Shown here: piece by piece, positions 1 to 64,000 of the stretch
How the letters are laid out: each line of letters begins with the position of its first letter
How positions within the stretch are numbered: the first letter of the stretch is position 1
NCBI RefSeq assembly: GCF_003063665.1
Contig: NZ_NESF01000003.1
Location: 1 to 64,000, forward strand
From: Limnohabitans sp. Hippo3
GTDB taxonomy: Bacteria > Pseudomonadota > Gammaproteobacteria > Burkholderiales > Burkholderiaceae_C
Length of the DNA stretch: 64,000 nt
Reading direction: 5' to 3'
Notes under the pieces: generated by a model
Database searches by the model: none
Seen by the model: the letters and a program-made list of their open reading frames with translations, nothing else
What the model was told of the DNA's origin: nothing
Translations under genes and position numbers: made by a program

Positions 1-56
1 AGCTGCCAGTCCTCATCGAGGCGAACAAATTCCGACGGCTGCACCGAGCACTCCAT
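1..56 (-). CDS. 5' end of an unidentified gene cut by the window edge
   Basis: Only the first 18 codons are visible, reading leftward from an ATG at 56 (MECSVQPSEFVRLDEDWQ). A strong Shine-Dalgarno stretch (GGAAGGAGAAGG) directly precedes the ATG, which is why I accept this as a real start. The gene is divergent from the SDR that begins at 266. The 209 bases between them must hold both promoters, but I see no convincing -35/-10 pair there. Too short to assign a family. Confidence 0.5.
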   Translation of the reverse strand, partial: MECSVQPSEFVRLDEDWQ

Positions 57-265
57 GGCCTTCTCCTTCCATACGCAATGGAGAAGAGCATATCTCAAAT
101 TGATATTTTAAGTTAGCGCATATGCGCGCATGCGGGAATCCATGTCCCCACCATCAACCCGCCCCAACCCATCGCCCAACCTGTCTCCCACGCCCTTGGG
201 TGACAGCGCAAACCCTGCATGCCCTTGTAAGCTGGACTCTCAAAACCCAGAAAGTGAGATGCGGC

Positions 266-985
266 ATGGACACCGTCAAACAAGTTTTCATCACCGGGGG
301 CACCAGCGGCATTGGCGCAGCCATTGCCCGGGCATTCGCCGCCACGGGGGCGCGTGTGACGGCCACAGGGGCCACGCCCGCCGAGGTTGCGGCGGCGCAG
401 GCTTTGCCCGCCAACCAACGCATCGCATTTCAGGTGCTGGATGTGCGTCACAACGAACAGGTGCAAAAAAGTTTGGGCGAATTCACCGAGCTGGATGTCT
501 TGGTCAATTGCGCGGGCATCGTGCAGCGCGGTGTCGAGCATGACCCGGAGGTGTTTGCGAAAACCGTCGACATCAACCTGAACGGGACCATGCGCGCCTG
601 CGCTGCGGCGCGTGCCGCTTTGAAAGCCCGCCAGGGCTGCATCGTCAACATCGCCTCGATGTTGAGCTTTTTTGGCAGCAGCCCGACGCCGGGCTACAGC
701 GCGAGCAAGGGCGGTGTGGCGCAGCTGACCAAGTCGCTGGCCATTGCCTATGCGGTCGACGGCATCCGGGTGAACGCGGTGGCCCCGGGCTGGATCGCCA
801 CGCCCTTGACGCAGGCCTTGCAAGACGACCCGACGCGCAGCGCCCAGATCGTGGGCCGCACGCCCATGGGCCGCTGGGGCCAGCCCGAAGAAGTGGCCGA
901 TCCGGTGCTGTTTTTGGCCAGCCCGGCAGCCCGCTTTGTGACGGGCGTGATCTTGCCCGTGGATGGGGGCTACCTGGTGCAGTGA
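266..985 (+). CDS. SDR family oxidoreductase
   Basis: A 239-residue classical short-chain dehydrogenase/reductase, expected to use NAD(P)(H) on a hydroxy/keto substrate. The glycine-rich cofactor motif TGGTSGIG is at residues 10-17, the NAG-type motif appears as NCAG, the catalytic Ser lies in NIASML, the YxxxK motif is YSASK, and the C-terminus ends in the usual PVDGGY. The reading frame is open upstream to 122, but the ATG at 266 places the Rossmann strand at the N-terminus as is normal for the family. Substrate cannot be assigned; sugar or hydroxy-acid dehydrogenases look most alike. Confidence 0.88.
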   Translation: MDTVKQVFITGGTSGIGAAIARAFAATGARVTATGATPAEVAAAQALPANQRIAFQVLDVRHNEQVQKSLGEFTELDVLVNCAGIVQRGVEHDPEVFAKTVDINLNGTMRACAAARAALKARQGCIVNIASMLSFFGSSPTPGYSASKGGVAQLTKSLAIAYAVDGIRVNAVAPGWIATPLTQALQDDPTRSAQIVGRTPMGRWGQPEEVADPVLFLASPAARFVTGVILPVDGGYLVQ

Positions 986-1024
986 AGACCGAGCCTGGGC
1001 GGCGCATGCGGCCACCCAAGCGGC

Positions 1025-1342
1025 TCAGGGTTGCGGGCCCCAGGGTGCCGACAGCATGAGCTTGTTGTTTTGCTCACGCATCAGCGGGCGGATCTTGGCG
1101 GCAAAGGCCATGAATTCCGGGTCGGCAAACACCCCGGCCCAAAAGGCGCGGCGGTCGGCGTCGTCGTCGAACTTCCAGACATGGATCAGCTCGTTCAAGG
1201 CACCCACATCGCCTGTGAAATAGCCCACCAGTTTTGGCGGGTGCTTGGCCAGCGCAGGCCAGCCCTCGTTTTTGTAGTGCGAGATGATTTCGGACATTTT
1301 TCCGACAATCACGGAATAGGTGCGCAGTTCGTAAATGGCCAT
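1025..1342 (-). CDS. NIPSNAP family protein
   Basis: A 105-residue protein starting MAIYELRTYSV and containing the family's WK, AFWAG and DPEF-type positions, typical of the ferredoxin-like dimeric alpha/beta-barrel NIPSNAP fold. These proteins are common beside catabolic genes in Burkholderiales and their function is mostly unproven. The ATG at 1342 has a GGAG ribosome site a few bases upstream. A much longer open frame continues on this strand across the deacetylase gene, but it is antisense shadow. It lies tail-to-tail with the SDR before it and divergent from the deacetylase after it. Confidence 0.8.
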   Translation of the reverse strand: MAIYELRTYSVIVGKMSEIISHYKNEGWPALAKHPPKLVGYFTGDVGALNELIHVWKFDDDADRRAFWAGVFADPEFMAFAAKIRPLMREQNNKLMLSAPWGPQP

Positions 1343-1486
1343 GGAGACTCCAGAGGTTGAGGGAGGGCTGCATAGCCACTTTAGAGGCAGCCGCAGCCGA
1401 CCCATGTCGGCAAGGTGACGCGGCCGGGCGCTTGGCCCGGTAAGATCAGGCGCCCCAGTTGGAACCCCTTTTGAACGGAGTCCCCC

Positions 1487-2707
1487 ATGAACGCCCCGCT
1501 TCCTCAAGCTGCCCTGTCCTCGGTCCAGGCCACCGACCTGGCCGCCCTGCCCCTGATCGAAAAATGGATCGCCTTTGCCACCGTCTCGCGCGACAGCAAC
1601 CTGGCCTTGCTGGATTGGACCGAGGCTTACCTGAAGGACTTGGGCATTGCCTGCAGCCGCACCTACGACGACAGCGGCCAAAAAGCCAACCTCTGGGCCA
1701 CGCTGCCTGCGCACGACGGCGAAACCAAAATCGGCGGCCTGGTGCTGTCGGGCCACACCGACGTGGTGCCCGTCGACGGCCAGCCCTGGGACACCGACCC
1801 GTTCAAGGTCGTGATTCAAGGCGACAAGATGTACGGCCGCGGCGTGACCGACATGAAGAGTTTTGGCGCGATCTGTCTGATGATGGTGCCCGAGTTGTTG
1901 AAAAGAAAACTCAAGCGCCCGATCCATTTGGCTTTCAGCTATGACGAAGAAGTCGGCTGCATCGGCGTGCGCCGCATGATCGCCGACATGCAGGCCCAGG
2001 GCTTCAAGCCTGTAGGCTGCATCGTGGGCGAGCCCACCGGTATGCAGGTGGTGATTGCGCACAAAGGCAAGCATTCGTACAAAACCACGGTGCACGGTTT
2101 TGAGGCGCATTCTTCCCTCACACCGCTGGGTGTGAACGCGGTCGAGATCGCTTGCGAGTTTGTTGCTCACCTGAAAAGCATGCACCGCGAACTGGCGCAA
2201 AACGGCCCGTTCGACCCGATCTACGACGTGCCCCACACCACCATCCACACGGGTGTGATCGCAGGGGGTACGGCGCTCAACATCATCCCGCGCCAGTGCG
2301 AGGTGACCTGGGAGATTCGCCACCACCACATGAACACGCCCGAAGAGCTGTTTGCACGGGCCAAGGCCTTTGGCGAGAGCCTGGTGCCCGCCATGCAGGC
2401 CGTCGCACCCGACACGGGCATCACGCACGAACTCAAATCGGTGTTGCCCGGCTTTGCTACGGCGGCCGACAGTGAGATCGCGCAGCTGAGTTTTGACTGC
2501 GCCGACGTGGACCCGGCCAGCGGTGCGGGCAAGGTCTCGTTTGGCACGGAAGCTGCTCTGTTTCACCAGGCGGGTGTGCCCACCATCGTCTGCGGCCCCG
2601 GCCACATTGCGCAGGCGCACCAGCCCAACGAATGGGTCACGCTGGAACAACTGGCCTGGTGCGAGCGCTTCATGCGCCGCCTGGCCGACCGGGTGTGCGT
2701 GGCCTGA
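1487..2707 (+). CDS. argE: Acetylornithine deacetylase (M20 family)
   Basis: A 406-residue zinc metallopeptidase-like enzyme that would hydrolyse N-acetylornithine to ornithine in arginine synthesis. Visible M20 features are the metal-binding His in LSGHTDVVP, the bridging Asp in GRGVTDMK, the catalytic Glu pair in YDEEVGC, the GEPTGM segment, and a C-terminal metal His in GPGHIAQAHQPNE. Length matches ArgE/DapE proteins. An ATG at 1487 follows a GGAG-like site. A Bug-type receptor follows after 37 bases on the same strand. Related M20 hydrolases with other amide substrates cannot be excluded, because this copy sits among catabolic genes rather than arg genes. Confidence 0.82.
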   Translation: MNAPLPQAALSSVQATDLAALPLIEKWIAFATVSRDSNLALLDWTEAYLKDLGIACSRTYDDSGQKANLWATLPAHDGETKIGGLVLSGHTDVVPVDGQPWDTDPFKVVIQGDKMYGRGVTDMKSFGAICLMMVPELLKRKLKRPIHLAFSYDEEVGCIGVRRMIADMQAQGFKPVGCIVGEPTGMQVVIAHKGKHSYKTTVHGFEAHSSLTPLGVNAVEIACEFVAHLKSMHRELAQNGPFDPIYDVPHTTIHTGVIAGGTALNIIPRQCEVTWEIRHHHMNTPEELFARAKAFGESLVPAMQAVAPDTGITHELKSVLPGFATAADSEIAQLSFDCADVDPASGAGKVSFGTEAALFHQAGVPTIVCGPGHIAQAHQPNEWVTLEQLAWCERFMRRLADRVCVA

Positions 2708-2744
2708 TTTTTGAATGAACAGAAAACTTTTCAAGGAAACACAC

Positions 2745-3713
2745 ATGATTCAACGGCGTGAACTTTTGGCGTCCAGCTTGGGCACGGCTTTGCTGTCGGC
2801 GGTGGGCATGGCCCAGGCCCAATCCACCAAACCGGTGCGCATCGTGGTGCCTTTTGCACCGGGTGGTGTGCAGGACATCCTGGCGCGTTCGTTCTCGGTC
2901 GAGATGGGGGCGGCTTTGGGTCAAACGGTGATCGTGGAAAACCGCGCGGGCGCAGGTGGCACGATTGGCAACGCCTATGTGGCCCGCGCCGAAGCCGATG
3001 GTTCGGTCATGGTCATGGCCGCGGCCAGCCACAACATTGCTGGCTCGCTGTACACCAAGCTGACCTACGACCCGCAAAAAGACTTTGCGCCACTGGGCCA
3101 CATCGGCAGCGCCAGCTATGTGCTCATGGTGCACCCCGACGTGCCCGCCAAAACAGCGGCCGAATTCATCCGCCACGCCAAGGCCAACCCCGGCAAGATG
3201 AACTACGCCAGCGCTGGTGTGGGCAGTGCCACGCACCTGGCCATGGCGTACTTCACGGGCCTGGCAGGCATCGATGTGGTGCATGTGCCGCTCAAGGCCA
3301 CGGGCGAGGCGATCAACGAAGTCATCTCCGGCCGTGCCCAAGCGGTCATCGCTGCCAGCATCGGCGCTTTGGCCTTTGCCAAGGACAGCCGCATCCGTTT
3401 GCTGGGCGTGACCTCGCCCAAGCGCAGCAAATACCTGCCCGACCTGCCCACGCTGGCCGAAAGCGGCTTGCCGGGTTACCAGTTCGATTCGTGGTTTGGT
3501 TTGTTGGGTCCCGCAGGCGTGCCCGCAGAGCATGCCAACCGCATCCATGCGGCGGTGAGTAAGCTGCTCAAGGACCCGGTGATCCTGGAGCGCCTGGACA
3601 AGCAAGGCATCGAGCCACGCGACATGAGCAATACCGACTTTGCCAAACTGCTGGCTGCGGACTATGTGCGCATGGCGCAGGTGGTCAAGGCCTCGGGGGC
3701 GAAGATCGACTGA
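2745..3713 (+). CDS. Bug/TctC-type tripartite tricarboxylate transporter receptor
   Basis: A 322-residue periplasmic solute receptor. It begins with MIQRRELLASSLGTALLSA, a signal peptide ending near AQAQS. The family motif VPFAPGGVQDILAR follows at about residue 37, then ENRAGAGGTIGN and the MNYASAGVGS stretch. The family is hugely expanded in Burkholderiales and usually lacks cognate TctAB membrane genes nearby, as here. The ATG at 2745 has an AAGGAA ribosome site; a weaker ATG 30 bases upstream is in frame. It probably captures a carboxylate; the ligand is unknown. Confidence 0.9.
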   Translation: MIQRRELLASSLGTALLSAVGMAQAQSTKPVRIVVPFAPGGVQDILARSFSVEMGAALGQTVIVENRAGAGGTIGNAYVARAEADGSVMVMAAASHNIAGSLYTKLTYDPQKDFAPLGHIGSASYVLMVHPDVPAKTAAEFIRHAKANPGKMNYASAGVGSATHLAMAYFTGLAGIDVVHVPLKATGEAINEVISGRAQAVIAASIGALAFAKDSRIRLLGVTSPKRSKYLPDLPTLAESGLPGYQFDSWFGLLGPAGVPAEHANRIHAAVSKLLKDPVILERLDKQGIEPRDMSNTDFAKLLAADYVRMAQVVKASGAKID

Positions 3714-3736
3714 CCTTCAGTCCTCTAGTGCGTGGG

Positions 3737-4180
3737 TCAATCAAAACCCCGCACCATCAGCACCGGCACGGGTGACATGCGCATGACCTGCTCGGCACCA
3801 CTGCCGAGCAGAACCCGTCCTATACCCCGGCGGCCATGGGTGCCGATCACCACCAGATCGGCACCCCATTCGTCTGCGGCGTCGGCCACCGATTCGCCAA
3901 GGCGTTGCCCCACACGGTCGATCAGCCGTGTGTCGGCCTCCACTTTGGCGGTGCTGGCCAGCGCCATGCCGCTTTCCAACACCTTGTGACCGTTTTCCCG
4001 CGCCAACTGCGCGATTTCGCCCGAGTATTCATGGTTGCTCAGCAATGAGAGCTCGTCGATGCAGTACACCAGACGCAACTCGGCCTGGTCGGCTTGCGCC
4101 AGCTTGAGCGCGTAATCCAGCGCTTTGCTGGCGGTCCGGCTGCCGTCGAGCGGCACCAAAATTTTCTTGAACAAGGACAT
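3737..4180 (-). CDS. Universal stress protein, UspA family
   Basis: A 147-residue cytoplasmic UspA-type protein. It starts MSLFKKILVPLDGS and ends with the ATP-binding signature GTHGRRGIGRVLLGSGAEQV, followed by SPVPVLMV. Both ends fit nucleotide-binding UspA domains. The start at 4180 has GGAG at proper spacing. It is convergent with the Bug receptor and stands alone. Confidence 0.9.
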   Translation of the reverse strand: MSLFKKILVPLDGSRTASKALDYALKLAQADQAELRLVYCIDELSLLSNHEYSGEIAQLARENGHKVLESGMALASTAKVEADTRLIDRVGQRLGESVADAADEWGADLVVIGTHGRRGIGRVLLGSGAEQVMRMSPVPVLMVRGFD

Positions 4181-4369
4181 TGTGGTCTCCACAGCAGGAC
4201 GCAACCCATACCCATTCAGGGGTGTATGTCGGGTCGCATGGGGTTACAAGGCTTCTGAAAGAAATGAGCTTCGATGTTAGAAAAGCCAGGTTCCTGCGGC
4301 CATGGATCGGACGGTCAATTCGCCTCTGCCTCAAGTGCTATAACGATGGGTAGGTGCGGCCGTTGCAAT

Positions 4370-4404
4370 AAAAAAAAGCCACCCCGGGATGCCCTGGGTG
4401 GCTT
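4370..4404 (-). terminator. Rho-independent terminator of the YceI/cytochrome operon
   Basis: A 7-bp stem (GCCACCC at 4378-4384 with GGGTGGC at 4396-4402) has an A-run on its left, i.e. a T-tract when read on the minus strand. It is placed 22 bases after the stop of the second YceI gene. Confidence 0.85.
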
Positions 4405-4425
4405 GGATTGCTTGAGCGAAAAAGC

Positions 4426-5004
4426 TCAGGGTGCGACAGCTTCGATGGCGATGTCGATGCGCACCTCGTCACCCACATAAGGCGCGAATTTGCCGGCGTT
4501 GAACTCGGTGCGCTTGATGGTGGTGACTGCGTCTGCGCCCAGAGCCGGCTTTTTCATCATGGGGTGAGGCATGGCCAGGAAGCGGGTCACCTGCAGGGTC
4601 ACGGGCTTGGTCACGCCCTTGATGGTCAGGTTGCCTTCGATGGCCTTGGGCTTGTCGCCTTCAAACACCACCTTGGTGGACTTGAAGGTCGCGGTGGGGA
4701 ACTTGGCGGTGTCCAAAAAGTCCTCACCTTGGATGTGGCCGTTGAAATCGGCAAAGCCGGTGTTGACCGACTTCATGTCGATGGTGATGTCCACCGAGCC
4801 GGTCTTGGCTTCGGCGTCAAACACCACTTTGCCGCTGGTGTTGCTGAAGCTGCTCAGCTGTGTGGACAGGCCGAAGTGCGAGTACGAGAAACGCGGGAAA
4901 GTGTGTGAGCTGTCCACGTTGTAAGTCACGGGTGCAGCCAGGGCCGAGCCGGCGGCCACCGATGCGAAGGCCAAAGCGGCAGCGAGTTTTTTGAAAGATG
5001 TCAT
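4426..5004 (-). CDS. YceI family periplasmic protein
   Basis: A 192-residue lipid-binding beta-barrel protein. The signal peptide starts MTSFKKLAAALAFASVAAG and is followed by the diagnostic YNVDSSHTFPRFSYSHFG, then a QGEDFLDTAKFPTATFKS segment. YceI proteins bind polyisoprenoid/quinone-like lipids in the periplasm. The open frame extends upstream into a repeat region, but the ATG at 5004 precedes the signal peptide. It is the last gene of a minus-strand group with another YceI and cytochrome b561, the same association as yceJ-yceI in E. coli. Confidence 0.92.
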   Translation of the reverse strand: MTSFKKLAAALAFASVAAGSALAAPVTYNVDSSHTFPRFSYSHFGLSTQLSSFSNTSGKVVFDAEAKTGSVDITIDMKSVNTGFADFNGHIQGEDFLDTAKFPTATFKSTKVVFEGDKPKAIEGNLTIKGVTKPVTLQVTRFLAMPHPMMKKPALGADAVTTIKRTEFNAGKFAPYVGDEVRIDIAIEAVAP

Positions 5005-5049
5005 GAGAAAGCTCCTGTTGAAAAAAAGTGAGTGGAGAGAAAAAAGAAA

Positions 5050-5260
5050 TGTTTCAGGGGGCATGGATACCCGCATGCGCGGGCATGACAAACCATCGTC
5101 ACCCCCGACTTGATCGGGGGTCCATGCCTTCGGTTGCGATGGATACCCGCCTTCGCGGGTATGACAAGGGGACGGGTACGACAAGCCACGGTCACCCACG
5201 ACTTGATCGGGTTTTATCCCGCTGTCACCCCCGACTCGATCGGGGGTCCATGCCTTGGAC
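5050..5260. repeat. Dispersed inverted-repeat cluster (family B)
   Basis: The 260 bases between the two YceI genes contain several copies of two short palindromic units. One has the core GGATACCCGC-CTTCGCGGGTATG, the other ACCCCCGA-TTGATCGGGGGT. Together they read as 'AKAGIHR'-like spurious peptides in all frames. Related units occur at about 46738-46890 and 48356-48432. They look like non-coding REP-like elements. Confidence 0.8.
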
Positions 5261-5264
5261 TTGT

Positions 5265-5831
5265 TCATTTGCCCTGTGACGCAGTGATCGAAAAGTTGAC
5301 CTGGATGTCGTTGGCCACCACATCGAACTTGGCCCACATGCCTTCGCCAATGCTGTAGTCGGCGCGCTTGAGGGTGAAGCCGCCTGTGAGCAGGCCGTCC
5401 TTGCCTTGGGGCGTGTGCTTGAGGGGAAACTTCACTTCGCGGCTTTGGCCTTTGATGCTCAGCGTGCCCAGCACTTCGTATTGGTTGGGCGCGGTCTGTT
5501 TGATCTGTTTGCTCACAAACTGGGCCTTGGGGAAAGCGGCCGCGTTGAACCAGGATTTGGTCACCACTTCCTGATCGGCTTCGCCCGAGCCGGTGTCCAC
5601 GCTGGCCAGCTCGACTTCGAAACTGGCCTTGCCTTGTTCGGCCTTGGCCGGGTCAAAGTTCACTTGCGCGGCGAACTTTTTGAAGCGGCCATCGGCGCTC
5701 ACGCCCATTTGCTTGAACTGGAAGGTGATGCTGCTTTTGGCCGGCACGATGGATTGGTAAGGCGCGGCCTGCACTTGCGAGGCGAGCGCGGCGACCGACA
5801 GGGCCAACAGGGATTTCAAAACGGTGTTCAT
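5265..5831 (-). CDS. YceI family periplasmic protein
   Basis: A 188-residue YceI protein with signal peptide MNTVLKSLLALSVAALASQ cleaved near QAAPY. It carries the family pattern IVPAKSSITFQFKQMG, SWFNAAAFPKAQFVS and a C-terminal FDVVANDIQVNFSI. It differs clearly in sequence from its neighbour at 4426, so this is not a recent duplication. It starts 31 bases after the cytochrome b561 stop, suggesting co-transcription. Confidence 0.92.
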   Translation of the reverse strand: MNTVLKSLLALSVAALASQVQAAPYQSIVPAKSSITFQFKQMGVSADGRFKKFAAQVNFDPAKAEQGKASFEVELASVDTGSGEADQEVVTKSWFNAAAFPKAQFVSKQIKQTAPNQYEVLGTLSIKGQSREVKFPLKHTPQGKDGLLTGGFTLKRADYSIGEGMWAKFDVVANDIQVNFSITASQGK

Positions 5832-5861
5832 GGGGTTCCTTTTTTTATGAGCGTTCGGCTT

Positions 5862-6392
5862 TCAGCGGGCCGGCAACATGCGGCGCAGCGTGTCGTCTTT
5901 GTGCACGACGTGGTGCCACAGCGCTGCCGCTGCGTGGCCTGCGATCAAGAGCAGCAAGCCCACATTCAAAGCCCAGTGCAGCTGGGCCAGTTGATCACCC
6001 AGCGCCTTGTCCTTGCCGATCAGGTCGGGGATGGGCAGCACGCCGAACCAGATGGTCTGAAAGCCTTTGGCCGAGCTCATCAGCCAGCCACTCAAGGGGA
6101 TGGCGATCATCAGTGCATAGAGCAGAAAGTGTCCGGCGTGCGCTGCCCATTGCATGGGTGCGGACAGGCTGTCCGGCAGTGCGGGTGGGCGGTGGGTGAC
6201 GCGCCAGGCCAGGCGCAGCCAGACCAGTGCGAACACCGTCACGCCGGCCCATTTGTGCCAGGAGTAGTACTGCAGCTTGGCGGGCGACAGGGGCAGGTCG
6301 CTCATGTAAAAGCCCAGGGCCAGCAGGCCGAAAATCATCAGGGCCATCAGCCAGTGCAGGCTTTTGGCGGTGCGGGTGTAGTGCGTGTTCAT
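5862..6392 (-). CDS. Cytochrome b561 (CybB/YceJ type)
   Basis: A 176-residue four-helix membrane di-haem protein. The first helix carries SLHWLMALMIFGLLALGF, and later heme-ligand histidines lie in YYSWHKWAG, HAGHFLLYALM and GHAAAALWHHVVHKD. The family transfers electrons between quinol and periplasmic acceptors. The ATG at 6392 is chosen over an upstream TTG. It sits between the dioxygenase gene (26-base gap) and the two YceI genes, fitting a yceJI-like redox unit. Confidence 0.9.
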   Translation of the reverse strand: MNTHYTRTAKSLHWLMALMIFGLLALGFYMSDLPLSPAKLQYYSWHKWAGVTVFALVWLRLAWRVTHRPPALPDSLSAPMQWAAHAGHFLLYALMIAIPLSGWLMSSAKGFQTIWFGVLPIPDLIGKDKALGDQLAQLHWALNVGLLLLIAGHAAAALWHHVVHKDDTLRRMLPAR

Positions 6393-6419
6393 GCGGTGCA
6401 ATCTCTTGAAAAGTTCGGC

Positions 6420-7205
6420 TCAGTGGAAGGCGTAGCCGTCCATGGCAATGACGTGGTCACTGATGCCCCGGAAAAACGCTTCGGGTTGCGCATCGGCTCC
6501 CGCCGCGCCCAGGGCGGTGAACAGCGGCAGCAGGTGTTCGTCGCTGGGGTGGGCGCGCTGGCCAGAGGCTTGCTGGCGGTAGGCCAGCAGGCCGGGCACA
6601 TCGCGCTCGGTCATGTGGGTGTGGATCCAGTCGGCGAAGGTCTGCACATAAGCGGGCGTCGCGCCGCCTTGCATGCGCACCACCATGAAGTCGCGCAGGT
6701 TGTGCGTGATGTTGCCGGAGGCCAGCACCAAAATGCCTTGCTGCGCCAGACCGGCCAGTGCCTGGCCCACACGGTAGGCGTGCTCGGGGCCCAGGTGGCT
6801 TTGCACCGACAGCGGCACCACCGGCACATCGGCGTCGGGGAACATCTGGCGCAGGGGAATCCAGGCGCCATGGTCCAGGCCGCGCAGGGCGTCTTGCGCC
6901 ACGGGCAGGCCCGCCGTTTGCAGGGCGTTCACCACTTGGGTGGCCACCTCGGGGCAGCCGGTCGCGGGGTATTGCATCTCGTACAGACGCGGGTCAAAGC
7001 CGCCAAAGTCGTGGATGGTCTCGGGCCGGGTGGCAAAACCGACCGTGGGCACCGCCGTTTCCCAGTGCGGGCTGACTACCACGATGGCGCGGGGCGTGCC
7101 CAGCTGCGCCGCCACCTGCGTCATGGCCGCGCCCGCCGCACCTGGATGCAGGGCAAACATGGGGGAGCCGTGGGGCACAAACAGGACAGAGCGTGGGGCG
7201 GTCAT
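6420..7205 (-). CDS. Class III extradiol dioxygenase, DODA/YgiD type
   Basis: A 261-residue LigB-fold protein. Signature segments are LFVPHGSPMFALHPG near the N-terminus, the VVVSPHWET histidine motif, LDHGAWIPLRQMFPDADVPV in the middle, and GNITHNLRD. These match bacterial 4,5-DOPA dioxygenase homologues such as YgiD, which use Fe or Zn through conserved His residues. The ATG at 7205 is preferred; a TTG 12 bases upstream is in frame. A 21-bp inverted repeat like the one at the LysR gene start lies about 130 bases upstream, so the gene may be under that regulator. Confidence 0.88.
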   Translation of the reverse strand: MTAPRSVLFVPHGSPMFALHPGAAGAAMTQVAAQLGTPRAIVVVSPHWETAVPTVGFATRPETIHDFGGFDPRLYEMQYPATGCPEVATQVVNALQTAGLPVAQDALRGLDHGAWIPLRQMFPDADVPVVPLSVQSHLGPEHAYRVGQALAGLAQQGILVLASGNITHNLRDFMVVRMQGGATPAYVQTFADWIHTHMTERDVPGLLAYRQQASGQRAHPSDEHLLPLFTALGAAGADAQPEAFFRGISDHVIAMDGYAFH

Positions 7206-7336
7206 GGTGGTGGGCAATGAAAAGTTCGGTACAAGTCCGGGTTAAAGGGGTGGCGCCAAAACAGCTTGCTGTGCCACCGATGGATCGAACTTTAGGTGCT
7301 TCAATCGATTAGAAAAAGTAGCAAATCTACAAATGC

Positions 7337-7357
7337 TTGTTGCATTGATTGCAACAA
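7337..7357. promoter_or_regulatory. LysR-type inverted repeat TTGTTGC-N7-GCAACAA
   Basis: Perfect 7-bp arms (in fact 8 bp, TTGTTGCA/TGCAACAA) with the T-N11-A layout of LysR-type regulator boxes. It lies in the upstream region of the dioxygenase gene. The same arms and spacing recur at 9924-9944 on the LysR gene start. Confidence 0.5.
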
Positions 7358-7424
7358 TTGAAGGGCAGAACAGCTTTGGGTGGGGAATCAGCAGGGGGCT
7401 GTCCCTGCGCGTGATGCCAGTATT

Positions 7425-7499
7425 TGTAGGAGGCCGCCCCTGCGACTGAATGCATGCAGATTCTTCGGCGCAGATTCGCGAGCGGGGGCTCGCGCCCAC
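7425..7499. repeat. REP-like element, family A
   Basis: It begins TGTAGGAGGCCGCCCCTGCG and ends in a GCGAG-CGGGGG-CTCGC hairpin followed by GCCCACA. The same architecture is found at 13128-13185 and 52697-52774, with a half element at 21234-21262. Apart from this element and the LysR-type box, I see no gene in the 317 bases between 7206 and 7522. Confidence 0.8.
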
Positions 7500-7522
7500 A
7501 ATGAACTTGTGGGCGGCCGGCC

Positions 7523-8413
7523 TCAGGCCTTGAGTGCGCCCTTGGCCAACTGGCCCACCAGTTCGGGCAGCAGGGTTTGCGGATCGACCGACTGACAGGC
7601 CGCAGCCAGCGTGGCCTGCATGGCTTGGGCGGCGGCGTCGTGTGAGCCGGTTTCGCGGGCCATGTCGGCGTAGTAGCCCAGGTCCTTGAGGGCGTTGCCC
7701 ATCGAAAAACGCAGTCCCGAGGTTTCGCCGCGCAGCAGGTAGGGCTTGAGGCGCTCGAGCGCCGCGCCCCAGCCGCCACCTTTTTCCAGCACCTCGACAA
7801 ACACCGCGTCGTCGATGCCCGAGCGGCGTGCGCACGCAGCGGCTTCGGCCAGCAGCGTGACCGAGCCGAGCGAGACGAAGTTGTGCAGCAGCTTCATGCT
7901 GTGGCCCGCGCTCACGCCTCCGGCATGCACGATGTTTTCGGCAAAGGTGGACAGCAGGGGGCGCACTTCTTCCAGCAGCGCCGCATCGCCGCCGATCAGC
8001 AGGTTCAGGCGACCTTGCATGGCTTCGTTGGGGGTGCGGGTCATGGCGGCGTCCATGAAGCGCACGCCATGCTGGGCCAGCGTGGCCGCCACCTGCTGGG
8101 TGGACGCGGGGATGCTGGTGGAGCAGTCGATCACCGTCATGCCTGCGCGCAAGCCCGCCAGCAAGCCGGTGTCGCCCGCCAAAATGGCTTCGACCTGGGC
8201 CGAGCCGTTGACGCAGAGGATGACGATGTCACTGGCCTGCGCCACGGCTTGGGCGGTCGGCGCGGTTTGGGCACCCGCAGCGATCAGCTCGCCCAAGGGC
8301 TGGTTGCCCGGGTGCTCCATGGCGGTGAGGGCAAAGCCCTTTTTGACGATGTTGGTGGCGATGCCCAGGCCCATCAGGCCCAGGCCGATCATGCCGATGC
8401 GGGGGTTTTGCAT
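7523..8413 (-). CDS. NAD(P)-dependent oxidoreductase, 3-hydroxyisobutyrate dehydrogenase family
   Basis: A 296-residue beta-hydroxyacid dehydrogenase. The N-terminal GxGxxG region is IGMIGLGLMGLGIA, followed by the substrate-binding FMDAAMTRTPNEAMQGRL segment. The catalytic Lys lies in GHSMKLLHNF, and the C-terminal helix domain holds KDLGYYADMARE. The ATG at 8413 has TTGGAG upstream. It follows the aldehyde dehydrogenase by 18 bases on the same strand, so the two likely act together (oxidation of a hydroxy acid and of an aldehyde). Confidence 0.9.
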   Translation of the reverse strand: MQNPRIGMIGLGLMGLGIATNIVKKGFALTAMEHPGNQPLGELIAAGAQTAPTAQAVAQASDIVILCVNGSAQVEAILAGDTGLLAGLRAGMTVIDCSTSIPASTQQVAATLAQHGVRFMDAAMTRTPNEAMQGRLNLLIGGDAALLEEVRPLLSTFAENIVHAGGVSAGHSMKLLHNFVSLGSVTLLAEAAACARRSGIDDAVFVEVLEKGGGWGAALERLKPYLLRGETSGLRFSMGNALKDLGYYADMARETGSHDAAAQAMQATLAAACQSVDPQTLLPELVGQLAKGALKA

Positions 8414-8431
8414 GTGTGGCTCCAACGGCGT

Positions 8432-9865
8432 TCAGCCGTGCTTGATGGTGACGGTCTTGAGCGTGGTGAAGCTGTAGAGCGCTTCAAAGCCTTTTTCGCG
8501 GCCGTGGCCGCTGGCCTTGACGCCGCCAAACGGCAGCTCGATGCCGCCGCCCGCACCATAGTTGTTGACGAAGACCTGGCCGCTTTGCAGGCGACGCGCC
8601 ATGCGCAGCTGGCGACCGCCGTCCTGCGTCCACAGCGCTGCCGCCAGGCCGTATTCGGTGCCGTTGGCCAGTTCGATGGCGTGGTCTTCGTCGTCAAAGG
8701 GGCCGATCGCCAGCACCGGGCCGAAGATTTCTTCTTGCGCGATGCGGTGTTCGATCGGCACGTCGCGGATCAGCGTGGGCACCTGGTAAAAGCCACCTTT
8801 TGGCGCTTCGTGCACCAGCTGGCCTTGTGCGGCGATCGGCAGGCCATCGCTCTTGGCGAGTTCCACAAAGCTGCGCACGCGCTGCATTTGCGATTCGCGG
8901 ATCAAGGGGCCGCAGTTGAGGTCCATGCTGGCCGGACCGGTGCGGGTGGCGGCAAAGGACTTGGCCAGGCGCTCGACCACCGCCTCGTACACCGGGCGGT
9001 GCACCAAGGCGCGGCTACCCGCCGAGCAGGTTTGACCGGCGTTTTGCACGATGGCGTTGGTCACCACCGTGGTCATGGCGTCCATGTCGGCGTCGCCAAA
9101 AATGATCTGGGGCGACTTGCCGCCCAGCTCCAGCGTCACGGGCGCATGGTGCTCGGCCGCCGCCTGCACCACCAGCTGGCCCACACGGGGCGAGCCGGTG
9201 AACGACACATGGTCCACCCCCGGGTGGCGCACCAGCAGGTCGCCCGCCTCGTGGCCGTAGCCGGTGACGATGTTCAGTGCCCCGGCCGGGAAGCCGACCT
9301 CGGCCGCCATCTCGGCCACACGCAGGATCGACAGGCAGGCGTCTTCGGCGGGCTTGACCACGCAGGCATTGCCCACCGCCAGCGAGGCCGCCACGCTGCG
9401 GCCAAAAATCTGCAGCGGGTAGTTCCAGGGGATCACATGGCCCGTCACACCAAACGGTTCGCGCAGGGTGAACACGGTGTGGCCGTTGTAGAACGGGATG
9501 GTCTCGCCCATGAGTTTGTCAGCGGCCCCGGCGTAAAACTCGAAGTAGCGCGCCACCGCTGTGACGTCACCGCGCGCCAGCGTGGTGGGTTTGCCGCAGT
9601 CGCGTGACTCGATGGCGGCCAGCTCGTCGATGTGGGCCAGCATGTGCTGGGCCAGGCGCTGCAGCAGGCGCCCGCGCTCGGTGGCGCTCAGGCGGCCCCA
9701 GTCGCCTTGGAAGGCGTCGCGCGCGGCGTGCACGGCGCGGTCGATGTCGGCCGCGTTGCCTCGGGCGATGGCGTCGAACTGCTCACCGGTAGAGGGGTCG
9801 ATGACCGGGATGTCCTGGCCCGATGCCGGGGCGATGTGCTGGTTGGCGATGTAGTGCAGTTTCAT
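8432..9865 (-). CDS. Aldehyde dehydrogenase family protein
   Basis: A 477-residue NAD(P)-dependent ALDH. Motifs in order: PWNYPLQIFG, VKPAEDACLS, FTGSPRVG, the general-base Glu in LELGGKSPQ, the catalytic Cys in GQTCSAGSR, EEIFGPVLA, and PFGGVKASGHGREKG near the end. This C-terminal signature is typical of betaine-aldehyde/5-carboxymethyl-2-hydroxymuconate-type ALDHs. It is divergent from the LysR gene, the classic arrangement of a regulated target. Confidence 0.92.
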   Translation of the reverse strand: MKLHYIANQHIAPASGQDIPVIDPSTGEQFDAIARGNAADIDRAVHAARDAFQGDWGRLSATERGRLLQRLAQHMLAHIDELAAIESRDCGKPTTLARGDVTAVARYFEFYAGAADKLMGETIPFYNGHTVFTLREPFGVTGHVIPWNYPLQIFGRSVAASLAVGNACVVKPAEDACLSILRVAEMAAEVGFPAGALNIVTGYGHEAGDLLVRHPGVDHVSFTGSPRVGQLVVQAAAEHHAPVTLELGGKSPQIIFGDADMDAMTTVVTNAIVQNAGQTCSAGSRALVHRPVYEAVVERLAKSFAATRTGPASMDLNCGPLIRESQMQRVRSFVELAKSDGLPIAAQGQLVHEAPKGGFYQVPTLIRDVPIEHRIAQEEIFGPVLAIGPFDDEDHAIELANGTEYGLAAALWTQDGGRQLRMARRLQSGQVFVNNYGAGGGIELPFGGVKASGHGREKGFEALYSFTTLKTVTIKHG

Positions 9866-9923
9866 GGGGCCGATCTCCGATATTTTTCATTCAGTTTACC
9901 GCTTGACCGAGCCCGGCCCTGTC

Positions 9924-9944
9924 TTGTTGCAGAATCAGCAACAA
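9924..9944. promoter_or_regulatory. LysR-type inverted repeat TTGTTGC-N7-GCAACAA at the LysR start
   Basis: Perfect 7-bp arms flank AGAATCA, in the short gap between the divergent aldehyde dehydrogenase and LysR genes. The right arm touches the A of the LysR start codon. This fits an autoregulatory binding site. Confidence 0.55.
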
Positions 9945-10831
9945 TGGACAAGCTCGATGCAATGCAAATCTTTGTGCGTGTGGCCGAAGCGGGCACATTC
10001 ACCGCCGTGGCCGACCAGCTTCAGGTGGCCCGTTCGGTGGTCACGCGCCAGATCGCGGCGCTGGAAAAGCACCTGCGCGTCAAGCTCATCACGCGCAGCA
10101 CTCGCAGCCTGACCCTCACGCCTGCGGGCGCGGCCTACCTCGAAAAATGCCGTGTCATCCTGAACATGGTGGACGCCGCCGAGTCCAGCCTGGACGAAGA
10201 AAAAGCCGTGCCGCGCGGACGCATCCGCCTGGGCCTGCCCCTGAGTTTTGGCCTGCAGCGGCTCATGCCCGCCTTGCTTGCGTTCGCCAAAGCGCAGCCG
10301 CACATCGAGCTGCTGATGGACTTTTCGGACCAGCGGGCCAACCTGATCGAAGAGGGCATTGACCTGTCGATCCGCATCACCGCTGACCTGCAGCCCGGCG
10401 ACATCGTGCGCAGCCTGGGGCATTGCCGTTTGCTGACGCTGGCCTCGCCCGCCTACCTGTCTGAACACGGCAGCGTGCGCCACCCCGAGGAGTTGCGTCA
10501 CCACGAGTGCCTGGTTTATTCCATGAGCCCCAAGGGGGCGAGCTGGCCCTACCGTGTGCAAGGCCAGCTGCAGTCGTTTGCGGTGCGCGGCCGCATCCAG
10601 GCCAACAACGGCCTGGCCCTGGTGCAGGCCACCGCACAGGGCATGGGCATCACCTTGCAGCCCGACTTCATTGCCGAGCCCTTTTTGCAAAGCGGCGAAG
10701 TGGTCGAGATCCTGCAGGACTTTGAGGCCCCGCCGCTGGGCATTTACGCCGTCTTGCCCAGTAACCGCTACATCCCGCACCGGGTGAATGTGCTGATCGA
10801 GCACCTCTCGCTTGCTCTGCAAGGGGTATGA
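9944..10831 (+). CDS. LysR family transcriptional regulator
   Basis: A 295-residue LTTR. The winged helix-turn-helix is at residues 1-60 ([19 protein letters not shown], then [17 protein letters not shown]), followed by the linker helix and a LysR substrate domain from about residue 90 ([26 protein letters not shown]). This is the subgroup that starts MDKLxAMxxF. It is divergent from the aldehyde dehydrogenase. The matching inverted repeats at its own start and at 7337 suggest it controls itself and possibly both the ALDH/dehydrogenase pair and the dioxygenase-b561-YceI group. Confidence 0.92.
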
Positions 10832-10923
10832 CCCTTCATCCCGTGCCGTGTCACAGTGTTGACGGCACGCGCCCGGTTTCCCGCCACAATGGCTTTTTTG
10901 TTTGTTTGCCCACTGGACGCCTT

Positions 10924-12360
10924 ATGACTTACCCCAACACCCAACTCTTCATTAATGGCCAATGGTGCGATGCCGAAGGCGGCCGCACCCTGGCCGTGTT
11001 TAACCCCGCCACCGGCACCGAAATCGGCCGCCTGGCCCATGCCGGCATCCCCGACCTGGAGCGGGCTGCGCAAGCCGCGCAAAAGGGTTTCGAGTTGTGG
11101 CGCGATGTGCCCGCCAACGAGCGCAGCGCGATCATGCGCAAGGCCGCAGCCCTGATGCGCGAACGCGCCCCGCAAATTGCCGAACTGCTCACCCAAGAAC
11201 AAGGCAAGCCCCTGGCCGAAGCCAAAGTCGAGGCCATGTCGGCCGCCGACATCATCGAGTGGTTTGCCGAAGAAGGCCGCCGCGTGTATGGCCGCATCGT
11301 GCCGCCACGCAACATCCAGGTGCAGCAGCAAGTCCTCAAGTTGCCCGTGGGGCCTGTTGCCGCCTTCACGCCCTGGAACTTCCCGATCAACCAGGCCGTG
11401 CGCAAGATGTCTGCCGCTTTGGCTACCGGCTGCTCCATCATCGTCAAAGCGCCCGAAGAAACGCCCGCAGCCCCTGCCGAGCTGATCCGCGCTTTCCATG
11501 ATGCGGGCGTGCCTGCGGGCGTCATCGGTCTGGTCTACGGCACACCTGCCGAGATCTCGAACTACCTGATCGCGCACCCGCTGATCCGCAAGATCACCTT
11601 CACCGGCTCCACGCCCGTGGGCAAACAACTGGCCGCCTTGGCGGGCCAGCACATGAAGCGCGTGACCATGGAGCTGGGCGGCCACGCCCCGGTCATCCTG
11701 GCCGAAGACGCCGACATCGCGCTGGCCCTGAAGACCGCAGGCGCGGCCAAGTTCCGCAACGCGGGCCAGGTCTGCATCTCGCCCACCCGTTTCTTGGTGC
11801 ACCACAGCATTGCCGACGCCTTTGCCGAACAATTTGCCGCGCAAGCGCAGGCCCTGCAGGTGGGCGACGGCCTGGCCGCAGGGACGCAGATGGGGCCGCT
11901 GGCCAACGATCGCCGCCTGGCCGCCATGCAGGCCATCGTGCAGGACGCCCGCGCCAAAGGCGCCAAGGTGCTCACGGGCGGCGAGCGCATCGGCACGCAA
12001 GGCAACTTCTTTGCGCCGACGGTGCTCTCGCATGTGCCGCTCGATGCCGATGTGGTGGTCAACGAGCCTTTTGGTCCGATTGCCGCGATCCGCAGCTTTG
12101 AGAAGATCGAAGACGCGATTGCCGAAGCCAACCGCCTGCCCTTTGGCCTGGCCGGTTACGCCTTCACCAACTCCATGAAAACCATGCACCAGCTCAGCCA
12201 GCGCCTGGACGTGGGCATGCTCTGGGTCAACCAGCCCGCTGCGCCTTGGCCCGAGCTGCCCTTTGGCGGCATGAAGGATTCCGGTTACGGCTCTGAAGGC
12301 GGCCCCGAGGCGCTGGAGGCTTACCTCAACACCAAAACCGTGTCGATCTTCAACGCCTGA
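10924..12360 (+). CDS. Aldehyde dehydrogenase, succinate-semialdehyde dehydrogenase-like
   Basis: A 478-residue ALDH. Motifs are [13 protein letters not shown], the base Glu in MELGGHAPV, and the catalytic Cys in [12 protein letters not shown]. The [14 protein letters not shown] and [10 protein letters not shown] segments follow, and it ends [15 protein letters not shown]. The NAGQVC form and the SGYGxEGG ending fit the GabD/succinate-semialdehyde group. The ATG at 10924 aligns the N-terminus with the family (FINGQW). It is only weakly similar to the other ALDH in this region. Confidence 0.9.
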
Positions 12361-12374
12361 AAGGCCCGGTGTTC

Positions 12375-13031
12375 ATGCGTGTCCTGGTCACGGGTTTCGA
12401 GCCCTTTGGCGGGCAAAGCCTCAACCCGTCGTGGGAGGTGGCCCGTGCCTTGCAGGGTGCGGTGATCGCTGGGGCGCAGGTCACGGCGGTGCAGCTGCCT
12501 TGCGTGTTTGCGCAGGCGCTGCCCGCTTTGCAACAAGCCCTGACACAGTACCGCCCCGACATCGTGCTGGCGCTGGGCCAGGCCGAGGGGCGCTGTGATT
12601 TTTCGGTCGAACGCGTGGCCATCAATGTCATGGACGCCCGCATCCCCGACAACGCGGGGGACCAGCCCATCGATGTGCCGGTGATTGCGGGGGAACCTGC
12701 AGCCTACTTCAGCACCTTGCCCATCAAGTCTTTGGTGGCGGATTTGAAGGCGGCGGGTTTTCCGGCCTCGGTGTCGCAAACGGCGGGCACCTTTGTCTGC
12801 AACCAGGTGTTTTATGCCTTGCAGCACACGCTGGCCGGGCGGGGTGTGCAAAGCGGCTTCATGCACTTGCCGCTCTTGCCCGAGCAAGCCGCCCAGTGGC
12901 CCGGGCCGACCTTGCCCAGCTGGCCTGCCGCTGTGCAGGTGGCGGGCGTGCAGCAGGCCCTGGCCTTGCTGGTGGCGCATCGGCAGCAGGGGCTGGGTGA
13001 CGCGGCCATCAGCGGCGGCACGCTGAACTGA
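12375..13031 (+). CDS. pcp: Pyrrolidone-carboxylate peptidase
   Basis: A 218-residue cysteine peptidase of family C15 that removes N-terminal pyroglutamate. The start is MRVLVTGFEPFGG. The catalytic triad is visible as Glu in SVERVAIN, Cys in GTFVCNQVFY and His in GFMHLPLLP. Length is typical. The ATG at 12375 begins 14 bases after the ALDH stop, so it may be co-transcribed; a GTG two codons upstream is possible. Confidence 0.93.
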   Translation: MRVLVTGFEPFGGQSLNPSWEVARALQGAVIAGAQVTAVQLPCVFAQALPALQQALTQYRPDIVLALGQAEGRCDFSVERVAINVMDARIPDNAGDQPIDVPVIAGEPAAYFSTLPIKSLVADLKAAGFPASVSQTAGTFVCNQVFYALQHTLAGRGVQSGFMHLPLLPEQAAQWPGPTLPSWPAAVQVAGVQQALALLVAHRQQGLGDAAISGGTLN

Positions 13032-13127
13032 AGCGCGACACATTGACACACTGCGATGGCTCCCGGGAATCGGCCTACCGGTTTGACGGTATCTGGCGTA
13101 TGGCCTGCGCATCCACCACAGACACCC

Positions 13128-13185
13128 CTGTGGGAGGCCGCCCCTGCGGCCGAAGGTTTTCGCGCGCAGTGGCGCGCTCCCACAG
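13128..13185. repeat. REP-like element, family A (complete)
   Basis: Outer arms CTGTGGGAG/CTCCCACAG (9 bp, perfect) enclose two inner hairpins, GGCCG-CCCCTG-CGGCC and GCGCGC-AGTG-GCGCGC. This gives a cloverleaf-like BIME. It lies in the 243-base gap before the cytochrome gene. Confidence 0.8.
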
Positions 13186-13274
13186 CAGATAACCGTGGTT
13201 TGGGCGTGCCAGCGCACAGACCTTGCGGGCCTGGGTCCCGATGATGAGGCTCTTGCAAAACAACAGGAGCCAAG

Positions 13275-13703
13275 ATGAACACACAAACCATTTGCCGCTG
13301 CGTGGTCGCCAGCATCCTCAGCGTCACGGCCGCGTCGTGGGCGCAGACCTCGGTCAGCCTGGGCCGCGTGGATTACAAGGACAACTGCGCCAGCTGCCAC
13401 GGCGCATCGGGCAAGGGCGATGGCCCGGTGCAATCATTTCTGGTCAAGCCGCCATCCGATCTGACGCGGATTGCGCAGCGCAACGGCGGCAAGTTTCCGC
13501 AGGAGTTGATGTGGGAGGTGATCGATGGCCGCTGGTCAGGCGACACCGGCCCGCACGGCTCGCGTGAGATGCCGGTGTGGGGCAACGAGTTCAAGGCCCG
13601 CGCCATGACCCAGCCCAGCGATTCGCCCCGTACCGCCGAGTGGTCGGCGCGCAACCGCATCGTGTCTTTGCTCATGTATTTGGAGACGATTCAGCAGCCT
13701 TGA
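13275..13703 (+). CDS. Periplasmic mono-haem c-type cytochrome
   Basis: A 142-residue secreted protein with signal peptide MNTQTICRCVVASILSVTA cleaved near SWAQT. The haem site NCASCHGASGKGDGP is at about residues 36-50, with the Met-type axial ligand probably in SREMPVWG. It resembles small class I cytochromes that serve as electron carriers for periplasmic oxidases. An ACAGGAG ribosome site precedes the start. Its 3' end overlaps the convergent MpaB-like gene by 32 bases. Confidence 0.88.
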   Translation: MNTQTICRCVVASILSVTAASWAQTSVSLGRVDYKDNCASCHGASGKGDGPVQSFLVKPPSDLTRIAQRNGGKFPQELMWEVIDGRWSGDTGPHGSREMPVWGNEFKARAMTQPSDSPRTAEWSARNRIVSLLMYLETIQQP

Positions 13704-14652
13704 AACCTGGCGCCATGCGCTGACGGGCGCGTGCCGCCACACCCGTGTCGGCGAAGGCCCAGGCCAGCGATGCACCCATGCCTTGCAAGGCGGTGCGCAC
13801 CGCGGCTTGTTCCAGGGGGCAGCTGCGTTCGCGCCCCAGCATGTCCAGCGCCCAGTCGGGCAGCATCTGGAAGGCGGCTCGAACGATCAGACCGATCAAG
13901 GGCCTGTCCAGCGGCGCACACGGGTAGTGTTCGATCAGGGCAATCGTTTCCCGCGTGCGCTCGTCCACCCGCAGCTCCGGTCGAAAGGCTTGCAGCTGCG
14001 TCAGGGCCTGGTGGCGCGTCATCGGTAAGTCGTGGGCGCCCAGGCGCTCGCCGATTTGCGCCATTTCAGCAAAGTACAGGTCTTGCCTGTCTGTGGGCAA
14101 AGGCTGCAAAGACAAGTCTTGGTAAGCCCGCAAAAAGCTGGTGGTCTCGCCCAGGTGCACCCAGCGGATCAGCTCCGGGTCATTGGCCACATAGGGCGTG
14201 CCGTCGGGCAGCGTACCGCGAATTTGCGCGTGGATGCGGTTGACCCGCTCGATGGTCTGCAAGGCGGCTGCCGTGCCGCCGTAGGTGGTGGTGGCCACAA
14301 ACAAGGCGGTGCGGCCCAGCCGCGCCTGCAACTGGGTGCGAAAACTGGAGTGGTCCCAAACGGCGGCCAGCGCCCGGGGGTGCAGGGCCTGCAGCATCAG
14401 CGACGACAAACCCCCGGTCATCATGGCCACAAAGTGGGCATGTACCTGCCAGGCGGCCGAATCGGGCCCGAACAGGCCCGGGTCGCCCGCAGGCTGCAGA
14501 AAGTCCCGCGCATCCCCCGTGGCCCCGGTCATGGCCCGCACGCGCTGGCCCAGCTGGGCTTTCACGGTTGCCGAAAGCGATTCGGTCAGCGGGCTCAGCA
14601 CAGGGCAGTCCCCAAGCTTGCGGGGCGGTAAATAACGGGCGGGGTTGAACAT
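13672..14652 (-). CDS. Oxygenase MpaB family protein (DUF2236)
   Basis: A 326-residue protein starting MFNPARYLPPRKLG. It has the DUF2236 hallmarks: the MLQALHPRALAAVWDHSSF stretch, GTAAALQTIERVNRIHAQIRG, the conserved YVANDPELIRWVHL, and the helical C-terminus LDRPLIGLIVRAAFQMLP. Family members include latex-clearing and MpaB-type haem oxygenases, but most bacterial copies are uncharacterised. The frame is open to 14748; the ATG at 14652 matches the conserved domain start. Confidence 0.85.
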   Translation of the reverse strand: MFNPARYLPPRKLGDCPVLSPLTESLSATVKAQLGQRVRAMTGATGDARDFLQPAGDPGLFGPDSAAWQVHAHFVAMMTGGLSSLMLQALHPRALAAVWDHSSFRTQLQARLGRTALFVATTTYGGTAAALQTIERVNRIHAQIRGTLPDGTPYVANDPELIRWVHLGETTSFLRAYQDLSLQPLPTDRQDLYFAEMAQIGERLGAHDLPMTRHQALTQLQAFRPELRVDERTRETIALIEHYPCAPLDRPLIGLIVRAAFQMLPDWALDMLGRERSCPLEQAAVRTALQGMGASLAWAFADTGVAARARQRMAPGFKAAESSPNT

Positions 14653-14837
14653 GGTGGGCAATGAAAGACAGGCCGCAGTTTGGGTCAGGCCCGTCCCGGG
14701 CGCAGGGGGTGGGGCAATGGCCGTGAGTTGCCACGGGTTTTTTGGCAATACCCCGGCGTTTTGTGGGTCTATTCACAGGTCGGGGCGTCTGCCCATCCCG
14801 CCATGACCGAACATGCACGGCTTATTTGGAGACCTCT

Positions 14838-15455
14838 ATGGCCTGGCTGGACTTTTTGAAAAACGGCAACGAACTGAGCGAACTGCTGATCGAGGGCCAC
14901 AACCCCTATGGTGCGCACCTGCTCAAGCAAGCCGATGTGGACCAGATGCGAGACCACATCCAGCCCGGCGAGCGTGTGCTCGGCTACGTGCTGGGCCGCG
15001 TGGTGTTGGCCGGTCGCGGTCTATGGTTGTTGACCGATCAGAACCTGCTGATTTCAGAAAACGACAGCGGCAACCTGGTGCACCACTTCGCCCTGAAAGA
15101 CATCACCCAGGCCGAGTGCGTCAAAGGCAAATACGGCTACACCCTGCGCGTGACCGCCGCGGGCCAGCAGCGCAGCGTGTATGGCGCATCAAGCCATCTG
15201 GCGGCGGTGTTTTATCGGGCCTTGGGCCAAAAAGCGCCTTGTAGCCCGGTCTACAAACCCACTGCTTTGGATGCTGACGATGTGGCCGAGGTGGTTCACC
15301 ACTTCTCGGACGCTGCATTGCGCTTGCAACCTGTGGCTTGGGTCAATGCCGATGCCCGCGCCCTGATCGCGCAACTGGCGCAAGATGCAGCCGACCAGGG
15401 TTGGCTGCAGGCCAGCGAAGCGGGCCAAGTGCGCGTGGCCGAAGCAGCACACTGA
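14838..15455 (+). CDS. Uncharacterised 205-residue protein
   Basis: Starts MAWLDFLKNGNELSELLIEG after a GGAG-like site. No signal peptide or membrane helix is apparent. The middle (residues about 40-120) alternates hydrophobic strands, such as RVLGYVLGRVVLAGRGLWLLTD, LLISEN and GYTLRVTA. This could form a PH-like beta domain similar to bacterial PH proteins that act as membrane-recruitment modules, but this is inference from pattern only. It is divergent from the MpaB-like gene and convergent with the lipocalin. I do not recognise a named family. Confidence 0.75.
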   Translation: MAWLDFLKNGNELSELLIEGHNPYGAHLLKQADVDQMRDHIQPGERVLGYVLGRVVLAGRGLWLLTDQNLLISENDSGNLVHHFALKDITQAECVKGKYGYTLRVTAAGQQRSVYGASSHLAAVFYRALGQKAPCSPVYKPTALDADDVAEVVHHFSDAALRLQPVAWVNADARALIAQLAQDAADQGWLQASEAGQVRVAEAAH

Positions 15456-15503
15456 CCTTCAAGCTCTTTTCTTGTGGCAATTCAGCCCCGCGCGCGAAAG
15501 CTC

Positions 15504-16058
15504 TCAGGGCTTGCTGGCTTCGATTCTTTTAAGGTCGAAGCCCAGCTTCTCCAGCTTGGCCAGCAAGGTCTGGTAGGTGGCCGCAGGCATTTGCGGCGTG
15601 CGCGACAAAATCCACAGGTACTCGCGCTGGGGCTCACTCACCACCACCCATTGGTAGTCCGGGTCCAGATCGATGATCCAGTAATCCCCCCACACCAGCG
15701 GAATGAACGACAGCCACTCGGGTGCAAAACGCACCTTGAGCTGGGGTGAGGTCGGCCCCCCGATTTGCCGGGCCGCGCCCAAGGCCTCGCTCCATTCGCC
15801 CTTGTCGGTTTTGCAGCGGTTGAGCACCTGCACTTGCCTATTGGCTTGCAGCGTGTAGGTGGCCTGCGTGCTGCTGGCGCATTTTTTCTGGAACCAGTTG
15901 GGGTACTTGGCGATCTCGTGCCAGGTGCCCATGTAGCGCGGCACATCGACCGAGGGCACGGTTTGCAGCGGTGCAGGCTGGGCTTGCGCCGGAGGCCATG
16001 CCGCGAAAGTGCCCAGGGCCAGCGCCAGCACAAGCGCGTGTGAACACAAGCGCCGCAT
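15504..16058 (-). CDS. blc: Lipocalin family protein (Blc-like)
   Basis: A 184-residue secreted lipocalin with signal peptide MRRLCSHALVLALALGTF. The first structurally conserved region is YMGTWHEIAKYPNWFQKKC. The KVRFAPEWLSFIPLVWGDYWIIDLD block and the terminal LSRTPQM segment are typical of bacterial Blc. It binds lipids or lysophospholipids at the outer membrane; there is no clear lipobox Cys at the cleavage site, so it is probably soluble. Its start codon overlaps the stop of the upstream SDR by one base (TGATG), suggesting translational coupling. Confidence 0.9.
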   Translation of the reverse strand: MRRLCSHALVLALALGTFAAWPPAQAQPAPLQTVPSVDVPRYMGTWHEIAKYPNWFQKKCASSTQATYTLQANRQVQVLNRCKTDKGEWSEALGAARQIGGPTSPQLKVRFAPEWLSFIPLVWGDYWIIDLDPDYQWVVVSEPQREYLWILSRTPQMPAATYQTLLAKLEKLGFDLKRIEASKP

Positions 16059-16852
16059 CACACCACGATCGGATTCAGCGCCCCGTCCATGCTCATGCAA
16101 ATGCCGGTGATGTAGCTGGCTTTGGACGAGGCCAGAAACAGCACGGCGTTGGCAATTTCTTCGGGCTCGGCCATGCGGCCCAGTGGAATTTTGGCCACGG
16201 CTTGTGCCATGGCTTCTTCGGTGTCGATGCCCTTCAGGCGCGCATCGGCTGCCATGCCCTCTTGCAGGCGGTCTGTCAAAGTCAGTCCGGGGTTCACCGC
16301 ATTCACGCGGATGCCTTGTGGCCCATAAGCGGCCGCCATGCCGGCGCTCACCAGCATCAGGGCCGCGTTGGCTGCGCCGCCAGGCAGGTGGATCGGGCTG
16401 GCCACTTTGCCGCCGTTGCCCACCACGTTCACCACCGTGCCTTGGCCACGCTGGGCCATGCGCTGGATGGTGGGCGTGAGCATGTGGATGGTGGTGAAGT
16501 ATTTGGCTTGCATGGCATCGGCAAAAGCCTCAGGCGTCAGCTCGGGTGCGGGTGTACGCTTGGCAGCGCCCGCCGAGTTGACCAAAACATCGACCGGACC
16601 GAATGCGGCTTCTGCCGAGTTCAGTGCTGTCAGGGCCTCGCCTGCATCGCGCAAATTGGCGGACACGGTGTGAATGCGATCGGCAGCAAAACGGGCCTGC
16701 AGTTTTTGCAACGCATTCTTCAGATTGGCCGTGTCACGCGAGACCAGCGTGACCTTGGCCCCTTCCTCCAAAAAAGCCTGGGCACAGGCCAGGCCAATGC
16801 CTTTGCTGCCGCCGGTGATCAAAACATGCTTGTCGCTTAAGTGCAGATTCAT
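16058..16852 (-). CDS. SDR family oxidoreductase
   Basis: A 264-residue SDR. The start is MNLHLSDKHVLITGGSKGIGLA (cofactor motif TGGSKGIG). The NSAGAAKRTP motif follows, and the C-terminus is SMDGALNPIVV. The usual YxxxK pair is replaced by a LPGGAANAAL region, i.e. the normal Tyr-x-x-x-Lys is not obvious. This departs from classical SDRs and is seen in some atypical members. The start at 16852 is preferred because upstream codons lack family similarity. It is divergent from the isocitrate-lyase-family gene. Confidence 0.85.
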   Translation of the reverse strand: MNLHLSDKHVLITGGSKGIGLACAQAFLEEGAKVTLVSRDTANLKNALQKLQARFAADRIHTVSANLRDAGEALTALNSAEAAFGPVDVLVNSAGAAKRTPAPELTPEAFADAMQAKYFTTIHMLTPTIQRMAQRGQGTVVNVVGNGGKVASPIHLPGGAANAALMLVSAGMAAAYGPQGIRVNAVNPGLTLTDRLQEGMAADARLKGIDTEEAMAQAVAKIPLGRMAEPEEIANAVLFLASSKASYITGICMSMDGALNPIVV

Positions 16853-16922
16853 GGGGTGCTCTTCTGATGAAATGACGAAATTGAATTTCGTCATTTGAAC
16901 ACTCTTCATTCCTTTTTGCCTC

Positions 16923-17795
16923 ATGAACACAAAAACCTCTGCGCTGCGTGCGCGTTTGAACCAGCCCGGCCTCGTGGTCGCCCCCGGTGTGTTCGACATG
17001 GTGTCGCTGCGCCTGGCCGACAGCTTCGGCTTTGATGCGCTGTACATGACCGGCTACGGCACCGTGGCCTCGCACATGGGTTTGCCCGACGCGGGTCTGG
17101 CCACCTACAGCGACATGGTCGGTCGCGTCACGGCCATGGCGGGCATGGCCCGCACGCCTTTGATCGCCGATGCCGACACCGGCTACGGCGGCTTGCTCAA
17201 CATGCGCCACACCATCCGGGGTTACGAAGCTGCAGGCGCTTGCGCCATCCAGCTCGAAGACCAGGAGTTCCCCAAAAAATGCGGCCACACGCCGGGCCGC
17301 CGCGTGATCCCCATGGCCGACATGGTGCGCAAGATCCAGGTGGCCGTCGATTCGCGCGAGTCCAAAGACTTTTTGATCATCGCCCGCACCGATGCCCGCA
17401 CCACGCTGGGTCTGGACGAAGCGCTGCGCCGGGCTGAGGCCTACGCCAAAGCCGGTGCCGACATCTTGTTTGTCGAGTCACCCGAGTCCGAAGAAGAGAT
17501 GCGCCGCATTGGCCAAAGCTTTGACGTGCCGCTGGTGGCCAACATGGTCGAAAAAGGCCGCACCCCGGTGCTGACAAAGCCAGAGCTGGAAGCCCTGGGC
17601 TACAAGATCGCCATCTTCCCGGTCACCGCCTTGCTGGCGGGTGTGCAGGCCATGACGCAGGTTTACCAGCAGTTCAAGGACACCGGCTCATCGGCCAAGG
17701 GTGCCACGCCTTTGTACGACTTTGCCGACCTGACCAAGCTCATGGGTTTTGAAGACGTGTGGGCTTTTGAAAAGCGTTACGCTGAAACCGACTGA
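16923..17795 (+). CDS. Isocitrate lyase/PEP mutase superfamily enzyme
   Basis: A 290-residue alpha/beta-barrel enzyme. Motifs are VVAPGVFDMVSLRLAD, the DADTGYGG metal-binding segment, QLEDQEFPKKCGH (the KKCGH-type catalytic loop) and IARTDAR. The Cys in KKCGH supports a C-C lyase of the 2-methylisocitrate lyase/dimethylmalate lyase/oxaloacetate decarboxylase type. The exact substrate is not decidable from sequence. A Bug receptor follows after 28 bases, suggesting import and cleavage of a carboxylate. Confidence 0.88.
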   Translation: MNTKTSALRARLNQPGLVVAPGVFDMVSLRLADSFGFDALYMTGYGTVASHMGLPDAGLATYSDMVGRVTAMAGMARTPLIADADTGYGGLLNMRHTIRGYEAAGACAIQLEDQEFPKKCGHTPGRRVIPMADMVRKIQVAVDSRESKDFLIIARTDARTTLGLDEALRRAEAYAKAGADILFVESPESEEEMRRIGQSFDVPLVANMVEKGRTPVLTKPELEALGYKIAIFPVTALLAGVQAMTQVYQQFKDTGSSAKGATPLYDFADLTKLMGFEDVWAFEKRYAETD

Positions 17796-17823
17796 CACCA
17801 TCCCGAAACCCTTGGAGACAACG

Positions 17824-18843
17824 ATGACAAAGAACAGCACAACACCCCGCCGCCAATGGCTCAAAGCCGCGCTGAATACGGGCTTGATGGCCGCAGCCTG
17901 CACTGGCCTGGCCCTCGGCGCCAGCACGGCCGCAGCGCAAGCGGCCTACCCCGCCAAGCCGATTCGCCTGGTGGTCCCCTTTGCGACCGGTGGTGTGACC
18001 GACACCAGCGGCCGCCTGATTGCCGAGCAACTGTCCAAACGGCTGGGCCAGCAGGTGATCGTGGACAACAAGCCTGGCGCTTCGGGCAACATCGGCACGC
18101 AAATGGTGGCCACGGCCGAACCCGATGGCTACACCTTGCTCCTGGGTTTTGATGGCACGCTGGTCATCAACCCGCATGTGTTCCCCAAAGTGGGTTTTGA
18201 CACAGCCAAAGACTTTGCCCCGATCGGCAAGATTGGCGATGCCATCTTGATTTTGGTGTCGCACCCCGGTGTGCCTGCCAAGACGCTCAAAGACGTGATC
18301 GCCCTGTCCAAAACCCAATCCGGTGGCTTGTCGTATGGCACGTCCGGCACGGGCGGTACGCCGCACATCGCGGGTGAGTTGCTCAAGCAGCGCACGGGCG
18401 CCAACCTGACCCACATCCCCTACAAAGGCGGTGGCCAGGCCATGATCGATGTGATGGGCGGCACCATCCCCTTGGTGTACACCGCCGTGGCGGGGGCGAT
18501 TCAGCACGTCAAGTCGGGCAAGCTGCACGCGGTGGCGGTGTCCAGCGCGCAGCGTGCACCGTCCATGCCCGATGTGCCCACCTTCATTGAAGGCGGCGTG
18601 CCCGACTTCGACATCAACTCCTGGGTGGGTTTGCTGGCCCCGGCCAAAACACCTCGGGCGATTGTGGACAAGCTCAACACCGAACTGAATGCCGTACTGA
18701 ACGACCCGGTGGTGCGCGAGCGCCTGAACACGCTGGGCATCACGGCCAGCCCGGGTGGCCCCGAAAAATTTGGCCGTGACATGGCGCGTGACTTGTCGCG
18801 TTATGCGGCCGTGGTCAAGTCGGCCAACATCAAGGTGGAGTGA
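17824..18843 (+). CDS. Bug/TctC-type tripartite tricarboxylate transporter receptor
   Basis: A 339-residue periplasmic receptor with a long signal peptide (MTKNSTTPRRQWLKAAL start, twin-Arg-like RR at residues 9-10, cleavage near AAAQA). The family signature VVPFATGGVTDTSGRLIAE follows, then DNKPGASGNIGTQ and GGTIPLVYTAVAG. The ATG at 17824 has a GGAGACA ribosome site. It lies directly behind the lyase gene and just before a convergent FadR-type regulator, so the three are likely a functional unit. Confidence 0.9.
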   Translation: MTKNSTTPRRQWLKAALNTGLMAAACTGLALGASTAAAQAAYPAKPIRLVVPFATGGVTDTSGRLIAEQLSKRLGQQVIVDNKPGASGNIGTQMVATAEPDGYTLLLGFDGTLVINPHVFPKVGFDTAKDFAPIGKIGDAILILVSHPGVPAKTLKDVIALSKTQSGGLSYGTSGTGGTPHIAGELLKQRTGANLTHIPYKGGGQAMIDVMGGTIPLVYTAVAGAIQHVKSGKLHAVAVSSAQRAPSMPDVPTFIEGGVPDFDINSWVGLLAPAKTPRAIVDKLNTELNAVLNDPVVRERLNTLGITASPGGPEKFGRDMARDLSRYAAVVKSANIKVE

Positions 18844-18844
18844 T

Positions 18845-19651
18845 TCAAGTCCGCAGCCCTTTGACCAGGGGCTGTGCCAGCCGCTCGCCTTCTTGTACCC
18901 AGAAGGCCGGGTCTGCGCTGCGGATGCGGGTGATGGCATTGCCCATGTGCGTGGCAGCAGCTTGTCTGGCCGCAGCAGCGTCACCGGCTTTGACGGCTTG
19001 CAAAATGGCTTGGTGTTCGGTTTGCACTTCGGCTGCAAAGTCCATGCGCCGCGCTTCGTTGGCCCGGGTCACTTGTGTGGCCCCGTGCAAAAACTGGCCC
19101 AGGTACTCCAGTGTCTGGATCAGGAATGGGTTGCACGTGGCGTCGGCAATGGCCCGGTGAAAGTTTACGTCTTCGGCCACACCATCGCCTCCCGACTGGA
19201 CGGCGGCATCTAGGGCCCGAACGGCTTGCTCGATCTTGCGAAGATCGCGTGCGTTGCGCCGTTCGGCGGCCAGTGCGGCCACTTCGGCTTCAAGTGCGCG
19301 GCGCACCTCCACCATCTGGATCACGGCCTCTTGCGAGGCGGCATGCCGCGCCTCGAAGTTGAGCGGCGCGAAGGGCAGCTGCGGGTTGACAAACACCCCG
19401 CTGCCTTGGCGCGAATCGACCAGGCCCAAAGACTTGAGCCTGGACACGGCCTCGCGCACCACGGTGCGGCTGACTTCAAACTGCTCCACCAGGCGTGCCT
19501 CGGTGGGCAGTTTGTCGCCGGGCAAAAGGCGGCCTTGTTTGATTTCGTTGGCCAGTTGCTCGGCCACCTGGTCAGACAGGCGAGCGCCGCTGGACACGGG
19601 GGTGAAATGCTGGATCATGAAGTTGTCATACAAAAGACGGACCTTGAGCAT
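18845..19651 (-). CDS. FadR-subfamily GntR transcriptional regulator
   Basis: A 268-residue regulator. The GntR winged helix is at about residues 20-90 (LSDQVAEQLANEIKQGRLLPGDKLPTE, then VSRTVVREAVSRLKSLGLVDSRQGSG). The FCD helical ligand domain follows with the metal-binding pattern DVNFHRAIADATCNPF and EHQAIL. A second in-frame Met 11 codons downstream is possible. It is divergent from the FAD monooxygenase; the palindrome at 19733-19754 between them is a good candidate operator. Confidence 0.9.
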   Translation of the reverse strand: MLKVRLLYDNFMIQHFTPVSSGARLSDQVAEQLANEIKQGRLLPGDKLPTEARLVEQFEVSRTVVREAVSRLKSLGLVDSRQGSGVFVNPQLPFAPLNFEARHAASQEAVIQMVEVRRALEAEVAALAAERRNARDLRKIEQAVRALDAAVQSGGDGVAEDVNFHRAIADATCNPFLIQTLEYLGQFLHGATQVTRANEARRMDFAAEVQTEHQAILQAVKAGDAAAARQAAATHMGNAITRIRSADPAFWVQEGERLAQPLVKGLRT

Positions 19652-19732
19652 AGCCTGACTGCGGTTTTCACGCTGTCAATCTGGTTCGTTGTCGCCTGAA
19701 AAACAAAAATTCCTGCAAGTTTAAAATTACGG

Positions 19733-19754
19733 ATAGGTAAATTGATTTATCTAT
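19733..19754. promoter_or_regulatory. Candidate FadR/GntR operator
   Basis: ATAGGTAAAT-TG-ATTTATCTAT is a near-perfect 22-bp palindrome (9 of 10 arm positions) in an AT-rich stretch between the divergent regulator and monooxygenase genes. A second palindromic GTAAATTAC lies at 19756-19764. Confidence 0.5.
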
Positions 19755-19810
19755 AGTAAATTACCGTTTGTCGCACCGAAAGGTGTTTACCTCATGGCCG
19801 GAGACCACGC

Positions 19811-21511
19811 ATGGGCGCTTACATCAACCCGATCTATCCCTACAAGTCGCCTGCCGATTTGATGTCCACACCGCCGCAGCGCAAACCACTGATCGTCATT
19901 GGCGCAGGGCCAGTGGGCCTGGCCGCCGCCATCGATGCCCGATTGCAGGGTTTGGACGTGTTGGTGCTGGACGATGACAAAACCGTCTCGGTCGGCTCAC
20001 GGGCCGTCTGCTACGCCAAGCGCTCGCTCGAAATCCTCGACCGTTTGGGCATTGCCGAGCAGGCCTGCAACATGGGCGTGAGCTGGAATATCGGCCGCAC
20101 CTTCCTCGAAGAAGACGAGGTCTACCAGTTCAACCTGGTGCCCGACGCGGGCCACAAGCGCCCCGGCATGATCAACCTGCAGCAGTACCACGTGGAGGAA
20201 ATGCTGATTGCGCGCGCCTTGGAGCTGGGCGCGGACATCCGTTGGCAGCACAAGGTCACCGCAGTCACCCGCCACGACGATCACGCCACCCTCACGGTGG
20301 AAACACCTGACGGCACCTTCGACATCGAAGCCGACTGGCTGGTGGTGGCCGACGGCGCACGCAGCCCCATTCGTCGCCACCTGGGGCTGGACATCGAAGG
20401 CCGCGTGTTCCAGGACCGCTTCCTCATCGCCGACGTGATCATGAAAGCCGACTACCCGGCCGAGCGCTGGTTCTGGTTTGACCCGCCTTTCCACCTCAAC
20501 CAGAGCGTGCTGCTGCACAAGCAAAGCAACAACGTCTGGCGCATCGACTTCCAGCTCGGCTGGGACGCCGACCCCGAAGAAGAAAAAAAGCCCGAAAAAG
20601 TCATCCCGCGCCTGCAGGCCATGCTGGGCGACGACCGGCCGTTTGAGCTGGAGTGGGTGAGCATCTACACCTTCCAGTGCCGCCGCATGACCGACTTCCG
20701 CCACGGCCGCGTGCTGTTTGTGGGCGACGCGGCGCACCAGGTCTCGCCCTTTGGCGCACGTGGCGCCAACTCGGGCTTTCAGGACGCGGACGATCTGATG
20801 TGGAAGCTGGGCTTGGTCATCAAAGGCCAAGCCAGCGAGAAACTGCTCGACACCTACGCGCACGACCGCCAGTTTGCCGCCGACGAAAACATCATGAACT
20901 CGACCCGCTCGACCGACTTCATCACGCCCAAGAGCCGCACCAGCAAAACCTTCCGCAACCAGGTGCTGGCGCTGGCCAAGCACTACCCGTTTGCGCGTAA
21001 GCTGGTCAATTCGGGCCGCTTGTCCATGCCGTCTTTCCTGACCGAGTCGGTGCTCAACACGCCCGACACCGACGCTTTTGAAGGCCAGATGGTGCCTGGC
21101 GCACCGATGGACGACGCGCCGGTGCAAGTGGACGGACAAGACGCTTGGTTGCTCGACCAAGTGGGCAAAGGTTTTCAGGTCTTGTTATTTGTTGACGCAG
21201 CGCCTTCGCCCGAAGTGCTGGCCCAACTCGCATCCTGTGGGAGCGCGCCCCTGCGCGCGAATGCCCAGCCCGTCCAAGCGACGCCCCTCATCGTCGCATC
21301 CAGCCCCCTGAACATCCCCGGCGTGAAAGTGATCGTCGACACCCAAGGCCTGGTGGCCAAACGCTACGACGCACGACCCGGCACCACCTACCTACTGCGC
21401 CCCGACCAGCACGTGGTGGCCCGCTGGCGCACGCTGGACACCCACACCGTGCAGGCCGCACTGGCCCGAGCGACAGGGCTCAACATCGGAAGCCACATCG
21501 GCCAGGCCTGA
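19811..21511 (+). CDS. FAD-dependent aromatic-ring monooxygenase family protein
   Basis: A 566-residue class A flavoprotein hydroxylase. The dinucleotide motif IGAGPVGLAAA is at residues 30-40. The DG motif appears as VVADGARSPIRRHLG, and the second FAD motif is VLFVGDAAHQVSPFGARGANSGFQDA. It has the thioredoxin-like C-terminal domain of phenol/3-hydroxyphenylpropionate (MhpA) type enzymes. The N-terminal 20 residues before the Rossmann fold are unusually long. A family-A half REP element lies in frame at about residues 475-484. It is followed 18 bases later by a DUF2783 gene. Confidence 0.88.
   Translation: MGAYINPIYPYKSPADLMSTPPQRKPLIVIGAGPVGLAAAIDARLQGLDVLVLDDDKTVSVGSRAVCYAKRSLEILDRLGIAEQACNMGVSWNIGRTFLEEDEVYQFNLVPDAGHKRPGMINLQQYHVEEMLIARALELGADIRWQHKVTAVTRHDDHATLTVETPDGTFDIEADWLVVADGARSPIRRHLGLDIEGRVFQDRFLIADVIMKADYPAERWFWFDPPFHLNQSVLLHKQSNNVWRIDFQLGWDADPEEEKKPEKVIPRLQAMLGDDRPFELEWVSIYTFQCRRMTDFRHGRVLFVGDAAHQVSPFGARGANSGFQDADDLMWKLGLVIKGQASEKLLDTYAHDRQFAADENIMNSTRSTDFITPKSRTSKTFRNQVLALAKHYPFARKLVNSGRLSMPSFLTESVLNTPDTDAFEGQMVPGAPMDDAPVQVDGQDAWLLDQVGKGFQVLLFVDAAPSPEVLAQLASCGSAPLRANAQPVQATPLIVASSPLNIPGVKVIVDTQGLVAKRYDARPGTTYLLRPDQHVVARWRTLDTHTVQAALARATGLNIGSHIGQA
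21234..21262. repeat. Half REP-like element (family A) inside a coding sequence
   Basis: CCTGTGGGAG and GCGCGC-CCCT-GCGCGC-GAATG match the left half of the family-A element but lie within the FAD monooxygenase gene. They encode SCGSAPLRANA without breaking the frame. Confidence 0.6.
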
Positions 21512-21529
21512 ACCGCACCAAGGACTGAC

Positions 21530-21772
21530 ATGAAAACCGACATGCACATCGCCCTGAAAACAGACCCCAACTTTCACGAAGCCGGCCGCCGTTTCTTCCG
21601 CGACTTCTCACCCGGCGACGAGTTTTATGAACACCTGATCGAAGCCCACAACGGCCTGAGCGACGAACAAAGCGAGGCGCTCAATGCCCGCCTGATCCTG
21701 CTGCTGGCCAATCACATTGGGGATTTGAAGGTGTTGCGTGAAGCGCTGGACAAGGCACGGGCGGGGGCTTGA
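21530..21772 (+). CDS. DUF2783 domain-containing small protein
   Basis: An 80-residue acidic helical protein. The core is FYEHLIEAHNGLSDEQSEALNARLILLLANHIGD, which I recognise as the DUF2783 pattern. It lies immediately downstream of the FAD monooxygenase, the usual context for this family, so it may assist or stabilise that enzyme (inference). Its function is unknown. After it come 273 bases without a gene, ending in the higBA promoter. Confidence 0.8.
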   Translation: MKTDMHIALKTDPNFHEAGRRFFRDFSPGDEFYEHLIEAHNGLSDEQSEALNARLILLLANHIGDLKVLREALDKARAGA

Positions 21773-22011
21773 GCGAAATTTTTGCACGGGCTGATTTGTT
21801 CAGATTGAGGTTTTCTGATTGACGATGGGGTAGACACCGTCGCCCCACAGTGCATTCGAGTTCTCCATCATCAGCGCGATGATCACGGATACGAGCTTGC
21901 CCGGCAAACGAGTGCAATCATGCAACTGGCCGCTGTTGATCCTTCCAGTCGTTTGGGACTCGACGCCTCTGGCTTTGCTGGGTCATTGGCTCAAGCAGTC
22001 ATTTTCGATTG

Positions 22012-22040
22012 TTGTGTTGATACCAATTTGGTATCATAAT
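22012..22040 (+). promoter_or_regulatory. higBA promoter with embedded operator palindrome
   Basis: TTGTGT (22012-22017) and CATAAT (22035-22040) are separated by exactly 17 bases. A perfect palindrome TGATACCAA-T-TTGGTATCA (22018-22036) fills that spacer. This fits autorepression by the HigA antitoxin. Confidence 0.65.
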
Positions 22041-22045
22041 GAATC

Positions 22046-22339
22046 ATGCGAATCGTTGCGATATCTACACTTCGTGCCTTTTGGACAAAGCATCCTGATG
22101 CACAAACACCGTTAACGGCTTGGTACGCGTTGGCCAGCAGGGCGCAATGGAGGTCGCCATCTGACATCAAAAATGCCTACAGAAATGCCAGCTTTACAGC
22201 CAACAATCGGGTGGTGTTCAACATCAAGGGCAATGACTACCGGTTGGTGGTGCTGGTTCGCTATGACAAAGGCTTGTTGTTTGTGAAGTTTGTGGGTACG
22301 CATGCGCAATACGACAAGATCGATGTGTTGACTGTTTGA
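22046..22339 (+). CDS. higB: HigB family mRNA-interferase toxin
   Basis: A 97-residue RelE-superfamily toxin: MRIVAISTLRAFWTKHPDA, AWYALASRAQW, NNRVVFNIKGNDYRLVV and a terminal KFVGTHAQYDKIDV. These match the HigB_toxin family, whose members cut mRNA on the ribosome. The gene precedes its antitoxin, as in other higBA loci. Its ATG is only 6 bases after the predicted -10 element, so the transcript may be leaderless or nearly so. Confidence 0.9.
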   Translation: MRIVAISTLRAFWTKHPDAQTPLTAWYALASRAQWRSPSDIKNAYRNASFTANNRVVFNIKGNDYRLVVLVRYDKGLLFVKFVGTHAQYDKIDVLTV

Positions 22340-22350
22340 AGGAGAACCCT

Positions 22351-22734
22351 GTGGAAATCCGCACCATTCACAACAAAAAAGAATACAAGGCAGCCCTGGA
22401 AGCCATCGAGCAACTTTGGGATGCTCCAGCCAAGTCTGCCGAAGCCGAGCGTTTGGATGTGCTCACTCTGCTGGTGGAACATTACGAGAAAACGCACTTT
22501 CCGATCGCTGACCCAGACCCGATTGAGCTGATTGAGCACGTCATGGAGAGCCGTGGGCTGACCCGCAAAGATCTTGAACCCATGATTGGCCCCCGTGGCC
22601 GTGTGGCTGATATTTTGAACAGAACGCGCCCATTGACGCTCGAAATGATCCGCCGCTTGGTCGCTCAGCTTGATTTGCCCGCAGACGTCTTGGTGAAACC
22701 CTACTTGTTGCGCGAAGAGTTATTGGCTGCTTGA
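22351..22734 (+). CDS. higA: HigA family antitoxin
   Basis: A 127-residue helix-turn-helix antitoxin. The N-terminal toxin-binding part includes KKEYKAALEAIEQLWDAP. The HTH at about residues 70-120 reads MESRGLTRKDLEPMIGPRGRVADILNRTRPLTL, the HigA/YgjM form. The GTG at 22351 is chosen because a strong AAGGAG lies 6-8 bases upstream. The gene starts 11 bases after higB stops, and it probably binds the palindrome in the promoter. Confidence 0.9.
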   Translation: MEIRTIHNKKEYKAALEAIEQLWDAPAKSAEAERLDVLTLLVEHYEKTHFPIADPDPIELIEHVMESRGLTRKDLEPMIGPRGRVADILNRTRPLTLEMIRRLVAQLDLPADVLVKPYLLREELLAA

Positions 22735-22883
22735 GACGGCTGACCCCACGCTCGTAGACATGACGATGAAGTTGTAGATCGGTACCTTCAGGTCCGACAT
22801 GGTGGACTTCGGTTCAGATCGCATGTCGGCTCTGTTGCCACCGACCTAAGGGCTGACGACAACAGCCCAATAAAACGCTCAGC

Positions 22884-23780
22884 TCAATACGCGACAACAT
22901 CTTCCTTGATCGCCTTCGCCAGCAATCCCGCCAAGCCCATCACATTGCTCGGATGCGCCACGCTGTCCGTGCTCCAGAATTCGCCCACACCTGCCTGATG
23001 GATGCGTTGCAGCGCATCGCCTGCCAGCAGGGCGTGCGTCACGGCCACGTCCACGCTGGCCGCGCCTGCGGCCAATGCCAAGCCAGCGGCGGTGGCCAGG
23101 GTGTGGCCGCTGCTGGCCACGTCGTCCAGCAGCACCACGGCCTGGCCGCGCAGGTCGCACGTGGGCAGCGCGATGCTCACGGCGTGGTCGCCGTGGCGCA
23201 CTTTGCTGCACACCGCATGTTTCAGGCCGTGGGCAGCGGCGGCTTGGGTGACCCATTGCGCTGACTCGCTGTCGGGTCCGAGCAAGAACGCGCCAGGCCG
23301 GTGCTGCGCAATCCAGTCGCCCAGCAGCGGTGCTGCGCTGAGCGTGATGGCCTGACGGGCGGGCACCGCTTTGGCCAGGGTGGCCACCCGGTGCAGGTGC
23401 GGGTCCACCGTGATGACCGCGTCGAACAGCGTGGCCAGCCAGGCACCCACGATGCGCTGGCTGATGGCCTGGCCGGGGGCGAATGCCATGTCTTGCCGCA
23501 TGTAGGCCAGGTAGGGTGCGACCAGGCTGAGGTGCTTGGCACCCAGTTGGCGGGCGGTGGGTGCGGCCAGCAGCAGTTCGGTCAGTTTGTCGTTTGGCTG
23601 GTGCAGGCTGCGCAGCAGCACCACACGCGGGGGCAAGTGCGCAGGCAGCGTGAGCTGGGTTTCGCCATCGGGAAAGCGGTGACGCTCTACCTGGTGCGGC
23701 ACCAGACCCGCAGCATCGGCCAGGCGCAGGGCGGCGGGGGTTTCGTCTTCAAAGTAGAGCAATGCACCGCGTTCAGGCAT
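22884..23780 (-). CDS. PRPP synthetase-like protein (archaeal-type ribose-phosphate pyrophosphokinase)
   Basis: A 298-residue phosphoribosyltransferase-fold protein. It has HRFPDGETQ near residue 35, PYLAYMRQDMAFAPGQAIS at 89-107, a DPHLHR flexible segment at 126-131, and the PRPP loop LLDDVASSGHT near 217-227. It lacks the FSGN start of standard bacterial Prs; the PYLAYMRQD form and short length are closer to archaeal PRPP synthetases. It is likely a second, specialised paralogue. It starts 13 bases after the AMP-phosphorylase-like gene, so the two are co-transcribed. Confidence 0.82.
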   Translation of the reverse strand: MPERGALLYFEDETPAALRLADAAGLVPHQVERHRFPDGETQLTLPAHLPPRVVLLRSLHQPNDKLTELLLAAPTARQLGAKHLSLVAPYLAYMRQDMAFAPGQAISQRIVGAWLATLFDAVITVDPHLHRVATLAKAVPARQAITLSAAPLLGDWIAQHRPGAFLLGPDSESAQWVTQAAAAHGLKHAVCSKVRHGDHAVSIALPTCDLRGQAVVLLDDVASSGHTLATAAGLALAAGAASVDVAVTHALLAGDALQRIHQAGVGEFWSTDSVAHPSNVMGLAGLLAKAIKEDVVAY

Positions 23781-23793
23781 TTGCCGTCCTTCT

Positions 23794-25380
23794 TCAAAAC
23801 TCGACAAACACATGCGGCACTTCATCGGCCTGGCCCAGCGTGTAGCCGCTGGCTTTGCGGCACAGCTGCGTGGCAAATTCCAGGTCGCTCGGGTAGGCGG
23901 CGTGCACCCGGTACAGCGGCGTACCTTGCGTGACGCTATCGCCCAGTTTGTGCAGCAGATCCACCCCGGCGCTTTGCACTTTGGGGGCACCGGCCATGCG
24001 GGCCACGCGGGCGATCTGCAGGTTGTCGATGCCAGTCACCACGCCATCGGCCGGGGTGCACACCTCCAGCGTGAGCCCGCCTAGCGGCGGGTGGTTGTGG
24101 TCAAACGGGCGTGCGCCTTGCGCGTTGATGATGGCTTGCATGCGGCTGAGCGCCCGGCCGGAGTCGAGGATGTCGCGTGCGATGGCAAAGCCGTCGCCGC
24201 CGCGCACATCGGGGCTGGCTTCGATCAGGCGACCGGCCAGCCGCAGCGATTTTTGCCGCAGGTCGTTGGGCGCACGCGGGTCGTTTTCGAGCACGCGCAT
24301 CACGTCGCGCGCTTCGAGCATCGGCCCGACACCCTGGCCCACAGGCTGGCGGCCGTCGGTGATGACCACTTCGAGCGACAGGTGCATGCGTGAGGCCACG
24401 TATTCAAACAACCTGCGCAGGCGCTGCGCCTCGGGCATGGAACGCACCTTGGCGGTGGGGCCGATCGGGATGTCGAGCACCAAGTGGGTGGAACCCGCCG
24501 CGATTTTTTTGGACAGGATGGAGGCGACCATTTGCGCGGGCGAGTCCAGCGACAGCGGCCGCTCGACCGCGATCAGCACATCGTCGGCGGGCGACAGATC
24601 GGCCGTGCTGCCCCAGGCCAGACAGCCACGGTGCGTGCGCACGATCTCGGCCAGCTTTTCAAAAGGCAGCTCCACATCGGCCAGAACTTCCATGGTGTCG
24701 GCCGTGCCGGCGGGCGAGGTGATGGCGCGAGACGAGGTCTTGGGGCACAGGATGCCGTAGGCCGCCAGGATGGGCATGACCAGCATCGAGGTGCGGTTGC
24801 CGGGGATGCCGCCGATGCAGTGTTTGTCGACCACCAGCGGCTCACGCCAGTCCAGACGCCGACCTGCTGCCACCATGGCTTCGGTCAGGAAGTAGACCTC
24901 TTCGCGGTCCATCTCGCCCCGGTTGGTGGCCACCACAAAGGCCGTGAGTTCGATCTTGGAATAGTGGTGCCCCGCAATGTCCCGAACGATGGCGTGGAAG
25001 TCGTTCTGGTCCAGGCGTTCGCCATCGATCTTGCGAAACAGTGCCTCCATCGACGCCGGGGGCTCCGCCTGCGAGACCGAAGCGGTGTGTCCATCGGGCA
25101 CACCCAGGTGGCGAAAAGCGTCTTCGGACAGGCCGATTTCGGTGCAGGCCACGATGCTGTCGTCGTCGACCACATTGAGGGTGGCCAACACATGCCGGCC
25201 GTTGGCGCGCACTTCGATTTTGGACAGGGCCTGAAAACCCTCGGCCCGGTACACCGCGCAGTTGCGGTTGAGGTAGGCCACGTTTTCACGGTAAGTGTCG
25301 ATGGCCACACGGCGCAAGGACAAAGGCGAGGCCCGGTCGGCGGGGCCAGGTGGAGAAGCGGAGGGGGATGGCGTGTCCAT
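23794..25380 (-). CDS. Thymidine/AMP phosphorylase family protein (archaeal-type)
   Basis: A 528-residue nucleoside phosphorylase. It has an N-terminal swivelling domain of about 100 residues, then the phosphorylase domains with [10 protein letters not shown] (186-195) and [15 protein letters not shown] (214-228). These motifs match the archaeal AMP phosphorylase/DeoA-like group rather than the shorter bacterial DeoA (about 440 residues). The reaction would be phosphorolysis of AMP or another nucleotide to base plus ribose 1,5-bisphosphate, or of a nucleoside. The partner gene encodes a PRPP synthetase homologue. Confidence 0.82.
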
Positions 25381-25446
25381 GGCATTCAGCCTACACCCAA
25401 AACGCCCGTTGCGGCAGGTCTGCCAAGCCTCAGGCCTTGCAGTGAC

Positions 25447-26646
25447 TCAATGCCTGCGCAAAAAAAACTGCGCCGTCGCGCCGGTCAGGGCAAAGGCCAG
25501 CATCATCCAGCCGAGGTTGACCGCGCCTTCGTGCGGCACCAGGCCCACCAGATAACCCCCGGTGGCCCCGGTGAGCTGCTGCATCAGGCCAGCCACGGCA
25601 GCGGCCGATCCGGCCAGCGCGGGCAGCACGCCCACGGTGCCCGCCAGCGCAGGCGGGTTGAGCAGGCCATGGCCAAAGCCCAGCAAGAGCAGCGGCAGGG
25701 CCACAGCCAGCGCCGTCTGCACACCAAACAGCCCCAGCGCCAGCATCACGACCAGGCCGCCCAGGGTCAGGGCCTGGCCCCAGGCCATGACGCGCGATTC
25801 GCCCGCCTGCGCAATCAGCCGCGACGTCATGAAATTGCCCAAAATATAGGACACGGGCACGGCCATGATGAACCAGCCAATGCCGTCGGGGCCGATGCCG
25901 TAACCCTTGAGCACAATCGGAGCCCCGGCGAGGAAGGCATAAAACGTGGCGGTGGTCGCGGCAAGGATGGCGACGTACAGCAAAAAGCGCGGCTCGCGCA
26001 GCAAGCGGGCATAGGCGCTGAGCATGGACCGCAGCCAGTGGCCCGGTGCAGGTGCAGGTTTGGCCACACGCGGCAAACCCAGCCACGCGGCCACCAGCAG
26101 CACCGCCGCCAGCACCGCCAGCAGCACGAAGTTGGTCTGCCAGCCGTAGCGCACATGGATCTGCCCGCCGATCAGCGTGGCCAGCGGCGGGCACATGCCC
26201 AGCGCCATGCCGATGTAGGCCATGACGCGGGTGCGCTGTGGCCCGGTGAACAGGTCTTGCACCATGGAGCGGCTGACCACCATGCTGGCCGCGCTGCCCG
26301 CGCCTTGCAGCACACGGGCAGCGGTGAGCGTGGCGATGTCGGTGGCCAGTGCGGCCATGACCGAGGCCAGCCCCGCCACCACCAGGCCCAGCATCAAAAT
26401 GGGTTTGCGCCCATGCCGGTCAGACAGCGGGCCGTACACCAGCTGCAACGCGCCGTAGGCGACCACATAGCCACTGAAGGTCAGCTGCACATCGGCCTGG
26501 CGGGTGTTGAAGAGGGTGCCCCACTCCTGCATGGAGGGCAGGCACAGCGTCATTGCGAGCAGGCCAAAGGCGATTTGGGCCAGCACATTGGCGATCAGCC
26601 AGGGGCCGTGAGCGCGCGGGCCCTGGTTGGCTGGTGTGTTGGGCAT
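25447..26646 (-). CDS. MFS transporter, Bcr/CflA-type drug efflux family
   Basis: A 399-residue, 12-helix inner-membrane transporter. The MFS motif between helices 2 and 3 is GPLSDRHGRKPIL, motif C-like residues follow in MALGMCPPLATLIGG, and the YGALQLVYGPLSDR stretch is typical of Bcr/CflA. It starts 1 base after the metW stop, so it belongs to the metX-metW transcript. Substrate is unknown; export of a methionine-related or drug-like compound is only a guess. Confidence 0.88.
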   Translation of the reverse strand: MPNTPANQGPRAHGPWLIANVLAQIAFGLLAMTLCLPSMQEWGTLFNTRQADVQLTFSGYVVAYGALQLVYGPLSDRHGRKPILMLGLVVAGLASVMAALATDIATLTAARVLQGAGSAASMVVSRSMVQDLFTGPQRTRVMAYIGMALGMCPPLATLIGGQIHVRYGWQTNFVLLAVLAAVLLVAAWLGLPRVAKPAPAPGHWLRSMLSAYARLLREPRFLLYVAILAATTATFYAFLAGAPIVLKGYGIGPDGIGWFIMAVPVSYILGNFMTSRLIAQAGESRVMAWGQALTLGGLVVMLALGLFGVQTALAVALPLLLLGFGHGLLNPPALAGTVGVLPALAGSAAAVAGLMQQLTGATGGYLVGLVPHEGAVNLGWMMLAFALTGATAQFFLRRH

Positions 26647-26647
26647 C

Positions 26648-27232
26648 TCAGCTGCGCTGCAGTTTGTACACCGCTGTGCCGGCCATCAGGTTGGGCAACA
26701 CACGCACTTCCTGTCCGTGTTGCAGACCGAAGGCATCCACCACCTGCAGGTGGTTTTTACGGGCCAGGTCGCCAAAGTCGGCAAAGGTGCCCACGCGGAT
26801 GTTGGGCGTGTCGTACCACTGGTAAGGCAGGCGCTTGGTCACCGGCATGCGGCCTTGCAGCACGCTCAGGCGGTTGAACCAGTGCGCAAAGTTGGGGAAG
26901 GCCACGATGCCGACGCGGCCCACACGCACCGTTTCGCGCAACATGGTTTCGGCGTTGCGCAGGTGTTGCAGGGTGTCGATTTGCAGCACCACGTCAAACG
27001 ATTGGTCGGCAAACAGGCTCAGGCCTTCGTCCAGGTTGAGCTGGATCACGTTCACGCCGCGCTGTACGCAGGCGTGCACATTGGCGTCGTCCAGCTCCAC
27101 ACCGTAGCCGGTGCAAGCATTGTGTTGTTGCAGGTGGGCCAGCAAGGCGCCGTCGCCACAGCCCAGGTCGAGCACGCGGGCGCCGTGTGGCACCAGCCGC
27201 GCAATGGCTTGCATGATCAGGGGGTCGCTCAT
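26648..27232 (-). CDS. metW: Methionine biosynthesis protein MetW
   Basis: A 194-residue methyltransferase-fold protein. The SAM-binding glycine motif is [12 protein letters not shown] at about residues 20-31, followed by YGVELDD. The MetW signatures are [18 protein letters not shown] and [11 protein letters not shown]. It acts with MetX in forming O-acylhomoserine. The start overlaps the metX stop by 4 bases, the usual metXW coupling. Confidence 0.95.
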
Positions 27233-28383
27233 GCGGCACCTCCTTCGTTCAAAGTCTTCGCCATGTTGTCAAAGTAAGAACGCACCACATTCAGGTAACG
27301 CGCATCGTCGAGCAAAAAGGCGTCGTGTCCGTGCGGTGCGTCGATTTCTGCGTAGCTCACGTCGCGGCGGTTGTCGAGCAGGGCCTTGACCATTTCGCGG
27401 CTGCGGGCGGGCGAGAAGCGCCAGTCGGTGCTGAAGCTGACCAGCAGGAATTTGCAGCGGGCACGGGCAAAAGCCTGCGACAAATCGCCGCCAAAAGCGC
27501 GGGCCGGATCGAAGTAATCGAGCGCCCGGGTGATCAGCAAATAGGTGTTGGCGTCAAAGTACTCGCTGAACTTGTCGCCCTGGTAGCGCAAGTAGCTCTC
27601 GATCTGGAACTCCACCTCTTGTGTGGAGTATTTGTAGCCGGTGGCGTTGTGCGTCACCGCCGTGCGCAGCTCGCGGCCAAACTTTTCATTCATCACGTCG
27701 TCGCTCAGGTACGTGATGTGGCCGATCATGCGGGCGATGCGCAGGCCGCGCTTGGGCACCACGCCTTGGGCGTAAAAGTGGCCGTTGTGGAAGTCCGGGT
27801 CGGTCACGATGGCGCGGCGGGCCACTTCGTTGAAGGCGATGTTTTCGGCGTTGAGGTTGGGGGCGCTGGCCACCACCACCGCGTGCTTCACGCGCTCGGG
27901 GTATTGCAGTGTCCAGCTCAGCGCCTGCATGCCGCCCAAGCTCCCGCCCATCACGGCGGCCAGTTGTTCAATGCCCAACGCGTCGAGCAAATGGGCTTGG
28001 GCGTTGACCCAGTCTTCCACCGTGACCACCGGAAAGTCCGCGCCATACACGCGCCCGGTGTCGGGGTTGGTGTGCATGGGGCCGGTGGAGCCAAAGCACG
28101 AACCCAGGTTGTTCACGCCGATCACAAAAAAGCGGTCGGTGTCCAGGGACTTGCCGGGGCCGATCATGTTGTCCCACCAGCCCACATTGTGGGGTTGGTC
28201 GGCGTACACGCCCGCCACATGGTGCGAGGCGTTGAGCGCGTGGCAGATCAGCACCGCGTTGGATTTGTCGGCGTTGAGCGTGCCGTAGGTTTCGTAGCTC
28301 AGCGAATAGCCACGGAGGGACGCACCGCTTTGCAAAGGCAAAGGGGCTTCAAACAGCATGCTTTGGGATTCGGCGATCAGCAT
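27229..28383 (-). CDS. metX: Homoserine O-acyltransferase MetX
   Basis: A 384-residue alpha/beta-hydrolase that acylates homoserine in methionine synthesis. The nucleophile Ser148 is in [11 protein letters not shown], the oxyanion region is [14 protein letters not shown], and the catalytic Asp and His lie near FSTDWRFSP and [11 protein letters not shown]. Proteobacterial MetX paired with MetW often uses succinyl-CoA, so acetyl versus succinyl specificity is open. A SAM-II-like aptamer and a terminator precede the ATG, pointing to control by S-adenosylmethionine. Confidence 0.95.
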
Positions 28384-28402
28384 CGAATGTGTTCAGGTGT
28401 AC

Positions 28403-28442
28403 AAAAAACAAAACCCGGCTTCGCAGTCAGCTGGGCCGGGCT
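28403..28442 (-). terminator. Intrinsic terminator in the metX leader
   Basis: On the minus strand CCCGGC (28440-28435) pairs with GCCGGG (28419-28414), extendable by A-T pairs, followed by a T-rich run ending at 28403. It lies between the riboswitch aptamer and the metX start, so it is an attenuator rather than an end-of-gene terminator. Confidence 0.75.
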
Positions 28443-28460
28443 TCAGTGGGTTGAAACACA

Positions 28461-28523
28461 CGCCATTTAGCTGAATTTCGAAACCAGGGGTTTCGGCGCC
28501 CGCAATCAGGTTCAAATCGGCGC
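28461..28523 (-). ncRNA. SAM-II (SAM-alpha) riboswitch aptamer
   Basis: Read on the minus strand, stem P1 is GCGCC (28523-28519) with GGCGC. The loop begins with GATTTGAACC and ends in TTGCG, matching my memory of the SAM-II consensus (GATTTgACC...TTGCa). After a variable hairpin (GAAAC-CCCTG-GTTTC) comes the conserved GCTAAA, followed by GG for the pseudoknot. A TATACT -10-like box sits at 28538-28533, so transcription would begin almost exactly at P1. An intrinsic terminator and metX follow. Not verified against a covariance model. Confidence 0.75.
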
Positions 28524-28583
28524 ATAAAGCCGAGTATAAGGGCGAAGGACCAGCCCCATCAGAAGCACGCCGCAGGAGCACGC

Positions 28584-29399
28584 ATGTCAGATCTTTATGG
28601 CTCGGACGCCTACAGTCCCGTCGAAATCGCCCGCCGCGTCGAATCGGTGGGCGAAACCAAAGCCCGAATGGCGGCGCTGCCCTTGGCCTTGCTGGGCGTG
28701 CTGGCCGGGGCCTTCATTGGCCTGGGGGCCATGCTGTTTGTGCTGGTCAAGGCCGATCCGACCTTGGGCTTTGCCGCAAGTTCGGTGCTGGGCGGGTTGG
28801 TGTTTGCCATGGGTTTGCTCATGGTCGTGGTGGCCGGGGCTGAGTTGTTCACCGGCAACAACCTGATCGTCATGGCCTGGGCCGATGGCCGGGTCAGCGC
28901 AGCGCAGGTGCTACGCAACTGGGTCATTGTGTGCCTGGCCAATTTTGTCGGCGCGGCCGGTCTGGCGCTGCTGGTGTTCGCCAGCGGCCACGCCAGCCTG
29001 AACGGCGGTGCAATTGGCCAGAAGGTGGTGCAGATCGCTGTGGCCAAGCAGGAGTTGCCCTTTGTCACGGCCTTGCTGCGCGGGGTGCTGTGCAATGTGC
29101 TGGTGTGCATGGCCGTGTGGATGGCCATGGCCGGGCGCAGCGTGACAGACAAGGCCGTGGCCGTCATGCTGCCGGTGATGGCCTTTGTGGCGGCCGGTTT
29201 TGAACACAGCATCGCCAACATGTACCTGATGCTGCTGGCCATGTTGCTGCAGCAAAGCGGCCTGACGGGCTACCCCGCCGTCACCTGGGGCGGCATGCTC
29301 GGCAATTGGCTGCCCGTGATTCTGGGCAATCTTCTGGGTGGCGCGGTGCTGGTGGCTGGGGTTTACCACGTCATTTACAAGCGCCAGCCTTCGGCTTGA
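28584..29399 (+). CDS. Formate/nitrite transporter family protein
   Basis: A 271-residue six-helix channel of the FocA/NirC family. The N-terminal helix region has SPVEIARRVESVGETKA, the first loop AELFTGNNLIVMAW contains the conserved FTGN, and the later NVLVCMAVWMA and AAGFEHSIANMY (with the central gating His region) are diagnostic. A GGAG site precedes the ATG. It is divergent from the metX leader. FocA versus NirC specificity is not decidable here; no formate or nitrite enzyme genes are adjacent. Confidence 0.93.
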   Translation: MSDLYGSDAYSPVEIARRVESVGETKARMAALPLALLGVLAGAFIGLGAMLFVLVKADPTLGFAASSVLGGLVFAMGLLMVVVAGAELFTGNNLIVMAWADGRVSAAQVLRNWVIVCLANFVGAAGLALLVFASGHASLNGGAIGQKVVQIAVAKQELPFVTALLRGVLCNVLVCMAVWMAMAGRSVTDKAVAVMLPVMAFVAAGFEHSIANMYLMLLAMLLQQSGLTGYPAVTWGGMLGNWLPVILGNLLGGAVLVAGVYHVIYKRQPSA

Positions 29400-29424
29400 C
29401 GCCTGCGCCGGTAGAAACCTGCGC

Positions 29425-29991
29425 TCAGGCGCCCCAGCCCGACAAAGCAATCACGCCCAACACGGCAAAAATGCCCGCCGAGATCAGGTGTACCAGGCGC
29501 AGCGGCACCCGTTTGGTGATCGCGTCGCCCAGCCACACCACCGGGGCGTTGGCCAGCATCATGCCCAGCGTGGTGCCGGCCACCACGGCGAACCAGGCGT
29601 TGTATTGGGCGGCCAGCATGACGGTGGCGATCTGCGTCTTGTCGCCCATCTCGGCCAGAAAGAACGCCACCACCGTGGTCACGAACACCCCCATGCGCGG
29701 GGCGCTGTCGCCCTCTTCGTCGTCCAGCTTGTCCGGAATCAGCATCCACACCGCCATGGCGATGAAGGACGCGCCCAGCACCCAGCGCAGCACATCGGGG
29801 CCCATCATGGTGGTGACCCAGCTGCCCACGGCCCCGGCCAGGCCATGGTTGGCCAGTGTGGCCACCAGAATCCCCAGCACGATGGGCCAGGGCTTGCGAA
29901 AACGGGCGGCTAGCACCAGCGACAACAGTTGGGTTTTGTCGCCCATTTCAGCCAGGGCCACGATGCCGGTGGAGACGAGGAATGCTTCCAT
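29425..29991 (-). CDS. GDT1/TMEM165 (UPF0016) family cation exporter
   Basis: A 188-residue, six-helix membrane protein with two copies of the family motif: ALAEMGDKTQLLSL near residue 12 and FFLAEMGDKTQIATV near residue 105. Bacterial relatives (MneA-type) export manganese, and others transport calcium. The ATG at 29991 is adopted. An FNR-type box centred at 30061 and a TAAGAT -10-like box (30030-30025) suggest oxygen-responsive expression. No yybP-ykoY-like leader was seen. Confidence 0.9.
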   Translation of the reverse strand: MEAFLVSTGIVALAEMGDKTQLLSLVLAARFRKPWPIVLGILVATLANHGLAGAVGSWVTTMMGPDVLRWVLGASFIAMAVWMLIPDKLDDEEGDSAPRMGVFVTTVVAFFLAEMGDKTQIATVMLAAQYNAWFAVVAGTTLGMMLANAPVVWLGDAITKRVPLRLVHLISAGIFAVLGVIALSGWGA

Positions 29992-30054
29992 GTGAATGTG
30001 CCGCGCGGAATTCAAAAAAGAAGAATCTTACGTCAGTGACCTGAAGGCGCTGGC

Positions 30055-30068
30055 TTGATGCGCATCAA
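30055..30068. promoter_or_regulatory. FNR/ANR-type box TTGATGCGCATCAA
   Basis: This is an exact match to TTGAT-N4-ATCAA. Its centre lies about 42 bases upstream of the start site implied by the TAAGAT element at 30025-30030 on the minus strand, the normal class II activator position. It lies in the shared region of the GDT1-family gene and amtB. Confidence 0.6.
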
Positions 30069-30159
30069 TTTGGGCCTATTTCTTGCTTTTGTTTGGTGCG
30101 CCGAGGGTTTTTGAGCCCTTTATGCACCAAATCAATTCAAAAATCCTCAAGAGACGGTC

Positions 30160-31362
30160 ATGGAAGCACTGAAACAGGGCGCGGATGCGCTATTTATTTT
30201 GTTGGGCGGCATCATGGTGCTGGCCATGCACGCCGGTTTTGCCTTTTTGGAGCTGGGGACCGTCCGCAAAAAGAACCAGGTCAATGCGCTGGTGAAGATC
30301 CTGGTGGATTTTTCAGTCTCCACTGTGGTTTATTTTGTGGTGGGTTACAGCGTGGCTTACGGCACCACCTTTTTTGTGGGGGCCGAGCAGCTGGCCGCCA
30401 AGAACGGGTACGACCTGGTCAAGTTCTTCTTTTTGCTGACCTTCGCTGCCGCCATTCCAGCCATCATTTCGGGCGGGATTGCCGAGCGGGCCAAGTTCTG
30501 GCCCCAGTTGATCGCCACCGCCGTGATCGTGGGGTTTGTTTACCCCTTTTTCGAAGGCATCGCCTGGAACCAGCACTTTGGCGTGCAAGCCTGGATCAAG
30601 GCGCTGACGGGCGATGAGTTCCATGACTTTGCGGGCTCGGTGGTGGTCCACGCCATGGGCGGCTGGATCGCTTTGCCAGCGGTGGTCTTGCTCGGTGCCC
30701 GTTACAACCGCTACCGCAAAGACGGTCAGGTCTCGGCGCACCCGCCGTCGAGCATCCCGTTTCTGGCCTTGGGCTCGTGGATTCTGATCGTGGGCTGGTT
30801 CGGCTTTAACGTGATGAGCGCCCAGACCTTGGACAAGATTTCGGGGCTGGTGGCGGTCAACTCCCTGATGGCGATGGTGGGCGGCACTTTGGCGGCTTTG
30901 TTGCTGGGCAAGAACGACCCCGGCTTTGTGCACAACGGCCCTTTGGCGGGTTTGGTGGCGGTGTGTGCGGGCTCTGACCTGATGCACCCGTTTGGTGCTT
31001 TGGTCACTGGCGCGGTGGCGGGTGCCCTGTTTGTGGTGATGTTCACCCTGACCCAGAACAAATGGAAGATCGACGATGTGCTGGGCGTCTGGCCCTTGCA
31101 TGGCATTTGCGGTGCCTGGGGCGGGATTGCCGCTGGCATTTTTGGTGCCACCGGTCTGGGTGGATTGGGCGGCGTCAACCTCATGGCGCAATGGATCGGT
31201 ACTGCGCTGGGCGTGGCTTGGGCTTTGCTGGGCGGGGTGCTGGTCTATGGTGTCCTGAAATGGACCTTGGGCCTGAAACTCAGCCCGGAAGAAGAGTACG
31301 ACGGTGCTGATTTGAGTGTCCACAAAATCAGTGCCACACCGGACCGTGAAGTGAGTTGGTAA
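30160..31362 (+). CDS. amtB: Ammonium transporter
   Basis: A 400-residue, 11-helix Amt/MEP/Rh channel. Conserved parts: HAGFAFLELGTVRKKNQVN near the N-terminus, the signature DFAGSVVVHAMGGWIALPA containing the first pore His, and the second pore His in VLGVWPLHGICGAWGG. No signal peptide precedes the first helix. There is no glnK beside it, which is unusual for amtB. The leader contains TTTGGTGC (30092-30099) and GCACCAAA (30124-30131), half-sites reminiscent of NtrC targets. Confidence 0.95.
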   Translation: MEALKQGADALFILLGGIMVLAMHAGFAFLELGTVRKKNQVNALVKILVDFSVSTVVYFVVGYSVAYGTTFFVGAEQLAAKNGYDLVKFFFLLTFAAAIPAIISGGIAERAKFWPQLIATAVIVGFVYPFFEGIAWNQHFGVQAWIKALTGDEFHDFAGSVVVHAMGGWIALPAVVLLGARYNRYRKDGQVSAHPPSSIPFLALGSWILIVGWFGFNVMSAQTLDKISGLVAVNSLMAMVGGTLAALLLGKNDPGFVHNGPLAGLVAVCAGSDLMHPFGALVTGAVAGALFVVMFTLTQNKWKIDDVLGVWPLHGICGAWGGIAAGIFGATGLGGLGGVNLMAQWIGTALGVAWALLGGVLVYGVLKWTLGLKLSPEEEYDGADLSVHKISATPDREVSW

Positions 31363-31403
31363 AACAACAGATTGGTGCGGCAGACCACATTCTGCGCGGC
31401 TTC

Positions 31404-31430
31404 GGGGGATTACCCCTTGCGTTTTTTTTT
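31404..31430 (+). terminator. Possible terminator after amtB
   Basis: A short GGGG-ATTA-CCCC stem followed, after a few bases, by a run of nine T. The stem is short, so confidence is limited. Confidence 0.4.
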
Positions 31431-31590
31431 GTTTTATCACGCATAATTGCCGGACTTCACTGTCAGAAGCAGCGAAGTCATGTTTGCGGTGACCAGATCA
31501 GTTTCGCTTTCCTTCCGATGTTTTCAGGTTTGTTGAATGCGTTTTCGGAGCTCCATCGCTTTTATCTCTGTGTTTTGAGGAGTCCCTTTC

Positions 31591-32124
31591 ATGGGCAACA
31601 AACTTTACGTCGGCAACCTGCCTTACTCGGTTCGCGACGGCGATCTGGAACAAGCCTTCGGTGAATTCGGTGCTGTGACCAGCGCCAAAGTCATGATGGA
31701 ACGTGACACTGGCCGCTCCAAAGGCTTCGGCTTTGTGGAAATGGGCAGCGATGACGAAGCACAAGCAGCGATCAACGGCATGAACGGTCAGCCCCTGGGC
31801 GGCCGTAACGTGGTGGTGAACGAAGCCCGTCCCATGGAAGCCCGTCCTCCCCGCACTGGCGGCGGTGGCTTCGGTGGTGGTGGCGGTTACGGCGGTGGTC
31901 GTCGTGAAGGTGGTGGCGGCTACGGCGGCGGTCGCGAAGGCGGCGGCGGTTTTGGTGGCGGCCGTGAAGGCGGTGGCGGCGGCTACGGCGGCGGTCGTCG
32001 CGAAGGCGGCGGCGGTTACGGTGGTGGCGAAGGCGGCGGCGGTGGTTTCCGCAGCCCCTACGGTGCCGGCCCACGCGGTGGTGGCGGTCGCCGTGAAGGC
32101 GGCGGCTACGGCGGCGGTTATTGA
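31591..32124 (+). CDS. RNA-binding protein with RRM and glycine-rich tail
   Basis: A 177-residue protein. An RRM occupies residues 1-80 with RNP2 LYVGNLPYSV and RNP1 KGFGFVEM. It is followed by a 90-residue Gly/Arg/Tyr-rich tail built of GGYGGGRREGGGG-type repeats, like cyanobacterial and plant cold-inducible glycine-rich RNA-binding proteins. A GAGGAG ribosome site precedes the ATG. The 228-base leader may carry cold- or stress-responsive control, but I see no known element. The antisense open frame over it is compositional shadow. Confidence 0.92.
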   Translation: MGNKLYVGNLPYSVRDGDLEQAFGEFGAVTSAKVMMERDTGRSKGFGFVEMGSDDEAQAAINGMNGQPLGGRNVVVNEARPMEARPPRTGGGGFGGGGGYGGGRREGGGGYGGGREGGGGFGGGREGGGGGYGGGRREGGGGYGGGEGGGGGFRSPYGAGPRGGGGRREGGGYGGGY

Positions 32125-32169
32125 TTCACGCACTGGCCTGTCAGCTGACAGGCCCTTGAATCTTCACAG

Positions 32170-32192
32170 AGCCCTGCATTGCAGGGCTTTGT
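32170..32192 (+). terminator. Terminator after the RNA-binding protein gene
   Basis: AGCCCTGC-ATT-GCAGGGCT (32170-32188) is followed by TTGTCGTTT. A second perfect palindrome, GGCCTGTCAG-CTGACAGGCC, lies just upstream at 32135-32154. Confidence 0.75.
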
Positions 32193-32231
32193 CGTTTGTG
32201 GCCTTCGCAGGCTCTTGGTCTGTGGCGTCCG

Positions 32232-32837
32232 TTACGGTGTTTTGCGTGGCTTGGGGGCCAAGGTGCCGCGCACCCGGCCTTGCAACACGTGCTCGCCCGT
32301 GTTGCTGTTGAAGTCCATGGTGTTGCCCGTGAAGACATCGCGGTCACGGGTGATTTGCACCGGGTCGGCAGACACCACGCGGTCTTCGTCGGGCAGGGCA
32401 ACCAGACGCTCTCCCTGCAGTTCAATTTGAGGGCGGGTTTCTTGCGGGTGTTTGATGGCGTAGGCGTTGCCGATCAGGGTGACTTGCTTGCCATCGTCGG
32501 TGGCGATGCCCTGCTCGGCGCGGGCGTTCATCTTGGCACCGCTGTCGCTTTCGGCATAAATGCGAACCCGGTCAATGTGCAGGGCCTCGGTGGCCGGATA
32601 GTGCTGGGCCTTGTCGCCAATGACCTCACGGGTCATGCGCCCGCTGGCATTGAAGGATTTGACCGAGAAATCGGCCAGGCGGTAGTCGGGGTCCTGGCGT
32701 ACAGGCTTGTTGGCCTCGGGCGTGAGCAGTACCGGCACGCTTCGGACCAGCCACCAGCTGGCCAGTGCCAGCAAGGCCATCACGATCAAGGGCAGGTAAA
32801 TGCTCAACTTGTCGAGCAGGCGGCGCAACCCGTTCAT
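32232..32837 (-). CDS. lptC: LPS export periplasmic protein LptC
   Basis: A 201-residue protein anchored by an N-terminal helix (LSIYLPLIVMALLALASWWL) with a periplasmic beta-jellyroll. The family part is DYRLADFSVKSFNASGRMTREVIGD, followed by LHIDRVRIY and the terminal VFTGNTMDFNSNTGEHVLQGRVRG. It relays lipopolysaccharide from LptBFG to LptA. Its start overlaps kdsC by 4 bases. lptA and lptB are not next to it here: the downstream neighbour is convergent. Confidence 0.93.
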   Translation of the reverse strand: MNGLRRLLDKLSIYLPLIVMALLALASWWLVRSVPVLLTPEANKPVRQDPDYRLADFSVKSFNASGRMTREVIGDKAQHYPATEALHIDRVRIYAESDSGAKMNARAEQGIATDDGKQVTLIGNAYAIKHPQETRPQIELQGERLVALPDEDRVVSADPVQITRDRDVFTGNTMDFNSNTGEHVLQGRVRGTLAPKPRKTP

Positions 32838-33421
32838 GCCGACGGGCCTGCGTGTGCGTGGGTACCAACCTGGGCCAGCAAGCGTGCGTAATGGCCGCCA
32901 GCCACAAGCAACAGGTCACAAAACGCACGGGCCGCGCCTTCGCCACCTCGCTCAGCCGTGATGTGGTGTGCCACCGCCTTGGCTTGGGCGTGCCCGTTGG
33001 CAGGGGCGCAGGCAAAGGCCACGCGTTGCATCACCGGCAAATCGGGCCAGTCGTCGCCCATGGCGGCCGCTTGCGCCCAGCTCAAACCCAGGGTGTGCAG
33101 AAAATCTTCGGCAGCCGGGTGTTTGTCTTCGGTGCCAAAACGCGCATGCACGATGCCCAGCGCCTTCAGGCGCAGGCGCAGCGCGGGCGAGTCGCGCCCG
33201 GTGATGACCACGGGCGTGATGCCTGCTTGCTGCAGCAATTTCAGACCTTGCCCGTCCAGCGTGTTGAAGCGCTTGAGGGCTTCGCCGCTTTCCGAAAAAT
33301 ACAGCCCGCCGTCGGTCAACACGCCGTCGACGTCGAAAAAGGCTACGCGAATGCCTTGCGCTTGCAACAGCAATTCGGGCGGGTAATGCAGAGCCGGTGT
33401 GAGCGTTTGGACGGCTTGCAT
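32834..33421 (-). CDS. kdsC: 3-deoxy-D-manno-octulosonate-8-phosphate phosphatase
   Basis: A 195-residue HAD-family phosphatase in Kdo synthesis. The HAD motif I is FFDVDGVLTDGGLYF at about residue 29. Other blocks are FNTLDGQGLKLLQQAGI, the motif with ITGRDSPALRLR, and MGDDWPDLPVM (motif IV). The neighbours kdsD and lptC are partners in LPS assembly. Slightly long at the C-terminus compared with E. coli KdsC. Confidence 0.95.
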   Translation of the reverse strand: MQAVQTLTPALHYPPELLLQAQGIRVAFFDVDGVLTDGGLYFSESGEALKRFNTLDGQGLKLLQQAGITPVVITGRDSPALRLRLKALGIVHARFGTEDKHPAAEDFLHTLGLSWAQAAAMGDDWPDLPVMQRVAFACAPANGHAQAKAVAHHITAERGGEGAARAFCDLLLVAGGHYARLLAQVGTHAHAGPSA

Positions 33422-33422
33422 G

Positions 33423-34409
33423 TCAGATCACCTTGGCCCGCATCAGGTCGTTGGTGTTCAGGGCACCACACAGGTGCCCGGCTTCGTCGACGACGAGGAT
33501 GCTGGTGATGCGCCATTGCTCCATCATCTCGGCCGCTTCGACGGCCAACGCGTCAACCCGGATGGTGCGGGGGTTGGCGTGCATCACATCGCGTGCCCGC
33601 AGGCTGCGCAGGTCCGCGCCTTTTTCGATCAGGCGGCGCAAGTCACCATCGGTGAACACCCCCAGCACGCGGCCTTCGGCGTCGGTCACGGCGGTCGCGC
33701 CCAGGCCCTTGCTGCTCATCTCGCGCATGAGGGCGGTGAATTCGGCATCCGGTCCGACCTGCGGCACATCGCTGCCCTTGCGCATCACATCGTCCACATG
33801 GGTCAGCAGTCTGCGGCCCAGTGAACCGCCGGGATGCGAGCGGGCAAAGTCTTCGGGCTTGAAGCCCCGGGCATCGAGCAGGGCCACGGCCAAGGCATCG
33901 CCCATGGCGAGTTGGGTGGTGGTGCTGGCTGTGGGTGCCAGGTTCAGGGGGCAAGCTTCTTTGTCGACAGAGCAGTCGAGCACCACGTCGGCATGGCGGG
34001 CCAGCGAGGACTGCAGGCCGCCGGTCAGTGCGATCAGGGGCACGCCCTGGCGTTTGAGGACCGGCAAGATGGCCACCAGTTCATCGCTTTCACCACTGTT
34101 GGAGATGGCCAGGACCACGTCGATGCCCTGGATCATGCCCAGGTCACCATGGCTGGCTTCGCCGGGGTGGACAAACATCGCCGGGGTGCCGGTCGATGCC
34201 AGGGTGGCGGCAATCTTGCGACCGATGTGCCCGCTTTTGCCCATGCCGGTGACCACCACGCGCCCTTGCACGCCCAGCACCATGTTCACGGCCTGGACAA
34301 AGCGCTCGTCCAAGCGGGCTTTGAGTTGCAACAAGGCTGTGGCCTCGATGTCGAGCGTCTCGCGGGCGAGTTGCAGGGTGTGGGCAGAGTGGGCGAGCAT
34401 GGTGGGCAT
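33423..34409 (-). CDS. kdsD: Arabinose-5-phosphate isomerase, KdsD/KpsF/GutQ family
   Basis: A 328-residue protein with a SIS domain (GKSGHIGRKIAATLASTGTPA and HGDLGMIQGIDVVLAISNSGES) followed by two CBS domains (ending in ITSILVVDEAGHLCGALNTNDLMRAKV). It makes arabinose 5-phosphate, the precursor of Kdo. The ATG at 34409 gives the usual family length. It ends 1 base before kdsC starts, so kdsD-kdsC-lptC form an operon. It is divergent from the antiporter gene. Confidence 0.94.
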   Translation of the reverse strand: MPTMLAHSAHTLQLARETLDIEATALLQLKARLDERFVQAVNMVLGVQGRVVVTGMGKSGHIGRKIAATLASTGTPAMFVHPGEASHGDLGMIQGIDVVLAISNSGESDELVAILPVLKRQGVPLIALTGGLQSSLARHADVVLDCSVDKEACPLNLAPTASTTTQLAMGDALAVALLDARGFKPEDFARSHPGGSLGRRLLTHVDDVMRKGSDVPQVGPDAEFTALMREMSSKGLGATAVTDAEGRVLGVFTDGDLRRLIEKGADLRSLRARDVMHANPRTIRVDALAVEAAEMMEQWRITSILVVDEAGHLCGALNTNDLMRAKVI

Positions 34410-34521
34410 TTTATCGGTCGGCGGGCCGTGCCATGAAACAGCGGTGCTCAAGCCCACATCGGGTGGTGAATGGAGCGCCCGGATCGCCGAGACGGTCACA
34501 TGCGCTTGTTACCATTGAAGC

Positions 34522-36507
34522 ATGAGCGCTTTGGAGTTGACCCTGTTGTATTTGCTGGCCGCGGTGTTGGGCGTGGTGGGCTGCCGCATGCTCAAGCTGC
34601 CGCCGATGCTCGGTTATCTGGCGGTGGGCGTGGTCATTGGCCCCAACGCATTGGCGCTGGCGCAAAACTCCGAGGGCGTGAAACACCTGGCCGAGTTCGG
34701 CGTGGTGTTCCTGATGTTTGTGATCGGGCTGGAGTTCAACCTGCCCAAGTTGCGTTCCATGCGCAAGCACGTGTTTGGCCTGGGCCTGTTGCAGGTGTTG
34801 CTGACGCTGGTGATCGTGACGGTGTTTTCCTTGTTTGTCGCCACCATGGCCCCCACGCTTTGGAAGATGGAGTGGCAAACCGCGCTGGCGCTGTCGAGCG
34901 CCATGGCCATGAGCAGCACGGCCATCGTGATCAAGCTGGTGGCCGACCGGCTGGAGCTGGAGTCCGAGCACGGCAAGCGGGTGGTGGGTGTGCTGCTGTT
35001 TCAGGATTTGGCGGTGGTGCCTCTGATCGTGATGATTCCGGCTTTGGGCGCACCGGCCGAAGAAATGTTCTCGGCCCTGTTGTTGGCGGCGGCCAAGGCC
35101 ACAGTCTTGATTACCTTGCTCATGACCGGTGGGCAGCGTGTCATGCGCTGGTGGCTCACGCTGGTGGCGCGGCGCAAAAGCGAAGAGCTGTTTGTGCTCA
35201 ACCTCCTGCTGGTCACCCTGGGGCTGGCCTGGATCACCGAGATGGCGGGCCTGAGCCTGGCGCTGGGTGCATTCATCGCGGGCATGCTGATTTCCGAGAC
35301 CGAATACAAACACCAGGTGGAACTCGACATCCGACCTTTTCACGATGTGCTGCTGGGCCTGTTCTTCATCACCATTGGCATGATGCTGGACTGGTTCATT
35401 GTGGTGGAACGCTGGCCGCTGGTCTTGCTGCTCACCACCTTGCCTGTGCTGTTCAAGCTGGTGTTGGTGACTGCGTTGGCCAAGCTGACCGGCGCGCCCA
35501 ACGGGGTGGCCCTGCGCACCGGCTTGTACCTGGCGCAGGCGGGTGAGTTCGGTTTTGTCTTGCTCACACTGGGGGCGCAAAGCAACATCATTCCCCCGGC
35601 ATTGCTCAACCCGGTGCTGGCCAGCATGGTGCTGTCCATGATGGCCACGCCGTTCATCATCATGCACAGCGACCGCATCGTGCTCAAGGTGGTGGCCAGC
35701 GAGTGGTTGCAACAGTCCTTGCAGATGACCACCATCGCCCGCAAGTCGATCAACACCAGCAAGCACGTCATCATTTGTGGCTACGGGCGTTGCGGCCAGA
35801 ACTTGGCCCGCATGCTCGAAAAAGAAAACATCCCCTACATGGCGCTCGACTTGGACCCCGACCGGGTGCGCCAGGCCGCCGCGGCCGGAGATTCGGTCGT
35901 GTTTGGCGATGCCGGACGTTTGCAATCGCTCATGGCCGCAGGCCTGGCACGTGCCAGCGCGGTGGTGATCACCTACCTGGATGTGCCCGCGGCCATGAAG
36001 GTGCTGGACCACACCCACAGCCATGCGCCGCAGGTGCCGGTGATCGTGCGCACACAAGACGATCTGGACCTGGAAAAACTGCAGCTGGCGGGGGCCACCG
36101 AGGTGGTGCCCGAGGCGCTGGAGGGCTCGCTCATGCTGGCCAGCCATGCGCTGGCGCTGGTGGGCGTGCCCATGCGGCGCGTGATCCGCATCGTGCAAGA
36201 CCAGCGCGACGCGCGTTACAACCTGCTGCGTGGATATTTCCATGGCGCGGACGACGACACACTGGACGAAATCGACCACGAGCGTTTGACCACCGTGGGG
36301 CTGCCCCTGGCCTCGCCCTGGTTGGGTAAACAGGTCCAGGACCTGGCTTTCCATGCCATGGGTGTGCGTGTGGTGAACCTGCGCCGCGCCAATGGCCAGT
36401 CAGAAAAAGTGAGCGATGACACCGAGCTGTTCCCGGGCGACACGCTGGTGCTGTCGGGCAAATCCCAAACCTTGGCGGTGGCCGAAGAAAAACTTTTGCG
36501 AGGTTGA
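34522..36507 (+). CDS. CPA2-family monovalent cation:proton antiporter (KefB/YbaL-like)
   Basis: A 661-residue membrane protein. About 12 helices (residues 5-390) include the MLKLPPMLGYLAVGVVIGP and ALSSAMAMSSTAIVIKL segments. A TrkA-N Rossmann domain follows (HVIICGYGRCGQNLARMLE near 415, VVFGDAGRL), and a C-terminal TrkA-C domain ends LFPGDTLVLSGK. It would exchange K+ or Na+ for H+ under nucleotide or thiol control. apt starts 3 bases after its stop. Confidence 0.9.
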   Translation: MSALELTLLYLLAAVLGVVGCRMLKLPPMLGYLAVGVVIGPNALALAQNSEGVKHLAEFGVVFLMFVIGLEFNLPKLRSMRKHVFGLGLLQVLLTLVIVTVFSLFVATMAPTLWKMEWQTALALSSAMAMSSTAIVIKLVADRLELESEHGKRVVGVLLFQDLAVVPLIVMIPALGAPAEEMFSALLLAAAKATVLITLLMTGGQRVMRWWLTLVARRKSEELFVLNLLLVTLGLAWITEMAGLSLALGAFIAGMLISETEYKHQVELDIRPFHDVLLGLFFITIGMMLDWFIVVERWPLVLLLTTLPVLFKLVLVTALAKLTGAPNGVALRTGLYLAQAGEFGFVLLTLGAQSNIIPPALLNPVLASMVLSMMATPFIIMHSDRIVLKVVASEWLQQSLQMTTIARKSINTSKHVIICGYGRCGQNLARMLEKENIPYMALDLDPDRVRQAAAAGDSVVFGDAGRLQSLMAAGLARASAVVITYLDVPAAMKVLDHTHSHAPQVPVIVRTQDDLDLEKLQLAGATEVVPEALEGSLMLASHALALVGVPMRRVIRIVQDQRDARYNLLRGYFHGADDDTLDEIDHERLTTVGLPLASPWLGKQVQDLAFHAMGVRVVNLRRANGQSEKVSDDTELFPGDTLVLSGKSQTLAVAEEKLLRG

Positions 36508-36510
36508 GGC

Positions 36511-37065
36511 ATGGACGATTTGAACGTCAACGACTATTTGAAAAGCCATATCCGCACGGTGCCCGACTGGCCTGCGCCGGGCGTGCAATTTCGCGACATC
36601 ACACCGCTGCTGCAAGACCCGCGCGTGTTCCGCGTGCTGATCGATGCCTTTGTGCACCGTTACATGCACCCGGCCTTGCGCCCTGACGTGGTGGCCGGGC
36701 TGGATGCGCGGGGTTTCATTCTGGGCTCGGTGGTGGCCTATGAGCTGGGGCTGGGTTTTGTGCCCATCCGCAAAAAAGGCAAGCTGCCCTTCACCACGGT
36801 CGAAGAAACCTATGAGCTGGAATACGGCAGCGCCACGGTAGAGCTGCATACCGATGCCGTCCAACCCGGCCAGCGTGTGCTGCTGATCGACGACCTGATC
36901 GCCACGGGCGGCACCATGATGGCGGGCAAAAAGCTGCTGGAGAAACTGGGGGCCACCGTGATCGAGGGTGCCGCCATTGTGGATTTGCCCGAGCTGGGGG
37001 GGTCTGACCGGATTCGGGCCGCGGGTTTGAAGCTGTTCACGCTGGTGTCTTTCGAGGGACATTGA
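36511..37065 (+). CDS. apt: Adenine phosphoribosyltransferase
   Basis: A 184-residue purine salvage enzyme making AMP from adenine and PRPP. Visible are the [21 protein letters not shown] start, the LDARGFILG region, PIRKKGKLP, and the PRPP loop [17 protein letters not shown]. Length is normal. The gene shares a likely transcript with the antiporter upstream. Confidence 0.95.
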
Positions 37066-37149
37066 AGCCAGCGGGCTGTCACGCACGGCGCTGACAAGGC
37101 GCCTGGACCGCTCTAAGCTGGGTGTTTTCCACTTGCCCCGGTCCTACCC

Positions 37150-37686
37150 ATGAGCTCCAACCACACCCCGCCAGCGGCCGCCGATGACCGCGTTCCCTAT
37201 GCGAAACCCCAGCCCTGGGGCATGGCGCCCGACATGGTGGTGCACAACGTGCAGACCGAAGACGAACGTCTGTGGGCGCCTGTCGCCCCGGGCATCTGGT
37301 CTCGCCCCCTGCACCTGAATGTGAGCGGCGGCTTTTATGTGCACCTGCTCAAAGTCAAGCGCTCGGGTCTGCTGCAGCGTCACCGGCATTCGGGCATGGT
37401 GCATGCGCATGTGCTGCGCGGCAAATGGCTGTATCTGGAGCACGACTGGGTGGCCGAAGAGGGCAGCTATGTGTTCGAACCGCCGGGCGAAACGCACACC
37501 CTGGTCGTGCCCGACGACTGTCAGGACATGGTGACCTTGTTCACCGTGCATGGCGCGTTGATGTATGTCGACACGCAGGGCAACGCCACCGGGTATGACG
37601 ATGTGTTCACTCGCATCGAGAAGTACCGCGCCCACTTCGAGGCCGTGGGGCTGGGGGCGGATTACGTGAAGAACTTCATGCGTTGA
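37150..37686 (+). CDS. Cupin protein, 2,4'-dihydroxyacetophenone dioxygenase family
   Basis: A 178-residue cupin. The metal-binding cupin motif is LLQRHRHSGMVHAHVLRGKWLYLEH with a second half around PGETHTLVVPDD. The length and N-terminal PWGMAPDMVVHNVQTEDERLW match the 2,4'-dihydroxyacetophenone dioxygenase-like group, which cleaves an aromatic ketone using Fe. Actual substrate is uncertain. It is followed by a strong two-way terminator. Confidence 0.82.
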   Translation: MSSNHTPPAAADDRVPYAKPQPWGMAPDMVVHNVQTEDERLWAPVAPGIWSRPLHLNVSGGFYVHLLKVKRSGLLQRHRHSGMVHAHVLRGKWLYLEHDWVAEEGSYVFEPPGETHTLVVPDDCQDMVTLFTVHGALMYVDTQGNATGYDDVFTRIEKYRAHFEAVGLGADYVKNFMR

Positions 37687-37702
37687 AGCGCTGATTCCGG
37701 AC

Positions 37703-37735
37703 AAGAAAAAACCGCCTGTCAGGGCGGTTTTTTCT
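37703..37735. terminator. Bidirectional terminator
   Basis: AAGAAAAAACCGCC-TGTCA-GGGCGGTTTTTTCTT has T-runs on both strands. It separates the cupin gene from the convergent livM end. Confidence 0.92.
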
Positions 37736-37766
37736 TGGGGGCCTCACTGTCAGGTGAGGACCGAAT

Positions 37767-38726
37767 TCAAAGTGGTTTCTTGAGCCAGTTGGCGATCTCA
37801 CCCACGATGCCGCGGCGGAAGGCCAGCACGCAGATCACGAAGATCACACCCTGGATGATGGTGACCCAGGCACCCAGCTGGGCCAGGTAGTTTTGCATGC
37901 TCACGATCACAGCCGCGCCGACCACCGGGCCGAACAAGGTGCCCAAGCCACCCACCAGCGTCATCAGCACCACTTCGCCCGACATGGACCAGTGCACGTC
38001 TGTCAAAGAGGCCAGCTGGAACACCAGCGATTTGGTGGCACCCGCCGTGCCGGCCAATGCGCCAGAGATGACAAAGGCGATCAGCTTGTAGAGGTCGGTG
38101 TCATAGCCCAGCGAGATGGCGCGATCCTGGTTTTCGCGGATGGCTTTGAGGATCTGACCAAAAGGCGAGTGCACGATGCGCCAGATGAAGGCAAAACCCG
38201 CCAGGAAGATGGTCAGCACAAACAGGTACATGTTCGTGTTTTGTTCGAGGTCAAACACGCCAAACAGTTTGCCGCGAGGCACGCTCTGGATACCATCTTC
38301 ACCGCCTGTGAAAGGCGTTTGCAGGTAGAAGAAGAACATCATTTGCGAGAACGCCAAGGTGATCATCGCAAAGTAAATGCCTTGCCTGCGGATGGCCAAT
38401 GAGCCTGTGACGAGGGCCAGCAAGGCCGAGCAGCCTGTGGCAAACAACACGGCCAGCTCGGGGTTCCAGCCCCATACCTTGGCCGCATGCGCGGCGGCAT
38501 AACCGGCGGTGCCCAAAAACATGGCATGGCCGAACGACAGCAGGCCGCCAAAGCCGATGAGCAGGTTGAAGGCGCAGGCGAACAAGGCAAAGCACATGAC
38601 CTTCATCAGAAAGATCGGGTAGACCCAAATGGGTGCGATGACCAGAACCGCCACCATGATGGCGAAGGCCACCCACTGGTGCGTGAAAGACTGGGTCTTG
38701 AAGGAGGGCGTCGAGACAGTGGTCAT
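37767..38726 (-). CDS. Branched-chain amino acid ABC transporter permease, LivM family
   Basis: A 319-residue inner-membrane permease with about 8-9 helices. Diagnostic parts are the NLLIGFGGLLSFGHAMFLGTAGYAAA segment, RENQDRAISLGYD (the EAA-like coupling loop) and SLTDVHWSMSGEVVLMTLVGGLGTLFGP. It is the last gene of a five-gene minus-strand importer. Confidence 0.93.
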   Translation of the reverse strand: MTTVSTPSFKTQSFTHQWVAFAIMVAVLVIAPIWVYPIFLMKVMCFALFACAFNLLIGFGGLLSFGHAMFLGTAGYAAAHAAKVWGWNPELAVLFATGCSALLALVTGSLAIRRQGIYFAMITLAFSQMMFFFYLQTPFTGGEDGIQSVPRGKLFGVFDLEQNTNMYLFVLTIFLAGFAFIWRIVHSPFGQILKAIRENQDRAISLGYDTDLYKLIAFVISGALAGTAGATKSLVFQLASLTDVHWSMSGEVVLMTLVGGLGTLFGPVVGAAVIVSMQNYLAQLGAWVTIIQGVIFVICVLAFRRGIVGEIANWLKKPL

Positions 38727-38730
38727 GGTC

Positions 38731-39615
38731 TTACTTCTGGGTGCCGAACAACCCGGCAGGCTTGATCAGGAGAACAATGGTCATGATGATGAAAATCACC
38801 GTGCTGGAAGCTTCGGGGTAGAAGACCTTGGTCAGGCCTTCGATCAGGCCCAGACCGAAACCGGTCAGGATGGCCCCCATGATGGAGCCCATGCCGCCAA
38901 TCACCACCACCGCAAACACCACGATGATGATGTCAGCGCCCATGGTCGGGTTGACCTGGTAGACGGGTGCGGCCATGACGCCAGCAAAGGCGGCCAATGC
39001 CACGCCGAAGCCATAAGTCAGAGTGATCATGCGCGGCACGTTGATGCCGAACGCCTGCACCAGGCTGGGGTTTTCGGTGGCCGCGCGCAGGTAGGCGCCC
39101 AGCTTGGTGCGTTCAATCACGTACCAGGTGGACAAACACACCACCAGCGAAGCCACGATGACCCAGGCGCGGTACTTGGGCAGGAACATGAAGCCGGTGT
39201 TGTAGGCGCCCTTGAACACCTCGGGCACCGGATAAGGCATGCCCGACGAGCCGAATTCGTGGCGGAACATACCCTGAATGATCAGCGCCAGACCAAAGGT
39301 CAGCAGCAGGCCATACAAATGGTCGAGCTTGTACAGCCGTTTGAGCATGGTCCGTTCAATGACCATGCCGGTTGCGCCCACCAGAATCGGCGTGACGATG
39401 AGCGAAACCCAGTAATTGATGCCCAGTTTGGTGAGCGAGAGGTAGGCCACGAAGGCGCCCAGCATGTACTGGGCGCCGTGGGTGAAGTTGATGATGTTCA
39501 GCAAGCCGAAAATCACGGCCAGACCCAGTGAGAGCAGTGCGTAAAAAGAGCCGTTGATCAGCCCGATCAGCAATTGCCCGAACAGGGCTTGCGAGGGTAT
39601 GCCAAAGATTTCCAT
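38731..39615 (-). CDS. Branched-chain amino acid ABC transporter permease, LivH family
   Basis: A 294-residue permease: LINGSFYALLSLGLAVIFGLLNIINFTHGA near the N-terminus, the coupling segment YLRAATENPSLVQAFGIN, and VIGGMGSIMGAILTGFGLGL. It ends 4 bases before livM starts and follows the receptor gene by 36 bases. Confidence 0.93.
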   Translation of the reverse strand: MEIFGIPSQALFGQLLIGLINGSFYALLSLGLAVIFGLLNIINFTHGAQYMLGAFVAYLSLTKLGINYWVSLIVTPILVGATGMVIERTMLKRLYKLDHLYGLLLTFGLALIIQGMFRHEFGSSGMPYPVPEVFKGAYNTGFMFLPKYRAWVIVASLVVCLSTWYVIERTKLGAYLRAATENPSLVQAFGINVPRMITLTYGFGVALAAFAGVMAAPVYQVNPTMGADIIIVVFAVVVIGGMGSIMGAILTGFGLGLIEGLTKVFYPEASSTVIFIIMTIVLLIKPAGLFGTQK

Positions 39616-39651
39616 TGTGATGTTTCGACTTGCTTGAACTAAGGGGAGGGA

Positions 39652-40866
39652 TTACTTCTTGACCAGAGGGCACTCGCTCTCTGCCAAGGGGCGGAAGGCC
39701 TCGTTGGCAGGGATCGTGGCGACCAGCTTGTAGTAGTCGTAAGGGCCCTTGGACTCGGAAGGCTTCTTGACCTGGAACAGGTAGGCAGGGTGCAACTTGC
39801 GGCCATCGGGGCGCACGCTGCCTTTGCCGAACAAGGGGTCATCAGTGGGCAGCTCTTTCATCTTGGCGGCCACTTTGGTGCCGTCGTCGGTCTTGGCTGC
39901 ATCTACGGCCTTCAGGTAGTGGATCACGCTGGAATACACACCGGCTTGCACCATGGAGGGGTATTTGCCGCCGTTGGCTGCAGCAAAGCGCTTGGTGAAG
40001 GCACGGGTGTTGTCGTTCAGGTCCCAGTAGAAGGTTTCGGTCAGCATCAGGCCCTGTGCGGTGTTCAGACCCAGCGAGTGAACGTCGGGCAGGAAGACCA
40101 GCAGACCTGCCAAGTTCTGGCCGCCTTTGGTGATGCCGAACTCAGCCGCTTGCTTGATCGAGTTGGTGGTGTCGCCACCGGCGTTGGCCAAACCGATGAT
40201 CTTGGCCTTGGAGGCTTGAGCCTGCAGCAGGAACGAAGAGAAGTCCTGCGATGGGAAAGGTGTGCGGACCTTGCCCACGACCTTGCCGCCGTTCTTGACC
40301 ACCACGGCTTCGGTGTCGCGCTCCAGGGCGTGGCCGAAGGCGTAGTCGGCGGTCAGGAAGAACCAGGTGTCACCACCGCTTTTGACAATCGCTTTGCCGG
40401 TGCCGTTGGCCAGCATCCAGGTGTCATAGGCCCAATGGATGGTGTTGGCGTTGCAGGCCTTGCCGCTCAGGTCGGCAGTGGCCGAACCGGAGTTGACGTG
40501 CAATTTGCCCTTGTCCGCAGAAATCTTGGCAATTGCCAGACCGACCGAGGAGGTGGGCACGTCGGCGATCATGTCCACCTTGTCGGTGTCGTACCACTGG
40601 CGGGCAATGTTGGAGCCCACATCGGGCTTGTTCTGGTGGTCGGCACCGACCACCTCGACCTTGAGCTTGCTGCCGGAGGCCTTGAGGTAGTCCTCCACCG
40701 CCATTTTGGCGGCGCTCACCGAGCCGGGGCCGGTGATGTCGGAGTACAGACCCGACATGTCGTTGAGCACACCGATCTTGACGATGCCGTCAGAGATCTG
40801 GGCTTGTGCACCGCCCGCAAAAGCGCAGGCAGCCATGGCGGCGAGGGAAAGAAGTTTGCGTTTCAT
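39652..40866 (-). CDS. ABC transporter substrate-binding protein, Leu/Ile/Val receptor family
   Basis: A 404-residue periplasmic receptor with signal peptide MKRKLLSLAAMAACAFAGG cleaved near AQAQI. The mature start is KIGVLNDMSGLYSDITGPG, as in the Peripla_BP_6 family. Other blocks are VDMIADVPTSSVGLAI and FFLTADYAFGHALERD. Related receptors bind amino acids, amides or aromatic acids; nearby acyl-CoA ligase and hydroxybutyrate-dehydrogenase-like genes point to an organic acid (inference). Confidence 0.92.
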   Translation of the reverse strand: MKRKLLSLAAMAACAFAGGAQAQISDGIVKIGVLNDMSGLYSDITGPGSVSAAKMAVEDYLKASGSKLKVEVVGADHQNKPDVGSNIARQWYDTDKVDMIADVPTSSVGLAIAKISADKGKLHVNSGSATADLSGKACNANTIHWAYDTWMLANGTGKAIVKSGGDTWFFLTADYAFGHALERDTEAVVVKNGGKVVGKVRTPFPSQDFSSFLLQAQASKAKIIGLANAGGDTTNSIKQAAEFGITKGGQNLAGLLVFLPDVHSLGLNTAQGLMLTETFYWDLNDNTRAFTKRFAAANGGKYPSMVQAGVYSSVIHYLKAVDAAKTDDGTKVAAKMKELPTDDPLFGKGSVRPDGRKLHPAYLFQVKKPSESKGPYDYYKLVATIPANEAFRPLAESECPLVKK

Positions 40867-40891
40867 CGTGTTGTCTCCAGTTAGAAAAAAA

Positions 40892-41602
40892 TCAGACGCC
40901 CAGGTACTCGTTCAACATGCCCATCTTGGAGGACAGCTCCTGTGAGGTAAAGCTCTCCACCATCTGACCATGTTCCATCACGTAAAACCGGTCGGCCAAG
41001 GGCGCGGCAAACCGGAAGTTCTGCTCCACCATGATGATGGTGAAGCCCTTGGCCTTGAGGGCCGTGATCATGCGGGCGAGGGCCTGCACGATGACGGGCG
41101 CCAGGCCTTCGGAAATTTCGTCCAGCAACAAAAAGCGTGCGCCTGTGCGCAGAATGCGACCCACAGCCAGCATCTGCTGCTCACCGCCCGACAGGCGGGT
41201 ACCCGGACTGTTACGACGTTCCTTCAGGTTGGGGAACATCTCGTAAATCTCTTCGACCGACATGCCGTTGGGGGCAATCACGGGGGGCAGCAAGAGGTTT
41301 TCTTCGCAAGTCAGGGCCGAAAAAATACCCCGCTCTTCAGGGCAATAACCCAAGCCCAGCTTGGCGATCTGGTGCGGTGCCCAGTTCACGGTTTCCTGGC
41401 CCTTGATGGTGATGGAGCCGGTGCGCCGTCCCACCAGACCCAGGATGGACTTGACGGTGGTGGTGCGGCCCGCGCCATTGCGGCCCAGCAGGGTCACCAC
41501 TTCGCCTTCGTTGACCGTGAGGTCCACCCCGTGCAGGATGTGCGACTCGCCGTACCAGGCTTGCAGGTTGCTGATGCGCAGGAATTCTTTGGATTCAGCC
41601 AT
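40892..41602 (-). CDS. ABC transporter ATP-binding protein, LivF family
   Basis: A 236-residue ATPase. The signature loop is TRLSGGEQQMLAVGR, Walker B is FLLLDEISEGLAP, and the switch His region is FTIIMVEQN. The Walker A reads GRNGAGRTT, with Arg46 (codon CGC) in place of the usual Lys. I recall Arg variants among LivF homologues but cannot check it here. The partner LivG keeps GPNGAGKTT. Its start overlaps the livG stop by 8 bases. Confidence 0.92.
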   Translation of the reverse strand: MAESKEFLRISNLQAWYGESHILHGVDLTVNEGEVVTLLGRNGAGRTTTVKSILGLVGRRTGSITIKGQETVNWAPHQIAKLGLGYCPEERGIFSALTCEENLLLPPVIAPNGMSVEEIYEMFPNLKERRNSPGTRLSGGEQQMLAVGRILRTGARFLLLDEISEGLAPVIVQALARMITALKAKGFTIIMVEQNFRFAAPLADRFYVMEHGQMVESFTSQELSSKMGMLNEYLGV

Positions 41603-42371
41603 GGGCCCCCTCCAGCTGGTTGTCGGTGGTGCCCATATAGGCTTCCAGCACTTGGGGATTTTGCGAAACCACGGCGTAAGGTCCTTCTGCGATCACTTGT
41701 CCACGTTGCAAGACACTGATGGTGTCTGCAATTTTGGACACCACACTCATGTTGTGTTCCACCATCAAGATGGTGCGGTTGGCCCCCACCTTCTTGATCA
41801 GCTGCGTCACGCGGTCCACGTCTTCGTGGCCCATGCCCTGGGTGGGCTCGTCCAGCAGCATCAACTCGGGCTCCATGGCCAAGGTGGTGGCGATTTCCAA
41901 AGCGCGCTTGCGGCCATAGGGCAGCTCCACCGCTGTGAGGTCAGCCATGCTGCCCAGGTCCACCTCGTCCAGCAAAGCCATGGCTTTGTCATTGAGCTGG
42001 CTCAGGCTGCGCTCGGAGCGCCAGAAATGCAGTGAAGTCCCGGTGGCACGTTGCAAACCAATACGAACGTTTTCCATCACCGTGAGGTTGGGAAAAGTCG
42101 CCGAAATCTGGAAAGACCGCACGATGCCGCGCCGTGCCACCTGGGAGGGTTTTTCAGGCGTGATGTCGTGCCCGTTGAACAGGATCTGTCCACGGGTCGG
42201 AATCAGGAACTTGGTCAGCAGGTTGAAGACGGTGGTCTTGCCTGCGCCGTTGGGGCCGATCAGCGCGTGGATGTGGCCACGCTGCACATTCAGGCTCACG
42301 CCGTTGACGGCAACGAAGCCCTTGAACTCTTTGACAAGCTCTCGGGTTTCAAGAATGAAATTGCTGGACAT
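41595..42371 (-). CDS. ABC transporter ATP-binding protein, LivG family
   Basis: A 258-residue ATPase. Walker A is GPNGAGKTT at about residue 37. The short signature loop is VELPYGRKRALEIATTLA, Walker B is LMLLDEPTQGMGHED, and the switch region is ILMVEHNMSVV. It has the longer LivG-type insertion after Walker A. It is the first gene of the importer; the 154-base gap upstream, before the SDR, probably holds its promoter. Confidence 0.93.
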   Translation of the reverse strand: MSSNFILETRELVKEFKGFVAVNGVSLNVQRGHIHALIGPNGAGKTTVFNLLTKFLIPTRGQILFNGHDITPEKPSQVARRGIVRSFQISATFPNLTVMENVRIGLQRATGTSLHFWRSERSLSQLNDKAMALLDEVDLGSMADLTAVELPYGRKRALEIATTLAMEPELMLLDEPTQGMGHEDVDRVTQLIKKVGANRTILMVEHNMSVVSKIADTISVLQRGQVIAEGPYAVVSQNPQVLEAYMGTTDNQLEGAHG

Positions 42372-42525
42372 CTGGACTGCTCTGGTTCATTGTTCGGCGG
42401 TTAAAAATTCTTAGCATCTGGATTGTGCTGGGCTCTTGTCAGTTTTGCGTCATGGTTATCCCGGGGGGTTGTCTCGCACGTGTCTGCATCCCACGGTGCC
42501 AAAGTGCTTTTGCACACTTCAGCTC

Positions 42526-43308
42526 TCATTGCGCCGTCCAGCCACCATCAACCGGTAGTGACACACCCGTGATGCCTGCGGCCGCATCGCTGCACAAAAA
42601 CACGGCCACATCTCCAATCCGTCCGGGTGGCAGCAGTGTTTGGTTGGGCTGCTTTTCACGCAGCAAATCACGGATCGCCGCATCGCGGTTGCCACCCAAC
42701 GCCTGCGCCCGTGCCTCAATCTGGGGCGCGATGATGGGGGTGTCGGTCCAGCCCGGGCAGATGCAGTTGACGGTGATGCCATCGGTGGCAGTTTCGAGCG
42801 CAACACCTTTGGAGAGGCCCACCAGGCCATGCTTGGCCGCCAGATAGGCCGTTTTGTTGACCGAGGCCACCAGCCCGTGCACCGAGGCGATGTTGACGAT
42901 GCGGCCCCATCCTTGTGCACGCATGGCGGGCACGGCCGAGCGCATGGTCATGAATGCCGCGCTCAGGTTGATGGCCAAAATCGCGTCCCAGCGTTCGGTC
43001 GGAAAGTCTTGCACCGGGCAGGTGTGCTGAATGCCCGCATTGTTGACGAGGATATCTGGCGTGCGCAGGGCCTTGGCCGCTTGCGCCCACAGCGCACTGG
43101 CCGCTTGCGGGTCGCGCAGGTCGGCTGGCACATAAGTGGTTTGTTGTCCGGTGCGTTGCGCCAGAGCGTGTGCCACCGCCTGACCTTCGGACAAGGGCTC
43201 GATGCCATGCAGCACCACGTCGTGTCCGGCTTCCGCCAGCCGTGTGGCGATGGCCAGGCCAATGCCCTGCGTGGCACCGGTGACCAGCGCGCAGTGTGTG
43301 GTACTCAT
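42526..43308 (-). CDS. 3-hydroxybutyrate dehydrogenase-like SDR
   Basis: A 260-residue SDR. The cofactor motif is TGATQGIG, NNAG appears in NNAGIQHT, and the catalytic segment is IASVHGLVASVNKTAYLAAKHGLVG (Ser, Tyr and Lys present). The AICPGW-like NCICPGWTDTP and the ending PVDGGWTAQ closely match BdhA-type D-3-hydroxybutyrate dehydrogenases. Its start abuts the ligase stop (one base shared), so the genes are coupled. Likely role: oxidation of a 3-hydroxy acid to a ketoacid. Confidence 0.88.
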   Translation of the reverse strand: MSTTHCALVTGATQGIGLAIATRLAEAGHDVVLHGIEPLSEGQAVAHALAQRTGQQTTYVPADLRDPQAASALWAQAAKALRTPDILVNNAGIQHTCPVQDFPTERWDAILAINLSAAFMTMRSAVPAMRAQGWGRIVNIASVHGLVASVNKTAYLAAKHGLVGLSKGVALETATDGITVNCICPGWTDTPIIAPQIEARAQALGGNRDAAIRDLLREKQPNQTLLPPGRIGDVAVFLCSDAAAGITGVSLPVDGGWTAQ

Positions 43309-44837
43309 TACGTGTTTCCTTTCAGGCTTTGCGCATCCAGTGTGCGCAGTTCGGTTTTCAGCACCTTGCCGTAGTTGTTTTTGGGCAAGGCCTCGACAAA
43401 GTGGTAATGCTTGGGGCGCTTGAAGCGCGCGACCTGGGCCAGGCAGTGCGCATCCAGCTCGGCCACGCTCAGGGCTTGCCGACACACCACAAAGGCCACC
43501 ACCACCTCGCCCCACTCGGGGTCGGGTCGGCCGATCACCGAGACCTCGGCCACCTGCGGGTGCGTCAGCAGCGCTTCTTCGACTTCACGCGGGTAGATGT
43601 TGGTGCCGCCGCTGATCACCATGTCCTTGGAGCGGTCGAGCAGGCTCAGGTAACCGTCGGCGTCCAGGCGGCCCACATCGCCGGTTTGCAGCCAGCCGTT
43701 GCGGATGGTTTTGGCGGTGGCTTCAGGGTCGCGCCAATACCCGGCCATGACCAATTCGCTGCGCACACAAATTTCACCCACCTCGCCCACAGGCAGTTCG
43801 GTGCCCGCCTCGTCACAAATCCTCACCTCGACCATGGCCTGCGCGTGGCCCACCGAGGCCAGGCGTTCCCGCCAGCGTGGATGCGCGGTATCGAGCACAT
43901 CGCTCTTGGGCAAGACGCTGATGGTCATGGGGCATTCGCCTTGGCCATAGATCTGCGCAAAGTGCGGGCCGATCACCTGCAGGGCTTCTTCGATGTCGGC
44001 CAGGTACATGGGGCCACCGCCATAGACGATGGTGGCCAGGCCCTGCGGGCGCTCTGGCTCAGTGCGTGCCGCGTCCACCAGCCGCCGCACCATGGTGGGC
44101 GCTGCAAAAAACGAGGCCCGTTGCCAGTGCGCAGCCAACGCCAGGGCTTCGTGTGGGTCAAAGCCATCCGAGCGGGGCACCACGTTCAAACCCGCGTTCA
44201 GCACATAGGGCAGGTGGTACATGCCGCCGCCGTGCGACAGCGGCGCGGGGTGCAGCATGGTGTCGCCGCGCTGCACCGATTGCACCGAGGCCAGATAAGC
44301 CAGCGCACAGCCGCGCAATTGGCGTGCGCACAGCACCACACCCTTTGGCCTGCCCGTGGTGCCGCTGGTGTAAAACAGCCAGGCTGGGTCATCGTCTTCG
44401 CGAGGCTGCAAAGCCAGCTGTGGGCCTTCGGCTTGTTGCATGAAAGAGTGGTCAGCCTGTACTTGCGTGGCGGCGTTCAATTCCCTCAAAGCCTGCTGCA
44501 GGCCGCTGGCACGTTCGTCATCCACAAAAGCCAGACGCGCCTCGCTGTGCCCGGCAATCCAGGCCGCTTCGCGTTCATGCAGCTTGGCGTTCACCGGTAC
44601 GGCCACTGCGCCACACCACCAAATGCCCCACATCAGGGGCAGGTATTCGGGTGCGTTGTGCATGAAGAGCACCACCCGATCACCGGCCTGCACGCCTTGT
44701 GCGCGCAACCAGTGGGCTGTGCGTGCGGCCCGGCGGGCAAACTCGGCGTAGTCGCACCAGACCTCGGTGCCGTGGGCGATGGCCGATTGTTGTGGATACC
44801 GTTCGGCGCTGCGCGCCAACCAAAGGGCGATGTTCAT
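43308..44837 (-). CDS. AMP-dependent acyl-CoA synthetase/ligase
   Basis: A 509-residue ANL-family enzyme that activates a carboxylate to an acyl-CoA. The P-loop is YTSGTTGRPKG at 156-166, then a YGQGECP-type A5 motif, LQTGDVGRLDADGYL (A7/A8) and the C-terminal catalytic Lys in PKNNYGKVLK. The short length fits medium-chain or aromatic acid ligases. It is divergent from the PAS-LuxR gene and leads into the SDR and importer. Confidence 0.9.
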   Translation of the reverse strand: MNIALWLARSAERYPQQSAIAHGTEVWCDYAEFARRAARTAHWLRAQGVQAGDRVVLFMHNAPEYLPLMWGIWWCGAVAVPVNAKLHEREAAWIAGHSEARLAFVDDERASGLQQALRELNAATQVQADHSFMQQAEGPQLALQPREDDDPAWLFYTSGTTGRPKGVVLCARQLRGCALAYLASVQSVQRGDTMLHPAPLSHGGGMYHLPYVLNAGLNVVPRSDGFDPHEALALAAHWQRASFFAAPTMVRRLVDAARTEPERPQGLATIVYGGGPMYLADIEEALQVIGPHFAQIYGQGECPMTISVLPKSDVLDTAHPRWRERLASVGHAQAMVEVRICDEAGTELPVGEVGEICVRSELVMAGYWRDPEATAKTIRNGWLQTGDVGRLDADGYLSLLDRSKDMVISGGTNIYPREVEEALLTHPQVAEVSVIGRPDPEWGEVVVAFVVCRQALSVAELDAHCLAQVARFKRPKHYHFVEALPKNNYGKVLKTELRTLDAQSLKGNT

Positions 44838-45062
44838 CTCAGTTCAACCTTTCCAGCACCGAGCTACACGCGGGCCAGCCATGTGCGTAACCAATCAGGT
44901 CAACCAACATCAGTGAGTGTCCAATGAGCAAAGGGTTTTCAGGAGCGTAAAAGGGATCATGCTTGCAGCTATATTAGGTGGCTCATCATGCTTTGTGCAG
45001 TCGTCAAAACACGCCCGGACTAACCCTTGCGTAAAAATACCCCTCTTTCTGATTCATCCAAC

Positions 45063-45608
45063 ATGAGCACCGATTGGGGCGATTTGGTCTCGCTCAGTCC
45101 CTTGGGTTTGATGATGTCTTCTCGTCGCCAGATCGTGCTGTGCAACACCGCATTTGCCCATATTTTTGGCCACGAAATTCACGAAATGCAAGGGGCCAGC
45201 CTGGCCATGCTGTACCCCAGTCAGGACGAGTTCGAGCGCATTGGGCAACGCGGCTGGCAAGTCATGGCCACTCAGGGGCAATACCAGGACGAACGCCTCA
45301 TGCGCCGCCGCGATGGCTCCTTGATCTGGGTGCGTGTGCATGGGCGTGCGGCAGACCTGACCGATCCGTTTGAGACCGCTTCGTGGGTGTTTGAACCCTT
45401 GTCAGCTGTGGCAGATGCCGAACGTCTGACCCCGCGTGAGCGGGAAGTTCTGGCCGGCATGGCCAAGGGGCAAACCTCCAAGGATTCGGCCAAAGAACTG
45501 GGCCTGAGTCCGCGAACAGTGGAAAAACTACGGGCCAGTTTGCGTGCGCATTTCGGTGCCCGCAATGCAGCCGAACTCATGTCACGCATTGGTGGCATGC
45601 CCGCCTGA
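45063..45608 (+). CDS. PAS domain-containing LuxR family regulator
   Basis: A 181-residue transcription factor. An N-terminal PAS fold spans residues about 5-110 (QIVLCNTAFAHIFGH, RRRDGSLIWVRVHGRA). The LuxR HTH at about 115-175 contains LTPREREVLAGMAKGQTSK and LGLSPRTVEKLRASL. Without a receiver domain it probably senses a ligand or redox state directly. It is divergent from the acyl-CoA ligase and so may control that gene set. A TTG 12 codons upstream is in frame but the ATG is preferred. Confidence 0.88.
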   Translation: MSTDWGDLVSLSPLGLMMSSRRQIVLCNTAFAHIFGHEIHEMQGASLAMLYPSQDEFERIGQRGWQVMATQGQYQDERLMRRRDGSLIWVRVHGRAADLTDPFETASWVFEPLSAVADAERLTPREREVLAGMAKGQTSKDSAKELGLSPRTVEKLRASLRAHFGARNAAELMSRIGGMPA

Positions 45609-45662
45609 GCGCCGTGCTTTCACTGCGATAGTGACAGCAGGCGCTGTCGGGGCATCTGCTGC

Positions 45663-46628
45663 TCAGATCATGGCCCCGACCTTGCGCTGGTGAGCGCCCG
45701 GGTCGTCGTGGGTTTTGGCGGTGGCTTTGCGCAGCACCGCCAGATAGCCGGGCGCCAACTCCATGCGCGGCCCAAAGCCTTGCGCGATCAGCATGCGGTG
45801 CGCCGCAGGCAGCTTCCAGCAGGGGGTGAACACAAACAGGTGGTGCTCCAGGTGGTAGTTGACCCAGTACGGTGCCAGCACCATGCGCATGCCCCAGTTC
45901 GCCATGGTGGTGCGGGTGTTGCGCAAACGGTCGTCGTTGTCCCCCACCACCGCGTGCTCGGCGATGTTGCGGATGCGGCTGATCACCTGATACCAGGTCA
46001 ACAGGGGTAAAAGCCACAGCGCAAAGTAAGCCCACCACACGCCCGCTGTGGCCGTGACCGCGAAGATGGCCAGGTTGCTGAGGAAAAAGTATTTTTCTGC
46101 GGCGATCAGGTTTTTCAGCCGCTGCCAGCGGCTGGGGCTGTCGCCCATTTCCATGCGGAAAAACTCCATGCGCCGCTGGTAACCCGTGATGCCTAGAATG
46201 TCGCGCCGCATCTTGCGCCAAAAGCTTTGTTTCGTGATCGGAAAAGGGGCGGACAAAATCAGGTCGGGGTCTTCGGCTTGCTGGGTGTGGCGGTGGTGGC
46301 TCAGGTGGTAAGGGCGGTAGAGCGTGAGGCTCGCCCCCACAGGCCAGCCGCACAAAAAAGCGCCCAGCGTGTCATTGAGCCTGGTGTTTTTGAACAAGGC
46401 ACGGTGCGCCGCATCGTGCATCAAGATCGCTAAACCCAGCTGCCGTCCGCCAATGACGACCACAGCCACGATAAAGCTCAAGGGGTTGGGCCACGCGATG
46501 AAAAACGCCATGGCCAAAGCGATCACCCCCCAAGCGTGCAACACCAAATACGCACCCATCCAGTCCGAGCGTTCGCGCAAATAAGCGTCTTGCTCGGGGC
46601 TGAGGCTGGGCTGGGTATCGGTGGTCAT
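45663..46628 (-). CDS. Fatty acid desaturase family protein
   Basis: A 321-residue membrane di-iron enzyme. The three His boxes are visible: HDAAH at 71-75, HLSHHRHT at 108-115 and YHLEHHLF near 250. Several hydrophobic stretches form the membrane part. It resembles acyl-lipid desaturases or carotenoid-type hydroxylases. The ATG at 46628 is used; a TTG 18 bases upstream is in frame. Confidence 0.88.
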   Translation of the reverse strand: MTTDTQPSLSPEQDAYLRERSDWMGAYLVLHAWGVIALAMAFFIAWPNPLSFIVAVVVIGGRQLGLAILMHDAAHRALFKNTRLNDTLGAFLCGWPVGASLTLYRPYHLSHHRHTQQAEDPDLILSAPFPITKQSFWRKMRRDILGITGYQRRMEFFRMEMGDSPSRWQRLKNLIAAEKYFFLSNLAIFAVTATAGVWWAYFALWLLPLLTWYQVISRIRNIAEHAVVGDNDDRLRNTRTTMANWGMRMVLAPYWVNYHLEHHLFVFTPCWKLPAAHRMLIAQGFGPRMELAPGYLAVLRKATAKTHDDPGAHQRKVGAMI

Positions 46629-46737
46629 GGCGGGTGTGTTCGGCAAAAGGGTTATCTTGTGCTGGTTGGTGCCCCAAAATAGTCACGGGCGTGACCATTT
46701 TGGGGCTTTCCCTGAGCGCTTGTGTGTTGTGTCTGTC

Positions 46738-46890
46738 ATGCCCCTGCCTGTCATGCCCGCGCACGCGGGTATCCATGGCAGCCGAAGGCATGGACACCCG
46801 ATCAAGTCGGGTGTGACAGATGTGTGCGGGTCGTCCCTCTGCCTGTCATGCCCGCGCATGCGGGTATCCATGACGGGCGAAGGCACAGGG
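46738..46890. repeat. Dispersed inverted-repeat cluster (family B)
   Basis: Two copies of TGTCATGCCCGCGCA-GCGGGTATCCATG flank a GACACCCGAT-CAAG-TCGGGTGTGAC hairpin, in the gap between the desaturase and mnmE. The units match those at 5050-5260. Confidence 0.8.
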
Positions 46891-46896
46891 CCTGGC

Positions 46897-48309
46897 TCAC
46901 TTGCCGATGCAGAAACTTGAAAAAATCACGCCCAGCAAATCGTCGGCGCTGAACTCGCCTGTGATCTCGTTGAGCGCGTTTTGGGCCAGGCGCAGCTCCT
47001 CGGCCAGCAGGTCGAGGTTTTGGGCTTGCGCGGCCAGGTGCGCGTCGGCCACATCGAGGTGTTCGCGCACGCGGTGCAGCGCCTGCACATGGCGTTCGCG
47101 GGCAATGAACAGGCCTTCGCTGGCTTGCTGCCAGCCGGCTTGCTGCAGCAGTTGCTGGCGCAGGGCCTGCAGGCCTTCGCCGGTTCGGGCCGAGAGCGTC
47201 AAGCCCGTGCGCTCCCCGGACACCTGTGCCGCATCGGCCTTGTTCCAAACATCAACCACCGCCACGCTGGCAGGCAGGCGGCTTTGCAGAGCGGTTGCAA
47301 TGTCGGCATCGGCGCGGTCGTAATCGGCCTGACCCACGCGCGTGAGGTCGTGCAAAAACAGCACCGCGTCGGCCCCTTCAATTTGCCCCCAGGCGCGCGA
47401 AATGCCGATTTGTTCGACCTCGTCCACGCCCTCGCCTTCGCGCAGCCCGGCGGTGTCGATCACATGCAGTGGTACGCCCTCGATCTGGATGGTTTGCTGC
47501 ACCACATCGCGCGTGGTGCCTGCAATCGGCGTGACGATGGCCAGCTCGGCCCCGGCCAGTGCGTTGAGCAGTGAGCTTTTGCCTGCATTGGGCTGGCCCG
47601 CGATCACCACCTTGATGCCTTCGCGCAGCAAAGCGCCCTGCCGGGCCTTGCCCAGCACGGTCTGCAGCGCGGTTTGAAGGCGCATCAGCTGCCCCTGCGC
47701 ATCGGCCTTTTGCAAGAAATCGATCTCTTCTTCCGGGAAGTCCAGCGTCGCCTCGACCAGCATACGCAGGTGAATCAGCGCATCGCGCAGCCCATGGATT
47801 TCTTTGGAAAAATCCCCCGCCAAAGACCGGCTGGCGCTGCGTGCTGCGGCCTCGGTGCTGGCATCGATCAGGTCGGCAATCGCTTCGGCTTGTGCCAGGT
47901 CGATCTTGTCGTTCAAAAAAGCGCGCTCGGAAAACTCGCCCGGTTGCGCCACACGCAGCCCCGCTAAGCGCGGCTTTCCGGTGGCAGGGTCCATTTCGGC
48001 CGCCGCTTGCAGGCAACGTGCCACCAGCAACTGCAAAACCACCGGGCCGCCGTGCGCTTGCAACTCCAGCACGTCTTCGCCCGTGAACGACTGTGGGGCC
48101 ACAAAGTGCAACGCCAGACCGTGATCGATGGGGCTGCCGTCGGCATCGGCAAAAGGCAGGTAGGTGGCTTCACGCGGCTTGAGTTGCCGCCCGCACAGCG
48201 CCTGGATCAGCGGCGCCAGCTGGCGGCCCGACACCCGCACGATGCCTACCGCGCCGCGACCGGGTGCGGTGGCAATGACGACGATGGGTTCCTGGTGTCT
48301 GGCGAGCAT
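46897..48309 (-). CDS. mnmE: tRNA uridine-5-carboxymethylaminomethyl modification GTPase
   Basis: A 470-residue protein. The folate-binding N-domain starts [20 protein letters not shown]. The G domain begins with GQPNAGKSS (238-246), followed by AGTTRD, DTAGLRE and NKAD-type NKADAAQ. The C-terminal CIGK (467-470) is the family hallmark. With MnmG it modifies U34 of several tRNAs. The mnmE-yidC-yidD-rnpA-rpmH order leading to the origin is standard. Confidence 0.96.
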
Positions 48310-48355
48310 GGTTCGGTGGTGCGTGTGGCTAGGCCGCTGAATTTGTCACCCCAAG

Positions 48356-48432
48356 CTAGCCTTTGTCACCCCGGGCTTGACCCGGGGTCCATGGTGAAAC
48401 AGGCATGGATGCCGGATCGAGTCCGGCATGAC
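48356..48432. repeat. Dispersed inverted repeat (family B)
   Basis: GTCACCCCGGGC-TTGA-CCCGGGGTCCATGG and GGATGCCGGA-TCGA-GTCCGGCATGAC hairpins fill the gap between mnmE and yidC. They show the TTGAACCC-type inverted units of family B. Confidence 0.7.
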
Positions 48433-48443
48433 ATCAATGCGTA

Positions 48444-50129
48444 TTACTTGAACTTGGGCAAGTTGAACTGCGGTGGCACGCCCATGCGGGTGTTGATCAT
48501 CCACTGCTGTGCAATCGACAAAATGTTGTTCGTGATCCAGTACAGCACCAGGCCGGCCGGGAAGAAGAAGAACATCACCGAGAACACCAGCGGCATGATC
48601 CACATCAGCTTGGCTTGCATCGGGTCTGGTGGCGCGGGGTTGAGCGCGGTCTGCAGCAAGGTGGTCAATGTCATGACCAAAGGCAGGATGAAGTACGGAT
48701 CAGGTGCCGACAAGTCGTGGATCCAGCCGATCCAGGGCGCATTGCGCATCTCGACGCTGGACAACAGCACCCAGTACAAGGCAATGAACACCGGGATCTG
48801 GATCATGATCGGGAAACAGCCGCCCATCGGGTTGACCTTTTCCTCGCGGTAGATGCGCATCATTTCCTGCTGCATCTTTTGCGGATCGTTTTTCAGGCGC
48901 TCGCGCATTTCCATGATCTTGGGGTTGATGGCTTTCATCTTGGCCATGCTGGCATAGGCCTTGGCGTTGAGCCAGTAGAAAGCGATCTTGAGCAACAGCA
49001 CCAGCGCCACGATGGACCAGCCCCAGTTCTGGATGAAGCTGAACAGCTTGTCGAGCAACCAGTACAAAGGCTTGGACAGCATGGCCAGCCAGCCATAGTC
49101 CTTCACCAGGTCCAGGCCAGGGGCCAGGGCTTCGAGCACTTTTTCTTCCTGCGGACCGCTGAACAGCTGGGTGGTCACGGTCTTGGACTGGCCGGGGGCC
49201 AGCTCGGCCAGGGGGGTGATCATGCCCACGGCATACAGGTTGGTGTCGACCTTGCGCACAAAGTTTTCGCGCTGAATGCCGTCGGCCAACAACCAGGCGC
49301 TGGCAAAGTAGTGCTGAACCATGGCCACATAGCCATTGGGCGATGTCTTGTCGATTTCGGCCTTGTTCTTTTCGATGTCGCTGAACTCGACCTTGTGGTA
49401 TTTTTTGGCCTCGGTGTAAATGGCAGGGCCGGTGAAGGTGGAATAGAACGACGACTCGCCTGCGGGCTTGTTGCCGTCACGCACCAGTTGCAGATACAGC
49501 TGGGGCGACACGTTGGTGGTGCCTGTGTTGACCACTTCGTGCTTGACGCCGATGACATAGCTGCCACGCTGCAAGGTGTAGGTCTTGACCAGCTTCACGC
49601 CGTTTTGTGCATCGGATTCGAAGCGCAAGGTCAGCTCGTTCTGGCCGTCTTTCAGGCTGCGTTCACCGCTGAACTTCATGGCGGCCTTGTGCGTCGGGAA
49701 ATCACCGCCGATCAGGCCGGTTTGCGCCACATAAACACGGCTGCTGCTCTGGTCGAGCAAGACAAATGGCTTGCTAGTGTCTACAAAGTCGGCGTGACGG
49801 GTGAACTCGGTGCGCACCAGCGAGCCGCCTTCGGTGTCAAAGCTGAGCTTGAGCACATCGGTTTCCACCTCGATCTTTTCGCGCGGTGTGGCCGAAGCGG
49901 CGGGGGCAGAAGTGGGCACTTGTCCGGGCGTGGCTGCGGGCGCTGCGGCCGAGGCAGAAGGCACCCCGCTGGCTGCAGGTGTGGGCGACGTTGCGCTTGC
50001 TTGGGCTGCGGCCTCCGGCTTGGGGAAGAACGTGGCCTTGTGGCCGTTGTACAGCTGCCATTGGTCCCACAGCAGGACCATGGAAAAACCAAAAATCACC
50101 CAAAGGATGGTGCGGCGGATATCGTTCAT
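48444..50129 (-). CDS. yidC: Membrane protein insertase YidC
   Basis: A 561-residue insertase. The first helix is TILWVIFGFSMVLLWDQW. A periplasmic Ala/Pro-rich linker and beta-sandwich span about residues 30-340, and the five-helix insertase core starts near residue 355, containing the hydrophilic-groove segment with KMKAINPKI and the CFPIMIQIPVFIALYW stretch. It ends in a short basic tail. Its start overlaps the yidD stop by 4 bases. Confidence 0.96.
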   Translation of the reverse strand: MNDIRRTILWVIFGFSMVLLWDQWQLYNGHKATFFPKPEAAAQASATSPTPAASGVPSASAAAPAATPGQVPTSAPAASATPREKIEVETDVLKLSFDTEGGSLVRTEFTRHADFVDTSKPFVLLDQSSSRVYVAQTGLIGGDFPTHKAAMKFSGERSLKDGQNELTLRFESDAQNGVKLVKTYTLQRGSYVIGVKHEVVNTGTTNVSPQLYLQLVRDGNKPAGESSFYSTFTGPAIYTEAKKYHKVEFSDIEKNKAEIDKTSPNGYVAMVQHYFASAWLLADGIQRENFVRKVDTNLYAVGMITPLAELAPGQSKTVTTQLFSGPQEEKVLEALAPGLDLVKDYGWLAMLSKPLYWLLDKLFSFIQNWGWSIVALVLLLKIAFYWLNAKAYASMAKMKAINPKIMEMRERLKNDPQKMQQEMMRIYREEKVNPMGGCFPIMIQIPVFIALYWVLLSSVEMRNAPWIGWIHDLSAPDPYFILPLVMTLTTLLQTALNPAPPDPMQAKLMWIMPLVFSVMFFFFPAGLVLYWITNNILSIAQQWMINTRMGVPPQFNLPKFK

Positions 50130-50401
50130 GGGGTCTTCTTTGACGAAGTAGGGGAAAACAAATCAGAGAACAAGCGCGGGGCTTGTGGGGGAACGGGGTC
50201 GTGGCCACCCTGGCACCAGGGGCCGCAACGCACCAAGCGGTGAACCGTCAGGTAGCTGCCCTTGGCGGCACCATGCAGCTCCAGGGCTTGCAAGGCATAG
50301 GCCGAGCAAGTGGGCTCAAAGCGGCACGACGATCCGAGCCACGGGCTTAGCAGCAAGCGGTAGCCACGCACCACACCCATCAACAAGCGCTGAATGATCA
50401 T
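50126..50401 (-). CDS. yidD: Membrane protein insertion efficiency factor YidD
   Basis: A 91-residue protein with the family core YRLLLSPWLGSSCRFEPTCSAYALQAL, HGAAKGSYL and RLVRCGPWCQGGHDPVP. It has an amphipathic start and is expected at the inner face of the membrane. It overlaps rnpA and yidC by 4 bases each. Confidence 0.95.
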   Translation of the reverse strand: MIIQRLLMGVVRGYRLLLSPWLGSSCRFEPTCSAYALQALELHGAAKGSYLTVHRLVRCGPWCQGGHDPVPPQAPRLFSDLFSPTSSKKTP

Positions 50402-50835
50402 GCGCGCACCTCGGGTCGAACGGCGCGCTCAAACAATTGCTCCAGCTCTTGCCGAACCGCGAGTTTCAGGGGTTCGGAGGTGGCGCTGATGAATTGTTGG
50501 CGATCAAAAGCCATGCGCAGGCGCACCACATGGGCAGCCACAGGCAGGCGATCACCAAAGCGTTCGCTCACGTTGTAGATCTGGCGTTTGATGGTGTTGC
50601 GCGTCACGGCGCGGCGCGCCCAGCGCTTGGGCACCATGGCGCCCAGCCAAACGTCGAACAAGCCAAAAAGGGCCTGCTCCTGTGAAGGAGCAGGCCCGAC
50701 CTGGTCGGCTGGTGCCAAGGGGGTGTCCGTGGGGCGGGTCAAGGTCAGACGGTGCAACGCAAAATGCGCTGTGCGCGAGACTGTTCCACCCGCCAGGGCG
50801 GCCTGAAATTGTGGGCGTGTTTTCAAACGCTGCAC
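50398..50835 (-). CDS. rnpA: Ribonuclease P protein component
   Basis: A 145-residue basic protein that assists RNase P RNA in tRNA 5' processing. The start region QRLKTRPQFQAALAGG and the family signature KRWARRAVTRNTIKRQIYN (variant of the RNR motif) are present. It carries an extra Pro/Gln-rich segment of about 25 residues before the signature, longer than E. coli RnpA. The GTG at 50835 is chosen because the family normally begins at this QRLK position; a TTG three codons upstream is possible. Confidence 0.92.
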   Translation of the reverse strand: MQRLKTRPQFQAALAGGTVSRTAHFALHRLTLTRPTDTPLAPADQVGPAPSQEQALFGLFDVWLGAMVPKRWARRAVTRNTIKRQIYNVSERFGDRLPVAAHVVRLRMAFDRQQFISATSEPLKLAVRQELEQLFERAVRPEVRA

Positions 50836-50902
50836 GATGGCCAAACCCTGGAATCAACCGCCTGCAGTGGCGTCAGGCCACTGCCAGACGGTCGAAAAGG
50901 CA

Positions 50903-51037
50903 TTAGACAGCCAGACGCTTGCGGCCTTTGGCGCGGCGTGCATTGATCACGGCGCGGCCACCACGGGTCTTCATGCGAACCAGAAAGCCGTGGGTACGGG
51001 CGCGACGTGTCTTGGATGGTTGGTAGGTGCGTTTCAT
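50903..51037 (-). CDS. rpmH: 50S ribosomal protein L34
   Basis: A 44-residue basic protein: [17 protein letters not shown] at the start, [11 protein letters not shown] in the middle, ending KGRKRLAV. Length and sequence are exactly those of bacterial L34. It is the first gene leftward from the origin region and lies about 70 bases upstream of rnpA. Confidence 0.97.
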
Positions 51038-51278
51038 AACTCTTCCTTTGTGCCCAACGCCATGAATCAGCGTTGGGCGAAACCCAAGATTATCGCAAAC
51101 TTTCGGGCCCTCGGCAAATCAAGCCGTTTTCAGTACATCGGGTGTTTACCGAGGCCGGCCACCGCCGATGTGGTTTATGATGCCCATGCGAATGCGTTTG
51201 GGTATGTGGATAAGCTCTTGATAAGCCTCATTTCCCTGCCATTTTTTCTCTCAACTGTCCACAAAAAATAAATACAAC
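51038..51278. other. Candidate chromosomal origin region (rpmH-dnaA gap)
   Basis: This 241-base gap holds no gene. It contains a perfect DnaA box TGTGGATAA at 51205-51213, a weaker match CTGTCCACA at 51255-51263, and an AT-rich stretch at about 51238-51275. Genes run outward in both directions. No other perfect box was found by eye, so the full oriC may extend elsewhere. Confidence 0.55.
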
Positions 51279-52679
51279 ATGTCCGAGGGACTCACCCCAG
51301 AATTTCAGATGGATGCCGGCCAGGCTTTGTGGCAGGCTTGCGTGGACGAATTGTCCCGCGAGCTGCCCGAACAGCAGTTCAACACCTGGATCAAACCCCT
51401 GACCGCACAGCTCTCGGAAGACCAGCAGCGCCTCACCCTGTTTGTGGCCAACCGCTTCAAACTCGACTGGATCCGGGCCCAATATGCTGGCCGTCTGGCC
51501 GCCTTGCTGGAGAACTTGCAAGGTCATCCGGTTCAAATAGAGTTAGCGATCACTCCGCGCGACGGTGCCGTCAAACCTGTTCGTCAGTCCACGCCATCGT
51601 CGATGGAAAACGGCCCCGAGCCGATCGAGCTGCCCGAAGAGCCCGCCACCAACACCTTCCGCAGCCGGCTCAACACCGCCCTGACTTTTGACAACCTGGT
51701 CGAGGGCACGGCCAACCGCATGGCGCGTGCGGCGGCCATGCATGTGTCCGGCTCGCCGGGGCATCTGTACAACCCCTTGTTCATCTACGGCGGTGTGGGT
51801 TTGGGCAAGACCCACCTGATGCATGCCATCGGCAACAAACTGCTGGCCGACCGCCCGGAATCCAAGGTTCTCTACATCCACGCCGAACAATTTGTGTCGG
51901 ATGTGGTTAAGGCTTACCAGCGCAAGACTTTTGACGAATTCAAGCAGCATTACCACTCGCTCGATCTGCTGTTGATCGACGATGTCCAGTTCTTTGCCAA
52001 CAAAGACCGCACGCAAGAAGAATTCTTCAACGCCTTTGAAGCGCTGCTGGCCAAGAAGTCGCACATCGTGATGACCAGCGACACCTACCCCAAGGGTCTG
52101 GCCGACATCCACGAGCGTCTGGTGTCGCGTTTTGACTCGGGTTTGACGGTGGCCATGGAGCCGCCCGAGCTGGAGATGCGGGTGGCGATTCTGATCAACA
52201 AAGCCATCAGTGAAGGCAGCGAAATGCCCGAGGAAGTGGCGTTTTTCGTGGCCAAAAACGTGCGCTCCAACGTGCGCGAGCTCGAAGGCGCGCTGCGCAA
52301 AATCCTGGCCTATTCGCGCTTCAACCAGAAGGAAATCTCCATCCAGCTGGCCCGCGACGCCCTGCGTGACCTGCTGTCGATCCAGAACCGCCAGATCAGT
52401 GTCGAAAACATCCAGAAAACGGTGGCCGATTACTACAAGATCAAGGTCGCCGACATGTACAGCAAAAAGCGCCCGGCCAGCATTGCCCGCCCGCGCCAGA
52501 TTGCCATGTACCTGGCCAAGGAAATGACCCAAAAGAGCCTGCCTGAAATTGGCGAGCTGTTTGGCGGTCGTGACCACACCACCGTGCTGCACGCCGTGCG
52601 AAAAATCAGCGCCGAGCGCCAGCAAATGACCGAGTTGAACCAGCAGCTGCACGTGCTGGAGCAAACCCTCAAGGGCTGA
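51279..52679 (+). CDS. dnaA: Chromosomal replication initiator DnaA
   Basis: A 466-residue AAA+ initiator. Domain I (1-85) is followed by a short linker. The ATPase has Walker [10 protein letters not shown] at 171-179 and Walker [11 protein letters not shown]. The C-terminal helix-turn-helix carries the DnaA signature [17 protein letters not shown]. All domains are intact. Confidence 0.98.
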
Positions 52680-52696
52680 TGACAGACCATTTTTCC

Positions 52697-52774
52697 CCTG
52701 TAGGAGGCCGCCCCTGCGGCCGAATGCTGGCGCCCCGGTCGTGCGGGCATTCGCGAGCGGGGGCTCGCTCCCAC
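52697..52774. repeat. REP-like element, family A
   Basis: CCTGTAGGAG, the GGCCG-CCCCTG-CGGCC hairpin, a spacer, and GCGAGC-GGG-GGCTCGC-TCCCAC form a two-hairpin element. It lies in the dnaA-dnaN gap and resembles the copies at 7425 and 13128. Confidence 0.8.
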
Positions 52775-52921
52775 GAAGGCCCCAGCCGATCCCCGGCAAA
52801 AGAATGCCCAAACAGGCGTTTTGGGCAAAAAAACAGCCGAAAAACGGCGAAAATGTACCCTGTTTGCATCCACTCGCCCATTCTGGGCTGACGCCTGAAA
52901 AGAACCACCAAAGGTAGACAA

Positions 52922-56718
<3,797 letters not shown>

Positions 56719-56770
56719 GTGGGTGAACTGCTGAAGTCACGTCATCAACGGCCACAGAGCCGGGCGGGCT

Positions 56771-58027
56771 TCAGCCTTTTGGCCACGCCGCATGTGCACT
56801 GAACGCAGCGGCCGTTAGTTCGATATCTGCCCGAGAAATGCGGACTTGGCTGGCGACATCGCGCCAAGTGCCCACGACATCCATCACCTCGTCCATGATG
56901 TGCCGCCCTTGCACTGCCGTCAGACCGTAAAACGCGGCCGTGTTCAACGCGGTGCGCAAGTCAGGACGGTTGTCCATATCGTCAATGTTCAGCACATGCT
57001 CGGCTTTGTCGATGTTCGGGTTCACATCAAACGCGGGTGCCAAACGCCAGCCCGTTGAGCTCAACACAAAGCCGTGATTGCGCAAATGGTCGTCCCGATT
57101 GCCTACCGCCACATTGAACACCACGCGCCTGAACAGCTGAGACAGATCAGATTGAACAGTCTCAGCATCGCCACTGGCCCGCAGAAATTGCGCCAATTCC
57201 AGATAACTACAGCCCTCGCTTTGCTCCTTGCGCAGCAGCGTCATTGCCGATGCATAAAACCGCCGCTGACCACCGACACGGTCGAAGCGCTGCACACAAA
57301 AAGTATGAAACTCACCACCCAGACGCAACAGCTTTGCAGCAGGGACATCGATGCCTGCACGTTGGGCCATTTGATGTGTGGCGAACTCCCAAGCCCCGAC
57401 ATCACGGTCATCATCACGCGCCGGAAATTTGCCAATCCAAAGAGAGCCGTCCAGCTCTGTGAAGTTGGCCTTGGGACGCGCACCCCCCAGCGAAGAACCC
57501 GGTGCCACAAGCACTGTTAACCATTTCCGCAAAGCATCGAGATCGTCAATGCGCTTGTGAGTGAGTTGCCAAGCCACCTGCTCCAGTTCGCGCAGCGTGG
57601 TCACGGGTGGCGCTGCAAAAGCATCGTTGCTCAAAAACGCTTGCGTGCCAGATGGGCGAAACCGCAACGCCCCCTGCCGGGTCATGTCCTGCACGCCGAT
57701 CAGGAAATCCCACGCATAAAGTGTTCTGGCCTGACGCTTTTGGTCCTTGGCCAGCAAGGCCTCGCGCCGTTTCATCAGCGTTTGACCCCAGCGGTCGGGT
57801 GATGAGTCGAGAAAGACGCCAAAGTTACCCAGCTCCGGCTTGGGGAAAAACGGGTGCGCGTCCAAAGACAAATCAGGGTCCAGCGCAAAAGCCCTCGGGT
57901 CGTTCAGCCAAGCCTTGTCGTAATGAAAGCGAATCTGCCCACGGTCATGTGCCAAGTTGCCAACCAGACAAGCTGGCCCCAAATCGCAATCCAACCAGAC
58001 CTCCAGCCCATCGAATTGCCCCGTCAT
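56771..58027 (-). CDS. hipA: HipA-family serine/threonine kinase toxin
   Basis: A 418-residue PI3K-like kinase toxin. The N-subdomain has the fold entry LDSSPDRWGQTLM, the ejectable P-loop SLGGARPKAN, the catalytic loop VGNRDDHLRNHGF and the metal-binding Asp in LAPAFDVNP. HipA kinases phosphorylate aminoacyl-tRNA synthetases and induce dormancy. All key residues appear present, so it is likely active. Its start overlaps hipB by 4 bases; the gene is convergent with gyrB. Confidence 0.9.
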   Translation of the reverse strand: MTGQFDGLEVWLDCDLGPACLVGNLAHDRGQIRFHYDKAWLNDPRAFALDPDLSLDAHPFFPKPELGNFGVFLDSSPDRWGQTLMKRREALLAKDQKRQARTLYAWDFLIGVQDMTRQGALRFRPSGTQAFLSNDAFAAPPVTTLRELEQVAWQLTHKRIDDLDALRKWLTVLVAPGSSLGGARPKANFTELDGSLWIGKFPARDDDRDVGAWEFATHQMAQRAGIDVPAAKLLRLGGEFHTFCVQRFDRVGGQRRFYASAMTLLRKEQSEGCSYLELAQFLRASGDAETVQSDLSQLFRRVVFNVAVGNRDDHLRNHGFVLSSTGWRLAPAFDVNPNIDKAEHVLNIDDMDNRPDLRTALNTAAFYGLTAVQGRHIMDEVMDVVGTWRDVASQVRISRADIELTAAAFSAHAAWPKG

Positions 58028-58392
58028 GGCTGCCCCTCAGAAGTGCTGTTGGCAGCGTCGGTGGACTGCGTGCTGGCAGGGCGCTTGCGTCGCGCTGCGG
58101 GCGATGGGGCCAAAGCCAAATCCTGCAACTTGCGCCCCACTTTGTCGTCGGCGGCCAAGGCGTTGAAATCTGCCTGCAGCCCAAGCACCACCAGCACGCG
58201 CAAATAGGTGCCCAAAGTGGCACCCGCATCGCCCGCCTCGACCTTGTAGACCGAAGTGCGCGACATGCCTGCCCGCTGCGCCACCACAGCCGTGCTCAGT
58301 TTGCGGCGCAAACGCGCCAGCCGCAGGCGCTCGCCTAAGGCGCTGAGCAGTGTTTGCTCTTGAGGGAAAACAACGGGGGGCTTGCTGGACAT
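58024..58392 (-). CDS. hipB: HipB-like XRE family antitoxin
   Basis: A 122-residue DNA-binding protein. The HTH at about residues 18-75 reads GERLRLARLRRKLSTAVVAQRAGMSRTSVYKVEAGD. A basic tail rich in A/R/S follows, reaching into a Ser/Thr-rich end. It would neutralise HipA and repress the operon by binding the palindrome upstream. It is longer than E. coli HipB (88 residues). Confidence 0.88.
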   Translation of the reverse strand: MSSKPPVVFPQEQTLLSALGERLRLARLRRKLSTAVVAQRAGMSRTSVYKVEAGDAGATLGTYLRVLVVLGLQADFNALAADDKVGRKLQDLALAPSPAARRKRPASTQSTDAANSTSEGQP

Positions 58393-58844
58393 TTCGCCAT
58401 TATGGACAAAAAATAAAATAATTGTCTATTTTGAAGAAATTTTAAAAGACCATTGAGACGATTGGGCTGCAGACATGGCAAATCCAGCCCTGCAAATGAC
58501 CCCACCACCGCATCAAGCCCAAACACAATGCTCATGGGCCTGCTGCCCTGGTGCGACTGGTAGCGCACCCGGCCGTGGTACGTGAAGGGTGCCGCCTTGC
58601 CTGCTGCCAGCTTGGCGTCGCGCACAAAGAGGTGGATGTCGACGCCTAAAGCGGCGTGCCGGATGATTTCGTCGCCGCGTTTGCTGGTCGGGTCGGTGGC
58701 GTTCTGGCTTTGCCAGTGAAAGTGCGTGTCATCGATCCAGTGGTCCATGTACTTGTGCGCGTCAGCCCGGCCTTGTTTGTTGAGCGTGACCAGCAGGATG
58801 TGCGCCTTTTTGTGGGCCAGCACCACATGGCCGACTGAGAACAT
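58335..58844 (-). pseudogene. C-terminal fragment of a DUF3427-type DEAD/DEAH helicase
   Basis: About 110 residues (58844 to about 58515) show the DUF3427 pattern: LLVTLNK, HFHWQSQNATDPTSKRGDEIIRHA, HLFVRDAK, APFTYHG, SHQGSRPMSIVFGL. The full protein is normally around 1,000 residues; here the helicase and nuclease parts are missing and an in-frame stop lies just upstream. The open frame runs on into the hipB start, which is not part of the family. A degraded remnant with no ribosome site. Confidence 0.72.
58405..58426. promoter_or_regulatory. Candidate HipB operator
   Basis: The inverted repeat GACAA-N12-TTGTC lies 13 bases before the hipB start in an AT-rich stretch. Its position covers a likely -10 region, fitting autorepression. 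Confidence 0.4.
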
Positions 58845-58948
58845 TGCATTGCTAAATCAGGTGGTTGAGTATCAAGCTGGCATCGTTGAATCATCATCAA
58901 TCCGTTTAAGATCATCTCAATTCAAAAAATAAGTACTTTGGGTAACCC

Positions 58949-60937
58949 GTGCAATATTCCAATCGTTCCTTCTATTCGGCACACATCAAGGAATTTGTGA
59001 CATCAGACCCCAGCTTGGTGCTGGGTGTCCTGGCGGACAACAGCGGTTTTTCCATCGACACGACCCAGCGGGATGCTTGGCGTTCACAGATCCAAATACT
59101 CCAGCCCGCGTTAAAGGCCTTTGAAGGCCGCGGAACGGTTTTCTTTGAATTCATCGTGCCCCGTTTGGGCAAACGCATCGATGTATTGACGTTGATTGAT
59201 CACGCCATTTTTGTCATCGAGTTCAAGGTCGGAGAATCTTTATTCAACCGTGCTGCGGTGGATCAGGTTTGGGACTACGCGCTCGACCTGAAAAACTTCC
59301 ACGAGACAAGCCACCACTGCGTGATCGCCCCCATCTTGATCGCCACGCAAACACAAGGCACACGCGGTCAGATCGTCACCAGCCACCACAACGACGGTGT
59401 GCTATTCCCCATCAACACATCACCCGCGTTCTTGGCCAATACCATCGAGGATGTCTTGGCCTTTTCGTCGGGCGCCAAACTGGACGCATCCTCTTGGGCC
59501 AACGGGCGTTACCGGCCCACCCCCACGATCATCGAAGCCGCGTCCGCGCTTTACGGCAACCACTCGGTGGCCGAACTCTCACGCAACGATGCGGGTGAAA
59601 AGAACTTGGCGCAAACCTCGGTTGCCATTGCGCAGCTGATCCAAGCTTCAAAGCAACGGAAGCAAAAGGCCATTTGTTTTGTGACGGGTGTTCCCGGCGC
59701 GGGCAAAACCTTGGTTGGCTTGGACATCGCCACCAAACACATGGATGCCGAGAGCGATTTGCACAGCGTGTACCTGTCGGGCAATGGCCCATTGGTGGCC
59801 ATCCTGCGTGAAGCTTTGGTGCGCGACGAAGTGGCCCGAAAGAAAGCTGTGGGTCCAAAGTTGCGCAAGGGTGAAGCCAGAAAAGCCGTTGAAGCCTTCA
59901 TTCAAAACGTCCACCATTTCCGCGATGCGTATTTGTCGGACGAGCGGCCGCCTGTGGATCACGTGGTGATCTTTGACGAAGCACAACGCGCATGGACGTT
60001 GGAACAAACCACCCAGTTCATGGCCCGCAAAAAGGGTTACCCAGACTTCAACCGATCAGAGCCAGACTTCTTGATCTCCTGCCTTGACCGTCACCCCGAC
60101 TGGGCGGTGGTCGTTTGTTTGGTCGGCGGTGGACAAGAGATCAACACGGGTGAGGCTGGCATTGGCGAGTGGCTCAAGGCCATTCACGAGCACTACCCCG
60201 ATTGGGCGGTTCACATTTCGCCGCACCTGCAAGACTCGGAATACGGTGCAGCCGAAGCGCTGACGCAACTGAAGTCACGGGATAACGTTCACCACAACGA
60301 CGATCTGCATTTGTCGGTGTCCATGCGCTCCTTCCGCGCAGAGCATGTGTCCACCTTCGTGAAGCACTTGTTGGACCGTCGTACCGATTTGGCCCAAGCC
60401 ATGTTCCAAGACGTTCAGGCGCGCTACCCGATCGTGGTGACCCGGGATTTGGACAAGGCCAAGCGCTGGCTGCGCGACAAAGCTCGGGGCAGCGAGCGTT
60501 TCGGTATGGTGGTTTCTTCGCAAGCCGTTCGCCTGCGTCCCCACGCCATCGACGTTCGTTCACCCATGGACCCCATCCATTGGTTTTTGGACGACCGCGA
60601 TGACGTTCGGTCGTCTTTTTATCTGGAAGACGTGGCCACCGAGTTTCATGTGCAAGGTCTAGAGCTCGACTGGGCTTGTGTGGTTTGGGATGCCGACTTG
60701 CGCTTCGGCGAAACCGGCTGGGAATACCGTTCGTTTGTGGGCAACAAATGGCAAAAAATACACCTGGCGCATCGCCAGATGTATTTGAAAAATGCCTATC
60801 GGGTCTTGCTCACCCGCGCTAGGCAGGGCATGGTGATCGTGATCCCGCCCGGTGATCCCGAGGACCCCACCAGAGACCCGTCTTTTTACGATCCTATCTT
60901 TGGTTATTTGACCTCTCTGGGTATTCCCGCTGTGTGA
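58949..60937 (+). CDS. DUF2075 helicase-like ATPase with PD-(D/E)xK nuclease-like N-terminus
   Basis: A 662-residue protein. Residues 60-110 fit a PD-(D/E)xK nuclease: E67, D78 (KRIDVL), E91-x-K93 (VIEFKVG) and Q106. The DUF2075/SF1-like ATPase follows, with Walker A GVPGAGKT (247-254), Walker [12 protein letters not shown] (339-349), a [10 protein letters not shown] motif, [20 protein letters not shown] and [11 protein letters not shown] near the end. The family is unassigned biochemically; such nuclease-ATPase fusions are frequent in defence islands. It is probably a DNA- or RNA-processing enzyme. Confidence 0.82.
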
Positions 60938-60943
60938 TTGAAC

Positions 60944-61375
60944 TTATTCAATGCAATCGCTGCTTAAGGGTTCCTTGAGTTTGGCTTGTCTGCGCAAATC
61001 GTTGGGGCGGGTGTTTTGCCGGAAGGTGTCGGGTGGCCTGAAGCATTCTTCGGGCGAGACCCAGTACACCGTCCAGTCGCCATACAGCTTGCCGTCAAAG
61101 CACAGCAAGTCGCCGTTGATGGCCAAGTCCATCTGCATGTCGTGGGTGCCTGTGAACAGCTGGGCATCTGTGGGACTGACAAATTCCACATGCACCGAGC
61201 AGACGTAGGTGGTGTGAAAGTACCTGAGCGGCCCAATGGCCGGGCCATCAAAGCCCCAGCCGTGCATGGTTTGGTTGGGCGTGTCGCGGCCATGAAACAA
61301 GCCCAGATACAAGCCGGGCTTGCTGGGGCGAACGCCATAAACAGGCGTGGTGCTTGGGTTGGTTGCGGGGTGCAT
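60944..61375 (-). CDS. Uncharacterised 143-residue protein
   Basis: Starts MHPATNPSTTPVYGVRPSKPG after an excellent GGAGG site. No signal peptide or membrane helix is apparent. Aromatic and Gly-rich, with blocks such as GLYLGLFHGRDTPNQTMHGWGFDGP, LRYFHTTYVCSVHVEFVSP and LYGDWTVYWVSPEECF that suggest a compact beta-rich fold. It is convergent with the DUF2075 gene, leaving 6 bases between stops. I do not recognise the family. Confidence 0.72.
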   Translation of the reverse strand: MHPATNPSTTPVYGVRPSKPGLYLGLFHGRDTPNQTMHGWGFDGPAIGPLRYFHTTYVCSVHVEFVSPTDAQLFTGTHDMQMDLAINGDLLCFDGKLYGDWTVYWVSPEECFRPPDTFRQNTRPNDLRRQAKLKEPLSSDCIE

Positions 61376-61552
61376 GTTGCCTCCATGTGAGTGAGGCAAT
61401 TAGCTTAAAAAATGAGCGCAAATTTGTGTACCAGGGCTTTGCCTGGGGTGCGGTGGGTTGTTCATTTAGCTCGGTGGTGGATGGCTACAACGACGACCTG
61501 TGTGACCTGATTGGCATACCATGCCATTCCTGTTTCAAGAAGGAGCCCTCCC

Positions 61553-61831
61553 ATGCTCACCCGAAATGTCGTGCTGACAGACCATCAAGCTGCGCTGGTC
61601 GAACAGCTGGTCTTGAGTGGTCGTTACCAGAATGCAAGTGAGGTCTTGCGCGAGGGGTTGCGCCTGGTGGAGCAACGAGACGCCGAAGACGCTTATCGGC
61701 TTAAGGCTCTGCGACGAGCTGCCCACGAGGGCATTGTCGATATCGATTCAGGGCGCTTCAAAACTTTTGAATCCAAGCAGGGCCTGCGCGAGCACTTGCA
61801 GGGTATTGGTGCAAAAGCCCGCACTGTCTAA
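61553..61831 (+). CDS. parD: ParD-like antitoxin
   Basis: A 92-residue ribbon-helix-helix antitoxin: MLTRNVVLTDHQAALVEQLVLSGRYQNASEVLREGLRLVEQRD is the ParD CC2985-type N-terminus. A linker and an acidic/basic C-terminal tail for toxin binding follow. A clear AAGGAG precedes the ATG. It appears intact, but the toxin gene behind it is broken. Confidence 0.9.
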   Translation: MLTRNVVLTDHQAALVEQLVLSGRYQNASEVLREGLRLVEQRDAEDAYRLKALRRAAHEGIVDIDSGRFKTFESKQGLREHLQGIGAKARTV

Positions 61832-61967
61832 TGAACCCGGTGTGGGCAGTCGGGTTGGCAGAAAGGGCCGACATTTGGTGATTTTCAGGATGGCGGACGG
61901 TCAAGCCATCGATGTCATCCGCTTGCTTCATGACAGCATGGATTTGGCCAAGCATTTGCCGGATTGA
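61831..61967 (+). pseudogene. ParE-like toxin with an internal deletion and frame change
   Basis: Overlapping the parD stop (TAATG), an ATG at 61831 reads MNPVWAVGLAERADIW, a plausible ParE N-terminus, then stops at once. In another frame HLVIFRMADGQAIDVIRLLHDSMDLAKHL follows, the normal ParE C-terminus. The two parts meet around GACATTTGGTGATTTTC, so about 50 residues are missing and the frame is shifted. No functional toxin is expected. Confidence 0.75.
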
Positions 61968-61994
61968 ATGGCGACTGTTGATATCGGGTGACGA

Positions 61995-62162
61995 TCAATC
62001 CAGCCCATCCACCACCATCACCCCCCGCAGCACCACCCCAAAGCTTTGAAAACCTTGCGCGTCCCATTGGGTGCTGCTGTCAATGTTGTCGTGTTGGTGG
62101 CCGTGCACCGTCATGCGCACGCCCATGCGGCGGGCCAGGGTGTCCAGTTCTTTGAAGCCGTG
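61995..62162 (-). pseudogene. Duplicated 3' fragment of the metallophosphoesterase gene
   Basis: This stretch is about 85-90% identical by eye to 62772-62929, the last 50 codons of the metallophosphoesterase gene, including its stop region (ending ...RGVMVVDGLD here). Similarity ends abruptly near 62162. It has no start codon or ribosome site. Together with the real gene it flanks the fitAB-like module. Confidence 0.85.
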
Positions 62163-62182
62163 TTAGCGCAGCTTGTGGGCGC

Positions 62183-62479
62183 TCAGTGTTGAACTGTCCA
62201 AGGATTGATCACGGTCAGCCCCGCAGCCTCAAAGGGACTGGCGTCTCGCGTAGCCACGATGAGGCCATGACGCTTGGCTGTTGCAGCGATGTAACCGTCA
62301 GCGGTCGAGATGGCTAGGCCTTGGGTGCGGGCCGTCGAAAGGATGTCTGCATAGGCCTGCGATGCGCTGGCGTCAAAAGGCAGGATTTTTTGCTCTAGGC
62401 CAAGGTGCAGGGTTTCTTTTCTCTCGCCCACTGGCAGCTTCAGCGACTTAGAGATGACGCTGGTTTCGAACAGGATCAT
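62183..62479 (-). CDS. FitB/VapC-like PIN toxin, apparently shortened
   Basis: A 98-residue PIN-domain protein, against about 139 normally. The C-terminal half is intact: ASQAYADILSTARTQG, AISTADGYIAATAKRHG, ATRDASPFEAAGL, VINPW. The N-terminus MILFETSVISKSLK has Glu in place of the first catalytic Asp (family: LDTNVIS), and about 40 residues containing the central catalytic Glu (VAEL region) are absent. Probably an inactive toxin. It overlaps its antitoxin by 4 bases. Confidence 0.8.
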   Translation of the reverse strand: MILFETSVISKSLKLPVGERKETLHLGLEQKILPFDASASQAYADILSTARTQGLAISTADGYIAATAKRHGLIVATRDASPFEAAGLTVINPWTVQH

Positions 62480-62715
62480 TCAAATACGATGGGTTTTGCC
62501 GGTGCCTTGTCTCGCTCAATGACCAACTCAAAGCCGCCAGCTTGTTGGCCAATTTCGGCCAGCAGAGATCCCAGCTGGATACGCCCTTCCGGGCGGGCAG
62601 CTTGCTCCAGAATGGCACGCACTTCGGCTTCTGTGCTGCGCCCGGCCAATGTGGCACGCACGCGCAGTGCCCTGAGGGTTTCTTCGGGCAAGTTGCGGAT
62701 GGTGATGGACAACAT
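62476..62715 (-). CDS. FitA/VapB-like ribbon-helix-helix antitoxin
   Basis: A 79-residue antitoxin starting MLSITIRNLPEETLRALRVRAT, followed by GRSTEAEVRAILEQAARP. This is the FitA-type Arc/MetJ fold with an acidic C-terminal toxin-binding tail. GAGACC precedes the ATG at good distance. The sequence is complete and likely still functional as a DNA-binding protein. Confidence 0.88.
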   Translation of the reverse strand: MLSITIRNLPEETLRALRVRATLAGRSTEAEVRAILEQAARPEGRIQLGSLLAEIGQQAGGFELVIERDKAPAKPIVFE

Positions 62716-62771
62716 GGCAAGGTCTCCTTGGGCAAGGTGTGAATGATATGAAAATCAAAATTTCATTTCAA

Positions 62772-63443
62772 TCAATCCATCACCATCACCCCCCGCAGCC
62801 CCACCCCAAAGCTCTGAAATCCTTGCGCGTCCCAATGGGCGCTGCTGTCAATGTTGTCGTGCTGGTGGCCGTGCACCGTCATGCGCACGCCCATGCGGCG
62901 GGCCAGTGAGTCCAACTCGGCAAAGCCGTGCTCGTGGTAGCCGGGCGCTTCGTGGGTGATGAGGATGTCGGCTTGTAGCGTGGCCAGTTGTTCCACCTCG
63001 TCGGGGTAGATGGTGGACCAGTGCTTGAGGTGCACGCTGCCTTGCCAGCGGTCTTGGCGCGGGGTGACGCGGGCGTGCGCTTCGCGGTTGCGAAACTTGG
63101 GCGCTTGTGCGTCTTTGGGGTACCACACCGCACCGCGAAACACACCGCCCAGCCCGGCGATGCGCGTGCCGCAGGGCAGCTTGACCACACGGCCGTGCAG
63201 GCTGCGCTCGCTCACTTCGTCGTGCCAGACGTTGCCAAAGGTGTCCGCATGGTCGGTGTCGTGGTTGCCGTGGATGAACCAGACCCGCTCCCAAATCGCT
63301 TCCAGCTCGATGTGCAACGGCCGGGCTGGCTCCAGATCGCCCAGCAGGATGACGGCGCGGGCGTGGGTTTGCAAGGCGGCATCGATGATGTGCTGCCATT
63401 GGCCGTGCGGGTCGCCGCAGAAGAGGATGGGGCCGGGGTGCAT
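62772..63443 (-). CDS. Metallophosphoesterase
   Basis: A 223-residue calcineurin-like phosphoesterase. The metal-binding series is GDPHGQW, LGDLEPAR, HGNHDTD, ITHEAPGYH and VHGHQHD. Each normal motif residue is present, with Pro replacing the usual middle residue of GDxHG. Substrate is unknown. Its 3' end has been copied to 61995-62162. It ends 56 bases upstream of the antitoxin gene start, so it may read into that module. Confidence 0.9.
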   Translation of the reverse strand: MHPGPILFCGDPHGQWQHIIDAALQTHARAVILLGDLEPARPLHIELEAIWERVWFIHGNHDTDHADTFGNVWHDEVSERSLHGRVVKLPCGTRIAGLGGVFRGAVWYPKDAQAPKFRNREAHARVTPRQDRWQGSVHLKHWSTIYPDEVEQLATLQADILITHEAPGYHEHGFAELDSLARRMGVRMTVHGHQHDNIDSSAHWDAQGFQSFGVGLRGVMVMD

Positions 63444-63450
63444 GGGGTTA

Positions 63451-64000
63451 TCAATCGCTCAGCAATTCCACATAGGCTTGGTAGCTGTAATGACGGTTCT
63501 TTTTTTGCCCGGTCTGCTCGACCACGATGCCTAGCTTTTCCAGTGTTTTGACCGCTGCATTGGCTGTGGGGAACGTGGTTCCCAGTTTTTCGCAGACTTG
63601 ATCGATGGAAAAAATGGGCATCAGTGGCAAGAGTTCAAACAGGCGAAGACTGGCTGGCGTGATGCGGGGCTCTTGGAGCAGGCGACGGCGGTCGGTGTTG
63701 ATCAGGCGGGCCAATGCGACGATCCCACGCTCAGCGGTGTCTGCTGCGCGAGCAACACCTTCCAGGAAAAAAGCCACCCAGCCTTCCCAGTCGCCATCCG
63801 TGCGGACTGCAGAAAGTCGTCGGTAGTATTCGGTTTGATGCTGTTTGAGGTAGGCGCTCACGTAAACCAAGGGCTCTGACAACAAGCCCCATTGCTCCAT
63901 GAGTGCGGCAATCAGCAATCGCCCAATGCGTCCATTGCCATCCAAAAAGGGGTGAATGGTTTCAAACTGAACGTGCACGAGCCCAATGCGCACCAGAGGC
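63451..64000 (-). CDS. Fic family protein, 5' part outside the window
   Basis: Only the last about 180 residues are present. The Fic motif IHPFLDGNGRIGRLLIAAL is at the visible N-terminal side, followed by helices and a winged-helix-like C-terminus (FSIDQVCEKLGTTFPTANAAVKTLEKLGIV). Fic enzymes AMPylate protein targets. The gene continues past 64000 and ends 8 bases upstream of the metallophosphoesterase start, so they are likely co-transcribed. The inhibitory motif would lie in the missing part. Confidence 0.9.
   Translation of the reverse strand, partial: PLVRIGLVHVQFETIHPFLDGNGRIGRLLIAALMEQWGLLSEPLVYVSAYLKQHQTEYYRRLSAVRTDGDWEGWVAFFLEGVARAADTAERGIVALARLINTDRRRLLQEPRITPASLRLFELLPLMPIFSIDQVCEKLGTTFPTANAAVKTLEKLGIVVEQTGQKKNRHYSYQAYVELLSD

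Follow-up and report, generated by a model that had tools for sequence, protein, structure and literature searches.

A SAM-II-type riboswitch candidate with an inserted hairpin upstream of metX and metW in Limnohabitans

The leader of metX-metW in Limnohabitans sp. Hippo3 very likely acts as a SAM-II-type riboswitch that turns the two genes off by early transcription termination at high SAM, with SAM as the presumed ligand. Judged from its sequence, the element would be a SAM-II riboswitch with an added P3 hairpin, adding a new structural form to a known class and not founding a class of its own. We call it a variant because its P3 has 7 bp, whereas the available text of PMC6061858 states that SAM-II has no P3. 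The conservation of the element, its covariation, and the match between an aptamer strand and the terminator are computational observations.

Leader architecture and distribution

We analyzed a window of 64,000 nucleotides (contig NZ_NESF01000003.1). An earlier note on this DNA had named a TATACT box, a P1 stem (GCGCC/GGCGC), a loop, GCTAAA, a terminator, and metX, and we located each of them on the minus strand (Table 1). Read from 28538 to 28403, the order is TATACT, GCGCC-GATTTGAACCTGATTGCG-GGCGC, a 17-nt hairpin, AAATTCA, GCTAAATGG, and a strong terminator. The attenuator that had been placed before metX is there, with both terminator arms and a T6 tail, and 19 nt separate this tail from the start codon of metX. 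We find GATTTG-TTGC-GCTAAA, in this order, a single time in the window; 100 windows with shuffled letters yielded one occurrence in total. Among 287 leaders, 158 have a -10-like hexamer no more than 30 nt from P1 (143 of them at 6 to 11 nt), versus 13 after shuffling. The best match of MetX is the succinyl-specific NCBIfam model, and since this model scores highest, the product may be O-succinylhomoserine.

Table 1. Features of the metX-metW leader and the downstream genes (positions in the window)
Feature	Position	Strand	Basis or remark
-10 box TATACT	28538-28533	-	sequence; 9 nt 5' of P1
P1 5' strand GCGCC	28523-28519	-	sequence, fold; 100% paired in 61 P3-type leaders
L1 segment GATTTGAACC..TTGCG	28518-28501	-	sequence
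Loop L1 GAUUUG	28513..28518	-	counterpart of SAM-pocket U10-U12; invariant in 24 genus leaders
Pseudoknot 5' side: CC (P2a), UGA, UUGC (P2 core)	28502..28510	-	alignment, covariation
P1 3' strand GGCGC	28500-28496	-	sequence; 61-leader set
Inserted hairpin P3 CGAAACC-CCU-GGUUUCG	28479..28495	-	double changes at 7/7 pairs, 61 leaders
A-rich end of L3, AAAUUCA, retained 3' of the hairpin	28472..28478	-	A-minor strand in SAM-II crystal structure
Pseudoknot 3' side GCUAAA (28471-28466) plus UGG: P2 core, P2a	28463..28471	-	alignment, covariation
Predicted antiterminator, -17.8 kcal/mol	28427..28474	-	folding, hybridization
Predicted antiterminator pairs	UCAGCU 28474-28469/AGCUGA 28432-28427; GGC 28464-28462/GCC 28436-28434; GUUUCA 28457-28452/UGAAGC 28445-28440
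Intrinsic terminator, arms 28445-28435 and 28419-28409, then T6; -20.1 kcal/mol	28403..28445	-
metX (homoserine O-succinyl/acetyltransferase)	27229..28383	-	NCBIfam NF047916 MetX_succinyl, 658.9 bits, cut-off 560
metW	26648..27232	-	TIGR02081, 236.6 bits, cut-off 189.5; overlaps metX

A DNA match to the leader was found in 26 of 60 genomes: our own, 24 same-genus leaders, and one hit (L028) that was rejected as chance, being the sole match outside the genus and lying inside a coding sequence. Limnohabitans sp. DM1 belongs to the genus (locus L304 of genome G456 lies within locus L167). One leader (L023) ends at a contig end; its metX start was read separately, and it was left out of the full-aptamer alignment. 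All 24 full aptamers, window included, lie upstream of a MetX homologue. The genus leaders fall into two subclades, GATTTGAACCC..GCTAAATGG, to which the window belongs, and GATTTGCTCCA..GCTAAAGAG.

We built a model, R1, on 21 distinct aptamers of the genus, namely that of the window and those of 20 other leaders. At an E value of 0.01, where the weakest matches may be due to chance, R1 matched 63 of 80 genomes of the genus (43 of the 50 good ones), 217 of 250 in the family, and 265 of 399 in the order; our own genome holds exactly one match. Most of the R1 matches among those listed for the family and order span about 50 to 57 nt and have no hairpin. Among 274 distinct aptamers, L3 measures exactly 12 nt in 158 and frequently follows the type GTTAAAAATACR. 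A letter-pattern search returned at least 118 stretches, 80 of them listed; because it demanded GGGCGC and 118 is a lower bound, P1 variation and taxon frequencies are not readable from it.

Class assignment, pseudoknot, and P3 hairpin

According to the available text of PMC3764141, residues U10-12, U20, U21, G22, C23, and G42-A47 are completely conserved in SAM-II and build the SAM pocket, and A36 and A37, both adenines of L3, pack against P1. All of these pocket residues have positional counterparts in the window, and GAUUU, UUGC, and GCUAAA are invariant in the 24 genus leaders. The AAAU of the window, 3' of the hairpin, takes the same place as A36/A37.

The earlier note had looked to the Rfam SAM-II model (RF00521) for a significant match, and there its expectation failed: the window element has a partial match of 12.5 bits (E 4.9), below the cut-off of 36 bits; this value is a limit for searching and not a feature of the structure. 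An Rfam scan of the whole window likewise returned nothing above cut-off. Among 300 genomes of the order, RF00521 had a match in 142, a tally that counts a chance match in our own genome too, and passed its cut-off in 51. The best of the 10 own-genome matches at E ≤ 10 (22.5 bits, E 0.0096) falls within a coding stretch, which we take to be dnaK-like, and was set aside as chance. R1 recovered all 20 of the best-scoring fetched loci above the RF00521 cut-off, at E 1.5e-7 or better, and the window element therefore grades into Rfam-grade SAM-II. The RF00521 miss in the window would most simply be due to the extra hairpin and the beta-type letters. The assignment to the SAM-II type is supported by the pocket residues, by the recovery of RF00521 loci with R1, and by covariation in P2a.

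This covariation was measured in 177 deduplicated aptamers (among them loci chosen by pattern and a few second copies) by comparing L1 positions -1 to -9 with +6 to +16 on the GCTAAA strand. Two nested neighbors, the P2a pairs -5:+10 (z 8.2; TA 53, CG 52) and -4:+9 (z 6.6), took the top two ranks among 99, in this order. In the window, -4:+9 is a C-G pair, but -5:+10 is a C.C mismatch, and the same two positions are paired in 63.9% of cells in 61 P3-type leaders; we therefore read the window P2a as 1 to 2 bp. In these 61 leaders, P1 had a double change at one of five pairs, in two sequences, and P1 and the P2 core are nearly invariant in the window's subclade. The covariation expected of both P1 and the pseudoknot was thus borne out for P2a in the wider family, whereas the near-invariant P1 says little. 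The covariation score of the whole structure was reached by none of 500 shuffles of the 61 leaders.

The 61 distinct leaders come from 64 P3-type leaders, of which L038, L205, and L295 were excluded for a differing hairpin or lineage. Within P3 itself, both sides changed at all seven pairs and 86.4% of cells were paired, which confirms the hairpin that had been proposed between P1 and GCTAAA. The available text of PMC6061858 describes SAM-V as having a 3-bp P3 stem-loop immediately 3' of P1 and, beyond it, A-minor adenines. The window P3 occupies that place, between P1 and the A-minor strand. It would fill the first half of L3, directly 3' of P1, and leave the packing of AAAU on P1 intact. P3 most likely stacks on P1 and would thereby stabilize the aptamer or speed its folding. 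A literature search by titles and abstract openings found no paper on a SAM-II hairpin, which is weak evidence, as most subscription papers were beyond reach.

To place the forms, we used a quick MetX tree with 111 rows, no more than 14 of them from the genus. P3 took 14 parsimony changes, at least 4 of which are forced by well-supported branches, and gain and loss are indistinguishable by this count. Most P3 rows sit in one clade (53 rows, 36 with P3), and P3 and short forms are neighbors on the tree. As loci were chosen by best R1 score, P3 forms are overrepresented among them. P3 forms also precede metZ (L038, L313, and L314; best NCBIfam match O-succinylhomoserine sulfhydrylase, above cut-off).

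Other L3 insertions were also observed. SAM-II elements with an L3 hairpin lie upstream of metH-like genes at L039, L052, L057, L059, and L171; the best NCBIfam match of these genes is methionine synthase, and as the loci stop within the gene, the score stays under the whole-protein cut-off. Longer L3 inserts, of 40 to 55 nt, occur at L263, L297, L298, L312, L313, and L314.

Terminator, antiterminator, and alternative readings

Of 274 distinct aptamers, 211 have a terminator hairpin no more than 170 nt from GCTAAA, versus 2 of 274 when shuffled; the set includes second copies and two misread starts. Such a hairpin is present in 83 of 87 P3 forms, and none was found within 170 nt for 59 of 187 short-form and 4 of 87 P3-form aptamers. 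We hybridized the strand from -4 to +10 around GCTAAA with each leader's own terminator. The mean was -11.52 kcal/mol, versus -7.8 after shuffling and -7.6 for 273 control hairpins from the same loci, which may include nonterminators. Permuted partners gave -9.62 kcal/mol, and none of 200 permutations was as low as the own pairing. The result also holds within the short form (128 leaders), within the P3 form (83), and with one leader per distinct strand (98). Relatedness, which inflates permutation tests, was reduced but not removed. TTTAGC, which pairs with GCTAAA, occurs in 31 of 211 terminators and in 0 of 273 controls.

In the window, the predicted antiterminator and the terminator have the 5' arm in common. 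AGCUGA or GCUGAA is retained in all 21 terminators of the window's subclade. Against shuffled letters, the antiterminator segment has a moderate mean z of -1.90 (below -2 in 96 of 211 leaders; -1.6 in the window). The antiterminator pairs at least four of the six GCUAAA letters in 105 of the 211 leaders (the mean is 3.82, versus 2.17 when shuffled), and three of six in 20 of the 21 subclade leaders. As another antiterminator, we tried the P1 3' strand against the terminator 5' arm: CCCG occurs in 168 of 211 arms versus 17 of 264 controls, but the test is not specific, since a reversed probe scores alike. Pairing of the GCUAAA strand is therefore the better supported antiterminator, and both pairings may coexist.

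These features suggest the following switch. SAM would fold the leader into an H-type pseudoknot made up of P1, UUGC paired with GCUAA, and the short P2a. The pseudoknot would occupy the GCUAAA strand and leave the downstream RNA free to build the terminator. Without SAM, UCAGCU...GGC would pair with AGCUGA and GCC inside the terminator, and this antiterminator would cover most of the terminator 5' arm, allowing polymerase to reach metX. We infer the SAM-to-OFF direction from the mutual exclusivity of terminator and antiterminator and from the SAM-II metZ RNA of Sinorhizobium, of which a short terminated form increases at high SAM (PMC9373788, available text). In 2007, a terminator-type mechanism for SAM-II was called not experimentally established (PMC2258182).

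We consider it quite improbable that the element only resembles SAM-II and belongs instead to SAM-V or to a third class of pseudoknot that has a ligand of its own. Its score below the RF00521 cut-off would suit a non-SAM-II reading, and a P3 directly 3' of P1, A-minor adenines after it, and a P2a of 1 to 2 bp are traits of SAM-V as given in the available text of PMC6061858. Against this, the SAM-V model RF01826 (cut-off 41 bits) finds nothing in our own genome at E 10. In its core letters the element passes gradually into short forms, of which some exceed the RF00521 cut-off, and P3 and short forms adjoin on the MetX tree. SAM-V is moreover described as translational (PMC6061858, available text), whereas the window element has a terminator.

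Two further readings concern what the leader does. P3 might itself be part of the switch, with its arms pairing with the terminator (CGAAACCC with GGGUUUUG, GGUUUCG with CGAAGCC). Such pairing does appear when the full window leader is folded to minimum energy, and this fold lacks the plain terminator and P3. Among 21 subclade leaders with a terminator, however, CGAAGCC is found in 20 and its partner GGTTTCG in only 10, and the P3 arms change together with each other and not with the terminator, making this reading very unlikely. A constitutive attenuator or leftover leader that senses no ligand would be compatible with the fact that ligand binding is deduced here from sequence; yet the pocket residues are invariant while P3 drifts, and R1 finds the element in most of the good genus genomes, so that we give this account hardly any weight.

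Relation to known elements

The window element resembles SAM-II (SAM_alpha, RF00521) as presented in the available text of Corbino et al. 2005 (PMC1273637) in its P1, GAUUU loop, UUGC/GCUAA pseudoknot, and A-rich L3, as well as in its association with methionine genes, the -10 box just 5' of P1, and the terminator. It departs from SAM-II in the 17-nt L3 hairpin, the P2a of 1 to 2 bp, and the score below the Rfam cut-off. With SAM-V (RF01826; PMC6061858, available text) it shares the P3 stem-loop right 3' of P1, the A-minor adenines, and the short P2a; it differs in a P3 of 7 bp instead of 3, in a terminator instead of translational control, and in giving no RF01826 match.

That SAM-II is best known from alphaproteobacteria, as the earlier note had it, is right, and beta examples have been in print since 2005: Bordetella bronchiseptica is among the organisms of the SAM-II figure in Corbino et al. 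(PMC1273637, available text), and PMC2704228, in its available text, names SAM-II for alpha, beta, and gamma groups. A betaproteobacterial host alone is therefore not new. The spermidine-sensing SAM variants of PMC10853860 belong to SAM-I in the available text and have no bearing on the window element.

The window element is very probably the metXZ RNA of Leyn et al. 2014 (PMC4239095), on the basis of that paper's text, the gene context, and the taxa. Like the window element, metXZ lies upstream of metX-metW and has a pseudoknot, a terminator, and an antiterminator proposed in that paper. In its available text, metXZ is a new element with no ligand given, is found in 10 of 11 Comamonadaceae of the table, and also precedes metZ in Methylophilales, Nitrosospira, and Thiobacillus. 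Unlike our assignment, the same text places SAM_alpha in Rhizobiales and Rhodobacterales only (PMC4239095). We found a SAM-II leader before a MetX homologue in a Bordetella-named MAG (L139; RF00521, 35.5 bits). SAM-II leaders also precede an O-succinylhomoserine sulfhydrylase gene (metZ) in Nitrosospira (L152; 32.1 bits) and in Novimethylophilus (L141; 36.9 bits), the latter presumably a member of Methylophilales. Our literature search found no paper linking metXZ to SAM-II, weak evidence of absence given that most subscription papers were beyond reach; on SAM-II or riboswitches in Comamonadaceae, or methionine in Burkholderiales, it found Leyn et al. 2014 alone, again weak evidence.

Two observations concern neighboring RNAs. 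RF02424 (Bp2_287, a Burkholderia sRNA; cut-off 70) scores 26 to 39 bits on the strand opposite SAM-II leaders (L038, L039, L057, L082, L141, L161, L201, L218, and L235) and 17.8 bits opposite the window leader (28408-28558, plus strand). The printed RF02424 consensus, read backwards, contains a SAM-II aptamer; the family might be a wrong-strand annotation of a SAM-II leader. In Halomonas, Parachitinimonas, and others (L058, L067, L072, L149, L161, L201, L218, L234, and L235), a second GATTT..TTGC..GCTAAA element follows the aptamer and terminator by 100 to 170 nt, shortly before possible start codons; RF01826 had no match at these second elements at E 0.05.

The chances seem about even that SAM-II and SAM-V are the ends of one family, that P3 came and went in the SAM-II lineages of this order, and that metXZ is the same riboswitch. 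The P3 variant offers a structural link between SAM-II and SAM-V. The assignment points to a blind spot of Rfam, as R1 matches 217 of 250 family genomes and the RF00521 cut-off is passed by 1 of 9 family members listed. It also offers a testable antiterminator for terminator-type SAM-II leaders and SAM as a candidate ligand for the orphan element published in 2014.
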